Source: Kushneria aurantia DSM 21353
GTDB lineage: Bacteria; Pseudomonadota; Gammaproteobacteria; Pseudomonadales; Halomonadaceae
Reading direction: 5' to 3'
Assembly (NCBI RefSeq): GCF_000382245.1
Contig: NZ_KB907867.1
Location: forward strand, 74,625 to 138,624
DNA length: 64,000 nucleotides
The position numbers and the translations under genes are program-made. Shown here in pieces: positions 1 to 64,000 of the stretch; position 1 is the stretch's first letter, and the number at the start of each line of letters is the position of its first letter. Under the pieces are notes generated by a model, which saw only the letters and a program-made list of their open reading frames with translations, was not told the DNA's origin and did no database searches.

Positions 1-202
1 TCAGGCTTTCCCATGTGGCAGGCGGCCAGCCAGACCGGCGCCGATCTGCTGTGGCGAATACCGCACAACCGCAAGTTGCGTCAGTCCGCGCGGTCAAACC
101 CATCCACGACGAATCAAAAGACGAATGAAAGACTATCCATCCCGAAAAGGCGACGAGCGGCTCAACAGACAGCCTGATTACACGGTTCAGGTCGTTAAGT
201 GA
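1..202 (+). pseudogene. IS4-family transposase remnant, C-terminal part
   Basis: Frame 1 from the window edge reads FPMWQAASQTGADLLWRIPHN, the segment of IS4-type DDE transposases that carries the sequence around TGADLLWR. The frame then shifts, and frame 2 reads RRIKRRMKDYPSRKGDE and ends with TGA at 200-202, which resembles the extreme C-terminus of the same family. Material between the two segments is missing and the frames differ, so this is a decayed copy. It runs directly into a terminal-inverted-repeat-like sequence at 196-223, as expected for the right end of an element. The element name cannot be given without a search. Confidence 0.65.
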
Positions 203-223
203 ACAGCATTGGGGACGTCCCCT
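196..223. repeat. IS terminal inverted repeat, left flank
   Basis: The 28-base sequence starts TAAGTGAACAGCAT and ends GTCCCCT. It matches the reverse complement of 2009-2036 at 24 of 28 positions, counted by eye. It lies at the 3' end of a decayed IS4-type transposase, so it is read as the inner end of a left-hand element copy. Confidence 0.65.
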
Positions 224-237
224 ATTATTCCGTCCTC

Positions 238-984
238 TCAATCGTCGGCAATCATGCTCGCCACGATCTCCCGCATCTTTCCGTCGCGTTCGGCGAAACG
301 GAACGGTTCGACCTCCTCCACGATAATTTCGTCGGCTTCCGGTTGCCCGGTCAACTGCGCCATCACATCATCCGCGAACTTGTCGAGCGGCACACTGAGG
401 GGGGACGCGGTCAGGCCGTCCAGCAGATCGGTCGCCACCATCGGCGGGATGATTTCGATGACCTGCGTGGCACCCTTCAGCAGCGCTCGCAGCGATAACG
501 TATAGGAGTGGATCGCGGCCTTGCTCGCCGAGTAGGTCGCCGCGCCCGGATAGGGTACAAAACCGGTGCCCGAGGAAACGACGAGGATGGCCGCATCGGG
601 CTGCCCTTTCAGATGATCCACCAGCGCGTCGGTCATGCGGATGGGGCCAAGCAGATTGGTTTCGACAATGTCCGACGTGCGCGATAGATCGCGAGTCGTC
701 GTCGGATCTTCCAACCCGGAAATTCCGGCGCAATTGACGAGAACGTTGAGGCCGGGGTGATCGGTCGTCAGCCGTCCGGCCACGCTCCTGATCGCATCGG
801 GATCGCTAACGTCCAGTTCGTAGTATGCCATCCCCGATCGGCCTGCGACCGTCTCTTCCAGGGCTTCGCGCCGGCGCCCTGCAACGATCACCCTGTTGCC
901 CTCGTCATGCCAGCGATGGGCCAGCGCGCGCCCGATGCCGGAACCGCCGCCGGTGATGAAGATCGTGTTTCCGGTACGTTTCAT
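238..984 (-). CDS. Short-chain dehydrogenase/reductase (SDR)
   Basis: A 248-residue classical SDR. The N-terminal Rossmann motif TGGGSGIG is at about residues 11-18, NCAG follows at about 85, and the active site is Ser (SSGT) with YSASK. The family catalyses NAD(P)-dependent oxidation or reduction of alcohols and carbonyls in the cytoplasm; the substrate cannot be read from sequence. ATG at 984 has a GAGGAT ribosome site just upstream. The gene is divergent from the AraC regulator at 1135 across 150 bases, which suggests that regulator controls it. Both genes sit between inward-facing IS ends (196-223 and 2009-2036), so they look like passenger DNA. Confidence 0.85.
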   Translation of the reverse strand: MKRTGNTIFITGGGSGIGRALAHRWHDEGNRVIVAGRRREALEETVAGRSGMAYYELDVSDPDAIRSVAGRLTTDHPGLNVLVNCAGISGLEDPTTTRDLSRTSDIVETNLLGPIRMTDALVDHLKGQPDAAILVVSSGTGFVPYPGAATYSASKAAIHSYTLSLRALLKGATQVIEIIPPMVATDLLDGLTASPLSVPLDKFADDVMAQLTGQPEADEIIVEEVEPFRFAERDGKMREIVASMIADD

Positions 985-1134
985 ATCCTCTCTTCCTCTC
1001 CCTGAGTTGAATGATCAGGATAGGCCTGGCGTGCTCGATCGTCGTGTTCAATACGCCCCCATGATTGCCTATTTCTGCTCAATCAGTGATTCTCCGCCAC
1101 GAATAGAGTGCGCACGGCAAAGAGGAACAGGCCG

Positions 1135-2004
1135 ATGGACGACAAGATGGCAGAGCTGGCGTCGAACGTGGCTTGTCTTGGCCAAGAAGGCCTTACTTCC
1201 ACATCGATCGCCAATATCGGGCTGCTCAAGGTCAGCCGGTGCAGCGACCTTCCGCCGCAAGTCCATCGTCCAGTGGTGAGCCTGATCGTGCAGGGAGAAA
1301 AGCAATTGACGATCGGCCCGCACGTGCTGACTTATCGCGCCGGGCATACGTTCACCGCATCGCTCGATCTGCCGATGTTGGCGAAGATCACGGAGGCCGA
1401 TAGCGAAAGACCTTATCTCGCGATCAGCCTCGCCATCGATACGAGCATCGTCGTCGAGCTGACATCACGCATGCCCGGTTCTGCCAATGCGCTGCCCGAG
1501 CGCGGCTTCAGCGTCGATCTCGCTGGACAGGACCTGCTCGACACCTATCGCCGTGTGCTGAACCTGGTCGGCCGGCCGGAAGAAGTGCCGGTCATGGCGC
1601 CACTTCTGGAACGAGAGCTTGTGTATCGTCTTCTCAAGGGGCCTCAGGGCGCGGCACTGAAACGCCTTGCGACGCGCCATCGTCGCATCGCACGGATTCA
1701 TGATGCGCTGGACCTGATCAGACAGAATTATACTGAGCCGTTCAGCGTCGAAGCGGTCGCCAACGCCGTTGGCATGAGTGCGTCCGCCTTTCACCGTCGG
1801 TTCAAGGGCGCGACCGGCATGACGCCGCTCCAATACCACAAGACCCTGCGCCTCTACGAAGCGCGACGATTACTCCTGACCGGCACGATCACAGCAAGCG
1901 CGGCGGCTTTCGCGGTCGGGTATCAGAGCGTCTCGCAATTCATGCGCGAATATCGTCGGCTGTTCGATACGTCGCCTATGCGAGATGCCAAGGCTCAAGA
2001 GTAA
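1135..2004 (+). CDS. AraC-family transcriptional regulator
   Basis: 289 residues. The N-terminal half is the cupin-like AraC_N ligand domain (for example HRPVVSLIVQGEKQL). The C-terminal 100 residues form two helix-turn-helix units, with SVEAVANAVGMSASAFHRRF and AFAVGYQSVSQFMREYRR. ATG at 1135 is preceded by AGAGGA; an in-frame GTG at 1108 has no better site. It is divergent from the SDR at 238-984. This pairing of an AraC_N regulator beside an oxidoreductase is common, and the regulator usually activates the neighbour when it binds a small carbonyl or aromatic effector. That last step is inference. The gene stops only 5 bases before the right-hand IS end. Confidence 0.85.
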   Translation: MDDKMAELASNVACLGQEGLTSTSIANIGLLKVSRCSDLPPQVHRPVVSLIVQGEKQLTIGPHVLTYRAGHTFTASLDLPMLAKITEADSERPYLAISLAIDTSIVVELTSRMPGSANALPERGFSVDLAGQDLLDTYRRVLNLVGRPEEVPVMAPLLERELVYRLLKGPQGAALKRLATRHRRIARIHDALDLIRQNYTEPFSVEAVANAVGMSASAFHRRFKGATGMTPLQYHKTLRLYEARRLLLTGTITASAAAFAVGYQSVSQFMREYRRLFDTSPMRDAKAQE

Positions 2005-2008
2005 CATT

Positions 2009-2036
2009 AGGGGACAGACCCGATGCTGTTCACTTA
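2009..2036. repeat. IS terminal inverted repeat, right flank
   Basis: The reverse complement of this segment begins TAAGTGAACAGCAT, the same as 196-223, and differs from it at four internal positions. It precedes the start of a decayed IS4-type transposase at 2082, so it is the left end of a second, directly oriented element copy. Confidence 0.65.
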
Positions 2037-2081
2037 GCGATAGAATGATCTGAAGATCGATCACTTCGGGTGGGCGTGAAC

Positions 2082-2195
2082 ATGGCAGGCAAGGCATCGA
2101 CACGGGGCGGGCCGGTTCGAATCGCGGACTATCTCAGCATGGGGTTGCTGGCTCGGGTCGTATCGCCCGATCTGGTCGACGAGTCGCTGCGATAG
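2082..2195 (+). pseudogene. IS4-family transposase remnant, N-terminal part
   Basis: ATG at 2082 opens a 37-residue frame with VRIADYLSMGLLARVV, the typical beginning of IS4-type transposases (xRIxDYLxxGxL). It ends at a TAG at 2193-2195, and no continuation is recognisable beyond it. With the left remnant at 1-202 this gives an IS - SDR/araC - IS layout in direct orientation. Both copies are dead. Confidence 0.6.
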
Positions 2196-2336
2196 TCCTG
2201 ATTCCACATCCCGCGGGTTCGTTCTTCGGGGACTTTCGTACGCCTCGCGGCGCCCGAAACTCTTCAAGACATCGGACGGTCCGGTCCAAGAAATCATTCA
2301 GCGACAAGCGGACACCCCCGTGACGCCTACTAACAG

Positions 2337-3236
2337 TCAGTCATGATTGACGGTCGCTTTGACGAAATCGATGAAGGCGCGGAGCGGCGCCGGGACGTGG
2401 CGGCGACCCGGGAAGTAGAGCAAGTAGCGCTCGTCGGCGGGGCACCAGTCGCTGAGAAGTGGAACGAGACGACCGTCGAGGATCTGTCGTTTTGCGGCGT
2501 TCTCCATGACGTAGGCAATGCCCATACCGTCCACGGCGGCGTCGATCATCAATGCCATTCGGTCGAGCGTCAGGAAGCCGGGGACGTCGATTTCCAATTG
2601 CTCATCGTTTTTCGCGAACTGCCACGAATAACGCTCGCCACGCGGCATCCGCGTCCGGATGCAGCGATGGTCCAGCAGGTCGCGAGGATGCTCCGGTGTT
2701 CCGCGGTCAGCAAGATAGGCAGGCGACGCAACAGGCAAAAACCGGAGCGATGTGCCGAACGGAACGCCGACCATGTCCGGCGGTACCGTCCGGCCGAGCC
2801 GAATGCCTGCGTCGCAACCCGCCGCGACGATGTCTACCATCCGCTCCTCGTGACGTAGGTCGATCTCGATTTGCGGATGTTGCGCGTGGAAGGCCGGCAG
2901 AATGTCCGACAGGAGGAACGAGGCCGCCGACAGCGGCGCGTTTATCCTCAGATTTCCCGCGACACTTCCCTCCGCCTGGCCGCCCGCGGCAAGCGCCGCG
3001 TCGAACTCAGCGATCAAGGGGGCGATCCGGGCAAGGATCGCCGCTCCCTCTGGGGTGACCGCAATGCTGCGGGTCGAGCGGTTGAAGAGTCGCCGACCGA
3101 GCTTTTCCTCCAGCCCCGCAACTGCGTGACTGAGGGTGGAGGGAGCTGCATCGAGCCGATGTGCGGCCGCTCGGAAGCTTCCGGCATCGGCGACAGCAAG
3201 AGCGGTGCGGAATTCCTTGAGGGTCGGTTCATTCAT
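2337..3236 (-). CDS. LysR-family transcriptional regulator
   Basis: 299 residues from ATG 3236. The longer open frame upstream overlaps the divergent SDR and has no family similarity. The N-terminal winged helix-turn-helix is clear (FRTALAVADAGSFRAAAHRL, then PSTLSHAVAGLEEKLGRRLF), followed by a type-2 periplasmic-fold effector domain with IRLGRTVPPDMV. It is divergent from the SDR at 3337 with a 100-base intergenic region, so the SDR-SnoaL-SDR run is its likely target. The effector cannot be predicted. Confidence 0.88.
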   Translation of the reverse strand: MNEPTLKEFRTALAVADAGSFRAAAHRLDAAPSTLSHAVAGLEEKLGRRLFNRSTRSIAVTPEGAAILARIAPLIAEFDAALAAGGQAEGSVAGNLRINAPLSAASFLLSDILPAFHAQHPQIEIDLRHEERMVDIVAAGCDAGIRLGRTVPPDMVGVPFGTSLRFLPVASPAYLADRGTPEHPRDLLDHRCIRTRMPRGERYSWQFAKNDEQLEIDVPGFLTLDRMALMIDAAVDGMGIAYVMENAAKRQILDGRLVPLLSDWCPADERYLLYFPGRRHVPAPLRAFIDFVKATVNHD

Positions 3237-3336
3237 TGATGCACAATATCGAACAGGTTGATGGCCATCCACCTCCTTCATTCGAGTAATTCGAACAGCT
3301 AAATTCGGATCGAACGACAATTGAAGGAAAACGACG

Positions 3337-4185
3337 ATGACCATGACATATCTCGTGACCGGGGCCAATTCGGGCTTCGGCAGGCTTGTAACGCAGAAGC
3401 TGATTGCCCGTGGAGATAGGGTCGCGGCGCTTGCGCGACGCCCAGAGGCACTGGACGACCTCGCGAACAGCGCCGGCGACCGCATGATTCGGCTTCACAT
3501 GGATCTGACCGACAAGGCGTCGATCGATGCCGCGATCAAGAAGGCTTTCGATCGATTCGGCCGGATCGATGTCGTCCTCAGCAATGCCGGCTACGGCACA
3601 TTCGGTGCGATCGAGGAACTCACGCCGGATCAGATCAGACGGCAGATCGAGACGAACCTGACGGGTACGGTTCTGTTCACCCGCTCGCTCCTGCCGCACC
3701 TCCGCAGCCAGGGCGGTGGTCGCATTCTGCAGGTGTCCTCGGAGGGCGGCCGAATCTCATATCCGGGCTTCTCCACCTACCATGCTTCGAAATGGGGCCA
3801 GGAAGGCTTCGTGGAAGCCGTCGCGCAGGAAGTCGCTTCGTTCGGCATCGACTTCTGCCTCATTGAGCCGGGCCCGACGGAAACCAACTTCCTCACAGGG
3901 ATCGATATGGGAGAACGCATTGAGGATTATGACGGGACGCCGACCGCGCAACTGCGTGACGCACTCCAGTCCGGCGGCTTCGATGTCCCGATGGGCGACG
4001 CGGCAAAGATGGCGGCCGAGATGCTCGCGCTCGCCGACGCCGAGACGATCCCCCTTCGTGTGGCGATGGGCAGCGTCGCCTTCGACAATATCGAGCGCGA
4101 ATTGAAGTCACGGCTGGCCCTCATCCAGACGCAGAAAGACCTTGCGTACCGATGCGATCAGACCAGCAACGGACACCGTTCCTGA
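3337..4185 (+). CDS. Short-chain dehydrogenase/reductase (SDR)
   Basis: 282 residues. The cofactor motif TGANSGFG is at about residues 8-15, NAGYG at about 86, and the catalytic Ser/Tyr/Lys lie in VSSEGGR and YHASKWG. GGRISYPGFSTYHASKWG resembles SDRs annotated as DltE or oxidoreductase YbbO-like, but the substrate is unknown. ATG 3337 follows GAAGGAAAACG. It is the first gene of a same-strand run with the Tat-exported SnoaL-like protein at 4208 and a second SDR at 4858, and it is divergent from a LysR regulator. Confidence 0.87.
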   Translation: MTMTYLVTGANSGFGRLVTQKLIARGDRVAALARRPEALDDLANSAGDRMIRLHMDLTDKASIDAAIKKAFDRFGRIDVVLSNAGYGTFGAIEELTPDQIRRQIETNLTGTVLFTRSLLPHLRSQGGGRILQVSSEGGRISYPGFSTYHASKWGQEGFVEAVAQEVASFGIDFCLIEPGPTETNFLTGIDMGERIEDYDGTPTAQLRDALQSGGFDVPMGDAAKMAAEMLALADAETIPLRVAMGSVAFDNIERELKSRLALIQTQKDLAYRCDQTSNGHRS

Positions 4186-4207
4186 TGCCTTCGCAAAGGA
4201 AAATGTC

Positions 4208-4849
4208 ATGAGCGATTTTGAGACGAGGCCGACACGTCGGCACTTTCTACTCGGCGGTTGCGCAGTCGTCTTCGGCGCTTTCAGCCCGCTTGCCCTGAAG
4301 TGGCGACAGACCGCCTTCGCAGCGACGACACGGACATCGAACACCATCCCGAACAAGACATCCGAGAGTGAAATGATGACCGAAGCCAATCTGAACGCAA
4401 GCGATCCGACACTTTCCGAGAGGGCGCGACAGCTCATTCGCATTGGCGAGGACGGTATCGCAAAAGAGAACCGTCCCGCTTTGGAAGCCTTCTTCCATCC
4501 CGATTTCCGGTTTCACGGTCCCGATGGATCGACGCTGACCCGCGAAGAGCTCTGGGACTACTTCGCAGCATGCCGAGCGGCGTTCGACGACTTCTCTGTG
4601 ACGCGTCAGCAAATCTTCTCGGACGGTGGAGCGAACGTCGCGGCCCGGACGACCTTCTACGGCATCTTCGCTCGACCGTTCACAGCCTCGCCCATCGGGA
4701 CGATCCAGCCGACGGAAGAGCCGGCCTTCTACACGATCAATAATGTCTTCCGTTATGCGGAAAACGGTCAGTTGATCGAGGAGTGGGCGCAATACGACAG
4801 CCGGCTCCTCCTGGAACGGATGGGCGTCGAACTCGTCCTCCGAGGTTGA
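4208..4849 (+). CDS. Tat-exported SnoaL-like nuclear transport factor 2-fold protein
   Basis: 213 residues from ATG 4208, which has AAAGGAA at the right spacing. The N-terminus TRRHFLLGGCAVVFGAFSPL is a twin-arginine signal followed by a hydrophobic stretch, so export as a folded protein is likely. The rest (about residues 60-210) has the SnoaL/NTF2 pattern: LEAFFHPDFRFHGPDGSTL, then FDDFSVTRQQIFSDG and FRYAENGQLIEEWAQYDSR. Such domains act as small-molecule isomerases, cyclases or hydratases, or only bind a ligand. It begins 22 bases after the SDR and ends 8 bases before the next SDR, so it is co-transcribed. Confidence 0.8.
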   Translation: MSDFETRPTRRHFLLGGCAVVFGAFSPLALKWRQTAFAATTRTSNTIPNKTSESEMMTEANLNASDPTLSERARQLIRIGEDGIAKENRPALEAFFHPDFRFHGPDGSTLTREELWDYFAACRAAFDDFSVTRQQIFSDGGANVAARTTFYGIFARPFTASPIGTIQPTEEPAFYTINNVFRYAENGQLIEEWAQYDSRLLLERMGVELVLRG

Positions 4850-4857
4850 GTTCGCTC

Positions 4858-5601
4858 ATGGCTCACGAAGAAACCTCTCTGCCCGAGAAGCGCGTAATAC
4901 TGATAACCGGCGCGGCGCGTGGCCTCGGTCGTGCGATCGCCGAAGCGGCCGGTCGCACCGGCTTCAGCGTCGCGGTCAATTACCGGACGCAGCGGGCGGA
5001 AGCCGAAGAGATCGTATCCCGCATTCATGCGCAATCCGGCCGTGCCATTGCCATCGGTGCCGACGTCTCCGATGTCGAACAGGCCGGAAACCTCGTCGGA
5101 GCAACGCTCGAGGCATTCGGGCGGCTGGACTGCGTCGTGAACAACGCAGGTATCGGCGAGGTCATCACGTTGGAAGACCTCGATCAGGATCGATTCATGC
5201 GAACAGTGTCGGTCAATCTGGGCGGTGCCTTCGCTGTATCGCAGGCCGCATGGCCGCATATGACGACCGATGGCGGGCGTATCGTGTTCGTGTCGTCGGG
5301 CGCCGCCCGATCCGGCGGAAAGCTTTCCGCTGCCTACGCGGCGTCGAAGGCTGGCATGGAAGGACTGATGCACTATTATGCCTCGGAGCTCCTTCGCTAT
5401 CGCATCACGGCCAACGCGATCGCGCCGACCCTCTTTCAAACGGCCATGCTGTCAACGATGGATTTGCCCCCTGCGGACAGTCTTCCGCTCGAACGGCGCG
5501 GACATCCCGAGGAAGTTTGGCCGGCTTTGCGCATGATCCTCGACACCGAATATCTGAATGGCCAAACCATCCATCTCGACGCAGGACGATATCCAACCTG
5601 A
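4858..5601 (+). CDS. Short-chain dehydrogenase/reductase (SDR), FabG-like
   Basis: 247 residues from ATG 4858. The longer frame from 4783 overlaps the upstream gene and lacks family similarity. Motifs are TGAARGLG near the N-terminus, NNAGIGE in the middle, and the active site VSSGAARSGGKL and YAASKAGME. The C-terminal DTEYLNGQTIHLDAGRY is the FabG-like end that closes over the cofactor. It is the last gene of the LysR-flanked run; the substrate is unknown. Confidence 0.87.
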   Translation: MAHEETSLPEKRVILITGAARGLGRAIAEAAGRTGFSVAVNYRTQRAEAEEIVSRIHAQSGRAIAIGADVSDVEQAGNLVGATLEAFGRLDCVVNNAGIGEVITLEDLDQDRFMRTVSVNLGGAFAVSQAAWPHMTTDGGRIVFVSSGAARSGGKLSAAYAASKAGMEGLMHYYASELLRYRITANAIAPTLFQTAMLSTMDLPPADSLPLERRGHPEEVWPALRMILDTEYLNGQTIHLDAGRYPT

Positions 5602-5643
5602 TACGGGAGTGGCTTGGCTGTCCGGCACCGGTGGGCCGGTCGA

Positions 5644-6069
5644 CTACGCCTCGAGGCTTCCGCCGAATGCTTTAGGAACGAGATCGTCCTGCCGTTCACC
5701 GGATCGGATCAAACCGAGGATCTTCTCGGCGACGCGTTCGGGATGCCGTATAGACAGAATGGCGACCAGATCCTGTCCCGGCAAGAAGCGGTACAGCGCG
5801 ACATAGCCGGTGCGCCCTCGTGAGATAAACAGTTCGCGAACCTCGGGCGAATACGTGCGCCCAATGAGCGGATGGTCTTCGAGCGTTTCGATTGCCGTAG
5901 TGATAAGACCTACGGTTTGCGAAGCCGCGACCGAGTCGGTCTCGAGAAGAAATTCTGTCACGCGTTCAAGATCGGCCAAAGCCCGCGCTGCATAGATTAT
6001 TCGCGCCACGGTTTCGGCTGCGGCCGCTCTACCGAAAACGTTTGCCGGTTCGCTATTCCCTTCGGCCAT
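5644..6069 (-). CDS. RelE/ParE-like toxin, orphan, extended N-terminus
   Basis: The segment ARIIYAARALADLERVTEFL followed by LIGRTYSPEVRELFISRGR and YVALYRFLPGQDLVAILSIR is the ParE toxin fold, which acts on DNA gyrase in characterised members. ATG 6069 gives 141 residues, longer than the usual 95-105. A GTG at 6009 would give the normal N-terminus (V-ARIIYA). The C-terminus after IRHPERV also departs from the family's usual end. No antitoxin gene is seen upstream, where the sequence is instead a broken IS1182-type transposase. The gene may therefore be silent or decayed. Confidence 0.6.
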   Translation of the reverse strand: MAEGNSEPANVFGRAAAAETVARIIYAARALADLERVTEFLLETDSVAASQTVGLITTAIETLEDHPLIGRTYSPEVRELFISRGRTGYVALYRFLPGQDLVAILSIRHPERVAEKILGLIRSGERQDDLVPKAFGGSLEA

Positions 6070-6112
6070 CAAAGCTTCCAGTTCACGCGACCGGTCGACC
6101 GGAAGGCGGCGG

Positions 6113-6360
6113 TCACCCAGGCCTGTAATGACAGGGAGCAGGTCGAGCCGATGCTCGAGCCACTGACGGCCCTGCCGGACTCGCTGGACAGCGTCGACAG
6201 GCTGCTGGCCGACACCGGGTATTTCAGTGCCCTGCGAACAGGCCGGCATGGATCCGCACATCGCGGTGAAGCGGGAAGTCCACCACACGCCGCCGCTGGA
6301 GCGGTTTACCGAACCGACGCCGCTGGGCACCATGCTGGTGCAAAAATCTGCCGGGGCGGG
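6113..6360 (+). pseudogene. IS1182-family transposase fragment
   Basis: One frame gives VTQACNDREQVEPMLEPL and LLADTGYFSA. After a frameshift near 6230 another frame gives CEQAGMDPHIAVKREVHH and PPLERFTEPTPLG. Both match the order of IS1182-type transposases (VTQxxNDKxQxEPML, LLADTGYFS, PLIAVKRExHHP, LERFTEP). Both ends are missing. The fragment separates the ParE-like gene from the cassette array and marks an old insertion or rearrangement. Confidence 0.65.
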
Positions 6361-6462
6361 TTGTACGCCTCATCTGCCGACGGCAAGCCCGACAGACTGC
6401 TAGACTTTCGAAACTGTCAGATTGACCGCTTTCGGCCAGGAGCGGACGTTAAGCCAGAGCAG

Positions 6463-6537
6463 ATATAACGCCTAAGCTCAGTTGCCGGCCGAAGCGCGCC
6501 AGCGCTTTCGGCGGTCGGCTGCAGCGTTTCGTTAGGC
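6463..6537 (-). other. attC: attC recombination site
   Basis: The site runs from ATATAAC to GTTAGGC. The arms are complementary over the outer core and over GCCGGCCGAAGCGC / GCGCTTTCGGCGGTCGGC, with the internal CAGTTGCC/GGTCGGCTG asymmetry typical of attC. It lies 10 bases beyond the stop codon of the gene at 6548-7252, where an attC should be for a minus-strand cassette. Confidence 0.8.
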
Positions 6538-6547
6538 AGACTGAATT

Positions 6548-7252
6548 TCACTTTACCCTTTCAACAATAACGATTTTTTCTTCGCGCCTCGACTCGCGGA
6601 CTATTTCAACGCGGTAGTGGCTCGGTCTACTGGATGATGATCGTCTTGGTAGACGGTCCCCGTCGAGCGGTTTCAATGTTTTTTCTTCGAGGAAATCAGG
6701 CCACGTTTCGTCTTCAAACGTTAACTGCTCAGGAAAATGGGGCACCGTTCTAAGACTTGTTTCTAGGTCTTCGATAAACCCAAGAACTTCCGCCGCCTCG
6801 TCGCCGAAGTGCTTTTTAACCTCCTGAACGGCTTGCTCTGGAGTCATTCTTCCGGCCTGTACCTGATTAAAGAGCTTCTTAAGATAGACGACGGCACCAT
6901 CTTTCCGTCGGGTGTTTCCTGGATTGTCTCCGAGATTGAATGTGTCTTTTGCGTCGCCGAAGACCGCCGCCGTCACGTACTCAGATTGCTCATAAATCGC
7001 GTTGACCCCGGACACGAAACTTCCGTATTGGCCTATGGCGAGATAAAGCAGATAAAACGGGGCCACTACGGTGGCAAGACCTTTTATTGACCCTTCTTCA
7101 ACAACGAGTGTTAACGAATAATCTTCTAGCTGGAGCGTTTGAGCGACTCTTTTATCCCAGCGATCAAAAAGTAGCGATGACCTGTTTTCTAAAAAGTCCT
7201 AGTCGAACTCGCGAGACTGAACGTAAAACCAGCTTTCCACTACATCGACCAT
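6548..7252 (-). pseudogene. Cassette gene of unknown function interrupted by an amber codon
   Basis: ATG 7252 (AGGGGG ribosome site, 25 bases inside the cassette core) opens MVDVVESWFYVQSREFD. A TAG at 7199-7201 follows, and then the same frame runs uninterrupted for over 215 residues to 6548. It contains a hydrophobic stretch VVAPFYLLYLAIGQYGSFVS and a charged C-terminus rich in Arg/Ser. No start codon occurs between the TAG and a GTG at 7066, so a shorter product would begin inside the hydrophobic segment. The family is not recognised; the LAIGQYGSFVSG segment suggests a membrane-associated protein. The reading frame is otherwise intact, so the stop looks recent or is read through. Confidence 0.6.
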
Positions 7253-7277
7253 TTCGCCCCCTACGAAAACGATCTAG

Positions 7278-7357
7278 GCCTAACGCCTGAGTTGAGGGGC
7301 TTTGCGGAGCAGGCGCAGCCTGCGTAGCAAAAGTCCCTCTCCAGCGATTTGTTGGGC
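7278..7357 (-). other. attC: attC recombination site
   Basis: The site runs from GCCTAAC to GTTGGGC. The inner stem pairs GAGGGGCTTTGC with GCAAAAGTCCCTC, and GCAGGC with GCCTGC at the tip. It is 28 bases beyond the stop of the PLD-like gene and 25 bases before the start of the next cassette gene. Confidence 0.8.
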
Positions 7358-7384
7358 GGCACCGGCACGGGCTTAACCCAGCTT

Positions 7385-8728
7385 TTAGTAGATGCGAACA
7401 TCAAACCCCAACGCCCGTAATCCCTTACTTGTTCGCCCGTTACGTGGTGGAGAAATTTCGGGCCGGGCCCAGCCGGCAATCTCTGCCACTTGGTTTATAC
7501 CGAAATGAGAAAATCTACGCTCCTCGGAACGGGTAGCCTCGAAAATTCGACGAGGTAAGTCCGATGAACCACCGCCATCTAAAACGAACTGAAGCAGATC
7601 GACGACCGACTCGCCCTGTTGATTCCTTTTGCCCCAAAGCCATCTGGCGAAGGCTGCTCCTCTAGCCAACTCGTCTACTTCCTCTGTTACCCCCAATGTA
7701 TCAAGCCGCATCCTTCTCACATGATCCATAGTCGAGTGGTTGGCCTGACAGACGCGAACGAAATCCTCCAACGCAGTTTTCTCGATCCTGCCTTTCGCCA
7801 GAACTTCTCGAATGATCGGTGCTCGTATATGACAATTTTCGTCTTCGTGGGATGGTGGTTCTCGTAGGCCTGACCACCAGCGCAATGCGCGATCGGCAGC
7901 GCCCGCAGGATCGGAGCGATTTCTCAGATAGAACTCTTCAAACGGATGGCGCACGCCTTCTACGACCTGGTTGTAGTAGTAGGCGTGCAAGAACTGATCG
8001 GCCTGCCAAGCTGCAGGGACATCTTCGCTCATCCATCTTGGGCGAAAAGCAGGGGCTTTCTCGGCTAGTGCTCGGAGGAAAGTCAGGCCCTCGGCCCATT
8101 CCTTGATGAATTTATCGCGACTAGCGTCAACTGCTTTTTTACGGGTCGCGACCTCAGCGGGGCCAGCCCAAGTTTCAATCCTGCGACGCCGTTCAGCCTC
8201 CGCATCAATTGCGTGAAGCTTGTCCTGTCTCAGCTTTTGAAGCTGCTCTTGCTCCTCGACAATTTCTTGAGTCAGTGGCAATACAGCATCACAATTTTCG
8301 AGCTGTTCGAAAAACAACTCGATTTCCTTGAGCCCTCCTGATTCATCAAGTTCGGGCTCCGAGAGAAATACACCGAACTCTATATTTGTTGCCCAAGCCC
8401 GGTCAGTTAAGTTCGCCGAACCAATATATGCGCCGTATCCCTTCCACCAAATAACCTTGGAATGGAGCACATCGGGAACTAACGAGCAGAAGATGTTTGA
8501 CGATGCTCCGGCGAGCAATTTCCTCAGTAAATGAGGTGCAACGGGTACGGTGTGGTCGTATCGCATCCAGATATCGAGCCTGCGCCGGTTGTTGAGGCAG
8601 TTCTCAACCAAAGTCGACGCGTCGCTACCGTATGCGATTGCAGCGCGCACGAAATCCACATCTACAGCTTCGCCAGGCAACACGTTGCGTAGAAAGTTGC
8701 CATTGAACTTATTTGCGAAAAATTCCAC
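7385..8728 (-). CDS. PLD-like nuclease/phosphodiesterase-domain protein in a gene cassette
   Basis: 447 residues. The N-terminal 115 residues have one HKD-type motif: HSKVIWW (His89, Lys91) followed by GSANLTD (Ser104, Asn106). This is the signature of phospholipase-D-superfamily nucleases as found in restriction and defence proteins. The remaining 330 residues are a mixed helical region with a Glu/Arg/Lys-rich coiled coil at about 145-190 and no recognised domain. A single HKD implies a dimeric active site, as in Nuc or BfiI. ATG 8728 is 33 bases inside the cassette core. It is long for an integron cassette. A defence role is plausible but unproven. Confidence 0.72.
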   Translation of the reverse strand: MEFFANKFNGNFLRNVLPGEAVDVDFVRAAIAYGSDASTLVENCLNNRRRLDIWMRYDHTVPVAPHLLRKLLAGASSNIFCSLVPDVLHSKVIWWKGYGAYIGSANLTDRAWATNIEFGVFLSEPELDESGGLKEIELFFEQLENCDAVLPLTQEIVEEQEQLQKLRQDKLHAIDAEAERRRRIETWAGPAEVATRKKAVDASRDKFIKEWAEGLTFLRALAEKAPAFRPRWMSEDVPAAWQADQFLHAYYYNQVVEGVRHPFEEFYLRNRSDPAGAADRALRWWSGLREPPSHEDENCHIRAPIIREVLAKGRIEKTALEDFVRVCQANHSTMDHVRRMRLDTLGVTEEVDELARGAAFARWLWGKRNQQGESVVDLLQFVLDGGGSSDLPRRIFEATRSEERRFSHFGINQVAEIAGWARPEISPPRNGRTSKGLRALGFDVRIY

Positions 8729-8760
8729 TCCGCCTCCTCATGACGCAACGTTCAAGTGCC

Positions 8761-8861
8761 GCCCAACGCCGAAGCTCAGTTGCCGCCGGAGCAGGCGAAG
8801 CCTGCGGAGGGAACCCAAAGCGCGGCAGCGCTTTGCGGTCAGCTGCAGCGATTCGTTAGGC
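8761..8861 (-). other. attC: attC recombination site
   Basis: The site runs from GCCCAAC to GTTAGGC. It shares CTCAGTTGCCG and CAGCTGCAGCGATTCGTTAGGC-type arms with the sites at 6463 and 9211. Its longer variable loop contains GCAGGCGAAGCCTGC. It lies 8 bases from the stop of the gene at 8869. Confidence 0.82.
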
Positions 8862-8868
8862 ACCAATG

Positions 8869-9180
8869 TTAAATTGAATCTATGTTGAAATCCGAATTCC
8901 TTGCGCATTCTTCGAGCTTATTTAGGTAGAGCTCAATATTCCCCGATTTTTCGTGAATAATCCGCGCATAGTCTTTTCTTGGAATATGATCGGTCGCACC
9001 GCGGCTTACGTCGAGATCACTTCGAATTTTGGTATGATCAAAGTGATATCGGCCTAAGTAAATAGCCGCAATCACCTTATCCTGAGTCTCTTCGTCCAGA
9101 GAATCGAGGAACCTCTGCGCTTCCGCTTCCGAAGTAGACTGATTATCTTGCAGCCGATTATATGCTTGAAGAAAGTCCAT
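8869..9180 (-). CDS. Small cassette protein, DUF3775-like
   Basis: 103 residues, acidic and helical. The order DSLDEETQDKVIAAIYLGR followed later by IELYLNKLEECARN resembles DUF3775 proteins, where a leucine-rich helix precedes an ALxxLGRG segment and a C-terminal YLxxGL helix. The match is from memory and modest. ATG 9180 is about 30 bases from the upstream core at 9211. No catalytic residues are evident. It fills one complete cassette with its own attC. Confidence 0.6.
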   Translation of the reverse strand: MDFLQAYNRLQDNQSTSEAEAQRFLDSLDEETQDKVIAAIYLGRYHFDHTKIRSDLDVSRGATDHIPRKDYARIIHEKSGNIELYLNKLEECARNSDFNIDSI

Positions 9181-9210
9181 AATAGTTTTCCTTAATCGTG
9201 AGTCCGTTGT

Positions 9211-9285
9211 GCCTAACGCCTAAGCTCAGTTGCCGTCCGAAGCGCGCCAGCGCTTTGGACGGTCAACTGCAGCGACTAGTTATAC
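9211..9285 (-). other. attC: attC recombination site
   Basis: The site runs from GCCTAAC to GTTATAC. Its arms include TAAGCTCAGTTGCCGTCCGAAGC and its partner around GGACGGTCAACTGC, nearly identical to 6463-6537. It overlaps the stop codon of the gene at 9276, as cassette attC sites often do. Confidence 0.8.
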
Positions 9286-9602
9286 CCTTCCCAAGGCGGA
9301 TTTAATTCGACGAACTCTTCCCACGACAGACCTAGTGCGCTTGCACGTCTCTTAGCCCGGTCAAGCCGGATTTGATTCGCTTCTTCCTCGGTATCCGTTC
9401 CAAGCTCAATCATAAATTCGCCTAAATCTTGCCCACGTCTCTCGGCCGCTTTTTCCATTGCACGCATAAGATCGAGATCTTGCAGCTCACGTTTGGAAAC
9501 TCCCAGAGCGTCTGCGCGAGCTTCCGGGATATCATCAATTCGCTTCCTTACTTCTTCATTCGAAGCAAGAAACCGCGATTTAGCTTCTTCCGAATAGCCC
9601 AT
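9276..9602 (-). CDS. Cassette protein of unknown function
   Basis: 108 residues, highly charged and predicted helical. Two similar segments can be seen: ARADALGVSKRELQDLDL and RRASALGLSWEEFVELNP, each with a LG-S-xxE pattern, which suggests an internal repeat of a short helix-turn-helix-like unit. No catalytic motif and no membrane segment are present. ATG 9602 lies 16 bases from a core-like GTATAAC at 9618. I do not recognise the family. Confidence 0.6.
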   Translation of the reverse strand: MGYSEEAKSRFLASNEEVRKRIDDIPEARADALGVSKRELQDLDLMRAMEKAAERRGQDLGEFMIELGTDTEEEANQIRLDRAKRRASALGLSWEEFVELNPPWEGYN

Positions 9603-10216
9603 AATCTTGTCCGACTCGTATAACAGGTATTAGATAGCGAGACCGTTTATTGACTTGAACGCGCACGCGCGTTCAACAATGTTATCTAGCACACCACCCG
9701 CACCCCAACCTATTGAAATTTCTAAGAATTAATTATAGTTCGGCAACATAACACCAATTGTAGTTCAGGCTGCATAACTCGGCTGAACCAACATGCCGCT
9801 TTCGCCGAGATGTCCGCTTTGGGTCGATTGCGGACTTCACCACAGCCCCCAGGGCCAGGATCGACCACCCGCAATCTGTTGCAAACTACACTACGGGTTC
9901 AGATCAATACATCAAAAACACATTGCCACCAATGGCCACACTACTTCTTGTTGCCCCGCTTAAGAGAGTAGAGATAATATCGCCAAAAGTATTAATACAA
10001 AGGTATCAAGTGCGGCGAGACGAAACCCTGGAATGACCCCGTGCCCATCAAACGTTGCGAATCTTTCATGCGCTAATATTCGCGGGATTACATAGGGTTA
10101 CCCAGCATTTCGACCCATACTGCGCCACCGCTCACCGATGCCACTATTATTTCTATCGGCAACCGGTAATGCTTCTTGATAGCGTCGTCGCGGACATACC
10201 GGCAAGACTATGGCGC
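9603..10216. other. AT-rich non-coding stretch at the distal edge of the first array
   Basis: No supported gene. 9618-9687 starts with GTATAAC and ends GTTATCT around a hairpin at 9655-9676 (TTGAACGCG pairing with CGCGTTCAA). It may be a degenerate attC or an attI-like site, but its outer arms pair poorly. At 9732-9781 two imperfect direct repeats of about 25 bases occur (ATTATAGTTCGGC... and ATTGTAGTTCAGGC..., each ending near CATAAC). From 9790 to 10216 nothing is recognisable. No integrase fragment was found here. Confidence 0.5.
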
Positions 10217-10720
10217 TCACTGCCAATCTTCTACCGTGATGGCGTAACGATGGTGGTCTCTCCACTGCCCGGCGATGTTGAGATAGCGCGGGGAGTAGCC
10301 CTCGAGCCTGAAGCCGAGTGATTCGACCAGAGCTATCGAGGCGAGATTGCCGGGCAGGATGTTGGCCTCCAGCCGGTGGAGTTGGTGTCGCTCGAAGGCT
10401 TCCGAGATGACCAGCGTCATCGCACGCTTCATCAGCCCCTTGCCGCTGTGCGGCGAAAACGCGTAGTAGCCGAGAAATGCCGACTGGAAGGCCCCGCGCA
10501 CGATCTCGTTGGTGTTGATACAACCGATAAGCTCGCCCTGGTCATTGCGGGCCAGATAGCTGAAGCGATTATCGGATGCATACTTCGTCAGGTGCTCGGC
10601 GAAACGCTTTGAATCGGATGGCGGGTCGACCCAATCGCCGAACAGCTCGCGGCTGCGCGCCACGGCGTCGAGAAAGGCCGTTTCGTCGTCCGGCTGAATG
10701 CGGGATACGGAAAGGGTCAT
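10217..10720 (-). CDS. GNAT acetyltransferase, RimJ/RimL-like
   Basis: 167 residues from ATG 10720. A TTG at 10747 would add nine residues. The fold is the Acetyltransf_3 type: SYLARNDQGELIGCINTNEI, then YYAFSPHSGKGLMKRAM (the acetyl-CoA loop, with S-GKG in place of the usual G-G/A), and LEANILPGNLASIALVESLG, the NxxS segment of RimJ-type enzymes. RimJ and RimL acetylate ribosomal-protein N-termini, but many relatives act on small molecules or toxins. It stands alone on the minus strand. Confidence 0.82.
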   Translation of the reverse strand: MTLSVSRIQPDDETAFLDAVARSRELFGDWVDPPSDSKRFAEHLTKYASDNRFSYLARNDQGELIGCINTNEIVRGAFQSAFLGYYAFSPHSGKGLMKRAMTLVISEAFERHQLHRLEANILPGNLASIALVESLGFRLEGYSPRYLNIAGQWRDHHRYAITVEDWQ

Positions 10721-10814
10721 TGTCCGACTTGTTCTCGGGGTGCTCAAAAGATCGAGGATATCCTCGATGTCGGATCGACGAGCGTCAAATCGAAGCCGAG
10801 CCTCGCCTGCACGA

Positions 10815-11381
10815 TTACCGCCGCCTGAAACGCCGGCGAATCGGCTCCAGCTGCTCGTTGATCAATTCGATATCCAGCGCCTGCGGGTCAAATTCGCCGC
10901 CGAGGCCCTCCAGTATCATCTGCCCGTGCTCATCCTCTTCACCGCGAAGCGCCGCCTTGAGCGCTTCGTAACCCATGATGCCGCCGATATCTTCCGGCGG
11001 GCAGGCCATCTCGCCGGCCAGTAGCCATGGCGTATGCATGGCGGCTAACGAGGATGTCTCGAGGAGCGCCAGCCGGTGCTCCCAGCCATCACCGAAATCA
11101 TACGTATAGCGTAGTTCGTGGCTTTTGATTTTCGGCAATAGCGTCGATAGTTTGGCGTTGCTCGCCATGGCAACGGATTGATTACCGATGACGTCGGGAT
11201 CGGGTTCGCCATAATAGCGCCCGGCGCACTCGAATTCGTAAAGATGTTCCTCCTCCCAGCCCATCACATCCTGAATCACACTGTGCAGCGTTCTCAGGTT
11301 GATCTGTTGCGGAACCACGAACTCCCGCCATACCAGCGGATCGGTGTTTTCGAGTTCGATGCGAAGCTTTACGTTAGGCAT
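10815..11381 (-). CDS. Plasmid pRiA4b ORF-3-like family protein
   Basis: 188 residues, full length for the PRiA4_ORF3 domain. Diagnostic segments are LRIELENTDPLVWREFVVP near the start, LHSVIQDVMGWEEEHLYEF, and YTYDFGDGWEHRLALLE in the centre. The last two are the most conserved parts of the family. The C-terminal CPPEDIGGIMGYEAL is also typical. The molecular function is not established, and members are frequent on plasmids and other mobile DNA. ATG 11381 is used. Confidence 0.85.
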   Translation of the reverse strand: MPNVKLRIELENTDPLVWREFVVPQQINLRTLHSVIQDVMGWEEEHLYEFECAGRYYGEPDPDVIGNQSVAMASNAKLSTLLPKIKSHELRYTYDFGDGWEHRLALLETSSLAAMHTPWLLAGEMACPPEDIGGIMGYEALKAALRGEEDEHGQMILEGLGGEFDPQALDIELINEQLEPIRRRFRRR

Positions 11382-11477
11382 AAGCAGGCACTCACCGGAT
11401 AGGTTGGACGTAACACGGGCATGAATACCACACCTTACCGAAACGATCAGGTGTTGCCTCCGGAATGGGCGGCCAGG

Positions 11478-11954
11478 CTATATCTCCCGAAATGCGCGCG
11501 GGTTGTAAAGCGCCTTTCGGGTGGCTTCTATCAGTCCTGCTTCGTTCATCCGGGGATGCAGCGGATTGATGACGGCGATCTCTTCAAGGCCGCCGGGTAC
11601 GGCGCAGCTGGGCACCAGCAGCACCAGGTTGTGGTGGGCACGGAGCCATTCACTGCCCATGGCACGAGTAGCGGCAGGGGGGGGGGAAATATTCCAGTCA
11701 TCCGGCAGATCAGCCAGTGACCAGCGGTCGATGGCGTCATCCGGCACTTCGAAGATGCCGATACGGTAGCTGGCCGGCACCAGTCGCGGCGAAGGCAGGT
11801 AGTGGCTCATTTCCAGCATCGCCAAGCTGACCGAGGTGCCGAGATAAAGCACCGGGTCGCCGGGCTCGTTCCAGCGGCCGCCGCTCTCGAAACTGGCGCC
11901 TCGCCCACTGAGTACCGGCAGCCAGCGAGCGGGGCCGATACGGTAGAGCCGCAT
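11478..11954 (-). CDS. RES-domain toxin of a RES-Xre toxin-antitoxin pair
   Basis: 158 residues. The RES fold is recognised by MRLYRIGPARW, SFESGGRWNEPGDPVLYLG (the Arg-Glu-rich NAD-binding segment), AMLEMSHYLP, and GSEWLRAHHNLVLLVPS with INPLHP near the end. Characterised RES toxins degrade NAD+ or ADP-ribosylate phosphoribosyl pyrophosphate synthetase. Its start overlaps the antitoxin stop by one base at 11954, as in other RES-Xre operons, so the two are translationally coupled. Confidence 0.88.
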   Translation of the reverse strand: MRLYRIGPARWLPVLSGRGASFESGGRWNEPGDPVLYLGTSVSLAMLEMSHYLPSPRLVPASYRIGIFEVPDDAIDRWSLADLPDDWNISPPPAATRAMGSEWLRAHHNLVLLVPSCAVPGGLEEIAVINPLHPRMNEAGLIEATRKALYNPRAFREI

Positions 11955-12391
11955 CAGCTGAACTCGCCGTACTCGATGGCGCGCAGCGCCGTACGCACCA
12001 GTTGCCGTCCATGAAAGGTATCACAGAGCGCAATCGGTAGCTCACCGGAGAGCGCCACGAGCGGCGTTTGCAGCCACTCCAGCGCCATTTCTCTGTCGCC
12101 GAAAACGCGGTGGACATGATTCAGCAGGCCCAGCAGATCGAGCACCTCTTCGGATTGGGTGCGGGGCAGCGCCGCGCGCTGGTAAGTACGATGCAGATTG
12201 CCCGAGGTCGTTTCGAGCAGCCTGATGAACAGCTCGCGAAACGGCGGATGATCGCTCAGCTCACCAAGCGCCCGGCGCACCAGGCTACCCGGCACGCCCT
12301 GCCGGGCGGTGCGGATCACCGCTGCCGGCTCTTCCGCGATGCCTTCAAAAAGCGGACGAGCTATCGTCGAGGGGGCCTCCTGCAGCTCCAT
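11954..12391 (-). CDS. Xre/MbcA/ParS-type antitoxin
   Basis: 145 residues. The C-terminal DUF2384 part reads VHRVFGDREMALEWLQTPLV and ALSGELPIALCDTFHGRQLV, the antitoxin region that covers the RES active site. The N-terminal part (about residues 40-110) is the Xre-like DNA-binding domain. It precedes and overlaps the toxin gene. Upstream is a perfect 12-base inverted repeat at 12430-12465, the expected site of autoregulation. Confidence 0.85.
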   Translation of the reverse strand: MELQEAPSTIARPLFEGIAEEPAAVIRTARQGVPGSLVRRALGELSDHPPFRELFIRLLETTSGNLHRTYQRAALPRTQSEEVLDLLGLLNHVHRVFGDREMALEWLQTPLVALSGELPIALCDTFHGRQLVRTALRAIEYGEFS

Positions 12392-12429
12392 GGCACGCTC
12401 CTGTCATCAAGACGAGCATAAACGCGTAA

Positions 12430-12465
12430 ACTTCATTTTGATGCATTATCAACTTCAAAATGAAG
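12430..12465. promoter_or_regulatory. Operator-like inverted repeat of the RES-Xre operon
   Basis: ACTTCATTTTGA at 12430-12441 and TCAAAATGAAGT at 12454-12465 are perfect inverted repeats 12 bases apart. They begin 39 bases upstream of the antitoxin start. The AT-rich palindrome stands out in GC-rich surroundings and fits binding by the antitoxin or toxin-antitoxin complex. Confidence 0.75.
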
Positions 12466-12520
12466 TGCGTCAATGCGCCGCTCAACCGAACGGCCAGCAT
12501 GGCCGCGCCGACTTTCTCGC

Positions 12521-13342
12521 CTACCTTCCCTGCGGCACCCACCCCTGCATGTCGCTCATCAGCGCTTCCAGCAGTGGCCGCACCCGGGCCGCGCGCTCCT
12601 CGCGCCAGGGGAAGATGGCATCGCCGGGATAGTCGACGCCGGCTTCGGGCTCTGCCATGTAGGTATGCTGCGAGAGTTCCAGCTGCACGGCGTGGACGTT
12701 GTCGGCGGGGTTGCCGTAGTGGCGGGTCATGTAGCCGCCCTTGAAGCGGCCGTTGAGCACCCAGCTGTAGGTGGATTGGGCGGCGCACAGCGCCTGCAGC
12801 CGTTCGCTCAGCGCCGGGGCGCAGCTGGCGCCCTCGAAGGTGCCAAGGTTGATGTCCGGCAGTGGCCCCTCGAACAGGCGCGGCACCTGCGAGCGGATCG
12901 AGTGGGCGTCGAACAGCAGGGCGTAGCCGAAGCGCGCTTTCAGGCGCTGAAGCTCCGCCGCCAGGGCCTGGTGATAGGGCTGCCAGATCTCCGCCAGCGC
13001 CTGCGTTCGTGCCTGCGGGGCGGGTTCAAGGCCCGGCCGGAAAAGCGGCCGGCCGTCGAAGTCGATCTCGGGAAAGAGCCCGGTGGTGGCGCCGGCATAG
13101 AGCGGGGTGTCATCCGCCGGACGGTTGAGATCGATCACGTAGCGCGAGTAGAGCCCGCGCAGCCGGCTACAGCCCAGCCGCTCGGTGAAGTCGTAGAGTT
13201 CGGGCATGTACCAGTCGGTGTCGGTCAGGGCGTGCGCCTGATCGGTCAGGCCGGCCTCCACTTCCGGCGTCAGCCGCACGCCGGCATGGGGAATGGAGAT
13301 CAGCAGCGGCGTGTCGCCGCGGGTCAGTTCAAAACTCGTCAC
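12521..13342 (-). CDS. hutG: N-formylglutamate amidohydrolase HutG
   Basis: 273 residues, full length. Family segments are [12 protein letters not shown] at the N-terminus, [47 protein letters not shown] (metal-binding Asp-His) and [16 protein letters not shown]. The enzyme converts N-formyl-L-glutamate to glutamate and formate, the last step of the HutF/HutG branch; HutF is present at 24652. Its start overlaps the hutI stop by four bases. Last gene of the minus-strand hutU operon. Confidence 0.95.
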
Positions 13343-14556
13343 AGGGTGATCTCCTTGCCGGCGATAAAGGGGATGGCCGGCAGTTCGCCGCCCAGCCAGT
13401 AGGCAAGTTCCGCCGGGCCGCTGATCGACCAGGCCACCGCGTCGGCGGCCTTGCCCACTTCCAGCGAGCCGTGTGTCTCGTCGATACCCAGCGCACAGGC
13501 GGCGTTGAGGGTAACGCCGGCCAGCGCCTCCTCGGGGGTCAACCGAAACAGCGTACAGGCCAGGTTCATCATAAGACGTAGTGACAGCACCGGCGAGGTG
13601 CCGGGGTTGAGGTCACTGGCCAGCGCCATCGTCACGCCGTGTTGGCGAAAGGCGTCGATGGGGGGAAGCTGCGTCTCGCGCAGGGTCAAAAAGGCGCCGG
13701 GCAGCAGCACCGCCGCGGTGCCGGCCGCCGCCATGGCGCGGGCGTCGTCGTCGCCGGCATATTCAACGTGGTCGGCGGAGAGCGCGCCGAATTCGGCCGC
13801 CAGCCGGCAGCCGCCGAGGTGCGAAAGCTGCTCGGCGTGCAGCTTGAGCGGCAGGCCGAGACGGCGGGCGATCTCGAACACCCGACGCATCTGATCGGGG
13901 CTGAAGGCAATGCCTTCGCAGAAGCCGTCGACCGCATCGACCAGCCCCTCGGCGGCCAGTGCCGGCAGGAGGGTGTCGCAGACATGAGTAATGTAGTCGT
14001 CGCTGCGCTCGGCGTACTCCGGCGGCAGCGCATGGGCCGCCAGGCAGGTGGTATGCACGCTCACCGGCAGGCGTCGGCCCAGCTCGCGGGCCACCTGCAG
14101 CATGCGCCGTTCGCTGTCCAGCTCGAGGCCGTAGCCGGATTTGATCTCCAGCGTGGTGATGCCCTCGCGCAGCAGCACTCGGGCGCGCGCCTCGGCGCTG
14201 GCGTAGAGGCTGTCGAAGTCGGCCTCGCGGGTGGCGCGCACGGTGCCGAGAATACCGCCACCCTGGCGGGCGATGGTCTGATAGTCGACGCCGCCGAGGC
14301 GCTGCTCGAACTCGCCGCTGCGCTCGCCGCCGAAGACCAGGTGGGTATGGCAGTCGATCAGCCCGGGGGTCAGCCAGCGGCCGCCGAGGTCGCGGCGCTC
14401 ATCAATGGTGCCGGTGTCATCCTCGCCGGGAAGATCGGCCTCGGCGCCGATCCAGGCGATACGGCCGTCGCGCACGATCAGCGCTGCGTTGTCGATGATG
14501 GCGTAGCGGCCACCGGCCATGGTGACGGCGTGGCAGTGGTGCCAAAGCGTTGTCAT
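13339..14556 (-). CDS. hutI: Imidazolonepropionase HutI
   Basis: 405 residues. Amidohydrolase metal ligands appear in [12 protein letters not shown], the substrate region in [11 protein letters not shown], and later ligands in [11 protein letters not shown] and [13 protein letters not shown]. It hydrolyses 4-imidazolone-5-propanoate to N-formimino-L-glutamate in the cytoplasm. It overlaps hutG downstream and the MIO-less lyase upstream by four bases each, so the three are one transcript. Its high GC resembles hutG and hutU and contrasts with the lyase. Confidence 0.95.
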
Positions 14557-16148
14557 GGGTCGTAATTCTCCCCTGAATAAGGTGCTTGCAAGGGCCTTTT
14601 CAGCAGCGGACCACTCAACTCGATAGTTACCGCTTCAGGCATTGGAGAACTGCGGAGACGGCGGTAAATAGCTTCGATGTCACCGGACAGCGGACGTTCT
14701 TCATCATAGGCTGCCACGATATCGCGTAGCCAGCGCCATGCCGCTGAGGTCGCTACAGCAAAAGAGGTGTGGGTCAGCAGATCAAAGGCCTGGGCAGCGC
14801 AAAGCCATTCGATGGCAACGATCCGAAAGGCGTTTTCAAGCGCGGTATCCAACTTCAAAGCGGCACTTTCGCCAAGACTGACATGATCCTCCTGCAGGGC
14901 CGAGGTCAGAAAGTTATCCGTGACCACGGGCTGCGAGAGCCGTTTGTTATCCGCAGCCAGAGAAGCGGCCGTATATTGCGCGATCATCATGCCGGATTTC
15001 ATACCGCTGTTAGTGGAAAGAAAGGGCGGCAGACTGCTGCCCGGCCGACGTGCTTCAGGCGTCACCAACCTGTAAATACGCCTCTCCGAAAGCGCCCCCC
15101 ATTCGGCTACCGCCATGGCAAGCTGATCACAGGCAAGCGCTACCGAGGCACCATGGGGGTTGGCCTGGGAAATCACCTGATACCCATCAGCGCTTTCGAT
15201 TACAAGCGGGTTGTCGGTCGCGCTTGCCAGTTCAATGTCGATTCGACGACAGGCATCGGAGAGTTGATCACGACAAGCGCCATGAACCTGGGGGATAGAA
15301 CGCAAGCTCAAGGCATCCTGCAGATGGGTACCCTGGCGCTCGGCCAGCCAGGCACTGCCATGCAATAGTTCGCGCAGGGTGCGGCCGCAAACCTGTACCC
15401 CCGGGTGCGGCTTGAGTGCCAGCACCTCGGCGCCAAAGGCCGCCAGCTGCCCTCCCAACGCCTCGAAACTCATTGCAGCGGCAATATCGGCCCATGCACT
15501 CAATCGATTTGCATCGTCCAGGGCGAGACAGGCCAGCCCGGTCATGGCCGGTGTACCATTTACCAGACTCAGGCCATCCTTGGCGCCCAGCTCAACTGCC
15601 GATTTGTTCAACCGAGTCAGCGCATCTCCGGCAGGCATTGTTTCGCCCTGGTAACGAACGTCACCATGCCCCACCAGCGTCAAACCGATATGGGCCATAT
15701 GGGCCAGATAGCCCACCGAGCCCTGACGGGGCACCACCGGCGTAATACCTGCATTGAGGAAGTCCACCAGACGCTCGACTATTTCAACACTGATCCCCGA
15801 ATAGCCGTGGCTGTAGTTGACTACCGCAGCCACCATAATGGCGCGCACCTGTTCATCACGAAGCTGTTGCCCAACGCAGCAGGCGTGACTCATCAGAGTG
15901 TGCCAGGAAAGCCGGCGAAGCTGGTGAAACTCAAGGCGCACATTGTAAAGCGCGCCCAGCCCGGTATTGATGCCATAGTAAGGTGTATTGCCGTGCGCGA
16001 AGGCGTCCACGGCCGCTCTCGATCGCGTGATACGCTCCCAGCGCTCTTGTGAAATCGCGATTGGCGCCCCTTCACGGGCAATGCGGACTACCTCGCGCCA
16101 ACCGATGACATTTTCACCCAGCTCGACCGCAGCAATAGCAGTACTCAT
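14553..16148 (-). CDS. Histidase-like lyase lacking the MIO-forming Ala-Ser-Gly
   Basis: 531 residues, aligning along the whole histidine/phenylalanine ammonia-lyase fold: YYGINTGLG at 57-65 (catalytic Tyr loop), [21 protein letters not shown], and [11 protein letters not shown]. Where active histidases have [15 protein letters not shown], this protein reads [11 protein letters not shown] (143-153), so the tripeptide that cyclises to the MIO electrophile is absent. The frame is otherwise intact, so this is a subfamily trait, not damage. Ergothionase, which eliminates trimethylamine from ergothioneine, is a MIO-independent relative as I recall. With a BCCT betaine-type carrier directly upstream, elimination from a trimethylated histidine to urocanate or thiourocanate is my preferred hypothesis. 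Canonical hutH is separate, at 23079. Confidence 0.8.
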
Positions 16149-16150
16149 TA

Positions 16151-17737
16151 TCAGAGATACTCCTCTTTCCTGCGCTCGATCAGACCGGAATCAGGCGCTT
16201 TACGGCGCGCCTGAATCATCGCTCTGGCACCACCCAAAACGATCAGTGCGAAAAGAAATATCACCAGAAAACCACCAGCGGCAGCGAGAAACTTGATCCC
16301 ATCAATCCCTTGGGCGCCACCACCGAAGGCCACCATGACCCAAGCGATCACACTGATCGAAAGCCCCCACAGCAACTTCTGCCAAGCGGGCGGCTCATCT
16401 TCTGCCTTGATACCGAGAGTGCAGATCTGGGCAATGGTGGCAGACATCGAATCAGCAGCAGTCGCAAACGATACGATCAGTGCCAGAATGGTAAGAGGCG
16501 TCAGCAGCCAGGCCATGGGTAGATGCTGCAAAAAGGCCCACAAGCCGGCGACAGCACCCTGGTCGGATATGGTGGAGGCAAGATCAAGCGTGCCATCGAT
16601 CTGCCACTTGATAGCGCTGCCGCCCCAGACAGCAAACCAGACAAGACCAAAAATGGCCGGCAGAATCCAGTTGATGAGCAGGAACTGCCGCAGTGTACGC
16701 CCATAGGAAATCCGCGCCAGAAAGAGCCCCATCAGCGGCGCGTAGGCGATCCATATCGACCAGTCGTACATGGTCCACCAGGTCACCAGCGCTTCGCCAC
16801 CAAGCAGATTGGTATCCAGTGACCAGCTGAAAAAATCATTCAGCCAGTAACCGAGGCTGCTCGTAGACAGATTCAGAATATATACCACCGGCCCGATGAT
16901 CAGCAGCAAAACCAAAAGACCGTAATAAATATAGATATTGACGGAGGAGAGATAGCGAATGCCGCGCTTCAATCCCGAGATCGAAGAGATAATAAAGATG
17001 GCGGCGATAATCCCGACCAGTATCAGCCAGAGCAAAGGCCCCTGAGCCAGACCGTATTCGGTCTCGATACCCGAGCCAATCAGTGCGACGCCGGCACCGA
17101 GCGATGAGGCCAGCCCTAACGCAATGGCCAGAACCGATATGATATCAACCAGAGTGCCAACCAGAGGATGGCGATGATAATCGCCAATAACCGGTGACAG
17201 CGCCGAGGCGATGGAAAAGCGGCTACCTTTATTATAGTGAGTGTAAGCGATCATCATGCCGACAATCGAATACATGGCATAGGGAATGAAGGTCCAATTG
17301 TGAAAAGAGCGCGCCAGCGAAAAAACCGCTGATTCAACGCTGCCGGGCTCGAAAGACTGATTGGCGATCTCACCGTAGACATTGCCGACATAAATGATCG
17401 GCTCATTAACCGAATAGGTCACCACACCGGTAGCAATCCCGCCTGTCAGCGCCATGGCAAAGGTCGTGCCGAGTGAAAAACGCGGTCTGGCTTCCGGTCC
17501 CCCAAGGCGTATATCACCTACGCGCGAGAAAAATACAAAGCCGACTACCAGCAGCGCTGCCACCGAAAGAAGTTGATAGAGCCATGCAAAATCTGTTAGT
17601 ACAAAAGAGAACAGGCTTCTGGCGAAACCGACCAGCCCTTCATTATTGACAAGGCCAACAATGGCAGCGAGGGCAATAACGCCGTAAGCCGGGAAAAATA
17701 CGCTCGATCCAAGACGAATATTAGAGTTTCTTGACAT
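16151..17737 (-). CDS. BCCT-family transporter
   Basis: 528 residues from ATG 17737 with AAGGAG upstream. The longer frame to 17950 lies opposite hutU and is rejected. Twelve hydrophobic segments are expected. The family signature region reads MYDWSIWIAYAPLMG then LFLARISYGRTLRQF. Compared with BetP-type carriers (from memory), several Trp of the trimethylammonium cage are changed and an Asp appears, so the substrate is probably not plain glycine betaine. BCCT proteins move quaternary-amine zwitterions across the inner membrane, driven by Na+ or H+. It sits two bases before the MIO-less lyase gene, and both have lower GC than the flanking hut genes. Uptake of a histidine betaine is inferred. 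Confidence 0.88.
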   Translation of the reverse strand: MSRNSNIRLGSSVFFPAYGVIALAAIVGLVNNEGLVGFARSLFSFVLTDFAWLYQLLSVAALLVVGFVFFSRVGDIRLGGPEARPRFSLGTTFAMALTGGIATGVVTYSVNEPIIYVGNVYGEIANQSFEPGSVESAVFSLARSFHNWTFIPYAMYSIVGMMIAYTHYNKGSRFSIASALSPVIGDYHRHPLVGTLVDIISVLAIALGLASSLGAGVALIGSGIETEYGLAQGPLLWLILVGIIAAIFIISSISGLKRGIRYLSSVNIYIYYGLLVLLLIIGPVVYILNLSTSSLGYWLNDFFSWSLDTNLLGGEALVTWWTMYDWSIWIAYAPLMGLFLARISYGRTLRQFLLINWILPAIFGLVWFAVWGGSAIKWQIDGTLDLASTISDQGAVAGLWAFLQHLPMAWLLTPLTILALIVSFATAADSMSATIAQICTLGIKAEDEPPAWQKLLWGLSISVIAWVMVAFGGGAQGIDGIKFLAAAGGFLVIFLFALIVLGGARAMIQARRKAPDSGLIERRKEEYL

Positions 17738-17799
17738 TTTTATACTCCTTGCTTTTGTTATCAGTTTGGATAGGCCTACCGCATGCAGTGGCAGTGGTA

Positions 17800-19467
17800 C
17801 TAACGCACCATCGGCAGATCCAGCCCGTACGCTCTGGCGCAGTCGATGGCGATGTCGTAGCCGGCGTCGGCGTGACGCATGACGCCGGAAGCCGGGTCGT
17901 TGTGCAGCACCCGGGCGATACGGCGGTCGGCCGCCTCGCTGCCGTCGCACACGATCACCAGCCCGGCGTGCTGCGAAAAGCCCATGCCGACGCCGCCGCC
18001 GTGGTGCAGCGAGACCCAGCTGGCGCCGCTGGCGGTGCTCAGCAGGGCGTTGAGCAGCGGCCAGTCGGAGACCGCATCGGAGCCATCCTGCATGCCCTCG
18101 GTCTCGCGGTTGGGACTGGCCACCGAGCCGGCGTCGAGGTGGTCGCGGCCGATCACCACCGGCGCCGTGAGTTCGCCGCTGCGCACCATGGCGTTGAACG
18201 CCAGCCCCAGCTTCTCGCGCTGCCCCAGGCCCACCCAGCAGATACGCGCCGGCAGGCCCTGGAAGCTGATGCGCTCGCGCGCCATATCGAGCCAGCGGTG
18301 CAGGTGCTCGTCGTCGGCGATCAGCTCCTTCACTTTGGCGTCGGTTTTATAGATATCCTCCGGGTCGCCGGAGAGCGCCACCCAGCGGAAGGGGCCGATG
18401 CCGCGACAGAACAGCGGGCGGATATAGGCGGGCACGAAACCGGGAAAGTCGAAGGCGTTGTCGACCCCTGTCTCCTGCGCCATCTGGCGAATGTTGTTGC
18501 CGTAGTCGAAGGTGGGAATGCCCTGCTCGGCGAAGGCCAGCATGGCGCGCACGTGCTCGGCCATCGAGGCTTTGGCGGCGGCGATCACCGCCTGCGGCTC
18601 GCGCTTGCCGCGTTCGCGGTAGTCGTCCCACTGCCAGCCGGCGGGCAGGTAGCCGTTGAGCGGGTCGTGGGCGCTGGTCTGGTCGGTAACCATGTCCGGG
18701 CGCACGCCGCGCCGCACCAGTTCGGGCAATATCTCGGCGGCGTTGCCGTGCAGCGCGATGGAGACCGCCCGGCCCTCGCCGGTATAGCGCTCGAGGCGCG
18801 CCAGGGCGTCGTCGAGGTCATCGGCCTGCTCGTCGACGTAGCGGGTGCGCAGGCGAAAATCGATGCGCGACTGCTGACACTCGATATTGAGCGAGCAGGC
18901 GCCGGCCAGCGTCGCCGCCAGCGGCTGGGCGCCGCCCATGCCACCCAGCCCGGCGGTCAGGATCCAGCGCCCGGCGAGGTTGCCGTCGTAGTGCTGGCGT
19001 CCGGCCTCGACGAAGGTCTCGAAGGTGCCCTGCACGATGCCCTGCGAGCCGATGTAGATCCACGAGCCGGCAGTCATCTGGCCGTACATCATCAGGCCTT
19101 TGGCATCCAGCTCGTTGAAGTGCGCCCAGTCGGCCCAGTGCGGCACCAGGTTGGAATTGGCAATGAGAACGCGCGGCGCGTCGGCGTGGGTCTTGAACAC
19201 CCCCACCGGCTTGCCCGACTGCACCAGCAGGGTTTCGTCGTCGCCGAGACGCTTCAGGGTCTCGACGATGCGATCGAAGCACGCCCAGTCACGCGCTGCA
19301 CGGCCGATACCGCCATAGACCACCAGCTCCTGCGGGTTCTCGGCCACGTCCGGGTCGAGGTTGTTCATCAGCATGCGCAGCGGCGCTTCGGTCAGCCAGC
19401 TGCGCGCAGAGAGCTGCGTGCCGCGCGGGGCGCGGATTTCGGTGTCGCGAAAACGAGGGTCGGACAT
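17800..19467 (-). CDS. hutU: Urocanate hydratase HutU
   Basis: 555 residues, full length. The N-terminus [60 protein letters not shown] (with the conserved Cys) and [16 protein letters not shown] are all standard. It converts urocanate to imidazolonepropionate with NAD+ as electrophile. ATG 19467 has AAGGAGCG upstream, and a HutC-type palindrome lies 36 bases further out. First gene of the operon hutU-BCCT-lyase-hutI-hutG. Its GC is very high. Confidence 0.97.
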
Positions 19468-19502
19468 GATCGCTCCTTGAGGGGTTAGGCGTCGATATAC
19501 TT

Positions 19503-19512
19503 TGTATATACA
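19503..19512. promoter_or_regulatory. HutC operator-like palindrome upstream of hutU
   Basis: TGTATATACA is a perfect 10-base palindrome inside CTTTGTATATACATTACG. HutC repressors of Pseudomonas bind sites of the CTTGTATATACAAG type, relieved by urocanate. It lies 36 bases upstream of the hutU ATG in otherwise GC-rich DNA. Confidence 0.75.
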
Positions 19513-19569
19513 TTACGTCGATCCCGCCGCGCAGGCAATCGCCCCCCGGGAACTCATGTCGCCACGGGG

Positions 19570-19736
19570 TTAAGGAAACGCTGCATAAATGCCTGCGCTA
19601 GCGAATCGCTGCGTTGCGTGGTACTGGCGCGCCAGCCCGGTCGAACACTCGCCTAACCCCATGTTATGTCTCGTGTTCTGTGTTCCATGCGCCTTGCGCT
19701 TCATCTCGCTCGTCGATTTATTCAGCATTTCCCTAA
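19570..19736. mobile_element. MITE-like element with terminal inverted repeats
   Basis: TTAAGGAAACGCTGCATAAAT at 19570 and the reverse complement of 19716-19736 (TTAGGGAAATGCTGAATAAAT) match at 18 of 21 positions. They enclose about 125 bases with no gene. The right end supplies the stop codon of the ABC permease (19733). A related right-end segment recurs at 55184-55242. Size and structure fit a miniature inverted-repeat element or the collapsed ends of an IS. The family is not identified. Confidence 0.6.
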
Positions 19737-20389
19737 TGGCGCAGCGCATAGCGGCGCTCGACGACGTCCAGCAGCAGCGTCACCAGGCCTACCAGCACCA
19801 CATAGATCACCGCCGCGACGAGAAAGATCTCGAAATAGCGGAAAGTATCCGCGCCGATCATCTGGGCCTGCCCCATCAGTTCGGGCACGCTGATGGCGAA
19901 GGCCACCGAGGTGTACTTGAGCTCGATGACCACCTCATTGGCCCACTGCGGCAGGGCGATACGCCAGGCCTGAGGCAGCACCACATGGCGGATCGCCCGG
20001 CGCCGCGACAGTCCGATCGCGCGGGCGGCCTGCATCTGCCCGGGGCGTACGGCGCGTATACCGGCGCGGAAATACTCCGCCTGATAGGCCGCCGTGTTGA
20101 GGCCGATGGCGGTGATGGCAGCGGTCAGCGGCGACAGCACGATGCCCACCTGAGGCAGCCCCTGGTAGACGATGAACATCTGCACCAGCAGCGGTGTGCC
20201 GCGGATCAGCTCGATATAGCCGGTCGCCAGCCGGCGCCACGGGGTGGCGCCGTAGACGCGGGTAACCGCCAGCCCGGTGCCGGCCAGGGAGCCAAACAGC
20301 ATGGCGACAACCCAGATGATCAGCGTATAGCCGGTCCCCTTCAAAAGCGCCGGCAGATGGGGCCAGGCAAACGCCAGCCAGTCATTCAT
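19733..20389 (-). CDS. Polar amino-acid ABC transporter permease (HisM/GlnP type)
   Basis: 218 residues with about five hydrophobic segments. The cytoplasmic EAA loop reads ARAIGLSRRRAIRHVVLPQA, the contact with the ATPase. YIELIRGTPLLVQMFIVYQG is the His/Glu/Gln/Arg/opine permease hallmark. It starts four bases inside the ATPase gene (20386-20389). Its stop lies within the terminal repeat of the MITE-like element, so the original C-terminus may have been altered slightly. Last gene of the four-gene importer. Confidence 0.92.
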   Translation of the reverse strand: MNDWLAFAWPHLPALLKGTGYTLIIWVVAMLFGSLAGTGLAVTRVYGATPWRRLATGYIELIRGTPLLVQMFIVYQGLPQVGIVLSPLTAAITAIGLNTAAYQAEYFRAGIRAVRPGQMQAARAIGLSRRRAIRHVVLPQAWRIALPQWANEVVIELKYTSVAFAISVPELMGQAQMIGADTFRYFEIFLVAAVIYVVLVGLVTLLLDVVERRYALRH

Positions 20390-21165
20390 GCGCCACCGCC
20401 CTCCTCGCTCGCTTCACCGATCAGCGCCGCGGCAATGCCGTCGATAAACTGCCGGGTGCGCCGCTGCTGCGGGTGTTGAAAGATCTGCTCGGCGCTGCCC
20501 TCCTCGACCACGCGCCCCTCGGCCATGAACAGCACATCGTTGGCCACGGCCTCGATAAAGGCCATTTCATGCGACACGATAATCATCGTCATGCCCTCGG
20601 CGACCAGCGAGCGCATGACCCGCAGCACGCCGCCCACCGACTCGGGGTCGAGCGCCGAGGTGGGCTCGTCGAACAGCATCAGTTCGGGCTCCATCGCCAG
20701 CGCGCGGGCGATCGATACGCGCTGCTGCTGACCGCCGGAGAGCTCGGCCGGATACTGCTGCCACTTGCTCTCCAGCCCCACCCGGGCCAGCTCGCGATGC
20801 ACGATATGGTCGGCCTCGTCGCGGCCCAGCCGGCGCACCCGGCGCAGCCCGAGGCGAATGTTGTCGGCCACGCTGAGGTGAGTGAACAGATTGAAATCCT
20901 GAAAGACGAAACCGATGCGCGAACGCAGTCGGTCCAGGTTGGCCCTGGCGGCGGTCAGCTCGGTGTCTTCCAGCCAGATCCGGCCGCTGTCGATCGGCTC
21001 CAGGCCGTTGAGGCATCGAATCAGCGTCGACTTGCCGGCCCCGGAAGGACCGATAATGCCCTTCACCTCGCCGGCGGCCACCTCGAGCGACACATCGTTG
21101 AGCACCGGCGTGTCGCCGAAGTATTTGGTCAGGTGCGATACGCGCATCAGATTGCGAGAACTCAT
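20386..21165 (-). CDS. Polar amino-acid ABC transporter ATPase (HisP/GlnQ type)
   Basis: 259 residues. Walker A is GPSGAGKST at about residues 39-47, the signature LSGGQQQRV at about 150, Walker B LMLFDEPTSALDP, and the switch His lies in IIVSHEMAF. The length and the ECLNGLEPIDSGRI-like segment after Walker A fit the polar amino-acid family. It couples ATP hydrolysis to import through the two permeases at 19733 and 21175. ATG 21165 lies 9 bases after the upstream permease. Confidence 0.94.
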   Translation of the reverse strand: MSSRNLMRVSHLTKYFGDTPVLNDVSLEVAAGEVKGIIGPSGAGKSTLIRCLNGLEPIDSGRIWLEDTELTAARANLDRLRSRIGFVFQDFNLFTHLSVADNIRLGLRRVRRLGRDEADHIVHRELARVGLESKWQQYPAELSGGQQQRVSIARALAMEPELMLFDEPTSALDPESVGGVLRVMRSLVAEGMTMIIVSHEMAFIEAVANDVLFMAEGRVVEEGSAEQIFQHPQQRRTRQFIDGIAAALIGEASEEGGGA

Positions 21166-21174
21166 GGACAGGAC

Positions 21175-21843
21175 TCAGTGAACAAGGCCGGGAACACGCA
21201 GGCGGTGGTCGAGGCGCGCCAGCGCCCGGGTCGCCGCCAGCGAAAGAAGCAGATAGACCAGCGCCGCGGCGGAGTAGACCGCCAGCGTATGGCCGTAGCT
21301 GGCCGAGACGATGTAGTTGGCCTGGCGCATCAGTTCGACGACGCCGATGGTGTAGGCCAGCGAGGTGTCCTTGAGTTCGGACAGCGCTTCGTTGGTCCAG
21401 GGGCCGATCGCCTGACGCAGCGCCTGCGGCAGCACCACATGGCGGATCGCGGCGAGGCGCGTCAGCCCGATGGCGCGCGCGGCCGCCATCTGCCCCGAGG
21501 GCACCGAAGCGAGCGCGCCGCGCACGATCTGCGACTGATAGGCCGCCGAGCGCAGGCCGAGCGCCAGTGACGCCGCCGCGAAGGAGGAGATGTCGTAGAA
21601 CGTCGAAATGCCGTAATAGAACAGAAACAGCAGCACCACGGCGGGAATGGCGCGCAGCAGCCGCTCGATCAGAGTCGCCAGCAGGCGCACGGCCATGCCG
21701 CCGTAACGCTGCATCAGCCCCAGCGTCACACCCACCAGCAGCCCTATCGCCAGCAGCGCCAGGGCCAGCGCCAGGGTGATCGCCGCACCCTCGGCCAGAT
21801 AGGGAATATTTTCCCGGATGGTTTGATAGATCATCGCCGACAC
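21175..21843 (-). CDS. Polar amino-acid ABC transporter permease (HisQ type)
   Basis: 222 residues with several membrane segments. The coupling loop is ARAIGLTRLAAIRHVVLPQA, almost the same as in the partner permease at 19733, so the two form a heterodimer. LIERLLRAIPAVVLLFLFYY is the typical region before the loop. It follows the binding-protein gene by 95 bases and precedes the ATPase. Confidence 0.92.
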   Translation of the reverse strand: MSAMIYQTIRENIPYLAEGAAITLALALALLAIGLLVGVTLGLMQRYGGMAVRLLATLIERLLRAIPAVVLLFLFYYGISTFYDISSFAAASLALGLRSAAYQSQIVRGALASVPSGQMAAARAIGLTRLAAIRHVVLPQALRQAIGPWTNEALSELKDTSLAYTIGVVELMRQANYIVSASYGHTLAVYSAAALVYLLLSLAATRALARLDHRLRVPGLVH

Positions 21844-21938
21844 AGGAGAGACTTATCGCCCCGGCACGAGGTTAGCGCCGGGGCAAAGGATGGAGATCGG
21901 GCCGGTATCGAAGCACTCATTCGCCCGGCAGCGGCGAA

Positions 21939-22775
21939 TTACTGCGCTATACCGGGAATCGGCGAGGCGTAGGTATCGATGCCTTCGGGCAGGCTGACCG
22001 GCACCGACATGACCTTCGCATCCGGCATGTACTTGTGGACGATATCGGCCCACTCGCCGGACTTGTAGATGGCCACCTCACCGGCGTTGAGCTTTTCCAG
22101 CAGCGCCGTATTGCCCTTCTTGACCGCCAGCGCGTAGACCTCCGGCGGCTGGGGCGTGATCTGCCCGGCAATCTTCACGCTGTCCGGGTTGTCGGCGACG
22201 AACTGCTGCGCCGTATCGTCGTCCAGGAAGTAGGCATCGAGGCGTCCGAGCGTCAGATCCTGTAGCGCCGTGGTGCCCTGTTCATAAGTCCTGATATCGA
22301 TATCACGGCCTTCATCGTTGACCAGCTTCTGCAGGTATTCATAGTTGGTGGTACCGGTCTGCACCCCGACCGTGTGGCCGTCGCCGAGCGCCGTGGTGCC
22401 GTCGAGATTCGAGTCGGCGGGCACCAGCACATCGAGATTGATCTGCCACCAGGGCACGGTGAAATCGATCTGCTCGGCCCGTTTCGGCGTTACTGTCAGT
22501 CCGGTCACCAGAATATCGATCTTGTCGGCCTTGAGTGCCGGAATCAGCGACGAAAACGCCATCGAGCGAAATTCGACGTCAAAGCCCTGCTGCCTGGCGA
22601 TGGCACGCACCGCGTCGGGGGCGATGCCCACATACTGGCCGTGATCGACCGACGCCCAGGGCGGGAATGACGGCTCGATACCCGCCACATAGGTTTCGGC
22701 CATACTGGCAGAAGAGAACGACAGCATGGCGGCGGCAATAACAGCGGCATGTCCGAAACGCATGGCTAACCTCAC
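21939..22775 (-). CDS. Periplasmic amino-acid-binding protein of the ABC importer
   Basis: 278 residues. A Sec signal peptide (MRLAMRFGHAAVIAAAMLSF, cleavage near ASMA-ET) is followed by the SBP_bac_3 fold: VAGIEPSFPPWASVDHG, GIAPDAVRAIARQQGF, DILVTGLTVTPKRAEQIDF and GVQTGTTNYEYLQ. It binds a polar amino acid or related ligand in the periplasm. First gene of the importer, divergent from hutH with HutC-like sites between, which points to histidine, urocanate or a derivative. The ligand itself cannot be read from sequence. Confidence 0.93.
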   Translation of the reverse strand: MRLAMRFGHAAVIAAAMLSFSSASMAETYVAGIEPSFPPWASVDHGQYVGIAPDAVRAIARQQGFDVEFRSMAFSSLIPALKADKIDILVTGLTVTPKRAEQIDFTVPWWQINLDVLVPADSNLDGTTALGDGHTVGVQTGTTNYEYLQKLVNDEGRDIDIRTYEQGTTALQDLTLGRLDAYFLDDDTAQQFVADNPDSVKIAGQITPQPPEVYALAVKKGNTALLEKLNAGEVAIYKSGEWADIVHKYMPDAKVMSVPVSLPEGIDTYASPIPGIAQ

Positions 22776-23078
22776 TTTTTTATGGATTGTTACAGTCAGT
22801 TCCGGGCTGCGGGGCTCGGGCGAGTTCTCGCAGCCGATCAGGCAACGGTATAGACATTAAGATAATCTACAGTTTCAGGCAATGCCCTTTTGGGCTCGCC
22901 GCTGCCGGCCGTGACTCGGCGTCGACCGTAACGGGCATGGCAGAGCTCAGTCAGTGGTGCCAAAGGGCGTCTTGTCGCGCGGGGAGTTGAACCTGGCGTA
23001 TCATCGCGGTAATTGTATAGACATAGTCGAGGCGGCGCCGATTCGCTCCGCCCGCCTTTCATCACAGCGGAGCCGAAC
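22776..23078. promoter_or_regulatory. Divergent hut control region with two HutC-like sites
   Basis: The intergenic region between the importer and hutH holds GGTATAGACA at 22847-22856 and TGTATAGACA at 23014-23023. They share TATAGACAT/A and resemble the palindrome TGTATATACA upstream of hutU. One site faces each transcription unit. The rest is ordinary GC-rich spacer. Confidence 0.6.
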
Positions 23079-24629
23079 ATGACCCCCATTGTACTGGTGC
23101 CGGGCGCTACCCGCCTGGCGCAGCTGGCCGATATTTACTGGCACGAAACGCCGGCAAGACTCGACGACGGCTGCCTGCCGGCGATCGATGACGCCGCCGC
23201 CCGCGTGGCCGAGGCCGCCCGTGGCAGCGCGGCGGTGTACGGCGTCAATACCGGTTTCGGCAAGCTGGCCAGCGTCACGATTGCCGCAGCCGACACCGCT
23301 ACCCTGCAGCGCAACCTGATTCTCAGCCACTGCTGTGGCGTGGGCGAGACGATCTCGCCGCGCATGACGCGGCTGATCATGACCCTCAAGCTGCTCTCCT
23401 TCGGCCGCGGCGCCTCCGGCGTGCGCCGCGAGCTGGTAGCGCTGCTGGAGGCCATGCTGGCGCACGGCGTCATGCCGGAGATTCCCGCCCGGGGCTCAGT
23501 GGGTGCCTCCGGCGACCTGGCGCCGCTGGCGCACATGACAGCAGTGATGATCGGCGAGGGGATGGCGCGCTACGCCGGCGAGACGCTTCCCGGCAGCGAG
23601 GCGCTGGCACGCGCCGGTCTCGAGCCGGTCACGCTGGGCGCCAAGGAGGGGCTGGCCTGTATCAACGGCACCCAGTTCAGCACCGCCTTCGCCCTCGCCG
23701 GCCTGTTCGAGGGCTGGCGCGCGGCGCATAACGCGCTGATCATCTCGGCACTCTCCACCGATGCCATCATGGGCTCCACCGCGCCGCTGCAGGCGGAGAT
23801 TCACAGCCTGCGCGGCCACCGCGGCCAGTGCGAGGCGGCGGCGGTGATGCGCGAGGCGCTGGCCGGCTCGGTCATTCGCGATAGCCATATCGAGGGCGAT
23901 CAGCGCGTGCAGGACCCCTACTGCATCCGCTGCCAGCCGCAGGTCACCGGCGCGGCAATGGATATCCTGCGCCAGGCGGCCACCACCCTGGAGGTCGAGG
24001 CCAACGCCGCCACCGACAACCCGCTGGTGCTGAGCGAGACCGGGCGGATCGTCTCCGGCGGCAATTTTCACGCCGAACCGGTCGGTTTCGCCGCCGATAC
24101 CATCGCGCTGGCGCTGGCTGAAATCGGCGCCATCGCCCAGCGCCGCGTGGCGCTGATGGTCGACCCCAACCTCAACTGCGATCTGCCGCCCTTTCTGACC
24201 CCCAACCCGGGGCTCAACTCGGGGCTGATGATCGCCGAGGTCACTACCGCCGCGCTGATGAGCGAGAACAAACAGCTCGCCAATCCCTGCGTCACCGACA
24301 GCACGCCGACCTCCGCCAACCAGGAGGATCACGTCTCGATGGCCGCCCACGGCGCGCGGCGGCTGCTCACCATGGCCGACAATCTACAGCATATTCTCGG
24401 CATCGAGCTGCTGTGCGCCGCCCAGGGGGTCGAGTTCCGCGCCCCGCTGACCACCAGCACACCGCTTCAGCGGGTCATCACGCGGCTGCGCGAGGAGATC
24501 GCGCCGCTCAGGGAAGACCGCTACCTGGCCCCCGAACTGGAACGCGCCGCCCTGCTGGTGGCCAGCGGCGCGGTGATCGACGCCGCCGCGCTCGATCTGC
24601 CCACGCTCGAGCGTCACCCCACGCCATGA
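23079..24629 (+). CDS. hutH: Histidine ammonia-lyase HutH
   Basis: 516 residues from ATG 23079 (GCGGAG upstream); the open frame extends further but without similarity. It has the MIO-forming Ala-Ser-Gly at 143-145 in [15 protein letters not shown], the Tyr loop [11 protein letters not shown], and the C-terminal [14 protein letters not shown]. It converts L-histidine to trans-urocanate and ammonia. It is followed 22 bases later by hutF, so degradation runs hutH-hutF here and hutU-hutI-hutG in the other operon. It is distinct from the MIO-less paralogue at 14553. Confidence 0.97.
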
Positions 24630-24651
24630 TCGCGAAACGAGGAGAGCGTCC

Positions 24652-26022
24652 ATGAGCCAGGATTTTTTCGCCTCGCGCGCCCTGCTGCCCGAGGGGTGGC
24701 GCCGCGACGTGCGTCTGAGCGTCGATGATGCCGGCATGATCGCAGGCGTTACCCCCGACGCCCACGCCGCTGGCGCCGAGCGGCTGCACGGCCCGCTGCT
24801 GCCGGGCATGCCCAACCTGCACTCCCATGCGTTTCAGCGCGCCATGGCGGGGCTGGCCGAGATCGGCTCAGGCGGTACGGACAGTTTCTGGAGCTGGCGC
24901 GAGCAGATGTATGCGCTGGTCGACCGGCTGACGCCGGAGCAGGTCGCGGTGATCGCCCGGGTGCTGCAGGTCGAGCTGCTCAAGGGCGGCTATACCCAGC
25001 TGAGCGAGTTCCACTACCTGCATCACGACCCGCAGGGGCAGCCCTACGCCGACCCGGCGGCGATGTCGCAGGCGGTGCTGGCAGCAGCAGACGCCAGCGG
25101 AATCGCCCTGACGCTGCTGCCGGTACTCTACGCCCACAGCGATTTCGGCGGCCGGCCGCCCGGTCACGGCCAGCGCCGCTTCATACATGAGCCGGAGGCG
25201 TACCTGCGCCTGCTGGCGCAGCTGGCGCCACACTGCGCCGCTCACCCCACCCGGGCGCTGGGCATGGCGTTTCATTCACTGCGCGCGGTCACTCCGGCGG
25301 AGATGGCGGCGGTGCTCGCCGCCGACCCCGTCGGCCCGCGCCATATCCATGTCGCCGAGCAGCAGCGCGAGGTCGAGGCGTGCCTCGCCTGGAGCGGCAA
25401 GCGCCCAGTGCAGTGGTTGCTGGATAACGTCGAGGTGGACGAGCGCTGGTGCCTGATTCACGCCACCCATCTGGATAACGACGAAGTGCGGCGGCTGGCG
25501 GCCAGCGGCGCGGTGGTCGGCCTCTGCCCCGTCACCGAAGCCAACCTGGGCGACGGCCTGTTCGCCGCCGAGGCCTATGCCGCCGCCGGTGGCCGCTGGG
25601 GGATCGGCTCCGACAGCCAGGTGGCGGTATCGGCCGCCGAGGAGCTGCGCCTGCTGGAGTACGGCCAGCGCCTCACCACCCAGCGTCGCACTGTGCTGCA
25701 GGATGGCGCGAGACGCGGCGTTGGCGACTGGCTCTACCAGAGCGCGCTGGCCGGCGGTGCTCAGGCCTCGGGCCAGCCGATCGGCGCGCTGGCAGTGGGT
25801 CGGCGAGCGGACTGGGTGGTACTGGACGGCAACAACCCCTGGCTGGCCGGCAGCGACGACGCACACCTGCTGGGCCGCTGGCTGTTCGGCGCCAGCGGCG
25901 CGCAGGTGCGCGATGTGATGGTGGCCGGCCGCTGGCAGGTCGAGAACGGCCACCACCGCCTCGATGAACAAAACCACCGGGAGTTGGGCCAGCTGCTCAA
26001 GGCGCTTTCAAGCAAGGCCTGA
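24652..26022 (+). CDS. hutF: Formimidoylglutamate deiminase HutF
   Basis: 456 residues. Amidohydrolase motifs: LLPGMPNLHSHAFQRAM (the family's HxH with the characteristic LHSHAFQR), FHYLHHDPQG, GPRHIHVAEQQREVE, LIHATHLDNDE and GIGSDSQVAVS. It deiminates N-formimino-L-glutamate to N-formyl-L-glutamate, the substrate of HutG at 12521. This defines the two-step pseudomonad-type branch. ATG 24652 follows GGAGAGCG closely. Confidence 0.95.
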   Translation: MSQDFFASRALLPEGWRRDVRLSVDDAGMIAGVTPDAHAAGAERLHGPLLPGMPNLHSHAFQRAMAGLAEIGSGGTDSFWSWREQMYALVDRLTPEQVAVIARVLQVELLKGGYTQLSEFHYLHHDPQGQPYADPAAMSQAVLAAADASGIALTLLPVLYAHSDFGGRPPGHGQRRFIHEPEAYLRLLAQLAPHCAAHPTRALGMAFHSLRAVTPAEMAAVLAADPVGPRHIHVAEQQREVEACLAWSGKRPVQWLLDNVEVDERWCLIHATHLDNDEVRRLAASGAVVGLCPVTEANLGDGLFAAEAYAAAGGRWGIGSDSQVAVSAAEELRLLEYGQRLTTQRRTVLQDGARRGVGDWLYQSALAGGAQASGQPIGALAVGRRADWVVLDGNNPWLAGSDDAHLLGRWLFGASGAQVRDVMVAGRWQVENGHHRLDEQNHRELGQLLKALSSKA

Positions 26023-26079
26023 GGGCGGCCTCGGGCCGTGCTCTCCTCCGACGACAATCACAACGACGCAGGAGCCCCC

Positions 26080-26564
26080 ATGTCAAACCCCCACCACGAG
26101 GCCTCTACCACCGCGATCACGCCGCGAGTGTGCTGATCAATCTGCGCGAGGGGATGCTGATGACCATGAGCATCCTGCCCTCGATTCTGTCGGTGGGGCT
26201 TCTGGGGCTCCTGCTGGCCCGGTACACGCCGGTGTTCGACTGGCTGGGGCTGCTGTTCTATCCGCTGATTGCGCTGCTGGGCATCGACGAGGCGCGCCAG
26301 CTGTCGCAGGGGGTCGCCTCGGGGCTGGCCGAGATGTTCCTGCCGGCGCTTTTGATGGCTGACGCCTCACTGCCGGCACGCTTTACCGCCGGCGTGGTGT
26401 CGGTCTCGTCGATCCTGTTCTTTTCGGCGTCGATCCCCTGCATTCTGTCGACACGTATCCCGCTGTCGGTGGGGCGGATCGTGGTGGTCTGGTTCCTGCG
26501 TACGCTGCTGAGCCTGGTATTTGCCATTCCGGCAGCGCACCTGGTGGCGGCCATCACGACGTAA
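26080..26564 (+). pseudogene. YjiH-family membrane protein gene with a large internal deletion
   Basis: ATG 26080, with CAGGAG upstream, opens MSNPHHEASTT in one frame and stops at 26134. From about 26100 a different frame reads LYHRDHAASVLINLREGM, then LPSILSVGLLGLLLARYTPVF and a C-terminus rich in membrane segments (ILFFSASIPCILSTRIPLS), ending at 26564. This is the C-terminal third of a YjiH/nucleoside-recognition (Gate) protein, normally about 450 residues. About 300 codons are missing between the two parts. The intact family member often accompanies hut genes in related bacteria, as I recall. Confidence 0.7.
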
Positions 26565-26622
26565 TGTCGTTCGAAAGTATGCACTCGGCCAGACGGGCGC
26601 GATGTGCGTATCGAGACGTTCC

Positions 26623-27288
26623 TTATGCTTCAGGCGACAGCGGGCGGGTCAGCGTGGCCGGCTGGGCCAGATACAGCGAGAGCATCCGGCCCAGCTCGGC
26701 CTCGAGCCGGTCGCGTTCGTCGGGGTAACGTTGCATATGCACGCCGGTCGCCTTGAGAACGACCAGCACGGCCAGCGTCCGGGTTTCCACCATGTCTGTC
26801 GGCAGATCGGGGTCGATGGCGTGCAGCACGCGCCGAATGCCGCCGCGCATGCTCGCCCGAATCCGCTCGATCGCTTTCGTTGCCGGCTCGTCGGCCCGGT
26901 CGAGCGCATCGGCCAGCGCCGAGCCGGCGGTCCGGTAGGGGCCGAGGGCGGCGATCCGGGCCACGAGTTCGCTCGCGGTCTGCTCGACCGGCTGCGCAGG
27001 GGCATTGGCCGCGCAGATATCGAAGGCCTCGTCGATGGCATCGCCGAAGCGCTCGAGGATGGTATCGGCCACATGTTCCTTGGTGGGGAAGAACCGGTAC
27101 AGCGAGCCGATCGCGGTGCCCGATCGGTCCGCGATCTCGGTCATGGTCACGGCGCTGTATTCGCGCTCGGCGAACAGTTCCACGGCTGCGGCCACGATCG
27201 CGGCCACGCGCTCGCGCCCGCGTCTGCGCTGCGGCCGAACGGGTTCACGTTGTGCGTCTTGTGCGTTCATTGACTTTTGCGAGGACAT
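26623..27288 (-). CDS. TetR-family transcriptional regulator
   Basis: 221 residues. The N-terminal helix-turn-helix is clear: AAAVELFAEREYSAVTMTEI then GTAIGSLYRFFPTKEHV. The remainder is a divergent ligand domain. ATG 27288 is used; ATG 27270 is an alternative. A palindrome GAGGACATCCTC overlaps the start. It is divergent from the isochorismatase-like gene at 27366 and the AbrB-type membrane gene, its likely targets. Confidence 0.87.
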   Translation of the reverse strand: MSSQKSMNAQDAQREPVRPQRRRGRERVAAIVAAAVELFAEREYSAVTMTEIADRSGTAIGSLYRFFPTKEHVADTILERFGDAIDEAFDICAANAPAQPVEQTASELVARIAALGPYRTAGSALADALDRADEPATKAIERIRASMRGGIRRVLHAIDPDLPTDMVETRTLAVLVVLKATGVHMQRYPDERDRLEAELGRMLSLYLAQPATLTRPLSPEA

Positions 27289-27292
27289 CCTC
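27281..27292. promoter_or_regulatory. Palindrome at the TetR start, possible operator
   Basis: GAGGACATCCTC has five-base inverted arms around CA and covers the TetR start codon. A second feature, the direct repeat TTTTGCGAG at 27275 and 27302, flanks it. The region lies between two divergent genes. Assignment as the TetR operator is inference. Confidence 0.4.
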
Positions 27293-27365
27293 TAATAATA
27301 TTTTTGCGAGTCAATCCTATCATATCTATTGGATTGGCGTCTTTCCCTCTTTTCGAGGTTTTGTC

Positions 27366-27932
27366 ATGCAACTGGATCCTGCACGTACGGCACTCATTTC
27401 GATCGATCTGCAACAAGGCATCGTTGGCCGTGAGCTGGCGCCGCGCAGCGGCGAACAAATCGTCGCCGCCACCCGGGCGCTGGCCGAGCGCTTCCGCCGG
27501 GCCGGGGCGCTGGTCGTCAACGTGCGCGTGCTCTGGCACGACGATCTCGGCGATACGCCGCCAGCCAATGTGGACAAACCGCCGCAACGGCCCGAGGGCG
27601 GCATGCCGGCAGACGCCATGCGTTTCGTCGATGGCGTGATGCAGCCGGGCGATCTGGAGATCGTCAAACGTCAATGGGGCGCATTCCACGGCACCGAGCT
27701 CGATCTGCAGCTGCGCCGCCGCGGCATCTCCACACTCGTGATCGGCGGCATCGCCACCAATTTCGGGGTGGAATCGACGGTTCGCGATGCCTGGGAGTAC
27801 GGTTATGACGTGGTGGTGCCGGAGGATTTGTGCGCAACGATGTCGAAACCGCTGCACGACATGGCGATCGAGAGCATCTTTCCGCGGCTCGCCCGGGTGA
27901 CGAACGCCGACGCTCTCGAACTGGTGGCCTGA
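27366..27932 (+). CDS. Isochorismatase-like hydrolase without the catalytic cysteine
   Basis: 188 residues from ATG 27366. Family features are TALISIDLQQGIVG with the catalytic Asp, VKRQWGAFHGTELD with the Lys, and TLVIGGIATNFGVESTVRDA. In cysteine hydrolases of this superfamily (nicotinamidases, N-carbamoylsarcosine amidases) the last motif is TNVCVEST. Here the Cys position is Gly, as happens in true isochorismatases of the PhzD type and some uncharacterised relatives. A thiol mechanism is therefore unlikely. The next gene starts directly after the stop. Confidence 0.8.
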   Translation: MQLDPARTALISIDLQQGIVGRELAPRSGEQIVAATRALAERFRRAGALVVNVRVLWHDDLGDTPPANVDKPPQRPEGGMPADAMRFVDGVMQPGDLEIVKRQWGAFHGTELDLQLRRRGISTLVIGGIATNFGVESTVRDAWEYGYDVVVPEDLCATMSKPLHDMAIESIFPRLARVTNADALELVA

Positions 27933-27933
27933 G

Positions 27934-29037
27934 ATGCGCGCCGCCCGCAAGGCCATGGCGATGCGACAGAGCCTGTTGCGGTGGACGTTGCTGGTGATTC
28001 TGTCGGCGGTGCTGGCCGTCGGGCTGGATTGGCTGCATCTGCCGGCTGCTTTTCTGCTCGGGCCGATGATCGCGGCAATCATGGTCGCGGTCAGCTTCGG
28101 ACCGGTGCATCTGCCGGGGCTGGCGTTCAACTGGGCGCAGGGCGTGGTTGGCTGCCTGATCGCGCGGGCGATAACGCCGTCACTGCTGGCCGAGATCGGG
28201 CGGGACTGGCCGATCTTCGCCAGCGGCGTGCTGGCCGTGGTGCTGCTCAGCATGGTGATCGGCTGGCTGCTGACCCGCTGGCAGGTACTGCCGGGTTCGA
28301 CCGCAATCTGGGGTACGCTGCCAGGGGCCGCGGCTGCGATGGTGATCATGGCCGGCGACTTCGGCTGCGATGTCGGCCTGGTGGCGTTCGTCCAGTACGT
28401 TCGAGTGATCATCGTGTCGGTGCTTTCGGCAGTCGTCGCCGCCGTTTTCGTACCGGCCGCCCCGGCCGGCGGGCTTTCGGCGCACATCGCCTTCCTGCCG
28501 AGCGACTGGCTCGGTTTCGGCGAGACCGTAGGCTTTATCGTGGTCGCCAGCTTTCTGGCCGTGCGACTGCGCATTCCGGCCGGCCCGCTCATGTTCGTGA
28601 TGGTGATCGGCGCACTGCTGCAGAATCTGCACGTGCTGCGCATCGCCCTGCCGCAGATACTGCTGATACCGGGCTATTGCGTGCTCGGCTGGGGCATCGG
28701 CATGCGCTTCCGGCGCGAAACGCTGCGCCAGGCCATGCACGCGCTGCCGTCGATTCTGGTGTCCACGTTGTTTTTGCTGCTGGCTTGTGGCGGGCTCGCG
28801 GTGGTGCTGGTCGAGCTGACCGGCATGGATCCGCTGACCGCCTATCTGGCGACCAGCCCGGGTGGGGCGAGCACCGTGGCGATCATCGCCAGCGCCAGTC
28901 ATCTGAACGTGGCCTATGTCATGGCGATGCAGGTCGCGCGGGCCTGGTTTCTGATGCTCACCGGGCCGTTGATCGCGCGCACGCTATCGCGCTGGGCGGG
29001 TTATCCGCTTGGCCATGGTCGTAGCGGCTCCGGATAG
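27934..29037 (+). CDS. AbrB-type (PF05145) integral membrane protein
   Basis: 367 residues with about ten hydrophobic segments. It is a duplicated AbrB/ammonia-monooxygenase-named family member: LGPMIAAIMVAVSFG with GTLPGAAAAMVIMAGDFG in the first half, and LGWGIGMRFRRETLRQ with TSPGGASTVAIIASASHLN in the second. The repeated PGG/PGA-x-x-x-M/V signature defines the family. It probably transports or senses a small molecule; the name AbrB is historical and unrelated to the Bacillus regulator. It abuts the isochorismatase-like gene (one base apart), so they are one operon. Confidence 0.85.
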   Translation: MRAARKAMAMRQSLLRWTLLVILSAVLAVGLDWLHLPAAFLLGPMIAAIMVAVSFGPVHLPGLAFNWAQGVVGCLIARAITPSLLAEIGRDWPIFASGVLAVVLLSMVIGWLLTRWQVLPGSTAIWGTLPGAAAAMVIMAGDFGCDVGLVAFVQYVRVIIVSVLSAVVAAVFVPAAPAGGLSAHIAFLPSDWLGFGETVGFIVVASFLAVRLRIPAGPLMFVMVIGALLQNLHVLRIALPQILLIPGYCVLGWGIGMRFRRETLRQAMHALPSILVSTLFLLLACGGLAVVLVELTGMDPLTAYLATSPGGASTVAIIASASHLNVAYVMAMQVARAWFLMLTGPLIARTLSRWAGYPLGHGRSGSG

Positions 29038-29101
29038 CGCCATGGCCAGGGAATCTGCTGGCCATGGTAGAACCAGCAGCAGTTCTGTCGCACGCCTGCC
29101 C

Positions 29102-29800
29102 TCAGGCGTCGCCGAGATAGTCCGACTCGACGGCGTTGAGTTCATCGTCGAGCCGGTAGCGCAGCGGCACCCCGGTAGGAATGTTGAGGCCGGTAATCTC
29201 GTCGTCGGCGATGCCGTCGAGATATTTCACCAGCGCCCGCAGGCTGTTGCCATGTGCCGCGATCAGCACGTTATCGCCGGCCTTGAGGCGCGGGGCGATG
29301 GCGTCGTGCCAGTAGGGCAGCACCCGCTGTAGCGTCAATTGCAGCGACTCGGTGGCCGGCAGGGTGCGCGCATCGAGGCGCGCGTAACGCGGGTCGTGAC
29401 GCGGATGGCCAGGGTCCTCGGGGTCCATCGCCGGGGGCGGCGTGGCGTAGCTGCGACGCCAGATATGCACCTGCTCCTCACCGTGCTTCTCCGCCATCTC
29501 GGCCTTGTTGAGCCCCTGCAGCGCCCCGTAGTGACGCTCGTTGAGCCGCCAGTGGCGGTGCACATCGACCCACGACTGCTCCATCTCTTCCATCGCCAGC
29601 CACAGCGTGCCGATCGCGCGCCGCAGTACCGAGGTAAAGGCGACATCGAAGCGGATGCCCTCCGCCGCCAGCAGGGTGCCGGCGCGGCGCGCTTCATCGC
29701 GGCCGGTGTCGGTCAGATCGACATCTACCCAGCCGGTGAAACGATTCTCCAGATTCCACTGACTCTGACCGTGGCGTAGTAAAACGAGTTGGCCTGCCAT
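29102..29800 (-). CDS. gpmA: 2,3-bisphosphoglycerate-dependent phosphoglycerate mutase
   Basis: 232 residues. Catalytic motifs are [18 protein letters not shown] (phosphohistidine), [16 protein letters not shown] (acid) and [19 protein letters not shown] (second His). It interconverts 3- and 2-phosphoglycerate in glycolysis and gluconeogenesis. It stands alone, on the minus strand, between the AbrB-type gene and hutC. Confidence 0.96.
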
Positions 29801-29875
29801 GCTTGCCTCCCTGATAAAGGTGACCGTCTCTCTCAGCGTAGCGCAGATCAGCCGACGCCATCAGGCCTGTTGCCG

Positions 29876-30586
29876 TCAGGGGTGATGTGCCGTCGAGCGC
29901 AGCCGGTAGCGGTCGCCGGGGTGCAGCAGATGGGCATAGCTGATCAGGTGCTCCCCCGACCAGGTGCGCCGGCGCACGCCGAGGCAGGGCGCGGCGGGGT
30001 CGATGCCGAGATGCCGCGCGGTCTCCGGGTCGGCCAGCAGCGCCTCGACGACATGCTCCATGGCACTGATCGGGCAGGCCGCGACCAGAATCTCGTTGGG
30101 GGTATGCCGCTCAAAATCGGCCTTCAGATAGTCGGGCACCCACTGCGGATTGACGTAGCGGTTCTCCAACTGAATCGGCACCTCGTCTTCCAGGTGGATC
30201 AGCCGGGTGTGGAACAGCCGATTGCCGATGCGCACTCCCATGCGCATGGCGATCTCGTCGTCAGCGATAATCGTCTCCAGCGTCAGCACCCGGCTGCGAT
30301 AGGCATTGCCGCGCGCGCGCACCTCATCGGCAATGTTGTTGATCTCGACCAGCGGCGACTCCGAGCGGCGATCGGCCACGAAGGTGCCGATGCCGGGATG
30401 GCGCCACAGATAGCCCTCCTGTACCAGATCCCGTATCGCCTTGTGGGCCGTCATGCGGCTGACGGCAAAGGTTTCCGCCAGCGTCTTTTCCGGGGGAATC
30501 TGGTGGTCGACGGGAAACTCGCCGCTTTCGATGCGATCCAGCAGGTACTGCCGGATGACGCGATAGCGAGGCTGTGGACGGCTCAA
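29876..30586 (-). CDS. hutC: Histidine utilisation repressor HutC
   Basis: 236 residues, GntR/HutC type. The N-terminal winged helix reads YRVIRQYLLDRIESGEFP then LAETFAVSRMTAHKAIRDL, followed by the UTRA ligand domain, where FERHTPNEILVAACPISAME (substitution of the usual PSEYL by PNEIL) and VRRRTWSGEHLISYAHLLHP occur. HutC represses hut genes and is released by urocanate. It lies 3.3 kb from hutF and has no operator-like palindrome immediately upstream that I could see, unlike hutU and hutH. Confidence 0.92.
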   Translation of the reverse strand: MSRPQPRYRVIRQYLLDRIESGEFPVDHQIPPEKTLAETFAVSRMTAHKAIRDLVQEGYLWRHPGIGTFVADRRSESPLVEINNIADEVRARGNAYRSRVLTLETIIADDEIAMRMGVRIGNRLFHTRLIHLEDEVPIQLENRYVNPQWVPDYLKADFERHTPNEILVAACPISAMEHVVEALLADPETARHLGIDPAAPCLGVRRRTWSGEHLISYAHLLHPGDRYRLRSTAHHP

Positions 30587-30790
30587 GATATCTCCTTGTC
30601 GATGGCGTGCAAGCGGCTACTTTGGAGGTTAGTGTTTGGGTCGTTATTCTGACAGGTTGCGCGCCGGCCGCCACTCGGCAAACCTGTTCGTCCAACGCTC
30701 CTGCTTGATTGCTCTGCAGGCTCGACCTTGCCCTTTCCCGGCCGCGGTGCCATCGTCGCCGGGACGATTTTCCTCGACAAGGAGCACAGG

Positions 30791-31114
30791 ATGTTCATCG
30801 CCATGAATCGCTTTCGGGTCAACCCGCAGAGAGTTGATGAATTCGAAAAGCTCTGGCTGGAGCGCGAGACCCATCTGCAGGGGCTGCCGGGCTTCGTCGA
30901 ATTTCACATGCTGCGCGGCCCTGAAGAGGAGGATCACGTCCTCTACGCCTCCCATACCATTTGGCAAACACGCGCGGATTTCGAGGCCTGGACCCACTCG
31001 GAAGCGTTTCGCGCCGCCCACGCCAACGCCGGCCAGAGCCGCCGCGAGGGACTCTATCTCGGCCCACCGAAGTTCGAGGGCTTCGAGGTGATCCAGACCA
31101 TCGGCGGCGACTGA
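30791..31114 (+). CDS. Antibiotic-biosynthesis-monooxygenase (ABM)-fold protein, heme-oxygenase-like
   Basis: 107 residues from ATG 30791, with AAGGAG eight bases upstream; a longer frame from 30728 lacks such a site. FIAMNRFRVNPQRVDEFEKL, then LQGLPGFVEFHMLRG and FEAWTHSEAFRAAHANAG are the pattern of HmoA/IsdG-type proteins, including a His in the last helix that serves as heme ligand in that group. Heme degradation or a quinone-type oxidation are both possible. It faces, tail to tail, a TroA-type binding protein at 31125. Confidence 0.78.
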   Translation: MFIAMNRFRVNPQRVDEFEKLWLERETHLQGLPGFVEFHMLRGPEEEDHVLYASHTIWQTRADFEAWTHSEAFRAAHANAGQSRREGLYLGPPKFEGFEVIQTIGGD

Positions 31115-31124
31115 AGCATCGCCC

Positions 31125-32159
31125 TCACTCCTCGGTATATTGCGCCAGCGCCCCGGCAACCGTCTCGATCGCCTCGACCACTCGTAGCGACGGGTTGAGT
31201 GTCTGGGCGGGAACCACAATGATGCGCTCGTTTTGCACCGCGTCGAGCTGGCGTGTCAGCGGATCACTGCGCAGGAAGTCGCGCTTTGCCTGCACATCGT
31301 CGGCGGGGTAGAGACGCCGCGCCATCTCGGTGATGACCAGCACGTCAGGGTTGGCCGCGGCGATCCGCTCCCAGCTGACGGCGGGCCACTCCTGATCGCT
31401 GTCGATCACGTTGTCGAGCCCCAGCGCTTTCGAGACCACCGCCGGCGCGCCGACGTTGCCCGCCACCCAGGGGTCGCCGTCGAGGGTGGCGCTGGAGAAC
31501 CAGTAGACCACCGTCAGCGGTTCATCACCATCGCGCACGCTATCGGCCAGCGTGCGAGCCTTTGCGATACGTTCCTCCAGCGAGGCCATCAGCGCCTCGC
31601 CGCGCACCTGAACATCGAAGATGCGTGCCATCTGCCGAATTTCCCGCTCGATCAGCGCCATGCTGAAGGGCTCGCTGCGCGCGCCGTCGCTGTTGGAGCT
31701 GGCGGTGACCGACTTGCCCACGCAGTCGCTCGGCGACACCCAGGTATTGATGCCCAGCGCCTCGAACTGGTCGCGCCCCGCCACTTCGCCGTTGGGGCCC
31801 AGGTGATAGCTGTACTGCGCCGCGACGAAATCGGGGCGGGTGGCCAGCACCGCCTCGAAGCTCGGCGCGTTGTCGTTGAGCCGCGGCACGCGGGCATTGT
31901 CCTGACGCAGCTGTGGGGCCACCGGCCCGAACCAGATGGCGCTGCCCACCATGCGCTCGGCCAGCCCCAGCGACAGCAGCAGCTCGGTTTCATGCTGGCC
32001 CAGCGTCACCACCCGCTGCGGGGCCTGCTCGAAGGTCTGCGGATCGCCGCAGTTATCGAGCGTGACGGGATAGCCGGTATGTGGCGCTTCGGCGCCGGCT
32101 GTCCCGCTGCCAGCGATCAGCAGGCAGCACAGAACGGCGTTGGCCGCTTTTTTCAACAT
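31125..32159 (-). CDS. ABC transporter periplasmic binding protein (FepB/BtuF/TroA type)
   Basis: 344 residues from ATG 32159. A signal peptide (MLKKAANAVLCCLLIAGSGT, cleavage near AGA-EAP) leads into the peripla_BP_2 fold: RVVTLGQHETELLLSLGL, then TRPDFVAAQYSYHLG, PDVLVITEMARRLY and IIVVPAQTLNPSLRV. These proteins deliver siderophores, heme or cobalamin. Permease and ATPase genes are not nearby, so it works with components elsewhere or is an orphan. The facing ABM-fold gene makes heme or siderophore iron plausible. Confidence 0.82.
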   Translation of the reverse strand: MLKKAANAVLCCLLIAGSGTAGAEAPHTGYPVTLDNCGDPQTFEQAPQRVVTLGQHETELLLSLGLAERMVGSAIWFGPVAPQLRQDNARVPRLNDNAPSFEAVLATRPDFVAAQYSYHLGPNGEVAGRDQFEALGINTWVSPSDCVGKSVTASSNSDGARSEPFSMALIEREIRQMARIFDVQVRGEALMASLEERIAKARTLADSVRDGDEPLTVVYWFSSATLDGDPWVAGNVGAPAVVSKALGLDNVIDSDQEWPAVSWERIAAANPDVLVITEMARRLYPADDVQAKRDFLRSDPLTRQLDAVQNERIIVVPAQTLNPSLRVVEAIETVAGALAQYTEE

Positions 32160-32320
32160 GGGATATGCCCTGAGTCTCGGAGTCCGCCAGCCTGACGATT
32201 GTGACCGCATCACGCTACTGAAAACGGCTCAGCATCAGCATTAACGGCGCGCAGGATCCTGTCCCGGTGCGCCGTTAATGCTAAGGTGCGGCTTTCCGTC
32301 ATATAGCGAGCAGGCTGGGT

Positions 32321-33241
32321 ATGCCACACAGCGAGCGTCCGTCGAAACGTCTGGCCGTGGTCACCGGCGCCAATGCCGGCCTCGGCTTTGAAACCGCCCG
32401 CGGCCTGGTCTATCAGAACTATCGGGTAGTGATCGCCGCCCGCAGCGAGCACAAGGGCCGGGCCGCCGTCGAGGCGCTGTTGAAGGACTGCCCCGAAGCG
32501 GACGTGCGCTTTGAAGCCCTCGACCTGAGCCGGCTCGCCTCGGTGCGCGACTTCGCCGCCGCCCTGCGCGAGCGGGAAACGGCGCTCGATGTACTGGTCA
32601 ACAACGCCGGCATCATGGCATTGCCGCAGCGGGAGCTGACCGAGGAGGGCTTCGAGCGTCAGCTGGGCGTCAACTACCTGGGCCACTTTCTGCTCACCAG
32701 CGAGCTACTGCCGCTTTTGACCGCCGCCGGGGCACCGCGTGTGGTACAGCTTTCGAGCCTCGCCCATCGCGGCGGCCGGATCGACTTCGACGACCTTCAG
32801 GGCGAAAAAGGCTACGACCCCTGGCGCGCCTATCGCCAGTCCAAGCTCGCCATGCTGCTCTTCAGCCAGGCGCTACAGCAGCACAGCGACGCCGAAAGCT
32901 GGGGCCTCGACAGCCTTGCCGCCCACCCTGGTCTTGCGCGCACGGCGCTGTTTGAACACGGCGTCAGAAGCCGGGCACTGGTCGGCGCGCTGTTCCGGCT
33001 GACGCTGCCGATTATGACCCAGTCCGCCGCCGAGGGCGCCCGCCCCATCCTGCACGCCGCCACCGCCAGCGACTTCCGACCCGGCGACTACTTCGGTCCC
33101 GGCGGCTTCGCCGAGACCCGCGGTGCCCCCGAGCGCGCCCGGATGTCCGCTACCGCCTGCGACGCCGCCCTGGCCGAACGGCTGTGGCAGGTCTCCTGCG
33201 AGCTGACAGGGGCGATGTGGCGGGAAGAGACGACGACCTGA
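32321..33241 (+). CDS. Short-chain dehydrogenase, retinol-dehydrogenase-like
   Basis: 306 residues. TGANAGLGFETAR at the N-terminus (cofactor), LDVLVNNAGIM, NYLGHFLLTSELLPLL, then VQLSSLAHRGG and AYRQSKLAML (Tyr and Lys). These match the group annotated as WW-domain/retinol-dehydrogenase-like SDRs, which are common in bacteria and have no agreed substrate. The C-terminal 80 residues extend beyond the core fold. It stands alone, on the plus strand, before the LysR gene. Confidence 0.86.
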   Translation: MPHSERPSKRLAVVTGANAGLGFETARGLVYQNYRVVIAARSEHKGRAAVEALLKDCPEADVRFEALDLSRLASVRDFAAALRERETALDVLVNNAGIMALPQRELTEEGFERQLGVNYLGHFLLTSELLPLLTAAGAPRVVQLSSLAHRGGRIDFDDLQGEKGYDPWRAYRQSKLAMLLFSQALQQHSDAESWGLDSLAAHPGLARTALFEHGVRSRALVGALFRLTLPIMTQSAAEGARPILHAATASDFRPGDYFGPGGFAETRGAPERARMSATACDAALAERLWQVSCELTGAMWREETTT

Positions 33242-33257
33242 CACCGGCACCTGGCCA

Positions 33258-34118
33258 CTACAGATTATCCGTCGCCCTGACGACCGCGGCGACGTCGTCA
33301 AAGAGCGCCCTGACCCGGGCCGTCCAGCGCAAATCGGCATGGGTCAGCAGCCACAGATTGGTATCCAGTGATGCCACCGTTTCGCCGACTCTCACCAGCA
33401 GCGGCTCGGCATCGGCCAGATAGCAGGGCAGCACGCCGCAGCCCATACCGACCCGAATGGCACTCATCATGCCGAACATGCTGTCGGCGCGATAACCGAC
33501 CGCCTCTTCTACGCCCTGCTCGCGCATCCAGCGCTCCAGCGCCGGATAGCCCATGGCCGCGTCCGGGCCGACCCACACCGCTTGCGTTACCTGGTTATCG
33601 CGGCGGGTATAGACCGCCTGACGCACGCTGCCGATACATCGGCCGATCAGGCTTTCCGGCGGATGGTTGGTCGGGCGAATGGCGATATCCGCCTCGCGTC
33701 GGGTGATATCCAGAGTGCGGTTGGAGATCGCGACTTCCAGCAGGATATCCGGGTAACGCTGGCGAAAACGATGAAAGATCGGCGTCAGCAGCCCATGCAG
33801 CAGCGTATCGGTCGTGGTGATGCGTAACGTACCGGCGAGCGCCGGGTTGTGGCCCTGCAAGCGACGCTCGGCATCGTGAACCTCCTTTGCCATGCGCGCC
33901 GCGCTGTCGGCCAGCTCCCAACCGGCCTGCGTGGGACGATAGCCGCCGCTGTGGCGCTCGAAGAGTCGCACCGCCAGTTGGCGCTCGAGAGCGTTCAGGC
34001 GCCGGAAGACAGTGGCATGATTGACCGCCAGCCGCCGTGCCGCACCGGCGAGCGAGCCGGTTTCGGCTATCGCCAGCACTAATGGCAGGTCATTCCAGCG
34101 CAGTCCCTCAGCCGGCAT
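33258..34118 (-). CDS. LysR-family transcriptional regulator
   Basis: 286 residues from ATG 34118, which has AAGGGCC upstream; ATG 34136 would add six residues. The helix-turn-helix LAIAETGSLAGAARRLAV and HATVFRRLNALERQLAVRLF is clear, followed by an effector domain with GTLRITTTDTLLHGLLTPIF. It is divergent from the quinone-reductase gene at 34228. By the usual LysR logic it controls that neighbour. Confidence 0.88.
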   Translation of the reverse strand: MPAEGLRWNDLPLVLAIAETGSLAGAARRLAVNHATVFRRLNALERQLAVRLFERHSGGYRPTQAGWELADSAARMAKEVHDAERRLQGHNPALAGTLRITTTDTLLHGLLTPIFHRFRQRYPDILLEVAISNRTLDITRREADIAIRPTNHPPESLIGRCIGSVRQAVYTRRDNQVTQAVWVGPDAAMGYPALERWMREQGVEEAVGYRADSMFGMMSAIRVGMGCGVLPCYLADAEPLLVRVGETVASLDTNLWLLTHADLRWTARVRALFDDVAAVVRATDNL

Positions 34119-34227
34119 ATTGATTGGCCCTTGCATTCTTGCAAACAGAAATTGTGAATATCATGGATCGCATTGTAGCGCTGCAGATCACAACATGACT
34201 CGCTCACGTCACGGCGAGGAAATCTTT

Positions 34228-34977
34228 ATGCAGGTCCTGATCGTTCACTGCCATCCCGAACCCGGCTCCTTCAATGCGGCGCTGACCGGCGACGCCCGGG
34301 AAACCCTCGAGAGGGCCGGACATAGCGTCGACGTCGCCGATCTTTATGCAGAAGGCTTCGATCCGGTCGAACGTCGCGAACATTTCGATGATCGCCTTGA
34401 CCCGTCGCGCTTCAAGCCACTGGACGAACAGCGTCATGCTGTCAATCACGACCGCCTGGCACCACAGGTGGTACAAGACATCGAACGCCTCAAGCGCGCC
34501 GATCTGGTCATTCTACAATTTCCGCTCTGGTGGCATGGCCCACCGGCGATGCTCAAGGGCTGGTTCGATCGAGTATTTGTCTATGGCGGCCTCTATAGCG
34601 GGCAGCGCCGCTTCGATCGTGGGCCGCTGAGCAGCCGGCGGGCGCTGTGTTCCGTAACCACCGGCGGCCCACGCGAGACCTTCTCGACCTACGGGCGCAG
34701 CGGCGACATCACGACCTTCATGTGGTCGCTGCACTGTTCGCTCTACTATGTGGGATTTGACGTTTTGGCGCCGCAGATCGTCTACGGCGTACAGGGCGGA
34801 GGATTGAGCTATGAAGCAGAAGACGACTTTCAGCGTCGGCTCGAAATCGCTCGAAAAGAGTGGAGAGCGCGACTGCCGGCGCTGGATGACGAGGCCGCCA
34901 TACCGTTCAGCGGCTGGCAGGACTGGGACGACCGGGGCGTTTTAAAAGAGCGGCATCCACTGCGCTGGCGAGTATAA
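34228..34977 (+). CDS. NAD(P)H:quinone oxidoreductase, flavodoxin fold (NQO1/MdaB type)
   Basis: 249 residues from ATG 34228 with GAGGAA upstream. VLIVHCHPEPGSFNAAL at the N-terminus binds the flavin phosphate. DLVILQFPLWWHGPPAMLKG, WFDRVFVYGG and TTGGPRETFSTYGRSGD follow, the standard FAD-binding order of the family. It reduces quinones by two electrons, a protective cytoplasmic role. Divergent from a LysR regulator 109 bases away. Confidence 0.92.
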   Translation: MQVLIVHCHPEPGSFNAALTGDARETLERAGHSVDVADLYAEGFDPVERREHFDDRLDPSRFKPLDEQRHAVNHDRLAPQVVQDIERLKRADLVILQFPLWWHGPPAMLKGWFDRVFVYGGLYSGQRRFDRGPLSSRRALCSVTTGGPRETFSTYGRSGDITTFMWSLHCSLYYVGFDVLAPQIVYGVQGGGLSYEAEDDFQRRLEIARKEWRARLPALDDEAAIPFSGWQDWDDRGVLKERHPLRWRV

Positions 34978-35033
34978 GAGCACGCGGCAAGGAGACGACC
35001 AGACTTCGTTCAACGCCCAACAGGATGCGGCGT

Positions 35034-35519
35034 TCAAGCCCCCGGTTCGTCTTCCCAATAATCGGGGCTCTCCTCCGAACGACGAATGAGCCTCGTGAAC
35101 CCACCCTCGGGCTGTTCGCTTTTGATCATCAACTTGCCGGAGTCCGGATATTCAATCACCTCCGCCGCCGCACGTGTCGATATCGCCAGATATTTCAACG
35201 CCAGAGTCCCGTTGTTGATCAACTGATGAGCGGTATCGACGCCACCCGCCGGTGCGGCCAGCACATCACCGGCGCGAACTGCATGGCGCCGCTCACCGTA
35301 ACGATATTCTCCCTTACCCGAGAGGATCACAAAAAGCTCCTCCTCGACATGATGGTTGTGAAACGGGCAACCGGATTTGCCGGGCGGCACCTCGCTGTAG
35401 CTCACACCCAACCCTTTCATGCCAGTCAGCGCGTTCAAGGAGGCATCCGCGGATTCGAAATCCTGCCCTTGTTGCCAGGCATCGAGTCTCAGCTCGGCAA
35501 GCCGGATAACCGGGTTCAT
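35034..35519 (-). CDS. Cupin-domain protein
   Basis: 161 residues from ATG 35519 (GAGGTG upstream). The cupin metal site reads CPFHNHHVEEELFVILSGKG followed by HAVRAGDVLAAPAGG and HQLINNGTLALKYLAIS, with the His-His-Glu and second His in place. The rest, with DYWEDEP at the end, matches uncharacterised stand-alone cupins sometimes labelled XRE-cupin. Metal-dependent isomerase, dioxygenase or binding roles are all possible. Confidence 0.82.
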   Translation of the reverse strand: MNPVIRLAELRLDAWQQGQDFESADASLNALTGMKGLGVSYSEVPPGKSGCPFHNHHVEEELFVILSGKGEYRYGERRHAVRAGDVLAAPAGGVDTAHQLINNGTLALKYLAISTRAAAEVIEYPDSGKLMIKSEQPEGGFTRLIRRSEESPDYWEDEPGA

Positions 35520-35632
35520 GCTACACCTCACTCATTGATTATTTCTGACGTGTCAGCAGGGGGCTGACACGCCTGTGCTGACTGCTCTCTGCTCGGCTTC
35601 CACACTGACACAGCGCTCGCTGAAGGCGCCAT

Positions 35633-36321
35633 ACTCCACATCAGCCAGGTAATTACGTAGGATGAACGATCCATCGCGACCAGGAACCGCCATGCCGACA
35701 CCGCTGCCCCGCCTTTTACTCCCATCGTTTGCGGGCCTCATTGCGCTGGCGCTCTCCCTGCCATCGGCACTGGCCGATAACACATCGCCTGGCGCTGCCG
35801 TGGCAATGCAGAAAGCCGAGATACTGGAGAGCCGCGCCTCTGATGCCGGCGGCGTGCAGCCACTGCCCTCCGGCGTTCGCCTGAGCCGTGATGGCGTTCG
35901 TGCGGTCGACCCGCGCGGCCAGGCGCCGCTCAACGACGCCGTCAGCTGCCTGGCCCGCTCGATCTACTGGGAAGCCAAGGGCACACCGCGGGGCGAGATG
36001 GAAGCGGTCGCCAACGTGGTCATGAATCGACTCGGCAGCAGTCGGTTTCCATCCACCCTGTGCGGTGTCGTGCAGGAAGGCTCGGAGACGGGACGCTGTC
36101 AGTTCTCCTGGTGGTGCGACGGGCGCCCCGACGAGGCGCACGAAATGGCCGAGTACGCCACCGCCCGCGAAATCGCCCGCCTCGCCCTCAACGGCCAGCT
36201 GGCCGACCGCACCCACGGCGCGCTCTTTTTCCATCACAAGGGCATTACCCCGAGCTGGGCGTCGAGCTTTATCCGTACCATGCAGTCGCGTGAGTTCGAT
36301 TTCTACCGGCCGCCGAGCTGA
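35633..36321. repeat. Duplicated segment, left copy
   Basis: From CTCCACATCAGCCAGG at 35633 to the end of the SleB-type gene, this 689-base segment recurs in direct orientation at 39777-40465 with only scattered substitutions. It includes 59 bases of shared upstream sequence. The copies are 4,144 bases apart and flank the symporter-DUF3311-amidase segment. Confidence 0.92.
35692..36321 (+). CDS. SleB-type cell-wall hydrolase, copy 1
   Basis: 209 residues from ATG 35692, with CAGGAA upstream and a signal peptide starting at once (MPTPLPRLLLPSFAGLIALA). ATG 35662 is an alternative. The C-terminal 130 residues are the Hydrolase_2 (SleB) domain: CLARSIYWEAKGTPRGEMEA with the catalytic Glu, VANVVMNRLGSSRFPSTLC, CQFSWWCDGRPDE and GALFFHHKGITPSWA. 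It is a periplasmic lytic transglycosylase or amidase acting on peptidoglycan. A nearly identical copy is at 39836. Confidence 0.9.
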   Translation: MPTPLPRLLLPSFAGLIALALSLPSALADNTSPGAAVAMQKAEILESRASDAGGVQPLPSGVRLSRDGVRAVDPRGQAPLNDAVSCLARSIYWEAKGTPRGEMEAVANVVMNRLGSSRFPSTLCGVVQEGSETGRCQFSWWCDGRPDEAHEMAEYATAREIARLALNGQLADRTHGALFFHHKGITPSWASSFIRTMQSREFDFYRPPS

Positions 36322-36333
36322 GCGGCGCGGGGC

Positions 36334-37830
36334 TCATTCGCTCACGCCCGCCCTCTCCTGCCTGCCGAGACCGCGTCCCGGCGCGGTGATTGCCATGAAG
36401 CGCTCGAGCGTCCGACGCGAGGCCGGCGCCGTTTTCAGTGACACCATCACGAACAGCGGCAGGTTGATCACCAGCCCCCAGAAGCCGGCATGAATGCCCA
36501 GCGGGTTGCGCCACGCGAGGGTGAACAGCGCCGTCACCGTGAAGCCCGCAGCCAGCCCACACAGCACCCCCGCCCGGCTGGCCCGCGGCCACAGGAAAAT
36601 GCCGATGAAGGCCGGCAGCATCTGCGCGGCGAAGCCCAATCCTACCAGCAGAATCATGATCAGGTTGCCGGGCTCGAGCATCGCCACCGGCCCCACGATC
36701 AGCACCATGATGGGAAAGAGCATCCAGCGCGCCAGGCCGGCGCTGCGCTCGTCCGACAGGCGCAGCGCCGGTTTCAGCACATCGCGCGTCCAGGTCAGCG
36801 CCGTGCCGTGAATGAAGGGCTCGGCGGAGGACATCGCCGCCGCCAGGGTGCCCGCCCCCAGCAGGCCGACCAGCAGCGCGGGCATCTGCGCGAGCGCCAG
36901 CTGCAGCGCCACGGTATCCGGCCGCGCCAGCTCCGGCAGGGTGAAAATACCGATGAAACCCACCACCACCATGGGCAGAATCACCAGATAGTAGGTAGGC
37001 AGCCAGGTGGCGCCGCGGCGGATGTTGTGTGCCGAGCTGGCGCTCATCCACTGCAGCCACACCGGCTGCTGAAAGGAGAACATCGAGACGATCACCGAGG
37101 AGGTCCAGAAAGCGAAGCTCATATCACCCATGCTACCGGGCAGGGTGAGAAATTCGGGACGCGCCTGCTGCAGGCGCTCGAAGACGCCGCCGAACCACCA
37201 ACTGCCGGTGAACTGATGCGTCGCCCATAGCCCGATCACCCAGGCCACGACCATCATCAGCGCGCCCTGAAAGGCGTTGGTGACGCCGATGGCGCGCTGA
37301 CCGCTGACGAACAGATAGCTGGCAATACAGCCCAGTACCAGCCAGACACCTACCGCGGTGGGCAGCGCGCCGCCGGTCATCACGTTGAGAATATAAGCGG
37401 CGCCGATGGTCTGCAGCACCGCATAAGCCAGCGCGCCGATCGACATCACCAGCGCGGTTAGCGCCCCCAGTAGCGGACTCTCGAAGCGCTCCGCCACCGC
37501 CTGGGCCTGGGTCACATGCCCCAGCTGCGCGCCGAAGGCCCACACCCGCGGGCCGCAGTACCAGGCCACCAGCGCCAGGTAGCTCAGATAGACCATCACG
37601 TAGAACACCGGCACCCCCTTGCTCCACGCCCAGCCGGGCGCGCCCATGAAGGTGTAGGCGCTGACGCTGCCGGCGCCCATCAGCAGATAGAGCATCAGCG
37701 GCCCCATGCTGCGCCCGGCGATGCCCCACTGCTCGAAGCTGTTCATTTTCCTGCCGGCGCCGGCCCTGAGGCCGAGGGCGATCGCGACCAGCAGATAACC
37801 CAGCGTCAGTACCATAGGCAGCCAGCTCAT
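36334..37830 (-). CDS. Sodium:solute symporter family protein
   Basis: 498 residues with about 13 hydrophobic segments. The SSS fold is seen in SMGPLMLYLLMGAGSVSAYT and FMGAPGWAWSKGVPVFYV at the N-terminus, GLLGAGTLAAAMSSAEPFIH at the Na2-site helix, and LVGLGFAAQMLPAFIGIFLW. It imports an organic solute with Na+ across the inner membrane. It follows a DUF3311 gene with a four-base overlap, a common pairing in which the small protein is an accessory subunit. Downstream of an amidase on the same strand, so an amide or its acid may be the substrate; this is inference. Confidence 0.9.
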   Translation of the reverse strand: MSWLPMVLTLGYLLVAIALGLRAGAGRKMNSFEQWGIAGRSMGPLMLYLLMGAGSVSAYTFMGAPGWAWSKGVPVFYVMVYLSYLALVAWYCGPRVWAFGAQLGHVTQAQAVAERFESPLLGALTALVMSIGALAYAVLQTIGAAYILNVMTGGALPTAVGVWLVLGCIASYLFVSGQRAIGVTNAFQGALMMVVAWVIGLWATHQFTGSWWFGGVFERLQQARPEFLTLPGSMGDMSFAFWTSSVIVSMFSFQQPVWLQWMSASSAHNIRRGATWLPTYYLVILPMVVVGFIGIFTLPELARPDTVALQLALAQMPALLVGLLGAGTLAAAMSSAEPFIHGTALTWTRDVLKPALRLSDERSAGLARWMLFPIMVLIVGPVAMLEPGNLIMILLVGLGFAAQMLPAFIGIFLWPRASRAGVLCGLAAGFTVTALFTLAWRNPLGIHAGFWGLVINLPLFVMVSLKTAPASRRTLERFMAITAPGRGLGRQERAGVSE

Positions 37831-38090
37831 GGGCGCGGCTCCCCGGCACGCTCAGCGCGCTCTGTCATACGTTCAGACAGCGGATTGAGCCGATTGGCCA
37901 GCAGCATCAGCGCGGTACAAGCCAGCGGTATCAGGCACGACCAGGCGGCCAACAGCGGCACTCCCAGCACCAGCGCGGCGCTATTGACCAGCCCGATGGC
38001 GGGCCAGATGCCGGCGAGGATCACGACGACAAAAAGCGCCAGCAGCACCCGATTGCGGACGCTCAAGGGCAGCAGGAAAGAGGTTTTCAT
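37827..38090 (-). CDS. DUF3311 small membrane protein
   Basis: 87 residues with two hydrophobic segments (VLLALFVVVILAGIWPAIGL and SCLIPLACTALMLLANRL). DUF3311 proteins are typically encoded directly before sodium:solute symporters and may form a complex with them. Its stop overlaps the symporter start at 37827-37830. Confidence 0.85.
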   Translation of the reverse strand: MKTSFLLPLSVRNRVLLALFVVVILAGIWPAIGLVNSAALVLGVPLLAAWSCLIPLACTALMLLANRLNPLSERMTERAERAGEPRP

Positions 38091-38133
38091 GGTCCAACAC
38101 TCCCTGAATTATTGTTCATGTGAAGGCTCGCGA

Positions 38134-39522
38134 TCAGGCCGGTGGCTGCGGCCAACGGGTCACCGGCCCGAGCTCGCTTTCGAGCCTGTAGGCCAGCTGC
38201 AGCGCCAAACGATCCGCGAAGCGCGGTGCAATGATCTGCACGCCCAGCGGCAACCCGTCGCGACTGAAACCGCCGTTGAGCGAAATCGCCGGTTGTTCGC
38301 CCATGTTCCAGGGCAGGGTAAAACCGAGATGCTCGAAGGGATGCTCCGGGTCGTTGGAGGGATGGCCATAGTCCGCCGGGAAGGCGATATTGGGCGTGGT
38401 GGGCGAGATAATCGCATCAACGCCGTCGAAAGCGGTAGCGGTGGCGCGCTGCATCGCCAGACTCTGCTCGAAGCCGGCCACCGCGTCGACGGCCGAGAGT
38501 TCGGCCCCGCGCGCCGCCCACTGCGTGATCAGCGGAAAAACGCGCTCACGCTGTGCGGCTTGCAGTCCGGACAGTGCCTTCCACTGACGCGCGCGCCAGA
38601 AATTGTCCAGCCCGTCGAGCATCTGCCGCGTCATGACGGGCACCATCGGCACCAGCTCGGCACCGGCGCGCTCAAACAGCGCCGCCGCCGACTCGACCGC
38701 TTCCAGAATGGGCGATTCGACCGCCATACCGCAGCCGGCATCCAGCATCACGCCGAGACGCAGCCCCCTGACGTCGACATCCAGCGCCTGCCAGTCGATG
38801 TCGCTGGGCGGCAGGCGGGTCGCATCGCGCCGGTCGGTGCGCGCCAGGCTCGCCATCAGCAGCGCCGCGTCCTCGACGCAGCCTGTCATAGGCCCGGCAC
38901 AGCGGCCCGGGTACCAGGGGTCGATGGGAATACGACCCAGCGTCGGCTTGAAGCCGACCAGGCCGCACCAGGCCGCCGGCAGCCGCACCGAGCCACCGAT
39001 ATCGGTGCCCACGTGTAGCGGGCCCAGCCGCGCCGCGCCGGCAGCACCCGCCCCCGAACTGGAACCGCCGGGATTGTTGATCAGCCGCCACGGATTGCGC
39101 GTCGTACCGTGAAAGGAGGAGACCCCGGAGGAGAGCATGCCGAAATCGGGACAGGTGGTACGTGCCATGATCATGGCGCTATCTTCACGCAGCCGCGCGG
39201 TGGGCGGCGCATCCTCGGCGGCCGGCACCAGGTCGGTAACCACGGTACCCTGCGGAATGACACGCCCCTTGATGGCGATCAGCTCCTTGAGCGTGACCGG
39301 CACCCCCTCCAGCGGGCCCGCCGGCTCGCCGCGCTGCCAGCGCCGTGTGGCAGCCTCGGCATCGCGCCGCAGCGTTTTGTCATCGAACTCATAGAGCGCG
39401 TTGATGTGCGGCTCCCAGCGCTCGATATGGGGAATCAGGGTGTCTACGTACTCCGTCGGCGACAGCCTGCCCTGGCGATAGCCGGCCAGCAGCCTGGTCG
39501 CGGACCAGTCCATGAGCGACAT
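38134..39522 (-). CDS. Amidase signature family hydrolase
   Basis: 462 residues. The Ser-cisSer-Lys triad is in PVTLKELIAIKGR (Lys) and NNPGGSSSGAGAAGAARLGP (Ser cluster), with HVGTDIGGSVRLPAAW following. It hydrolyses an amide to acid plus ammonia; the substrate is not predictable, since the family spans aryl-acyl amides, mandelamide and glutamyl-tRNA. It ends 43 bases before the DUF3311 gene on the same strand, so the amidase, DUF3311 and symporter probably form one unit. Confidence 0.92.
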   Translation of the reverse strand: MSLMDWSATRLLAGYRQGRLSPTEYVDTLIPHIERWEPHINALYEFDDKTLRRDAEAATRRWQRGEPAGPLEGVPVTLKELIAIKGRVIPQGTVVTDLVPAAEDAPPTARLREDSAMIMARTTCPDFGMLSSGVSSFHGTTRNPWRLINNPGGSSSGAGAAGAARLGPLHVGTDIGGSVRLPAAWCGLVGFKPTLGRIPIDPWYPGRCAGPMTGCVEDAALLMASLARTDRRDATRLPPSDIDWQALDVDVRGLRLGVMLDAGCGMAVESPILEAVESAAALFERAGAELVPMVPVMTRQMLDGLDNFWRARQWKALSGLQAAQRERVFPLITQWAARGAELSAVDAVAGFEQSLAMQRATATAFDGVDAIISPTTPNIAFPADYGHPSNDPEHPFEHLGFTLPWNMGEQPAISLNGGFSRDGLPLGVQIIAPRFADRLALQLAYRLESELGPVTRWPQPPA

Positions 39523-39835
39523 TCCGGTCTCCTTTTGATTATGGAATGTCTACATACTGCAACCCTGGAACCTCTCGGGCTACTGCAAGATGCCGGACAG
39601 AGTGATGCGGAATCCAGCAGGGCGCTTGCGGCAAACCCCAACGGCCGGTTTTGCGCATAGCAGAGATCCAGTCGTGCGCTATTGAGCTCAGCACTTTGCA
39701 ACGCCACTGTTGTTACCAGCTTCGTATGACGCGCATTGCGCACCGCGAGTTCGGGCAGCAGCGCCACCGGTAGCGCCCTCCACATCAGCCAGGTAATTAC
39801 GTAGGATGAACGATCCATCGCGACCAGGAACCACC
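39523..39835. other. Spacer with a possible LysR effector-domain fragment
   Basis: On the minus strand about 39600-39790 reads ALPVALLPELAVRNARHTKL then VTTVALQSAELNSARLDLCY, which recalls the effector-domain segment LVTTxxLVDFxxxxVDLAI of GcvA-type LysR proteins. There is no start and no DNA-binding part, so at most it is a fragment. From 39777 the sequence belongs to the duplicated block. A weak HutC-like TGTCTACATA is at 39547. Nothing else is seen. Confidence 0.3.
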
Positions 39836-40465
39836 ATGCCGACACCGCTGCCCCGCCTTTTACCCGCATCGCTTGCGGGCCTCATTGCGCTGGCGCTCTC
39901 CCTGTCACCGGCACTGGCCGATAACACATCGCCTGGCGCTGCCGTGGCAATGCAGAAAGCCGAGATACTGGAGAGCCGCGCCTCTGATGCCGGCGGCGTG
40001 CAGCCACTGCCCTCCGGCGTTCGCCTGAGCCGTGATGGCGTTCGTGCGGTCGACCCGCGCGGCCAGGCGCCGCTCAACGACGCCGTCAGCTGCCTGGCCC
40101 GCTCGATCTACTGGGAAGCCAAGGGCACACCGCGGGGCGAGATGGAAGCGGTCGCCAACGTGGTCATGAATCGACTCGGCAGCAGTCGGTTTCCATCCAC
40201 CCTGTGCGGTGTCGTGCAGGAGGGCTCGGAGACGGGGCGCTGTCAGTTCTCCTGGTGGTGCGACGGGCGCCCCGACGAAGCGCACGAAATGGCCGAGTAC
40301 GCCACCGCCCGCGAAATCGCCCGCCTCGCCCTCAACGGCCAGCTGGCCGACCGCACCCGCGGTGCGCTCTTTTTTCACCACAAGAGCATTACCCCGAGCT
40401 GGGCGTCGAGCTTTATTCACACCATGCAGTCGCGTGAATTCGACTTCTACCGGCCGCCGGGTTGA
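39777..40465. repeat. Duplicated segment, right copy
   Basis: Direct repeat of 35633-36321, with matching start CTCCACATCAGCCAGG and end within the last codons of the SleB-type gene. The flanks differ on both sides. The number of substitutions is small, so the duplication is fairly recent or is maintained by gene conversion. Confidence 0.92.
39836..40465 (+). CDS. SleB-type cell-wall hydrolase, copy 2
   Basis: 209 residues, nearly identical to copy 1. Differences by eye include SLSPALA for SLPSALA at the signal cleavage region, HTMQ for RTMQ and a C-terminal Gly for Ser. The catalytic domain (CLARSIYWEAKG, FSWWCDG) is unchanged and the upstream 59 bases are shared, so the two genes probably have the same translation signals. 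Function: periplasmic peptidoglycan hydrolysis. Confidence 0.9.
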   Translation: MPTPLPRLLPASLAGLIALALSLSPALADNTSPGAAVAMQKAEILESRASDAGGVQPLPSGVRLSRDGVRAVDPRGQAPLNDAVSCLARSIYWEAKGTPRGEMEAVANVVMNRLGSSRFPSTLCGVVQEGSETGRCQFSWWCDGRPDEAHEMAEYATAREIARLALNGQLADRTRGALFFHHKSITPSWASSFIHTMQSREFDFYRPPG

Positions 40466-40765
40466 GTTCCCGCCAGTTCCACGCTCGGCCCTGACAAGCC
40501 GCCATCGTCACTATCCGTTCTCACGCCCCAATAGCGGCAATAACCGCCTGGAGGTTGCGTTATCGCGCTCGCACCGCGGCGATCCGACTATCGCTATGAG
40601 GCGGGTTTTCGGGCGCGACATGCGCGAATGGTCGTACTCCTTATGTATGGGTTGCACGGCGAAAGATCATCACAGACGATCCGAATTCGTTCGCAATCCA
40701 TCGCCGCTATCGATGGCAAGTGCGACCCCGCATGGAAAATGCGCTTTTAAAACAGAGAAGAAAAA
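40466..40765. other. Intergenic spacer before the glycoside hydrolase gene
   Basis: About 300 bases with no supported gene. GAGAAGAAAAA lies directly before the ATG at 40766. No terminator hairpin, repeat or operator palindrome was recognised. Confidence 0.5.
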
Positions 40766-43483
40766 ATGAAATCACGACAGTATGGTGGCACAGGCCATCG
40801 CGGCAAGCGTGGTTATCCATGCCGGCCAACACCGCGCTATCCGATGCCCATCATGCGAAAGGCGCTGCTGATCACCCTGATGGCTGTCAGCGCGCCAGCG
40901 GTTGCCGGCGCCGATAGCGAGACCGTCACTATCGATTTCAGCAGCCCCAACGGCGATTTTCACGGTGGTGCGACGGGTACGCTATATGGCCTGGCCGACC
41001 CCGGCGTACCCTCGCGGGCGGTACTCGCCGGGGCACGGGTAACGAACAGCTCGCAGAAGCCCCCCGAGGGGCGTCAGCACCCGAACGGCGATGTCCTGCA
41101 GATCGAAAAACCTTTCTTCAATACCGCCGGTCGGGAGCTGTACGTCTATATCCAGGACGACTACCCCGACTGGCCGTACAACGGCGGTCATCGTCCCGGT
41201 GATGCGAACGGCGACGGGCGCTGGGACTATCTGGATGTCGTGCATCGCGTGGTCGAACGCATCGCAACCGACTCCGAATATCCCCGCCAGTATGTTTTCA
41301 TCCCCTTTAACGAGCCCGACGGCGACAACTGGTATCCGGACTGGTCGAATCAGAAAGCGCAGTTCCTTGCGGACTGGTCGGCCGCCTATCAAGAGATCCG
41401 GTCGGTATATGCCGAACACGATCTGGGTCACGCCCGCATCGGCGGGCCGGGCGATACCACATGGCGCCCGCAGCGAAGCGAGGCGCTGCTGCGCTATGCC
41501 CGGCAACGCAATGAACTGCCGGACATCTTCATCTGGCATGAACTCGGCAAGGCCAGCCTTGGCACGTTTCGAACGCACTTCGAAAATTATCAAACGCTGC
41601 TGCCGTCTCTCGATCTGCCGGACATACCGGTCAACATCACCGAATACGGCAATCTCCGCGACATGGGCGTGCCCGGTCAGCTCGTACAGTGGCTATCGCT
41701 GTTCGAATCGGAAAAAGTCGACGCCCAGACCGCCTACTGGAATTACGCCGGCAACCTTTCAGACAACTCGGCGCGCACCAACGGCGCCAACGGCGGCTGG
41801 TGGATCTTCAAATGGTATGGCGATCTCGCCGGCAGCAAAACGGTCGCCCTGACGCCGCCGCAGGTCGATACGCCGGACACGCTGCAGGGACTCGCCACTC
41901 TCGACGAGCAAAACGCCAGCGCCAGGATACTGCTGGGCGGCGGCAGTCAGGCTATCGAGGTGCAAATGCACGGCCTGCCGTCGGCGCTTTTCGGCAACAC
42001 CATCGATGTCGTCGTGCGCGCTGACCGGCTGAACGGCGCAGAAGGGCTCTCCGAGTTGCCACCGGTGGTGGTATCCAAGCGCCTGTCGGTGCGCGACGGC
42101 AACGCCGCGGTCACGATTCCGAACGATGATCGCTACAGCGCCTATCGGGTTCTCGTCACACCGCCGCAGGCGAATCGCCCCGCAGTCAGCGATCGACTGG
42201 TCGATTCGACGGAAGCCGAAAACGCCAGCCTCACCGGCACGGACACCCGCTACCACGACCCGGACAACCCCTGGGATTTCATGGCCTCGAACAGTCATGA
42301 CATCGGTCCGCTTGAAACGCCCGATGCCAGCGCCAGCTGGACGGTCACGGCACCGGCCGATGGGCGTTATCGGCTGTCCGTCCTTGCCGCAGCCCACAAG
42401 GCACCCGGACAACACGCCCTGTTCGTCGATGGGCAATTTCGCCAGCTCGTGAAGTATCCGGCCGACCTGAGTGCGACGTATCGCGGCACCACCGATGTCG
42501 CCATCGATTTGTCCGCAGGCCAGCACGCGCTGTCGTTACGCGCCAGCCGCGATGGCAGCGTGCTGCTTCCCGGGGCCGGGATTACGCTCGACCGATTTGA
42601 TCTGACCGACATCACTCACGGCGTCGTACGGCGTTATCCCGCCACGAGCGCTCGGCTCGACGGGTCCGCGCGACTTGATTGGCGTCACCATGGCGATATT
42701 GCGCTCGGCCCCGATGGCGAGGCGACTTTTTATGTCGCGGCGACTGAAAGCGGCTATCACGATATCTCGCTGGACGAGGCGTCCTTTCGAGGCGAGGCGA
42801 CAATCATCGTCAACGGCCAGCCGATCGGACTGGAAACCAACAGTGATTCAAAGCGCACCGACCACCCCGGTATGCGCCTATGGCTTCCCGTCGGTATCAG
42901 TCAGATCAGCGTTCGCGGTGATGGCGGCCTGGCCGGCATCACCACAACGCGGGGCGAAACCGAACGTGCTGCCGACGCCGATCCGGCCAACGTCATCACA
43001 CTTGAAGCCGAGACGCTCGCACTCTCCGGTAAAACCCGGGCAACCACGATTGCACCGAGTGTCGGCTCCAACGGCTCCGCGGACGACAGCGGGGCCGTGA
43101 CGAAACTGGTCCATCTCGGCAACGGCAGCTCGAATACCGCGACCATGATGCGGCCGGAAGGCTTCGGGGCGGGGCACTATGTGTTCACGATATCGGCGGC
43201 CAACGCCGCGCTCAGCAATGCCATCAATTACAACCCGCAGGTGGTTACGCGCTTTCTGGATATCTCGGAAAACGGTGGCCAAACGAGCCGTCTGGCGTTC
43301 CGGCACAACTACTCCTGGAACAGCTTCTGGCAGCGGAGTATGGCGCTCGATCTGCAGACCGACGACGGGGCGATCGTGTTGGGCAATGCCGAGAGCTACG
43401 GCCCCGATATCGACACCGTCACCCTGTCGCGACGTGTCGCTGTGCCCGACGCCCAGGAGCCCCACGAGGCGCCCGGGTTTTGA
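40766..43483 (+). CDS. Secreted multidomain glycoside hydrolase (clan A TIM barrel, GH39-like) with carbohydrate-binding-like domains
   Basis: 905 residues from ATG 40766; ATG 40853 would place MRKALLITLMAVSAPAVAGA, a clean signal peptide, at the very start and may be the real beginning. Residues about 50-380 form a glycosidase barrel with FIPFNEPDGDNW (Glu183, proposed acid/base) and PVNITEYGNL (Glu293, proposed nucleophile), the Asn-Glu-Pro / Thr-Glu pattern of clan A. Two beta-rich modules beginning near 487 (DSTEAENASL) and 760 (ITLEAETLAL) look like CBM6/CBM35-type domains, each starting with a Glu-Ala-Glu motif. The substrate is unknown. The next gene is an exported aldose epimerase. 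Confidence 0.72.
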   Translation: MKSRQYGGTGHRGKRGYPCRPTPRYPMPIMRKALLITLMAVSAPAVAGADSETVTIDFSSPNGDFHGGATGTLYGLADPGVPSRAVLAGARVTNSSQKPPEGRQHPNGDVLQIEKPFFNTAGRELYVYIQDDYPDWPYNGGHRPGDANGDGRWDYLDVVHRVVERIATDSEYPRQYVFIPFNEPDGDNWYPDWSNQKAQFLADWSAAYQEIRSVYAEHDLGHARIGGPGDTTWRPQRSEALLRYARQRNELPDIFIWHELGKASLGTFRTHFENYQTLLPSLDLPDIPVNITEYGNLRDMGVPGQLVQWLSLFESEKVDAQTAYWNYAGNLSDNSARTNGANGGWWIFKWYGDLAGSKTVALTPPQVDTPDTLQGLATLDEQNASARILLGGGSQAIEVQMHGLPSALFGNTIDVVVRADRLNGAEGLSELPPVVVSKRLSVRDGNAAVTIPNDDRYSAYRVLVTPPQANRPAVSDRLVDSTEAENASLTGTDTRYHDPDNPWDFMASNSHDIGPLETPDASASWTVTAPADGRYRLSVLAAAHKAPGQHALFVDGQFRQLVKYPADLSATYRGTTDVAIDLSAGQHALSLRASRDGSVLLPGAGITLDRFDLTDITHGVVRRYPATSARLDGSARLDWRHHGDIALGPDGEATFYVAATESGYHDISLDEASFRGEATIIVNGQPIGLETNSDSKRTDHPGMRLWLPVGISQISVRGDGGLAGITTTRGETERAADADPANVITLEAETLALSGKTRATTIAPSVGSNGSADDSGAVTKLVHLGNGSSNTATMMRPEGFGAGHYVFTISAANAALSNAINYNPQVVTRFLDISENGGQTSRLAFRHNYSWNSFWQRSMALDLQTDDGAIVLGNAESYGPDIDTVTLSRRVAVPDAQEPHEAPGF

Positions 43484-43765
43484 TCACAAGCCTCCGTACC
43501 CGAAAACGAGCGAAGGTCCAGCCTGCGACCAGGGTCGACGCCAGGGGCACATCGAAGCCCTGACCTGCCACGGTACTCCTTTGTAAACCGCAACGCTTTC
43601 AATCGTATAACGCCAGGCATCGAACCATGCCTGCGGAGCGCTGCGTCACCTGAAACCAAAGTCTATGTTGAATAGATGACGAGCTTGTCTGAAATTTATC
43701 TTAATATAAATTGCCTGAGCGATAACGATACAGGACATCTGGATCACACATCGCGAAAGGAGATC

Positions 43766-45007
43766 ATGAATAGATATCAGGAGGCCATCATGACCAGCAA
43801 TCCCGGAAACCGTTACTCGCTGCTCGGACTCGGCGCAGCCGCCACACTGGCCGCTACACTGATGGTCGGGCCGGCAATGGCGGCGGCCAAAGAGCAGTCG
43901 ACCGATAGCGGTATGGGCGACAACGCAGCGCACCTGGCGGTCACCGAAAGTGATTTCGACAAGACCCCTCAGGGCGAACAGATCGAGCGTTATCATCTGA
44001 CCAACCGCAACGGCATGGCAGTCGATGTCATCACCTTCGGCGCCCGTGTGCAGTCGATCGTACTGCCCGACAAGAATGGCAAGAAGGCGGATATCGCGCT
44101 CGGCTTCGACAACGTCAAGGACTACATCGACCACCAGAGCACCTACTTCGGCGCCATTATCGGCCGCTACGGCAACCGCATCGCCAACGGCACCTTCAAG
44201 CTCGACGGCAAGACTTACAACCTGCCGAAGAACGACGGCCCGAACACCCTCCACGGCGGCACCGAAGGCTTCGACCAGAAAATCTGGGCGGCCGCGCCGA
44301 TCCGCAGCAACGACGCAGTCGGCGTGGAGCTGACGCATTTCTCGCCGGACGGCACGATGGGCTTCCCCGGCGATCTCGCCGTGACAGTCCGCTACACGCT
44401 GGATAACGACAACGATCTTCGCATTCATTATTCGGCGGTCTCGGATAAAGACACCGTGATCAACCTGACGAACCACACCTACTTCAATCTGGCGGGGGCC
44501 GGCAGCGGCACGGTGCTGGATCAGGTGGCGATGATCAATGCCAACCAATACACGCCGATCAACAAGACGTTGATTCCGACCGGCAAGCTGGCGCCCGTCA
44601 AGGACACGCCGATGGACTTCACCACGCCGACGCCGATCGGTAGAAACATTCATGCCGATAGCCCGCAGCTGAAATACGCCGAGCCGAAACAGGGCGGCTA
44701 CGACTTCAACTGGGTACTCAATACCGACGGCGATCTCGACAAGCTCGCCGCGCGCGTCAGCGATCCGCAATCCGGCCGCATGGTGGAGATGTATACCTCC
44801 GAACCGGGCGTGCAGTTCTATACATCGAACTTCCTCGACGGCTCGTTCAAGGGCGCACACGGCAACACGCTGGGCCACTGGGGCGGCTTCACGCTGGAGG
44901 CACAGCACTATCCGAATTCGCCGAACCAGCCCGATTTCCCGACGACGACACTCAAGGCCGGCCAGAAATACACCCAGACTACTGTGTACAGGTTCCTGCC
45001 CGAATAA
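43766..45007 (+). CDS. Exported aldose 1-epimerase (galactose mutarotase family)
   Basis: 413 residues from ATG 43766 (AAAGGAGATC upstream). ATG 43790 also has a strong AGGAGG site. The signal peptide is around SLLGLGAAATLAATLMVGPA. The mutarotase fold follows: VITFGARVQSIVLPDKNGK, YFGAIIGRYGNRIANG, NTLHGGTEGFDQKIW (His), INLTNHTYFNLAG (His) and FTLEAQHYPNSPN (Glu). It interconverts alpha and beta anomers of aldoses, here in the periplasm. It lies 282 bases after the secreted glycoside hydrolase, so the two may process the same released sugar. Confidence 0.92.
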   Translation: MNRYQEAIMTSNPGNRYSLLGLGAAATLAATLMVGPAMAAAKEQSTDSGMGDNAAHLAVTESDFDKTPQGEQIERYHLTNRNGMAVDVITFGARVQSIVLPDKNGKKADIALGFDNVKDYIDHQSTYFGAIIGRYGNRIANGTFKLDGKTYNLPKNDGPNTLHGGTEGFDQKIWAAAPIRSNDAVGVELTHFSPDGTMGFPGDLAVTVRYTLDNDNDLRIHYSAVSDKDTVINLTNHTYFNLAGAGSGTVLDQVAMINANQYTPINKTLIPTGKLAPVKDTPMDFTTPTPIGRNIHADSPQLKYAEPKQGGYDFNWVLNTDGDLDKLAARVSDPQSGRMVEMYTSEPGVQFYTSNFLDGSFKGAHGNTLGHWGGFTLEAQHYPNSPNQPDFPTTTLKAGQKYTQTTVYRFLPE

Positions 45008-45229
45008 GAAGCACTTCAGCAAGAGCGCTATCGGAAGATGCCGGGCGCGAAGTAGACGTCAGCGCGGCGCCCTCTCTGAGTGTGGCCTGAGAGGTATTCA
45101 GAAGCAGCTCAGTACCGAGCTCGTGGGGATGCATCTTTACTTTCATACCGCAGATTCCAATGCTCAAAACGGGGCCGGCATCGCATTGCCACAACAGAGA
45201 CGGCCCCACCATCGCGATCCAGCGAAGGA

Positions 45230-46729
45230 TTATTTCACCGCACCGCCGGCGAGTCTTTCATCCACGGCGCGTGCCAGCCCGTGGCTGGCAAGGTAATAGA
45301 CCAGCGCCCCCAGCGCCGAACCGGTGAACCAGCCGTAGTCGTAAAACCAGTTCAGATAGCCGCTCATCAGCGAGAACAGGGTCAGCGCCACCGGTACCAG
45401 AAAGGCGATGAAACCGGCCGGGTTCCACGCCGGATAGGCCGCGCCATCCTTGTAAAGACTGGTCACATCGAGCTGCTGACGGCGTATCAGGAAGTAGTCC
45501 ACCGCCATGATACCTGCAATCGGCCCCAGCAGGCTCGAGTAGCCCAGCAGCCAGTTGGAGTAGAGGCTTTCAAGCGTCACGTCGGCGTTGATGGCCCCGG
45601 CCTTCTGCAGCAGGTCATAGCCCATCAGCAGCACCCCCACCAGCCCGGTCAACAGGGTACCGCGGGTCTGATTGATCAGCTTCGGCGCGATATTCTGAAA
45701 GTCGTTGGTAGGCGACACGATATTGGCCGCGGTGTTGGTCGACAGAGTGGCCACAATGATCAGCACCATGGCGATCACCACCCAGAAGGGGCTGTCGATA
45801 TGCCCGATCAGGTTGACCGGGTCGGCGACCGTCTCGCCCACCAGCGAGGCCGAGGCGGCGGTCATCACAACCCCCAGCGACGCGAAGAAGAACATCGTCA
45901 GCGGCAGACCGATAATCTGGCCGACAATCTGATCCTTCTGACTTTTGGCAAAACGGCTGAAGTCGGGAATATTGAGCGACAGGGTGGCCCAGAACCCGAC
46001 CATCGCGGTGAGACCGGCGAAGAAGTAGCCATACACCGACGCCCCTTCAGGCCGCGAGGGCGGCTGCGCCAGCAGTTCGGCCACCGATACGTGCGGCATC
46101 GCCCACACCATCAGCCCCACGCCGACCGCCAGCAACAGCGGTGCCGCCAGCGTCTCCAGCCATTTGATCGACTCCGCGCCACGAATCACCACATAGAGAT
46201 TGAGCGCACCAAACAGAAAGAAGCCGATCACCTCACCCAGCCCGCCCAGGGCGCGCCAGGGCGGAAAAATGGCCGCCAGCAGCAGATGAATGGCCAGGCC
46301 ACCGAACATGGTCTGAATACCGAACCAGCCACACCCCACCAGCGCCCGAATCAGGCAGGGTACATTGGAGCCGCGAATGCCAAAGGAAGAGCGCAGCACC
46401 ACCGGAAAGGGAATACCAAATTTGGTACCGGGAAAGGCGTTCAGCGTCAACGGCACCAGCACCACGATATTGGCCAGCAAAATGGTCAGTAGCGCCTCGC
46501 CGACCGATAGACCGAAATAGGCCGTCAGCACACCACCCAGCGTATAGGTCGGCACGCAGATCGCCATGCCGACCCATAGCGCGGCGACATTCCAGCGCGA
46601 CCAGCTGCGCTCCTGCAGGCGCGTCGGCGCGATATCCTCGTTGAAGCGCGAGCTCTGCTGCACGTCCCTGCCGATTTCCAGTTCGACGAGCTCGCCACGC
46701 TGTACGGCCATGGATGTCTCTTTCGTCAT
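45230..46729 (-). CDS. NCS1-family nucleobase/hydantoin:cation symporter
   Basis: 499 residues with 12 hydrophobic segments. Hallmarks: YTLGGVLTAYFGLSVGEALL, FPVVLRSSFGIRGSNVPCLI, RALVGCGWFGIQTMFGGLAI (the NCS1 helix-3 signature), and ATLSTNTAANIVSPTNDFQN. It imports uracil, thymine, allantoin or hydantoins. It is divergent from the beta-ureidopropionase-dihydropyrimidinase-PreTA genes, so uptake of a pyrimidine or dihydropyrimidine is the natural reading. A palindrome at 46930-46951 lies between the two units. Confidence 0.92.
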   Translation of the reverse strand: MTKETSMAVQRGELVELEIGRDVQQSSRFNEDIAPTRLQERSWSRWNVAALWVGMAICVPTYTLGGVLTAYFGLSVGEALLTILLANIVVLVPLTLNAFPGTKFGIPFPVVLRSSFGIRGSNVPCLIRALVGCGWFGIQTMFGGLAIHLLLAAIFPPWRALGGLGEVIGFFLFGALNLYVVIRGAESIKWLETLAAPLLLAVGVGLMVWAMPHVSVAELLAQPPSRPEGASVYGYFFAGLTAMVGFWATLSLNIPDFSRFAKSQKDQIVGQIIGLPLTMFFFASLGVVMTAASASLVGETVADPVNLIGHIDSPFWVVIAMVLIIVATLSTNTAANIVSPTNDFQNIAPKLINQTRGTLLTGLVGVLLMGYDLLQKAGAINADVTLESLYSNWLLGYSSLLGPIAGIMAVDYFLIRRQQLDVTSLYKDGAAYPAWNPAGFIAFLVPVALTLFSLMSGYLNWFYDYGWFTGSALGALVYYLASHGLARAVDERLAGGAVK

Positions 46730-47363
46730 TGTTATCGACTCCTCATCAGACTGTTGCGCCCCGGCCCGGTTGCATCAACGGGGCGGCATGACATTCACAA
46801 CAGCGCTCGCAAGAAGTGTGCCTGAATGCAGGAAAGCACCATTTTTCAATTCACAAAAGACACTTCATATTGCCTGAAGGAGAGTGCAAGTTCTTTTCCT
46901 TGCCGACCAAAACTGATCCTTGCCGACCAAAACTGACCAATCGGTCAGTTTCATGAAATATTTTCAGCTCAACGGCAATTAGATTCGAAACGCTTTAATT
47001 TCTCATACCAAAGCCGCTCCAAAAGAGTGCAAACAAAAGGCCAACCGCGCTCCAAACCCGGCCAAATATCACAACAATATTTATATATAACAATTGATAA
47101 AGACGCTGCACCAAAAAAGAAAGGCGCTTTCGCCAGAATGAACAGGCGTATCTGTATACGCTTATTTATCGCCCTGAAGAGGCGCCAGCATCTTCTCGAT
47201 GAGACTTGTCATGACCATTTATTTTCGATTACTTTCCACAAAAGCTGTCTTCACAGTCAGGTTTTGTTTTTCCCACTAAAACGTCGCCATAGATGTCGCC
47301 CAGGGTGGCAGATCAACGATGTTTACCGGGTTCAAAACGCACAACGTCAGGGGGAGTAGTGGC
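46730..47363. promoter_or_regulatory. Divergent pyrimidine-catabolism control region
   Basis: 634 AT-rich bases separate the NCS1 carrier from the catabolic genes. AAACTGACC at 46930-46938 and GGTCAGTTT at 46943-46951 are perfect inverted arms around AATC. Just before it, CCTTGCCGACCAAAACTGA occurs twice in tandem (46898-46935). RutR-type TetR repressors bind TTGACCAnnTGGTCAA-like sites, and a RutR-like gene lies at 56848. No gene is supported in 46990-47363. Confidence 0.65.
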
Positions 47364-49749
<2,386 letters not shown>

Positions 49750-49833
49750 CCCACCGCGATCATCCGACAGACCACAATAATTACACCGGTCCGCGGGCGC
49801 TGAGGCGCCCGACGCCACCGGAGGAGAACGACC

Positions 49834-51219
49834 GTGAACGATTCACTCAAGCATCTGCCGCAGGTCGGTGATGTCATCGCCGAGCGCGAGAAGGTTGAGG
49901 CCGGCTTTCGCGACCTGCATCCGCCCCTGACCCAGCGCCAGGCGATCATCGAGAGCCAGCGCTGCCTCTACTGCCATGATGCGCCCTGCATCGAAGCCTG
50001 CCCCTCGGACATCGACATCCCGCGCTTCATCCGTGAGATCAGCGAGGACAACATCAACGGCGCCGCCCAGACCATTCTTGAAGAGAACATCCTCGGCGGC
50101 AGCTGCGCGCGCGTCTGCCCCACCGAGATTCTCTGCGAGCAGCACTGCGTGCGTAACCACCATGCCGAGTGTCAGCCGGTGCTGATCGGCCGACTGCAGC
50201 GCTACGCCATCGACCACATGCATTTTGCCCAACACCCCTTCGTGCGGAGCGCCGATAGCGGGCGCCATGTCGCCGTGGTCGGCGCCGGCCCGGCGGGGCT
50301 CTCCTGCGCCCATCGCCTCGCCACCCACGGCCACCGCGTGACCCTCTACGAGGCCCGGCACAAGCCCGGTGGACTCAACGAGTACGGTATCGCCCGCTAC
50401 AAGCTGGTCGACGACTACGCGCAAAAGGAGATCGATTTCCTGCTCGCCATCGGCGGTATCGAGATCCGCTATGGCCAGCGCCTCGGCGACAACCTTGATC
50501 TCGACACCCTGGAGCGCCACCACGATGCGGTCTTTCTGGGCCTCGGGCTGGGCGACAATCGCCGCCTGGGGCTTGACGACGAGAATGCGCCGGGCGTCGC
50601 CACGCCGGGGCTGCTGCCGGCGACCGACTACATTCGCGAACTGCGCCAGAGCGACGATCTTCTCCAGTTGCCACTGGCGCGACGCTGCGTGGTGATCGGC
50701 GCCGGCAATACCGCTGTCGATATGGCCGTACAGATGGCGCGTCTTGGCGCCGAGGCGGTCACGCTGGTCTATCGTCGCGGTGTGGAAGCGATGGCCGCCA
50801 CCGCTCATGAGCAGGAAATCGCCCGCGCCAACGGCGTGCGCATCCTCACCTGGGCGCGTCCCGAGCAGGTGCTGCTCGATCATACCGGGCGCCTTGCCGG
50901 GATGCGTTTTGAGCGTACCGAACTGCGTGATGGCAACCTGGCAGGCACCGGCGAGACCTTCGAGATCGGCGCCGATGCCGTCTTCAGCGCCATCGGCCAG
51001 TGTTTCGACGACCACAGCCTGGCCGAAGCCGGGGAGTTGGCCCGCGAACTCGGCCGCATCCGCGTCGACGGCCATTTTCGTACCACCAGACAAGGGGTCT
51101 ACGCCGGCGGTGACTGCATCGCCCCGGGCGAGGATCTGACCGTTCAGGCGGTGCAGCACGGCAAGCTGGCCGCCGAGGCCATTCACCAGGACCTCATGGC
51201 CCAACAGGAGGTCGCGTGA
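49834..51219 (+). CDS. preT: NAD-dependent dihydropyrimidine dehydrogenase subunit PreT
   Basis: 461 residues from GTG 49834 (GGAGGAGAACG upstream). The N-terminal cysteines for Fe-S clusters are in CLYCHDAPCIEACPSDIDIP and GGSCARVCPTEILC. FAD binds at VVGAGPAGLSCAHRLATHGH and the second nucleotide fold is VVIGAGNTAVDMAVQMARLG. GVYAGGDCIAPGEDLTVQAV closes the flavin site. It passes electrons from NADH to PreA for reduction of uracil or thymine. Its stop overlaps the preA ATG. Confidence 0.95.
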   Translation: MNDSLKHLPQVGDVIAEREKVEAGFRDLHPPLTQRQAIIESQRCLYCHDAPCIEACPSDIDIPRFIREISEDNINGAAQTILEENILGGSCARVCPTEILCEQHCVRNHHAECQPVLIGRLQRYAIDHMHFAQHPFVRSADSGRHVAVVGAGPAGLSCAHRLATHGHRVTLYEARHKPGGLNEYGIARYKLVDDYAQKEIDFLLAIGGIEIRYGQRLGDNLDLDTLERHHDAVFLGLGLGDNRRLGLDDENAPGVATPGLLPATDYIRELRQSDDLLQLPLARRCVVIGAGNTAVDMAVQMARLGAEAVTLVYRRGVEAMAATAHEQEIARANGVRILTWARPEQVLLDHTGRLAGMRFERTELRDGNLAGTGETFEIGADAVFSAIGQCFDDHSLAEAGELARELGRIRVDGHFRTTRQGVYAGGDCIAPGEDLTVQAVQHGKLAAEAIHQDLMAQQEVA

Positions 51220-52517
51220 TGAAAGCCCCCACTCGTCAACTGGATGTCGATCTCGCCATCGAGTTCGCCGGCATCCGCTCACCCAACCCTTTCTGGCTCG
51301 CCTCGGCCCCGCCTACCGACAAGGCGTATAACGTCGAACGCGCCTTCGCGGCCGGCTGGGGCGGCGTGGTATGGAAAACGCTGGGCGAGGATCCGCCGGC
51401 GGTCAACGTCTCGTCGCGCTATTCAGCGCACTTCGGCCATAATCGTGATGTGCTCGGTTTTAACAACATCGAACTGATCACCGACCGACCGCTGGAGACC
51501 AACCTGCGCGAGATCAGCGAGGTCAAGCAGCGCTGGCCCGACCGCGCGCTGATCGTCTCGCTGATGGTGCCCTGCGTGGAGGAGAGCTGGCGCGCCATCC
51601 TGCCCCGCGTCGAGGCCACCGGCGCCGACGGTATCGAGCTCAACCTGGGCTGTCCGCACGGCATGCCGGAGCGCGGCATGGGGGCCGCGGTAGGCCAGAA
51701 CCCGGATCTGATCGAGCAGGTCACGCGCTGGTGCAAGACACACTCGCGGCTGCCGGTGATCGTCAAGCTGACCCCCAACATCACCGACATTCGCGCGGCC
51801 TCGCGGGCGGCGAAACTTGGCGGTGCCGATGCGGTATCGCTGATCAACACCGTCAACTCGATCACCTCGGTCGATCTGGACCGCATGATTGCCCGACCCA
51901 TCGTCGGCCATCAGAGCACCCACGGCGGCTATTGCGGCGCGGCGGTCAAGCCGATCGCCCTCAACATGGTCGCCGAGATCGCCCGCGACCCGCAGAGCGC
52001 CGGCCTGCCGATCTGCGGTATCGGCGGCATCTCCAGCTGGCAGGATGCCGCCGAGTTCGTCGCCCTGGGTGCCGGCGCGGTCCAGGTTTGCACCGCCGCC
52101 ATGCTGCATGGCTTTCGCATCGTCGAGGAATTGCAGGACGGCCTGGCCCGCTGGATGGTCTCAAAGGGCTATCGCCGGCTGGCCGATGTCACCGGCCGGG
52201 CCGTGGACAACACCACTGACTGGAAGCATCTCGACATGAACTTCCAGACCATCGCCCACATCGATCAGCAGCAGTGCATCCAGTGCGGGCGCTGCTACAT
52301 CGCCTGCGAGGACACCTCCCACCAGTCGATTGCCAAACTTGCCGAAGAGGACGGTACGCGACGCTACGAAATCATCGAGGCGGCGTGCGTGGGCTGCAAT
52401 CTGTGTCAGATCACCTGCCCGGTGGAGGGGTGTATCAGCATGGTGCCGCAATCAACCGGCAAGCCCTTCATGAGCTGGGATGAGGACCCGCGCAATCCGT
52501 TTCGGGAGCTGGCATAA
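51219..52517 (+). CDS. preA: NAD-dependent dihydropyrimidine dehydrogenase subunit PreA
   Basis: 432 residues from ATG 51219, overlapping the preT stop by one base. A GTG three bases earlier is also possible. The FMN barrel is dihydroorotate-dehydrogenase-like: NPFWLASAPPTDKAYNVERA, LNLGCPHGMPERGMGAAVGQ, PVIVKLTPNITDI and GIGGISSWQDAAEFVALGAG. Two [4Fe-4S] motifs end the protein: CIQCGRCYIACED and CVGCNLCQITCPVEGC. It reduces uracil or thymine to the 5,6-dihydro form. Last gene of the operon; a hairpin follows at 52584. Confidence 0.96.
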   Translation: MKAPTRQLDVDLAIEFAGIRSPNPFWLASAPPTDKAYNVERAFAAGWGGVVWKTLGEDPPAVNVSSRYSAHFGHNRDVLGFNNIELITDRPLETNLREISEVKQRWPDRALIVSLMVPCVEESWRAILPRVEATGADGIELNLGCPHGMPERGMGAAVGQNPDLIEQVTRWCKTHSRLPVIVKLTPNITDIRAASRAAKLGGADAVSLINTVNSITSVDLDRMIARPIVGHQSTHGGYCGAAVKPIALNMVAEIARDPQSAGLPICGIGGISSWQDAAEFVALGAGAVQVCTAAMLHGFRIVEELQDGLARWMVSKGYRRLADVTGRAVDNTTDWKHLDMNFQTIAHIDQQQCIQCGRCYIACEDTSHQSIAKLAEEDGTRRYEIIEAACVGCNLCQITCPVEGCISMVPQSTGKPFMSWDEDPRNPFRELA

Positions 52518-52583
52518 CACTCACTGTCTCAAAGGGCGACTGTCTTCAAAGGACGGATGGTTGATGCCGCAGGCAGGCCGACA

Positions 52584-52611
52584 GGGTACCCGCCAGCGAT
52601 GGCGGGTACCC
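52584..52611 (+). terminator. Hairpin downstream of preA, possible terminator
   Basis: GGGTACCCGCC at 52584-52594 pairs perfectly with GGCGGGTACCC at 52601-52611 around a six-base loop. It starts 67 bases after the preA stop. There is no T-tract, so it may act in transcript stability, not as an intrinsic terminator. Confidence 0.5.
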
Positions 52612-52673
52612 GGAACCGCCAAAGCCTCTGCAGTTCACATCTGAAAATGTGTCAGCCACGGTTCACGGTGGTC

Positions 52674-52693
52674 TTCTAACGCCATTGTTTAGC
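52674..52693 (-). other. Truncated attC-like remnant at the distal end of the second array
   Basis: TTCTAAC and GTTTAGC lie only six bases apart next to the stop of the gene at 52699. They look like the outer core pair of an attC whose middle has been lost. Too short to be a functional site. Confidence 0.35.
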
Positions 52694-52698
52694 GGCGG

Positions 52699-52941
52699 TC
52701 ATGAGTCAATGCCAATCAAAGAATCAATGCTCTCATCCCGGATCGTTGCTTTCACCTCATCCAGAGCTGCCGCGTCACTATCAAATTCATCATCCCACAC
52801 CGTGGAATTGTTGAACTCATCTACCACCTCGAGAATCCAGCCGCCAGTGTCGCCACGGTAGATCTCTACTTTGACGGTTTTTCCATCAGCCGTTAGTTCC
52901 TGACACAAAGGGCTCATCTCGATTTCAAAATCATCTTCCAT
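52699..52941 (-). CDS. Small acidic cassette protein of unknown function
   Basis: 80 residues, strongly acidic (for example DEFNNSTVWDDEFDSDAAAL). The middle, KTVKVEIYRGDTGGWILEVV followed by DEF, resembles a small beta-sheet family with a GGWxLEVVDE segment seen in other hypothetical cassette proteins. ATG 52941 has GGAG upstream and is 30 bases inside the core at 52971. No catalytic motif. An antitoxin or inhibitor role is possible from size and charge alone, but this is not supported further. Confidence 0.6.
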   Translation of the reverse strand: MEDDFEIEMSPLCQELTADGKTVKVEIYRGDTGGWILEVVDEFNNSTVWDDEFDSDAAALDEVKATIRDESIDSLIGIDS

Positions 52942-52970
52942 TTACGATCTCCAGGGTCGAACCTTTGTAC

Positions 52971-53058
52971 ACATAACGCCCGGCTCTGCGGCAGGCAAAA
53001 GTGCAGGCCGCTTTCCGGCCGAAATTTTTTCCTGTCCGACAGAAGCCGTTTGTTAACA
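52971..53058 (-). other. attC: attC recombination site
   Basis: The site runs from ACATAAC to GTTAACA. The arms CGGCTCTGCGGCAGGCAAAA and the complement of its partner (CGGCTTCTGTCGGACAGG) pair with extra bases on one side, the attC hallmark. It lies 3 bases from the brnA stop. Confidence 0.8.
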
Positions 53059-53060
53059 GT

Positions 53061-53285
53061 TCACTGCCACTCAATTTTTAGATCCTTGTGTGACTGAGCG
53101 CAATCCCGTAGATAGAGATTGATAAGGCTCTGGTACGGAAGGTCCTTTTCCTCGGCAAGATTCTTAAAGTACGCAACGGTATCTTCATCCAGCCGGATCG
53201 TAACCTGCTTCTTGAGTTTCTTGGCGTATGGATTCTTGACGGAATCGGAAAAGTCATAGTTATCGCGCATGTCTGTACCCTTCAT
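53061..53285 (-). CDS. brnA: BrnA antitoxin
   Basis: 74 residues, ribbon-helix-helix type. KKQVTIRLDEDTVAYFKNLA gives the beta strand and first helix, and YQSLINLYLRDCAQ the second helix, as in BrnA antitoxins. It neutralises BrnT and represses the operon. It overlaps the brnT 3' end by 26 bases (53260-53285); ATG 53270 is an alternative start. Confidence 0.88.
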   Translation of the reverse strand: MKGTDMRDNYDFSDSVKNPYAKKLKKQVTIRLDEDTVAYFKNLAEEKDLPYQSLINLYLRDCAQSHKDLKIEWQ

Positions 53286-53556
53286 ATGTTTTTCGTTCTC
53301 GCCTATTTGCCTTACGGGCAGAGATAATTCGGATCACCTCACCATCTCTAACGCAGTGACATACAACCAACAAGCGAGAATGGATGCTCGTGCCGAGGAG
53401 AATGAACCGGTCCTCCTCTTCAGAATGGTCTGGGTCAGCTATAAGACGTGCAAACTCATCCGTAAAGGCAGTTTTAGCCTCCTGGAACGAGACGTCATGC
53501 TTCGTGCGATTAGCGGCATCCTTACGAGGATCCCAGTCAAAGGAATAGTGACTCAT
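53260..53556 (-). CDS. brnT: BrnT toxin
   Basis: 98 residues. FDWDPRKDAANRTKHDVSFQ at the N-terminus and RIISARKANRRERKTYEG at the C-terminus are the BrnT signature. These proteins are RelE-fold ribonucleases that block translation. ATG 53556 lies inside a palindrome that also contains the -10 box, so the transcript may have almost no leader. First gene of the pair; both fill one cassette. Confidence 0.92.
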   Translation of the reverse strand: MSHYSFDWDPRKDAANRTKHDVSFQEAKTAFTDEFARLIADPDHSEEEDRFILLGTSIHSRLLVVCHCVRDGEVIRIISARKANRRERKTYEGYRHAR

Positions 53557-53590
53557 AACTACATTGTAGTTACTTTATAATTATTGTCAA
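53556..53590 (-). promoter_or_regulatory. Promoter and operator of brnTA
   Basis: On the minus strand TTGACA (53585-53590) and TACAAT (53563-53568) are 16 bases apart, a near-consensus sigma-70 promoter. TAACTACA and TGTAGTTA (53556-53572) form a palindrome that covers the -10 box and touches the brnT start codon, so a BrnA-BrnT complex bound here would block transcription. A cassette with its own promoter can be expressed deep in an array. Confidence 0.7.
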
Positions 53591-53607
53591 GCCGCCGGGC
53601 TAGATAC

Positions 53608-53686
53608 TGTTAACCGCCCACCATCACCGGTGGCAAAACCGGAGCGGAGCGAAGATTTTGACATCCGGTGCATGACCTGGTTATGT
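53608..53686 (-). other. attC: attC recombination site
   Basis: The site runs from TGTTAAC to GTTATGT. TAACCGCCCACCATCACCGG pairs with the complement of its partner (TAACCAGGTCATGCACCGG) with one extra base in CATGCACC. It sits 6 bases from the higA stop. Confidence 0.72.
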
Positions 53687-53692
53687 GTTGCT

Positions 53693-53980
53693 TCAAGCGG
53701 CGACAAGCTTCTTGACCTTGAGCTCTTTACGATGCTGCTCAGCATGCCAGAGCTCATACTGAGACTGCTGATTCAGCCAACTCTCTGCCGAAGTATCAAA
53801 CGCAATAGAAAGCCGAATAGCCATCTCTGGACTAATACCAGCTTTGCCGTTCAACACAGCACTCAGGGTTTTTCGACTGACTCCCAATGCTTCTGCAGCG
53901 GCCGTTACAGAGAGGCCCATAGGCTCCAGACAAAGCTCACGCAACACTTCACCAGGGTGGGAGGGGTTGTGCATCAACAT
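53693..53980 (-). CDS. higA: HigA antitoxin
   Basis: 95 residues. [20 protein letters not shown] followed by [20 protein letters not shown] is the HigA/VapI helix-turn-helix, and [20 protein letters not shown] the C-terminal helix. It normally binds and inhibits HigB and represses the operon. It starts 10 bases after the broken higB gene. Confidence 0.92.
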
Positions 53981-53990
53981 CGGCGATACC

Positions 53991-54270
53991 TCAGTGGTAA
54001 TCTTCGTAGTTCACTATCTCGGCGTCTCCGTCCTCGAACCGGAAGGTCACGCGCCATTTACCACTGACCGTTGCTGACCAAATTCCAGCGCGATTCCCCG
54101 AGAGTTCGTGCAGCCGAAGGCCTGGCAAGTCCATATCTTTGACGTCAGATGCTGCATTTAGCCTACCAGGAAGTCAGTCGAAGCCTCTTCGCATGAGCGG
54201 CCTGGATCCCTGCGGTGCTGCCGGACTTGAAAAATTTGGCCAAGCCCTTGTGATTGAAGCTTCTAATCAT
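53991..54270 (-). pseudogene. higB: higB toxin gene with a frameshift
   Basis: ATG 54270 opens MIRSFNHKGLAKFFKSGSTA and continues to AKRLRLTSW followed by TAG. In a second frame the sequence resumes with RLNAASDVKDMDLPGLRLHE and ends [12 protein letters not shown] before a stop at 53991-53993. Joined, this is a full HigB (RelE-fold, ribosome-dependent mRNA interferase). The total of 280 bases is one more than 279, so a single inserted base near 54165 explains the break. The toxin is dead while higA is intact. Confidence 0.82.
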
Positions 54271-54309
54271 GCTGTGAGCGTGACCTGCAACGTATCGGGT
54301 GTCAATCGC

Positions 54310-54408
54310 ACATAACGCCCACGCTCAGGTGCGTTTGAGGCGATGCGAGCCTTTGCGGCAGCAAAAGTGCGCAGCGGGTCAAACGTCACCTGCAACGTGT
54401 TGTTAGGT
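54310..54408 (-). other. attC: attC recombination site
   Basis: The site runs from ACATAAC to GTTAGGT. ACGCTCAGGTGCGTTTGA pairs with the complement of its partner (ACGTTGCAGGTGACGTTTGA) with extra bases. It lies 8 bases from the stop of the membrane protein gene. Confidence 0.8.
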
Positions 54409-54415
54409 GTTCCTA

Positions 54416-54802
54416 CTACCAACATGAGTGCTCCGACGTTATCTCGTGATTTTGAGAGTAATCGCATTCACAGGTTTGATAGTTGAAGCTGCCGCCTGAA
54501 TCAAGACAGCTGTCCGAGACAGTTTCTGCAGAAAAGTACGCCAAGCCAACCCCCACAGGAAGAAGAACCAAGGGAACAACGCTCGACGCGAAAAAGGTGG
54601 ATTTGATTCCAAGACGGAGCCCCTTGAAGCCCTCTCGGATAGCTACTAACACAACTATAAGCAGACCGCCGCCAATTGAGATGTGTGTGAATGAATCACC
54701 ATGTAAGCCCACTACCAGAAACATTGGACCAAACACGGCCCCGAGCCAGGCGACTGCAACGCCAAGAGCGTTGACGTACGTTACGTAAGGATCTTTTGCC
54801 AC
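54416..54802 (-). CDS. Cassette-encoded membrane protein of unknown function
   Basis: 128 residues from GTG 54802. A TTG at 54826 is excluded because it lies across the cassette core at 54814-54820. Hydrophobic segments are VAVAWLGAVFGPMFLVVGLH, ISIGGGLLIVVLVAI and SSVVPLVLLPVGVGLAYFSA, so three membrane spans are likely. The C-terminal tail has four Cys in CLDSGGSFNYQTCEC and HSCW, suggesting disulphides or a metal site outside the membrane. No family recognised. Confidence 0.6.
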   Translation of the reverse strand: MAKDPYVTYVNALGVAVAWLGAVFGPMFLVVGLHGDSFTHISIGGGLLIVVLVAIREGFKGLRLGIKSTFFASSVVPLVLLPVGVGLAYFSAETVSDSCLDSGGSFNYQTCECDYSQNHEITSEHSCW

Positions 54803-54813
54803 GTTATAAGAAC

Positions 54814-54911
54814 ACCTAACGTTCAAGGATCAGGCGCGAATCCGCCGCGCCACAACCCGCAGAGTGCCGAAAATATGGACGCGGGTTCGTCGACTGCATC
54901 CGCTTGTTCGG
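54814..54911 (-). other. attC: attC recombination site
   Basis: The site runs from ACCTAAC to GTTCGGC. The left arm GTTCAAGGATCAGGCGC pairs with the complement of the right (AAGCGGATGCAGTCGACG) imperfectly, with an unpaired base near GGAT-CAG. It is followed by a stretch without a clear gene. Confidence 0.65.
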
Positions 54912-55235
54912 CTGCGGAAATTTCACTTGTCGTCGAGGAACAACGTGTACGCGCACTGCCAGATCACTGAGCCGGGAGACGTGGGAGGCGATATTCTATG
55001 GCTAAGCTCGCGCCGTTGCCTTTCGGTGGCTGCTGAATGAACCGGTCACCGGGTATCATAACGGACCGCATAGCGGAGCAGCAAACCGGCATCCGATGAT
55101 GCGCTCCTGGGTAACCGCCAACGAGCCGGTGCCATTGGCCTGCTTGAACTTGAACGGAGGGCGCACCACTCCTTTTCGCCTTCTGCGTTCCGTGCGCCTT
55201 GCCCTTCATCTCGTTCGGCGATTTATTCAGCGTTT
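54912..55235. other. Cassette without a recognisable gene; holds a MITE-like end
   Basis: Between two attC sites there is no supported gene. The minus frame at 54964-55251 codes a 95-residue polypeptide rich in Arg/Pro, but its N-terminal third is simply the MITE-like end in translation, so it is not called. The segment resembling 19680-19736 starts at about 55184. Confidence 0.45.
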
Positions 55236-55242
55236 TCCTAAC
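55184..55242. mobile_element. MITE-like terminal segment, second copy
   Basis: TGCGCCTTGCCCTTCATCTC and CGATTTATTCAGCGTTTTCC match 19688-19734 with few changes. The outer end runs directly into the core TCCTAAC of the attC at 55236. No matching left end was found, so this is a truncated copy or a one-ended remnant. Confidence 0.55.
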
Positions 55243-55313
55243 GCGCGCCATAAGCGGCCGAGTGAAACGAGGGCCGACGCACGGAGTGCGCGAACTTAAT
55301 GGTCTGGTTAAGC
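55236..55313 (-). other. attC: attC recombination site
   Basis: The site runs from TCCTAAC to GTTAAGC, with CCATAAG on the left pairing with CCATTAAG on the right complement (one extra base). It lies 5 bases from the stop of the GNAT gene. Its left core overlaps the MITE-like end. Confidence 0.68.
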
Positions 55314-55317
55314 CTCG

Positions 55318-55782
55318 TCACGGCAAAACCTTACGCATGAGTGCGTTAGGAACGACTACTCCCCGTAACTCGGGCGCCCGTCGCTCACTTATATAAAACC
55401 CGAATTTTTCAAAGAAAGGCTGTGCCGTCCGACTAACGTCGGACGTCAGTTCTGTCAAACCAAGCGAGACTGCCTCACTGTGAAGAGTTGACATCAATAA
55501 CCTTCCGACTCCCTGACCTGGATGATATCCTGAGACGAAAAAGTGATCGATATAGCCGGAAGGCTGCACGTCAGCATAACCAACAATCTTTCCGCCAATC
55601 TCTGCGACAAATGGCTTGATATCACGAATCTTCCGTACCCAAAGCTCCTGATCCAGGCTTACCGGTGCCCAGGCATTAATCTGCTCCGGTGTGTAGTCGC
55701 GGCTTGCAACAAGATGAATCGCCGAGTGAAAGACCTCGAAAAGCTCACGCTCTTCACCAATACGAAAGCGACGGATATGCAT
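55318..55782 (-). CDS. GNAT-family N-acetyltransferase in a cassette
   Basis: 154 residues. IRRFRIGEERELFEVFHSAI, AEIGGKIVGYADVQPSGYID, HFFVSGYHPGQGVGRLLMST (acetyl-CoA loop Q/GVGRLL) and PFFEKFGFYISERR are the GNAT motifs in order. It acetylates an amine with acetyl-CoA. GNAT enzymes are among the commonest cassette products; here the substrate is unknown and no aminoglycoside acetyltransferase signature is evident. ATG 55782 has AGGAG upstream and is 15 bases inside the core. Confidence 0.88.
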   Translation of the reverse strand: MHIRRFRIGEERELFEVFHSAIHLVASRDYTPEQINAWAPVSLDQELWVRKIRDIKPFVAEIGGKIVGYADVQPSGYIDHFFVSGYHPGQGVGRLLMSTLHSEAVSLGLTELTSDVSRTAQPFFEKFGFYISERRAPELRGVVVPNALMRKVLP

Positions 55783-55796
55783 TATTGCTCCTGTGA

Positions 55797-55901
55797 GGCT
55801 AACGCCAAAGCTCAGTTACCGGCCGAAGCAGCTAGGCGGCTGCGTAGGCAACCCAAAGCGCGGCACCGTTTTGGGCGGCCAACTGCAGCGATTCGTTATG
55901 T
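55797..55901 (-). other. attC: attC recombination site
   Basis: The site runs from GGCTAAC to GTTATGT. It belongs to the same sequence group as 8761-8861: CTCAGTTACCGGCCGAAGC, then CCCAAAGCGCGGCA and CAACTGCAGCGATTCGTTA. It is 5 bases from the stop of the NIPSNAP-type gene. Confidence 0.82.
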
Positions 55902-55905
55902 TCTC

Positions 55906-56211
55906 TTAGTCGAAAACGGGCCTCATAAACGACCGTTCATAGCTGAAATAGCACTGGGTCTTTTCGTAATGCTCCATAGCTGCTTGGCACTCTGGATCGG
56001 TTGAAGCCTTCGCCCTATAGGCTTCGTATTCCGCGAGGCTCGGGAACGAAAACATTGCAACAGCAATGTTGTTCGCGCCCTCATGCGGCAGGAAATAACC
56101 ATGGTGTTGACCGCCAAATTTCTCTACAAGAGGTATCCAAAGCTTTGCGTAGTGTTCGAAATCCGCCACTTTCAGCGGGTCGATCACATACCGCAGACAG
56201 CAAGTAACCAT
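55906..56211 (-). CDS. NIPSNAP-family protein in a cassette
   Basis: 101 residues from ATG 56211, which has GGAG at the right spacing; ATG 56214 is an alternative. A frame extending to 56250 would cross the cassette core at 56227 and is rejected. VTCCLRYVIDPLKVADFEHY, EKFGGQHHGYFLPHEGANNI and FSFPSLAEYEAYRAKASTDP are typical of the NIPSNAP/DUF1330-like ferredoxin fold. The biochemical role is unknown; bacterial members are small cytoplasmic proteins. Confidence 0.82.
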   Translation of the reverse strand: MVTCCLRYVIDPLKVADFEHYAKLWIPLVEKFGGQHHGYFLPHEGANNIAVAMFSFPSLAEYEAYRAKASTDPECQAAMEHYEKTQCYFSYERSFMRPVFD

Positions 56212-56226
56212 CATGTCTCCTTCAAT

Positions 56227-56303
56227 ACATAACGCTTGGTTAACCTGCAAATTATGGAGTGCGCAGCACGGAATGATTTGTCGGGTTGAACCACTGGTTA
56301 GTG
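56227..56303 (-). other. attC: attC recombination site
   Basis: The site runs from ACATAAC to GTTAGTG. GGTTAACC in the left arm pairs with the right-arm complement GGTTCAACC, leaving one extra base. It overlaps the stop of the gene at 56298. Confidence 0.7.
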
Positions 56304-56560
56304 ATTAATCTGATCATCGCCATGATCTATCGACAACACTATGTCCGTAATAGCCCTACGCTCAACTTCCGTGGCTTCAGTTAGAAGCTTTACCAAGTCT
56401 ACAGTCATAGTAATTCTAGACTCTCGACCATCTGCCATGTGTTGGTGCTTAACAGCTTTAGGCTTAAAGCATTTTACAAGTTCGCTTAACCCTTTATCAT
56501 CCGTGAGAAATTCCACTCTCGGATAGCCAAATCCATTGCGGCCATGATGCTCTGCCTGCT
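56298..56560 (-). CDS. 5'-truncated cassette gene abutting the integrase remnant
   Basis: The frame is open from 56567 to a stop at 56298 and reads QQAEHHGRNGFGYPRVEFLT followed by DDKGLSELVKCFKPKAVKHQ and TMTVDLVKLLTEATEVERRA. A GTG at 56516 could start a 72-residue product, but the upstream in-frame sequence looks coding and is cut exactly where the intI remnant starts. The real N-terminus is probably lost. The family is not recognised; the C-terminus is acidic (DHGDDQINH). Confidence 0.5.
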
Positions 56561-56737
56561 GGATACGCTACTTCATTCGCTTTCATGGCATGCGTCACCC
56601 CGTCAGCATGGATGCCCCTGAAGTGAAGGCTTTCCCGGAACACCTCGCACTATGTGGTGGCGGCTACACAGCACCAGGCGCTGAAAGCCATCGTGTTCCT
56701 CTATCGCCATGTCCTTGAGCAGAGGCTTCCATCTTAA
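56560..56737 (+). pseudogene. intI: Integron integrase remnant (N-terminal domain)
   Basis: One frame from 56560 reads WIRYFIRFHGMRHPVSMDAP then EVKAFPEHLAL. A second frame continues VVAATQHQALKAIVFLYRHV and LEQRLPS before TAA at 56735-56737. IntI proteins have WIRRFIxFHxxRHPxxMGxxEVxxFLxxLA followed by VAxSTQNQALxALLFLYxxVL, so both pieces match the N-terminal SAM-like domain in order, with a frameshift. The catalytic Arg/His/Arg/Tyr domain is absent. It points away from the minus-strand cassettes, which is the canonical integron arrangement. Confidence 0.82.
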
Positions 56738-56847
56738 TGGCGGGTGTCAGCAAAAGACAGTATGACCTCCTGTTTCACGTCGCGCTTCAATCACGCCGTC
56801 TCCCTGCCCATGCGCCAAACCGGTCGACAATGGCGCATGGGCGCCAC

Positions 56848-57468
56848 TCACGGCGACAGCCCGATACCGCGCAGAATCGTGCTGGTCACCGTCTGCACGG
56901 CGTGCTCGAACTGCAGGTCATCGAGCGGGGCATCGTCATTGAGCAGGGAGATCTGATAGTCGAAGTCAGCGTAATGCTGGGTGGACGCCCAGATCATATA
57001 AAGCAGATAGGCGGGGGCGACGGGTAGAATCAGTTGCGCGTCGATCCAGCGCTGAATCCGCGCCTCGATCTGTCTGGCCCACCCGTAGAGGTTGTCGCGC
57101 AGGTAGTCGCCCAGCACCGCCCCGCCCTGCATGACCTCGGTGGCCCATACCTTCGAGCCGGCGGCGCGGGTGCGCGAATGGGTCATCTTGGCGCGAATAT
57201 AGGTCGACAGCACGATGCGCGGGTCGTCATACATCTCGAAGCAGAGGGCATCCTGCTTCCAGATTTCGAGCAGCCCCAGCAGCACTTCGCGGTAGAGCTC
57301 CTGCTTGGTCGAGAAGTAGTAGTGCACATTGGATTTGGGAATGCCGGCCAATCGCGCGATCTCGGCCATCGAGGCGCCGGCGTAGCCCCTTTCGGCAAAC
57401 ACCTGCTCGGCCGCCAGCAGGATATTGTCGATATTGCGCTGACGAATCTCGCTCTTGCGCTTTGCCAT
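56848..57468 (-). CDS. TetR-family regulator of the RutR type
   Basis: 206 residues from ATG 57468; a frame extending to 57516 has no better support. The helix-turn-helix is LLAAEQVFAERGYAGASMAE and GIPKSNVHYYFSTKQELYRE. The ligand domain contains LLYMIWASTQHYADFDYQIS, a segment very close to that of E. coli RutR, which senses uracil and thymine. It is the natural candidate to control the reductive pyrimidine operon at 45-52.5 kb, from which it is now separated by the cassette array. The perfect palindrome at 46930 is a candidate binding site. Confidence 0.88.
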   Translation of the reverse strand: MAKRKSEIRQRNIDNILLAAEQVFAERGYAGASMAEIARLAGIPKSNVHYYFSTKQELYREVLLGLLEIWKQDALCFEMYDDPRIVLSTYIRAKMTHSRTRAAGSKVWATEVMQGGAVLGDYLRDNLYGWARQIEARIQRWIDAQLILPVAPAYLLYMIWASTQHYADFDYQISLLNDDAPLDDLQFEHAVQTVTSTILRGIGLSP

Positions 57469-57747
57469 GCAGTGCCCCGACTCTGGTTGTGCCCGCCTGG
57501 CAGCCGAGTCTAACACCGATCCTTCCGGCGAAGCCTGACACTTGCGCCATTACTCAGGCGTCCAGCACCGTCGGTCGGGGCTGACGTGGGTTACCCCAGG
57601 GTAGCGGGTGGCGTTCACGTCTGGCCAGGTTTTTTACGACCATCATCTGCACTCGGCGAAAGAGAGACACCTTGATTGTGTTGTCATCGCTATCCGCAGC
57701 CGGCAACATTGTCGGTTTACGGGTGTCGCCGCTCTCGCTGAGCATTT

Positions 57748-59184
57748 ATGGACTACGACTTTCTCACTACCCTGCGCCGTCAGCACCCGGGCTGGCGGCT
57801 GCTGGCCGCCGACCACGGGCCGCTGGTGGCCGCGTTCCTGCACCGTTATTTCATTGCGCCGAACCAGCGCACTTTCGCCGAGGCCGAACTGGCGTCGCGG
57901 CTGGAGGATTTTCTGTTCCACCTGCGCGAGCGGTTGGGCGAGGAGGCCTTTCCGAAAGCGGCGGGACAGTATCTGAACGACTGGGCAGCCGATCAACGCG
58001 GCTGGTTGCGCAAGTATTATCCCCACGACAGCGACGAGCCCCATTACGATCTGGCCCCCGCCACGGAAAAGGCGGTGCAGTGGCTGATGTCGTTGCAGGG
58101 ACAACGCTTTATCGGCGCGGAATCGCGGCTGCTGACGGTGTTCGAGCTGCTGCGCGAAATCAACGAGGGCAGCGAGACCGATCCACGAGCGCGCATCGCG
58201 GAACTGAATCGGCGCAAACAGGCCATCGAGCAGGAGATCGAGGAGATCAACCAGGGCCGCTTGCGGATGATGGACGACACCCGGCTGCGCGAGCGTTTTT
58301 TGCAGATGTCGGATACCGCCCGCGCCCTGCTGGCGGATTTTCGCCAGGTGGAGCAGAACTTCCGCGATCTGGATCGCCAGGTCCGCGAAAAGGTCGCCGC
58401 CTGGGACGGCGGCAAGGGCTCGATGCTGGAAGAAGTATTCGGCGAGCACGACGCCATCACCGACACCGACCAGGGTCGCACCTTTCGCGCGTTCTGGGAT
58501 TTTTTGATGTCACCGAGTCGGCAGGAGGAGCTCTCCGCGCTGCTGGAGAAGGTGATGGCGCTGAACCCGGTACGCGAATTGGCACCCGACCCGCGCTTGC
58601 ACAGAGTGCACTACGACTGGCTGGAGGCCGGTGAGGCCACGCTGCGCACGGTGGCTCGGCTCTCCGAGCAGTTGCGCCGCTACCTGGACGACCAGGCGTG
58701 GCTGGAGAATCGGCGTATCATGCAGCTACTGCACGGGGTAGAACAGCACGCCCTGGCGCTGCGCGAGGCGCCGGCCCGGGCGCCGGGAATGCCTCTGGAC
58801 GCCCCGGCACCGGCAGTAACGCTACCCCTGGAGCGGCCCCTGTATCGGCCGCCGCTGAAGCCGCGCATCGAACAGCGCTGCCTGGCCACCGGCGATGCCG
58901 ACCTGGAGGCCGACGCGCTGTTCGATCAGTTCTACGTCGACCGGGCAGCACTGCGCTCGCGGCTGCAGCGCTTTTTACAGACCCGCGATCAGATCAGTCT
59001 GGCGGCGCTGCTGGAACACAGCCCCCTGGAGCACGGCCTGGCGGAATTGGTGGCCTGGCTGGCGCTGGCCGCCGACGACCCCGGAGCGATGATCGATGAC
59101 ACCAACGCGTGCGAAGTGAGCTGGTACGACGGCCATGGCAGACTGCGCCGCGCCACCGTTCCCGATGTAATTTTCAGCCGGTGA
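57748..59184 (+). CDS. jetA: Wadjet subunit JetA (DUF3375, MksB/MukF-like kleisin)
   Basis: 478 residues. DFLTTLRRQHPGWRLLAADH, then FLHRYFIAPNQRTFAEAELA, ARIAELNRRKQAIEQEIEEI (a coiled coil) and MLEEVFGEHDAITDTDQGRT fit the DUF3375 family. In Wadjet systems JetA is the kleisin that joins JetC dimers. The C-terminal part, rich in Pro near residues 345-375, links to a winged helix. It is followed 4 bases later by jetB on the same strand. There is no strong ribosome site upstream of ATG 57748, which follows CGCTGAGCATTT. Confidence 0.9.
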   Translation: MDYDFLTTLRRQHPGWRLLAADHGPLVAAFLHRYFIAPNQRTFAEAELASRLEDFLFHLRERLGEEAFPKAAGQYLNDWAADQRGWLRKYYPHDSDEPHYDLAPATEKAVQWLMSLQGQRFIGAESRLLTVFELLREINEGSETDPRARIAELNRRKQAIEQEIEEINQGRLRMMDDTRLRERFLQMSDTARALLADFRQVEQNFRDLDRQVREKVAAWDGGKGSMLEEVFGEHDAITDTDQGRTFRAFWDFLMSPSRQEELSALLEKVMALNPVRELAPDPRLHRVHYDWLEAGEATLRTVARLSEQLRRYLDDQAWLENRRIMQLLHGVEQHALALREAPARAPGMPLDAPAPAVTLPLERPLYRPPLKPRIEQRCLATGDADLEADALFDQFYVDRAALRSRLQRFLQTRDQISLAALLEHSPLEHGLAELVAWLALAADDPGAMIDDTNACEVSWYDGHGRLRRATVPDVIFSR

Positions 59185-59188
59185 TGAT

Positions 59189-59779
59189 ATGAGCGACAGT
59201 CAAACCGATACCCCCTCCGACCTCTCACCGCTCTTGATCCACCTGCTCAAGGGCGTGCTCTATCGCGACCAGCAGGAGACGCTGTGGCAGGCGCTGATGA
59301 CCCTGCAGGGTCGGGTGCGCGATTACGTAGCGGTACTGGGCCTGGAGCTGGCCCTCGACGAAACGGAAGGCTACGCCTATCTGCGCCAGGTGACAGGTGG
59401 CGAGGAGGACTCCGGAGTGCCGCGTTTGGTGCCGCGCCGCCAGCTCTCCTACCCGGTCAGCCTGTTGCTGGCGCTGCTGCGCAAGAAACTCGCCGAGCAC
59501 GATGCCAGCGGCGAGCATCCGCGGCTGATCCTCACCCAGCAGCAGATCGTGGAACTGGTGCGCCTGTTTCTGCCCGATACCGCCAACGAAGCGAAACTGG
59601 TGGACCGCGTGCAGGGCGACATCAACAAGGTGATCGAGCTGGGCTTTCTGCGCCGGCTGCGCGGTCAGCACGACCGCTACGAAGTGCGCCGCATCCTGCA
59701 GTCGTTCGTCGACGCCCAGTGGCTGGGGGAGTTCGAACAGCGCCTTCAGGAGTACCGGGAGCACGCCGATGCAAAATGA
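59189..59779 (+). CDS. jetB: Wadjet subunit JetB (DUF4194, MukE-like)
   Basis: 196 residues. [20 protein letters not shown] at the start, then [16 protein letters not shown] and [20 protein letters not shown] are DUF4194 hallmarks, and [20 protein letters not shown] the C-terminal winged-helix end. JetB clamps the JetA kleisin to the ATPase heads. It overlaps the jetC start by 11 bases. Confidence 0.9.
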
Positions 59780-62700
59780 GACGCTGGGACTGGATTTCGC
59801 GGATTCCAACAAACAGGCCGGCTTTCGCCTGCAGCGGCTGGAGGTGCTCAACTGGGGCACCTTCGACCATCAGGTATGGGCGCTGAACCCGCAGGGGGAC
59901 AACAGCCTGCTCACCGGCGACATCGGTTCGGGCAAGTCCACCCTGGTGGACGCGGTCACCACCCTGCTGGTGCCGTCGCAGCGCATTACCTACAACAAGG
60001 CCGCCGGTGCCGAGAGCAGGGAGCGTTCGCTGCGTTCCTATGTGCTGGGCTACTACAAGGCCGAACGCAGTGAGACCGGGCTATCCGCCAGGGCCGTGGC
60101 ACTGCGTGATCACAACAGCTACTCGGTGATTCTCGGCCACTTCCATAACGCCGGTTACGACCAGCACGTGACGCTCGCCCAGGTGTTCTGGATCAAGGAC
60201 AGCGCCGGCCAGCCGGAGCGCTTCCATGTGGTGGCCGACCGCGCGCTGACCCTGGCCGGCGACTTCGCCGATTTCGGCAGCGATATCGCCGACCTGAAAA
60301 AGCGGCTGAAAAAGCAAAACGGCGTCGAGGTGTTCGATGCCTTTCCCGCCTACGGCGCCGCCTTTCGTCGCCGCTTCGGCATCGACAACGACCAGGCGAT
60401 GGAGCTGTTCAATCAAACCGTCTCCATGAAGTCGGTGGACAACATCACCCACTTCGTGCGCGATCACATGCTCGAGCCCTTCCCGGTGGGCGAACGCATC
60501 GAGGCGCTGATCCGCCACTTCGACGATCTCAATCGCGCCCACGAGGCAGTCCTCAAGGCGCGCCGGCGCATCGAGCTGCTCGAACCGCTGGTGGCCGACC
60601 TGGACCGCCATGACGAACGCGAGCGCCAGGTGGCCGAGCTGCGCCAGAGCCGCGATGCCCTACGCCCCTGGTTCGCCGGTCTGAAGCGAGACCTGCTCGA
60701 CAAGCGCCTGGATAATCTGGCCACCGAGGCGGAGCGCCTGGCCCACCGGCGCACCGCCCTGGAGGGCCAGCGCCGCGATCAACAGGCGCGCCGCGACGAG
60801 CTACGCCAGTCCATCGCCGACAACGGCGGCGACCGCCTTCAGCGGCTGAAAACGGAGATACAGGCCTGCCAGCGGCAGAAACAGCAGCGCCAGCACAAGG
60901 CGCAGCAGTATCGCGAGCTGGCGCAGGCCCTGTCGCTGCCCGATGCCGACACGCTGGATATTTTCGTCGACAACCGCCGCCAGCGCGAGCAGCGCCAGCA
61001 AGCGTTGCAGGAACAGCGCGCCCAGCTGCAGAACCACATCAACGAAGCCGGCGCCAACCTGCATACCCTGAATGACCAGCACGGCGAACTGGAAACGGAA
61101 CTCGCGTCGCTGCGCCAGCGGCGCTCCAACATCCCCGGCCGAGTACTGGCGATTCGTGACGCGCTGTGCGAAGCGCTGCAACTCGACGCGGACGACATCC
61201 CCTTCGTCGGCGAGCTGCTGCAGGTACCCGCCGAGGAACGCGATTGGCAAGGCGCCATCGAGCGCCTGCTGCACAACTTCGGGCTGTCACTGCTGGTGCC
61301 GGACACCCTCTACGAGCGGGTCAGCGACTGGGTCGAGCGCACCCACCTGCGAGGTCGACTGGTGTACTTCCGGGTGCGCGAGCCGCAGGGCGAGGCACCG
61401 ACGGTGGTGCCGGACTCGCTGGTGAACAAGCTGCGCATCCAGCCGGAGAGTGCCTTCTACCCCTGGCTGGAACACGAATTGGCGCGGCGTTTCGATTACG
61501 TCTGCTGCACGGACCTGACCCGCTTCCGCCGCGAGCAGCGCGCCATCACCCGCGCCGGGCAGACCAAGGCGCCGGGTGGGCGCCATGAAAAGGACGATCG
61601 TCATCGTATCGACGACGCCAGCCGCTACATACTGGGCTGGGACAATCAGGCCAAGATCCGCGCCCTGGCGGCAGAGGCGGACTCCCTGGCGCGGCGCGGC
61701 CGGGAACTGACCGAGCGCATGCAACACCGGGAAAACGAGCGCCAGACCCTGGAAGACGCCCAGGGCAAGCTGAGCCAACTGGCCATGTTCAGCGACTTCG
61801 AGGAGCTGGACTGGACACCCATGGCACGCCAACTGGAGCAATTGGAAAACGAGCGCCAGACCCTGGAGGCCGCCAACGATCTACTGCGGGAACTGGAACA
61901 GCAGCTCGCAGCACTGGAAAACAGTCTTCAGGAGACCGAAGCGGCGCTTTCGGCCCTGGGCCGAGACGAAGGCGCCAACCGCAACAAGCGCGACACCGCC
62001 ACCGCCCAGCGCGAAGAGAGCGCCGCCCTGCTCGCCGAAGCCGACGAGGTTCAGCGCGCCTGCTTCGAGACTCTCGCGGGCTACCGCGACGAGGCACTGG
62101 CCGGGCGCTCCCTGACGGTGGAAGCCTGCGACAACCAGCAAAGCGAACTGCGCGACTGGCTGCAAAGGCAGATCGACCAGCATGACAAACAGCTCAAGGC
62201 ATTGAGCGAGCGGATCGTTAGCGCCATGCAGCGCCACCATCACCAATGGCCGCTGGAAAGCCGCGAGGTGGACGCCACCCTGGCCGCCGGCGGCGATTAC
62301 CGCGCCATGCTGGAAGAGCTGCAGCGCGACGACCTGCCGCGCTTCGAGCGCCGTTTCAAGGCCCTGCTCAATGAGAACACCATCCGCGAGGTGGCGGCGT
62401 TTCAGGGCCAGCTGCACAAGGAGCGCCAGGCGATCCGCGAGCGCATCGGCATCATCAACCGTTCGCTGAAGGGCATCGACTACAATCCGGGCCGCTACAT
62501 CACCCTGCTGGCGGAATCCACCACCGACAGCGAGGTGCGCGACTTTCAGCAGGAACTGCGCGCCTGCACCGAGGATGCGCTCAGCGGCAACGAGGAAGCG
62601 CAGTACACCGAGCAGAAGTTCCTGCAGGTGAAACGCATCATCGAACGCTTCCGGGGGCGCGAGGGCACCGGCGAGCTGGACAAGCGCTGGACCCGGAAAG

Positions 62701-63152
62701 TTACCGACGTGCGCAACTGGTTCGTGTTCTCCGCCTCGGAACGCTGGCGCGAGGACGACCGCGAATACGAGCACTATTCCGATTCCGGCGGCAAATCCGG
62801 CGGCCAGAAGGAGAAGCTGGCCTACACCGTGCTCGCCGCCAGTCTCGCCTACCAATTCGGCCTCGAGTGGGGTGAGCAACGTTCGCGTTCGTTCCGCTTC
62901 GTGGTCATCGACGAGGCCTTCGGACGCGGCTCCGACGAGTCCGCCCGCTACGGGCTGGAGCTGTTCAAGCGGTTGAATCTGCAACTGCTGATCGTCACAC
63001 CGCTGCAGAAGATTCACATCATCGAGCCCTATGTGCACAGCGTGGGCTTCGTGCACAACCGCGAGGGCCGCGAATCCCTGGTGCGCAACCTCAGCATCGA
63101 GGAGTACCAGGCAGAAAAAACCGCCCGTGAACAGATTCGCCTGCAGCCATGA
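59769..63152 (+). CDS. jetC: Wadjet SMC-like ATPase JetC
   Basis: 1,127 residues, SMC/SbcC-like. Walker A is GDIGSGKST at 50-58. Two long coiled coils (about 265-440 and 640-860) flank a hinge. The C-terminal head has the ABC signature [20 protein letters not shown] and Walker B in [17 protein letters not shown]. By analogy with characterised Wadjet, JetC extrudes DNA loops, and small circular plasmids that stall it are cut by JetD. It overlaps jetB upstream and jetD downstream. Confidence 0.94.
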
Positions 63153-64000
63153 ACTGGACGTCACCGGCCGACCTGAAACAGCAGATGGACAAGTACTGGC
63201 AGCGCGGCGACATACTTCGCGCGCGGCTGGACAGCGAACCGCTGTTTCCGCTGACCCTGCGACTACGCAAGCCCGGCGCCCGGGATCTCACCGAACGCTT
63301 CGCGGATGTCGCCGACTGGGTGCGCGCCCTGCGCCAGGGGTCCGTGGAGCACAAGGGATTCGGCTACAGGGTGCACTGGCGACGGCATCGCCACCGGGTA
63401 CAGGGCGCCAACGACCTGCCCGACGCCATCAGCGTGGACAGCGAAGAGGACGCCCTGCGCTGGCTCGGCCGACGTAGCGACGCAGCACGTTTTACCCGCC
63501 TCGCCGAGCACACCCTGACGACCTTCCCCGCCCTGCGCGACTGGCTGCGACAACGCCCGCTGCGCGCGCTCGAGCACGAACCGCACTGGGACGACCTGCT
63601 CGCCGTGCTGGCCTGGTTCCAGGCCCATCCGAGACCCGGCGTCTATCTGCGCGAACTGGACATTCCGGGCATCCACACCAAATTCATCGAGACCCACCGC
63701 GGCCTGCTTGCCGAACTGCTCGACGCCGTGCTGCCGGCGGCGGCGATCGATCCGCGAGCGACCGGGGTGCGCGGTTTCAACCGCCGCTATGGACTACTCG
63801 ACAAGCCACCGCTGGTGCGTTTGCGGGTGCTGGACGAGCGGCTGGCGATTCAGGGGCTCACCGATCTGACACTGCCGGTGGAGCAACTCGCCCGCCTGGA
63901 CCCGGGCGCCGATACTGTCTTCATCACCGAAAACGAGATCAACGGCCTGGCCTTCCCGCCATTCTCCAACGCCCTGGTGATCTTCGGTCTGGGCTATCGG
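63149..64000 (+). CDS. jetD: Wadjet nuclease subunit JetD (DUF3322/DUF2220), truncated by the window end
   Basis: 284 residues are visible from ATG 63149, which overlaps the jetC stop. The start, [20 protein letters not shown] with [20 protein letters not shown], is DUF3322. [34 protein letters not shown] and [10 protein letters not shown] lead into the DUF2220 Toprim-like nuclease, whose first acid is in [17 protein letters not shown]. The remaining C-terminal nuclease residues lie outside the window. Confidence 0.92.

Follow-up and report, generated by a model that had tools for sequence, protein, structure and literature searches.

A histidase-like lyase lacking the residues that form the MIO electrophile is encoded in a hut operon of Kushneria aurantia, directly next to a carrier gene of the BCCT family. 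Judged from the sequences, lyase and importer probably constitute a module of two components that deals with histidine betaine, in which hercynine would be split without MIO to urocanate and trimethylamine, the urocanate then entering the Hut pathway. The loss of the MIO-forming part, taken together with the adjoining importer, suggests that the enzyme probably releases trimethylamine from hercynine; the MIO electrophile would not be needed, since trimethylamine leaves readily by itself.

We infer the substrate, the reaction, the specificity of transport and the fate of trimethylamine as follows. The BCCT carrier would take up hercynine (N-alpha-trimethylhistidine), and the lyase would hold its imidazole and carboxylate groups as histidase holds those of histidine. 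A base would remove the beta proton and trimethylamine would leave, yielding trans-urocanate, which HutU, HutI, HutF and HutG would turn into glutamate and formate. Trimethylamine would probably be excreted. Hercynine is named among the soil quaternary ammonium compounds in the available part of one source (PMC8550315).

The lyase gene and its operon

The window, i.e. the whole stretch of 64,000 nucleotides that was analysed, contains the following features:

12521..13342, minus strand: hutG, N-formylglutamate deformylase (profile match)
13339..14556, minus strand: hutI, imidazolonepropionase (profile match)
14553..16148, minus strand: MIO-less histidase-like lyase, 531 aa, proposed hercynine trimethylamine-lyase (ORF list, NCBIfam, Pfam, site table, AF2 model)
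15690..15722, minus strand: lyase residues 143-153, 11 residues where histidase has 14, with Tyr147 replacing Ala-Ser-Gly-Asp
16151..17737, minus strand: BCCT carrier, proposed hercynine importer (profiles and alignment with solved carriers)
17800..19467, minus strand: hutU, urocanate hydratase (993 bits, cut-off 375)
19733..22775, minus strand: polar amino-acid ABC importer genes, in the order permease, ATPase, permease, binding protein (profiles)
23013..24629, plus strand: hutH, ordinary histidase with GASGD (ORF taken from the first possible start)
24652..26022, plus strand: hutF, formimidoylglutamate deiminase (profile match)

The operon has the tight order hutU-BCCT-lyase-hutI-hutG, and the normal hutH lies 7 kb away. 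The gap between hutU and the BCCT gene is 62 bases and that between the BCCT gene (ATG at 17737, read by eye; stop at 16151) and the lyase gene 2 bases; the lyase and hutI genes overlap at 14553-14556, hutI and hutG at 13339-13342. The open reading frames, their joints and the Pfam matches bear out the preliminary description of a MIO-less lyase and a betaine-type carrier within a hut operon. The amino-acid ABC genes between this operon and hutH, of which the second permease gene (21175-21843) is named by its position, probably stand outside the lyase-importer pair.

The carrier scores 393 bits against Pfam BCCT. Among solved structures it is closest to BetP (betaine), followed by a transporter for trimethylamine and by carriers for choline. 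Besides the family assignment, the aromatic box is found: where we take the box of BetP to lie, the aligned carrier shows Trp/Tyr/Tyr (TM4) and Trp..Trp (TM8).

Residues lost and retained in the lyase

The lyase matches Pfam Lyase_aromatic with 527 bits. Against NCBIfam hutH it reaches 508 bits, below the cut-off of 539, while the real HutH of the window scores 669. The Ala-Ser-Gly triad of histidine ammonia-lyase (EC 4.3.1.3) is absent, with Tyr147 and a three-residue gap in its place, and a 14-residue segment of the lyase occupies the place of a 17-residue segment in the window's HutH. The Asp145, Tyr280 and Phe329 positions of histidase are altered as well; of the earlier characterization of the lyase as lacking Ala-Ser-Gly and otherwise intact, the first half holds and the second does not.

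MIO residues are missing in all 86 clade members tabulated, which include the best 80 of 562 relatives, mostly from Pseudomonas. Tyr280 is replaced in every one of the 86 (Leu in 85, Met in 1), and Tyr53, His83, Asn195, Gln277, Arg283 and Glu414 are kept throughout, the equivalents of Asn195 and Glu414 being themselves contained in the patterns (LVNGTP.., TS.LQEDH) behind the 80 loci. Because these 86 members share the MIO-residue change, it is not due to chance, and a plain histidase with a sequencing error is ruled out. A second table gives the same pattern of lost and kept sites in 25/25 members, chosen by a GY motif that all 25 had; it comprises L002-L004, L013-L021 and L133-L140 from whole-protein searches together with L120-L124, and overlaps the first table in the last five and probably in L002, L003 and L017 (the same genomes as L030, L104 and L095). 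Tyr53, His83, Asn195, Arg283 and Glu414, present in both tables, are residues which we take to hold imidazole and carboxylate in histidase. For GkHAL, the available part of one source gives Tyr52, Glu414, Asn194, Gln274 and Arg280 (PMC11432326).

Clade membership and importer pairing

The family reaches beyond the window locus: the lyase forms a distinct clade, with members also in Pseudomonas, Burkholderia, Erwinia and rhizobia. This clade (support 100/99) falls apart from the ergothionase-type proteins (100/99), which are represented in the tree by only two rows with long branches flagged. By analogy of gene order, the lyase is the "second histidase" adjoining hutXWV in pseudomonads, and an OpuA-type ABC importer followed by a MIO-less lyase is seen in PA7 (L058) and in Sinorhizobium meliloti Ak57 (L122). 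The product name "histidine ammonia-lyase" stands on all five plasmid copies examined (L120-L124), chosen for spread from the 60 listed of 854 matching records.

Taking as upstream gene the nearest member of a 20-protein reference set, so that genes outside this set are invisible, we found an importer gene directly upstream of the lyase (≤400 bases) in 83 of 85 loci, including those of the best 80 of 562 relatives. The importer is an OpuA/ProU-type (betaine-type) ABC system at 58 loci, a BCCT carrier at 14 and an amino-acid ABC system at 11; as for the other two loci, L124 has hutF at this place and L093 lies at a contig edge. Evenly drawn genomes gave an importer upstream in 16 of 17 loci; the 17 comprise the matches beyond Halomonadaceae that yielded a locus (three further matches yielded none and were left out), and the exception, L135, has no recognised importer. 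On the lyase tree, a quick one, there are at least four switches from one importer class to another. The pairing with a betaine-type carrier, first described for the window only, is thus strengthened. As a control hutH is weak, 45 of 56 hutH genes themselves following the MIO-less gene.

In PA7, the OpuA-type genes give a match over the cut-off to ProV and one to OpuAC. In Rhizobium etli, the ATPase of the amino-acid ABC importer is nearest to histidine HisP, below the cut-off, and its binding protein is best matched by the Lys/Arg/Orn model with 205 bits, likewise below the cut-off (HisJ, 131). These classes, ProV/OpuAC-like and HisP-like, suggest a substrate that is a betaine and histidine-like. 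At sequence level, then, the pairing and the class changes together point to a histidine-like betaine.

The substrate and known systems

Among the results that count against hercynine, one of the three importer classes is an amino-acid ABC system, and the AF2 model of the lyase (pLDDT 88.9) compares with histidases at Z 42-43 and with ergothionase at a similar Z of 41. The substrate might instead be a different derivative of histidine from which a group leaves readily, e.g. dimethylhistidine or a betaine methylated on the ring, with urocanate or methylurocanate as product: the pocket residues specify only imidazole and carboxylate, and the amino-acid ABC pairing would suit less charged substrates. 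We consider such a substrate rather unlikely, since two of the three importer classes are betaine types, at 72 of 85 loci (the best 80 of 562 relatives included), and the operon carries ordinary hutU and hutI.

It is also improbable that the lyase is an ergothionase by another route, yielding thiourocanate and trimethylamine from ergothioneine. In favour of this reading, the known MIO-less member of the histidase fold is ergothionase, Leu at 280 is common to the lyase clade and three ergothionase-type proteins, none of which has an intact ASG either, and a betaine-type carrier adjoins the lyase. However, tree, site table and genome content all fail to place the lyase among ergothionases. Besides the separation from the long-branched pair in the tree, position 386 is Tyr in 86/86 members (the best 80 of 562 relatives among them) and Lys in all three ergothionase-type proteins, and Asn195, kept in the clade, is absent from these three. 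In Salinicola corii both lyase types occur side by side, the ergothionase-type one followed by OpuA-like ABC genes; the whole K. aurantia genome has no relative of the Salinicola ergothionase-type protein at E 1e-90. It has one urocanase, HutU, which is also the sole match to thiourocanate hydratase, with 681 bits against a cut-off of 930 that no protein of 14 control genomes exceeded either. An absence of thiourocanate-specific genes was previously noted as favouring hercynine; for a thiourocanate hydratase over the cut-off it extends genome-wide, and the preference for hercynine as predicted substrate is supported. Ergothioneine, previously offered as the other option, is weaker than stated there, because the tree separates the ergothionase-type pair and the Lys common to three such proteins is missing. 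In favour of hercynine, EgtD and EgtB gave no match in the genome at E 1e-10, a negative of modest power, since only 1 and 4, respectively, of the 14 control genomes had matches, none over the cut-off. Against hercynine, an FMO-type monooxygenase for trimethylamine (PF00743) gave no match at E 1e-5 (control, 4/14 genomes).

A MIO-independent second enzyme for histidine is very unlikely. The location in hut operons and the retained histidine pocket would fit it, and growth of an S. meliloti hutH2 or hutX mutant on histidine as nitrogen source is reportedly ~30% poorer, the importer of hutX being said to move also histidine, proline and proline betaine, both of which also count against hercynine. 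However, ammonia leaves poorly without MIO, normal hutH is present in the examined stretch at 55 of 80 loci (the best 80 of 562 relatives; not seen at 25), and L067 and L105 have the importer-lyase pair without another reference hut gene in that stretch. In the available part of one study, HutXWV takes part in histidine uptake, which favours a second histidase and counts against hercynine, but SBW25 hutH1 is dispensable on histidine (PMC8871633). Elsewhere, likewise in part and likewise against hercynine, PA5093 is the number given to hutG, and hut deletions grow poorly on histidine (PMC12772324); by PA7 gene order, PA5093 could be the MIO-less lyase. That the lyase is an inactive paralogue serving regulation or structure, as the changes at Tyr280, Phe329 and Asp145 besides the MIO residues might suggest, is hardly credible given pocket residues invariant in 86/86 members (the best 80 of 562 relatives included) and a pairing that survives at least four importer-class changes.

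For hercynine as the substrate, a literature search leaving out most subscription papers found nothing joining hercynine catabolism and urocanate, and hercynine is absent among the matches listed for histidase, hutH or urocan-. The chances seem to us about even that a widespread, unrecognised route of hercynine breakdown exists in Pseudomonadota, with HutH1/HutH2 as MIO-free lyases, HutXWV mainly as a hercynine importer and a MIO loss separate from that of ergothionase. If so, an importer (BCCT, HutXWV-type or amino-acid-type ABC) and a MIO-free lyase would feed the Hut pathway, many "histidine ammonia-lyase" annotations would need correcting, and the dispensability of SBW25 hutH1 on histidine would be accounted for. 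The route would give hercynine, which is a betaine of soils and a precursor of ergothioneine, a sink in bacteria, and would add to the microbial sources of trimethylamine. It would also be a second natural case of a MIO enzyme losing its cofactor when the substrate brings its own leaving group.

Among known systems, the ergothionase of Treponema denticola (6s7j/6s7q) resembles the lyase in its histidase fold without an intact Ala-Ser-Gly, found in the lyase by model, structure comparison and site table, in Leu at 280 and, as proposed here, in a betaine substrate. It differs in its clade, its local deletion (SSIGEGD versus GSVGY-LAH in the window lyase), Lys (residue 383, chain numbering) for the Tyr of the lyase clade, the lack of Asn195 and its product, thiourocanate, where urocanate is proposed for the lyase. 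HutH (1b8f, 7tqr and that of the window) shares the fold (Z 42-43, 36% identity), the imidazole and carboxylate residues and the hut operon, but has the MIO residues and the Tyr280, Phe329 and Asp145 that are changed in the window lyase. HutH1 of P. fluorescens SBW25 and HutH2 of S. meliloti, beside hutXWV, belong by gene order, as seen in PA7 and Ak57, to the same family; in the part available, HutH1 is described as a histidase and HutXWV as importing histidine (PMC8871633). The PA7 and Ak57 loci have an OpuA-type ABC importer, whereas that of the window has a BCCT carrier.

Operon and active site of the lyase

At 531 aa, the lyase matches the aromatic amino-acid lyase family of Pfam at full length (527 bits), but its score in a profile comparison falls under the histidase cut-off. 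The preliminary description placed its gene in an operon with hutU, hutI, hutG and a BCCT carrier, and gene order and joints agree:

19467-12521, minus strand: operon, in the order hutU, BCCT carrier, lyase, hutI, hutG
23013-26022, plus strand: hutH then hutF, after the lyase operon

The hutU/BCCT gap is 62 bases and the BCCT/lyase gap 2 bases; the lyase/hutI and hutI/hutG joints are four-base overlaps.

In Pseudomonas putida histidase numbering, a single tyrosine (Tyr147 of the lyase) stands for Ala142-Ser143-Gly144-Asp145, and Tyr280, Phe329 and Val386 are replaced by Leu, Pro and Tyr (Tyr392 in the lyase), respectively. Tyr53, His83, Asn195, Gln277, Arg283 and Glu414 are retained. The lyase had been described as lacking Ala-Ser-Gly and otherwise intact; the loss holds, but positions 280, 329, 386 and Asp145 are altered too. 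All 86 tabulated clade members lack the MIO residues and retain all six pocket residues (the search patterns behind 80 of the loci contained the Asn195 and Glu414 equivalents), with Leu (85) or Met (1) at position 280, Pro (82) or Ala (4) at 329 and Tyr (86/86) at 386. A second table of 25 members, from genomes partly those of the first, exhibits the same site pattern. ASG, Tyr280 and Phe329 are all present in the nine true histidases of the first table (9/9). Histidase mutants in the PDB (Y280F, D145A, F329A and F329G, from entry titles) affect positions that are altered in the lyase too. A passage of PMC11432326 reports a 100- to 2200-fold loss on replacement of the Phe329 equivalent by Ala, and an F329G histidase unable to make MIO. 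With the ASG residues gone, 280 and 329 altered and the pocket six retained, MIO should not form in the lyase, and the place for imidazole and carboxylate should remain.

Clade and distribution

In a tree of 37 rows, a check proposed earlier, the lyase clade (23 rows, support 100/99) stands apart from nine histidases and three outlying ASG-bearing lyases; it is also apart from two ergothionase-type proteins, whose branches are long and whose placement is unsure. An AlphaFold model of the lyase (pLDDT 88.9) gives Z 42-43 against histidases and 41 against ergothionase, a fold comparison that does not decide between them. Ergothionase ranks 17 among the 39 PDB matches of the lyase sequence.

Salinicola corii has a second MIO-less lyase of ergothionase type (L119:5513-7051, minus strand; motif GSLGAADLAQ; best PDB match ergothionase, 268 bits) adjoining the hut operon, followed by OpuA-like ABC genes (two permeases and an ATPase, 33-46% to PA7 counterparts). 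No such second lyase was found within the fetched stretch of the other two Salinicola loci (L031, L104). An ergothionase-type lyase annotated hutH on a Rhizobium sp. SU303 plasmid (L132:6938-8443) neighbours a CoA-transferase, an SDR, a MaoC hydratase and an OsmF-like betaine-binding protein; it might act on another aromatic betaine, the acrylate taking a CoA route.

At E 1e-100, the lyase gene occurs in 12/390 genomes of the order and 23/398 of the phylum, overlapping samples that share 12 of the 23 carriers, among them the genome of the window. The nine other genomes of the genus lack both the lyase gene and, at E 1e-100, urocanase. The hut region (12521-26022) may thus not be common to the genus, and the lack of urocanase in all nine suggests its gain by transfer or lone retention.

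Importers and substrate

The nearest upstream reference gene was scored in 85 loci (the best 80 of 562 relatives plus five plasmid loci). Directly upstream of the lyase gene lies an OpuA/ProU-type ABC ATPase in 58/85, a BCCT carrier in 14/85 and an amino-acid ABC ATPase in 11/85; the remaining two have hutF (1) or a contig edge (1). None of the 56 hutH genes of these loci has any of the three importer types directly upstream, a control resting on 11 genes because the other 45 follow the MIO-less gene itself. In evenly drawn genomes, an importer precedes the lyase gene in 16 of 17 loci, the sole exception (L135) having a LysR-like gene, named by eye, upstream. In that genome (G421; L135/L141), the clade lyase also adjoins phytanoyl-CoA-dioxygenase-like and TauD-like frames, likewise named by eye. 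The importer class changed at least four times on the tree of 86 lyases. Five loci (L067, L069, L097, L105, L109) hold the lyase and an OpuA-type ABC importer, with no other reference hut gene within the fetched stretch. The PA7 importer genes give a ProV match over the cut-off and an OpuAC match. The Rhizobium etli amino-acid ABC ATPase is nearest to histidine HisP (336 bits, cut-off 466) and its binding protein to a Lys/Arg/Orn model (205 bits, cut-off 256; HisJ 131). What the betaine importers and the histidine-like importer beside lyases of this clade would share is the betaine of histidine, hercynine.

Several findings favour hercynine over ergothioneine as the substrate. HutU scores 993 bits as urocanase versus 681 against thiourocanate hydratase (cut-off 930) and is the whole genome's only match to either; judged by these scores it is an ordinary urocanase, in line with the earlier remark that no thiourocanate-specific genes are visible. 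All three ergothionase-type proteins compared carry Lys at position 386, where the lyase clade has Tyr. According to a passage of PMC9732360, the known ergothioneine importer EgtU has an affinity for hercynine about 10,000-fold below that for ergothioneine, a selectivity that makes separate import of the two betaines plausible. The EgtD and EgtB models have no match at E 1e-10 in the lyase's own genome, so that hercynine would be scavenged; the list of soil quaternary ammonium compounds in an excerpt of PMC8550315 includes it. Scavenged hercynine would pass through the importer to the proposed lyase, and the product on to the Hut pathway. Anatomy and comparative evidence support the hercynine reading of the preliminary description, namely a hercynine importer and a putative hercynine lyase that together supply the Hut pathway through a proposed reaction.

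Relation to named hut genes

In a passage of PMC12772324, hutG is numbered PA5093 and hutI PA5092. By the PA7 gene order, hutI lies between the MIO-less lyase and hutG, and the PA5093 label for hutG in that passage may therefore be a slip. The Sinorhizobium meliloti pSymB locus (L122) carries an OpuA-type ABC importer with a MIO-less lyase, as in PA7, and we take this pair to be the hutXWV-hutH2 operon. PMC8871633 calls HutH1 of Pseudomonas fluorescens SBW25 a histidase and reports that hutH1 is dispensable on histidine. At the PA7 locus (L058), the module described in part of PMC8871633, where HutXWV is given a part in histidine uptake, corresponds to the OpuA-type ABC importer and the MIO-less lyase.
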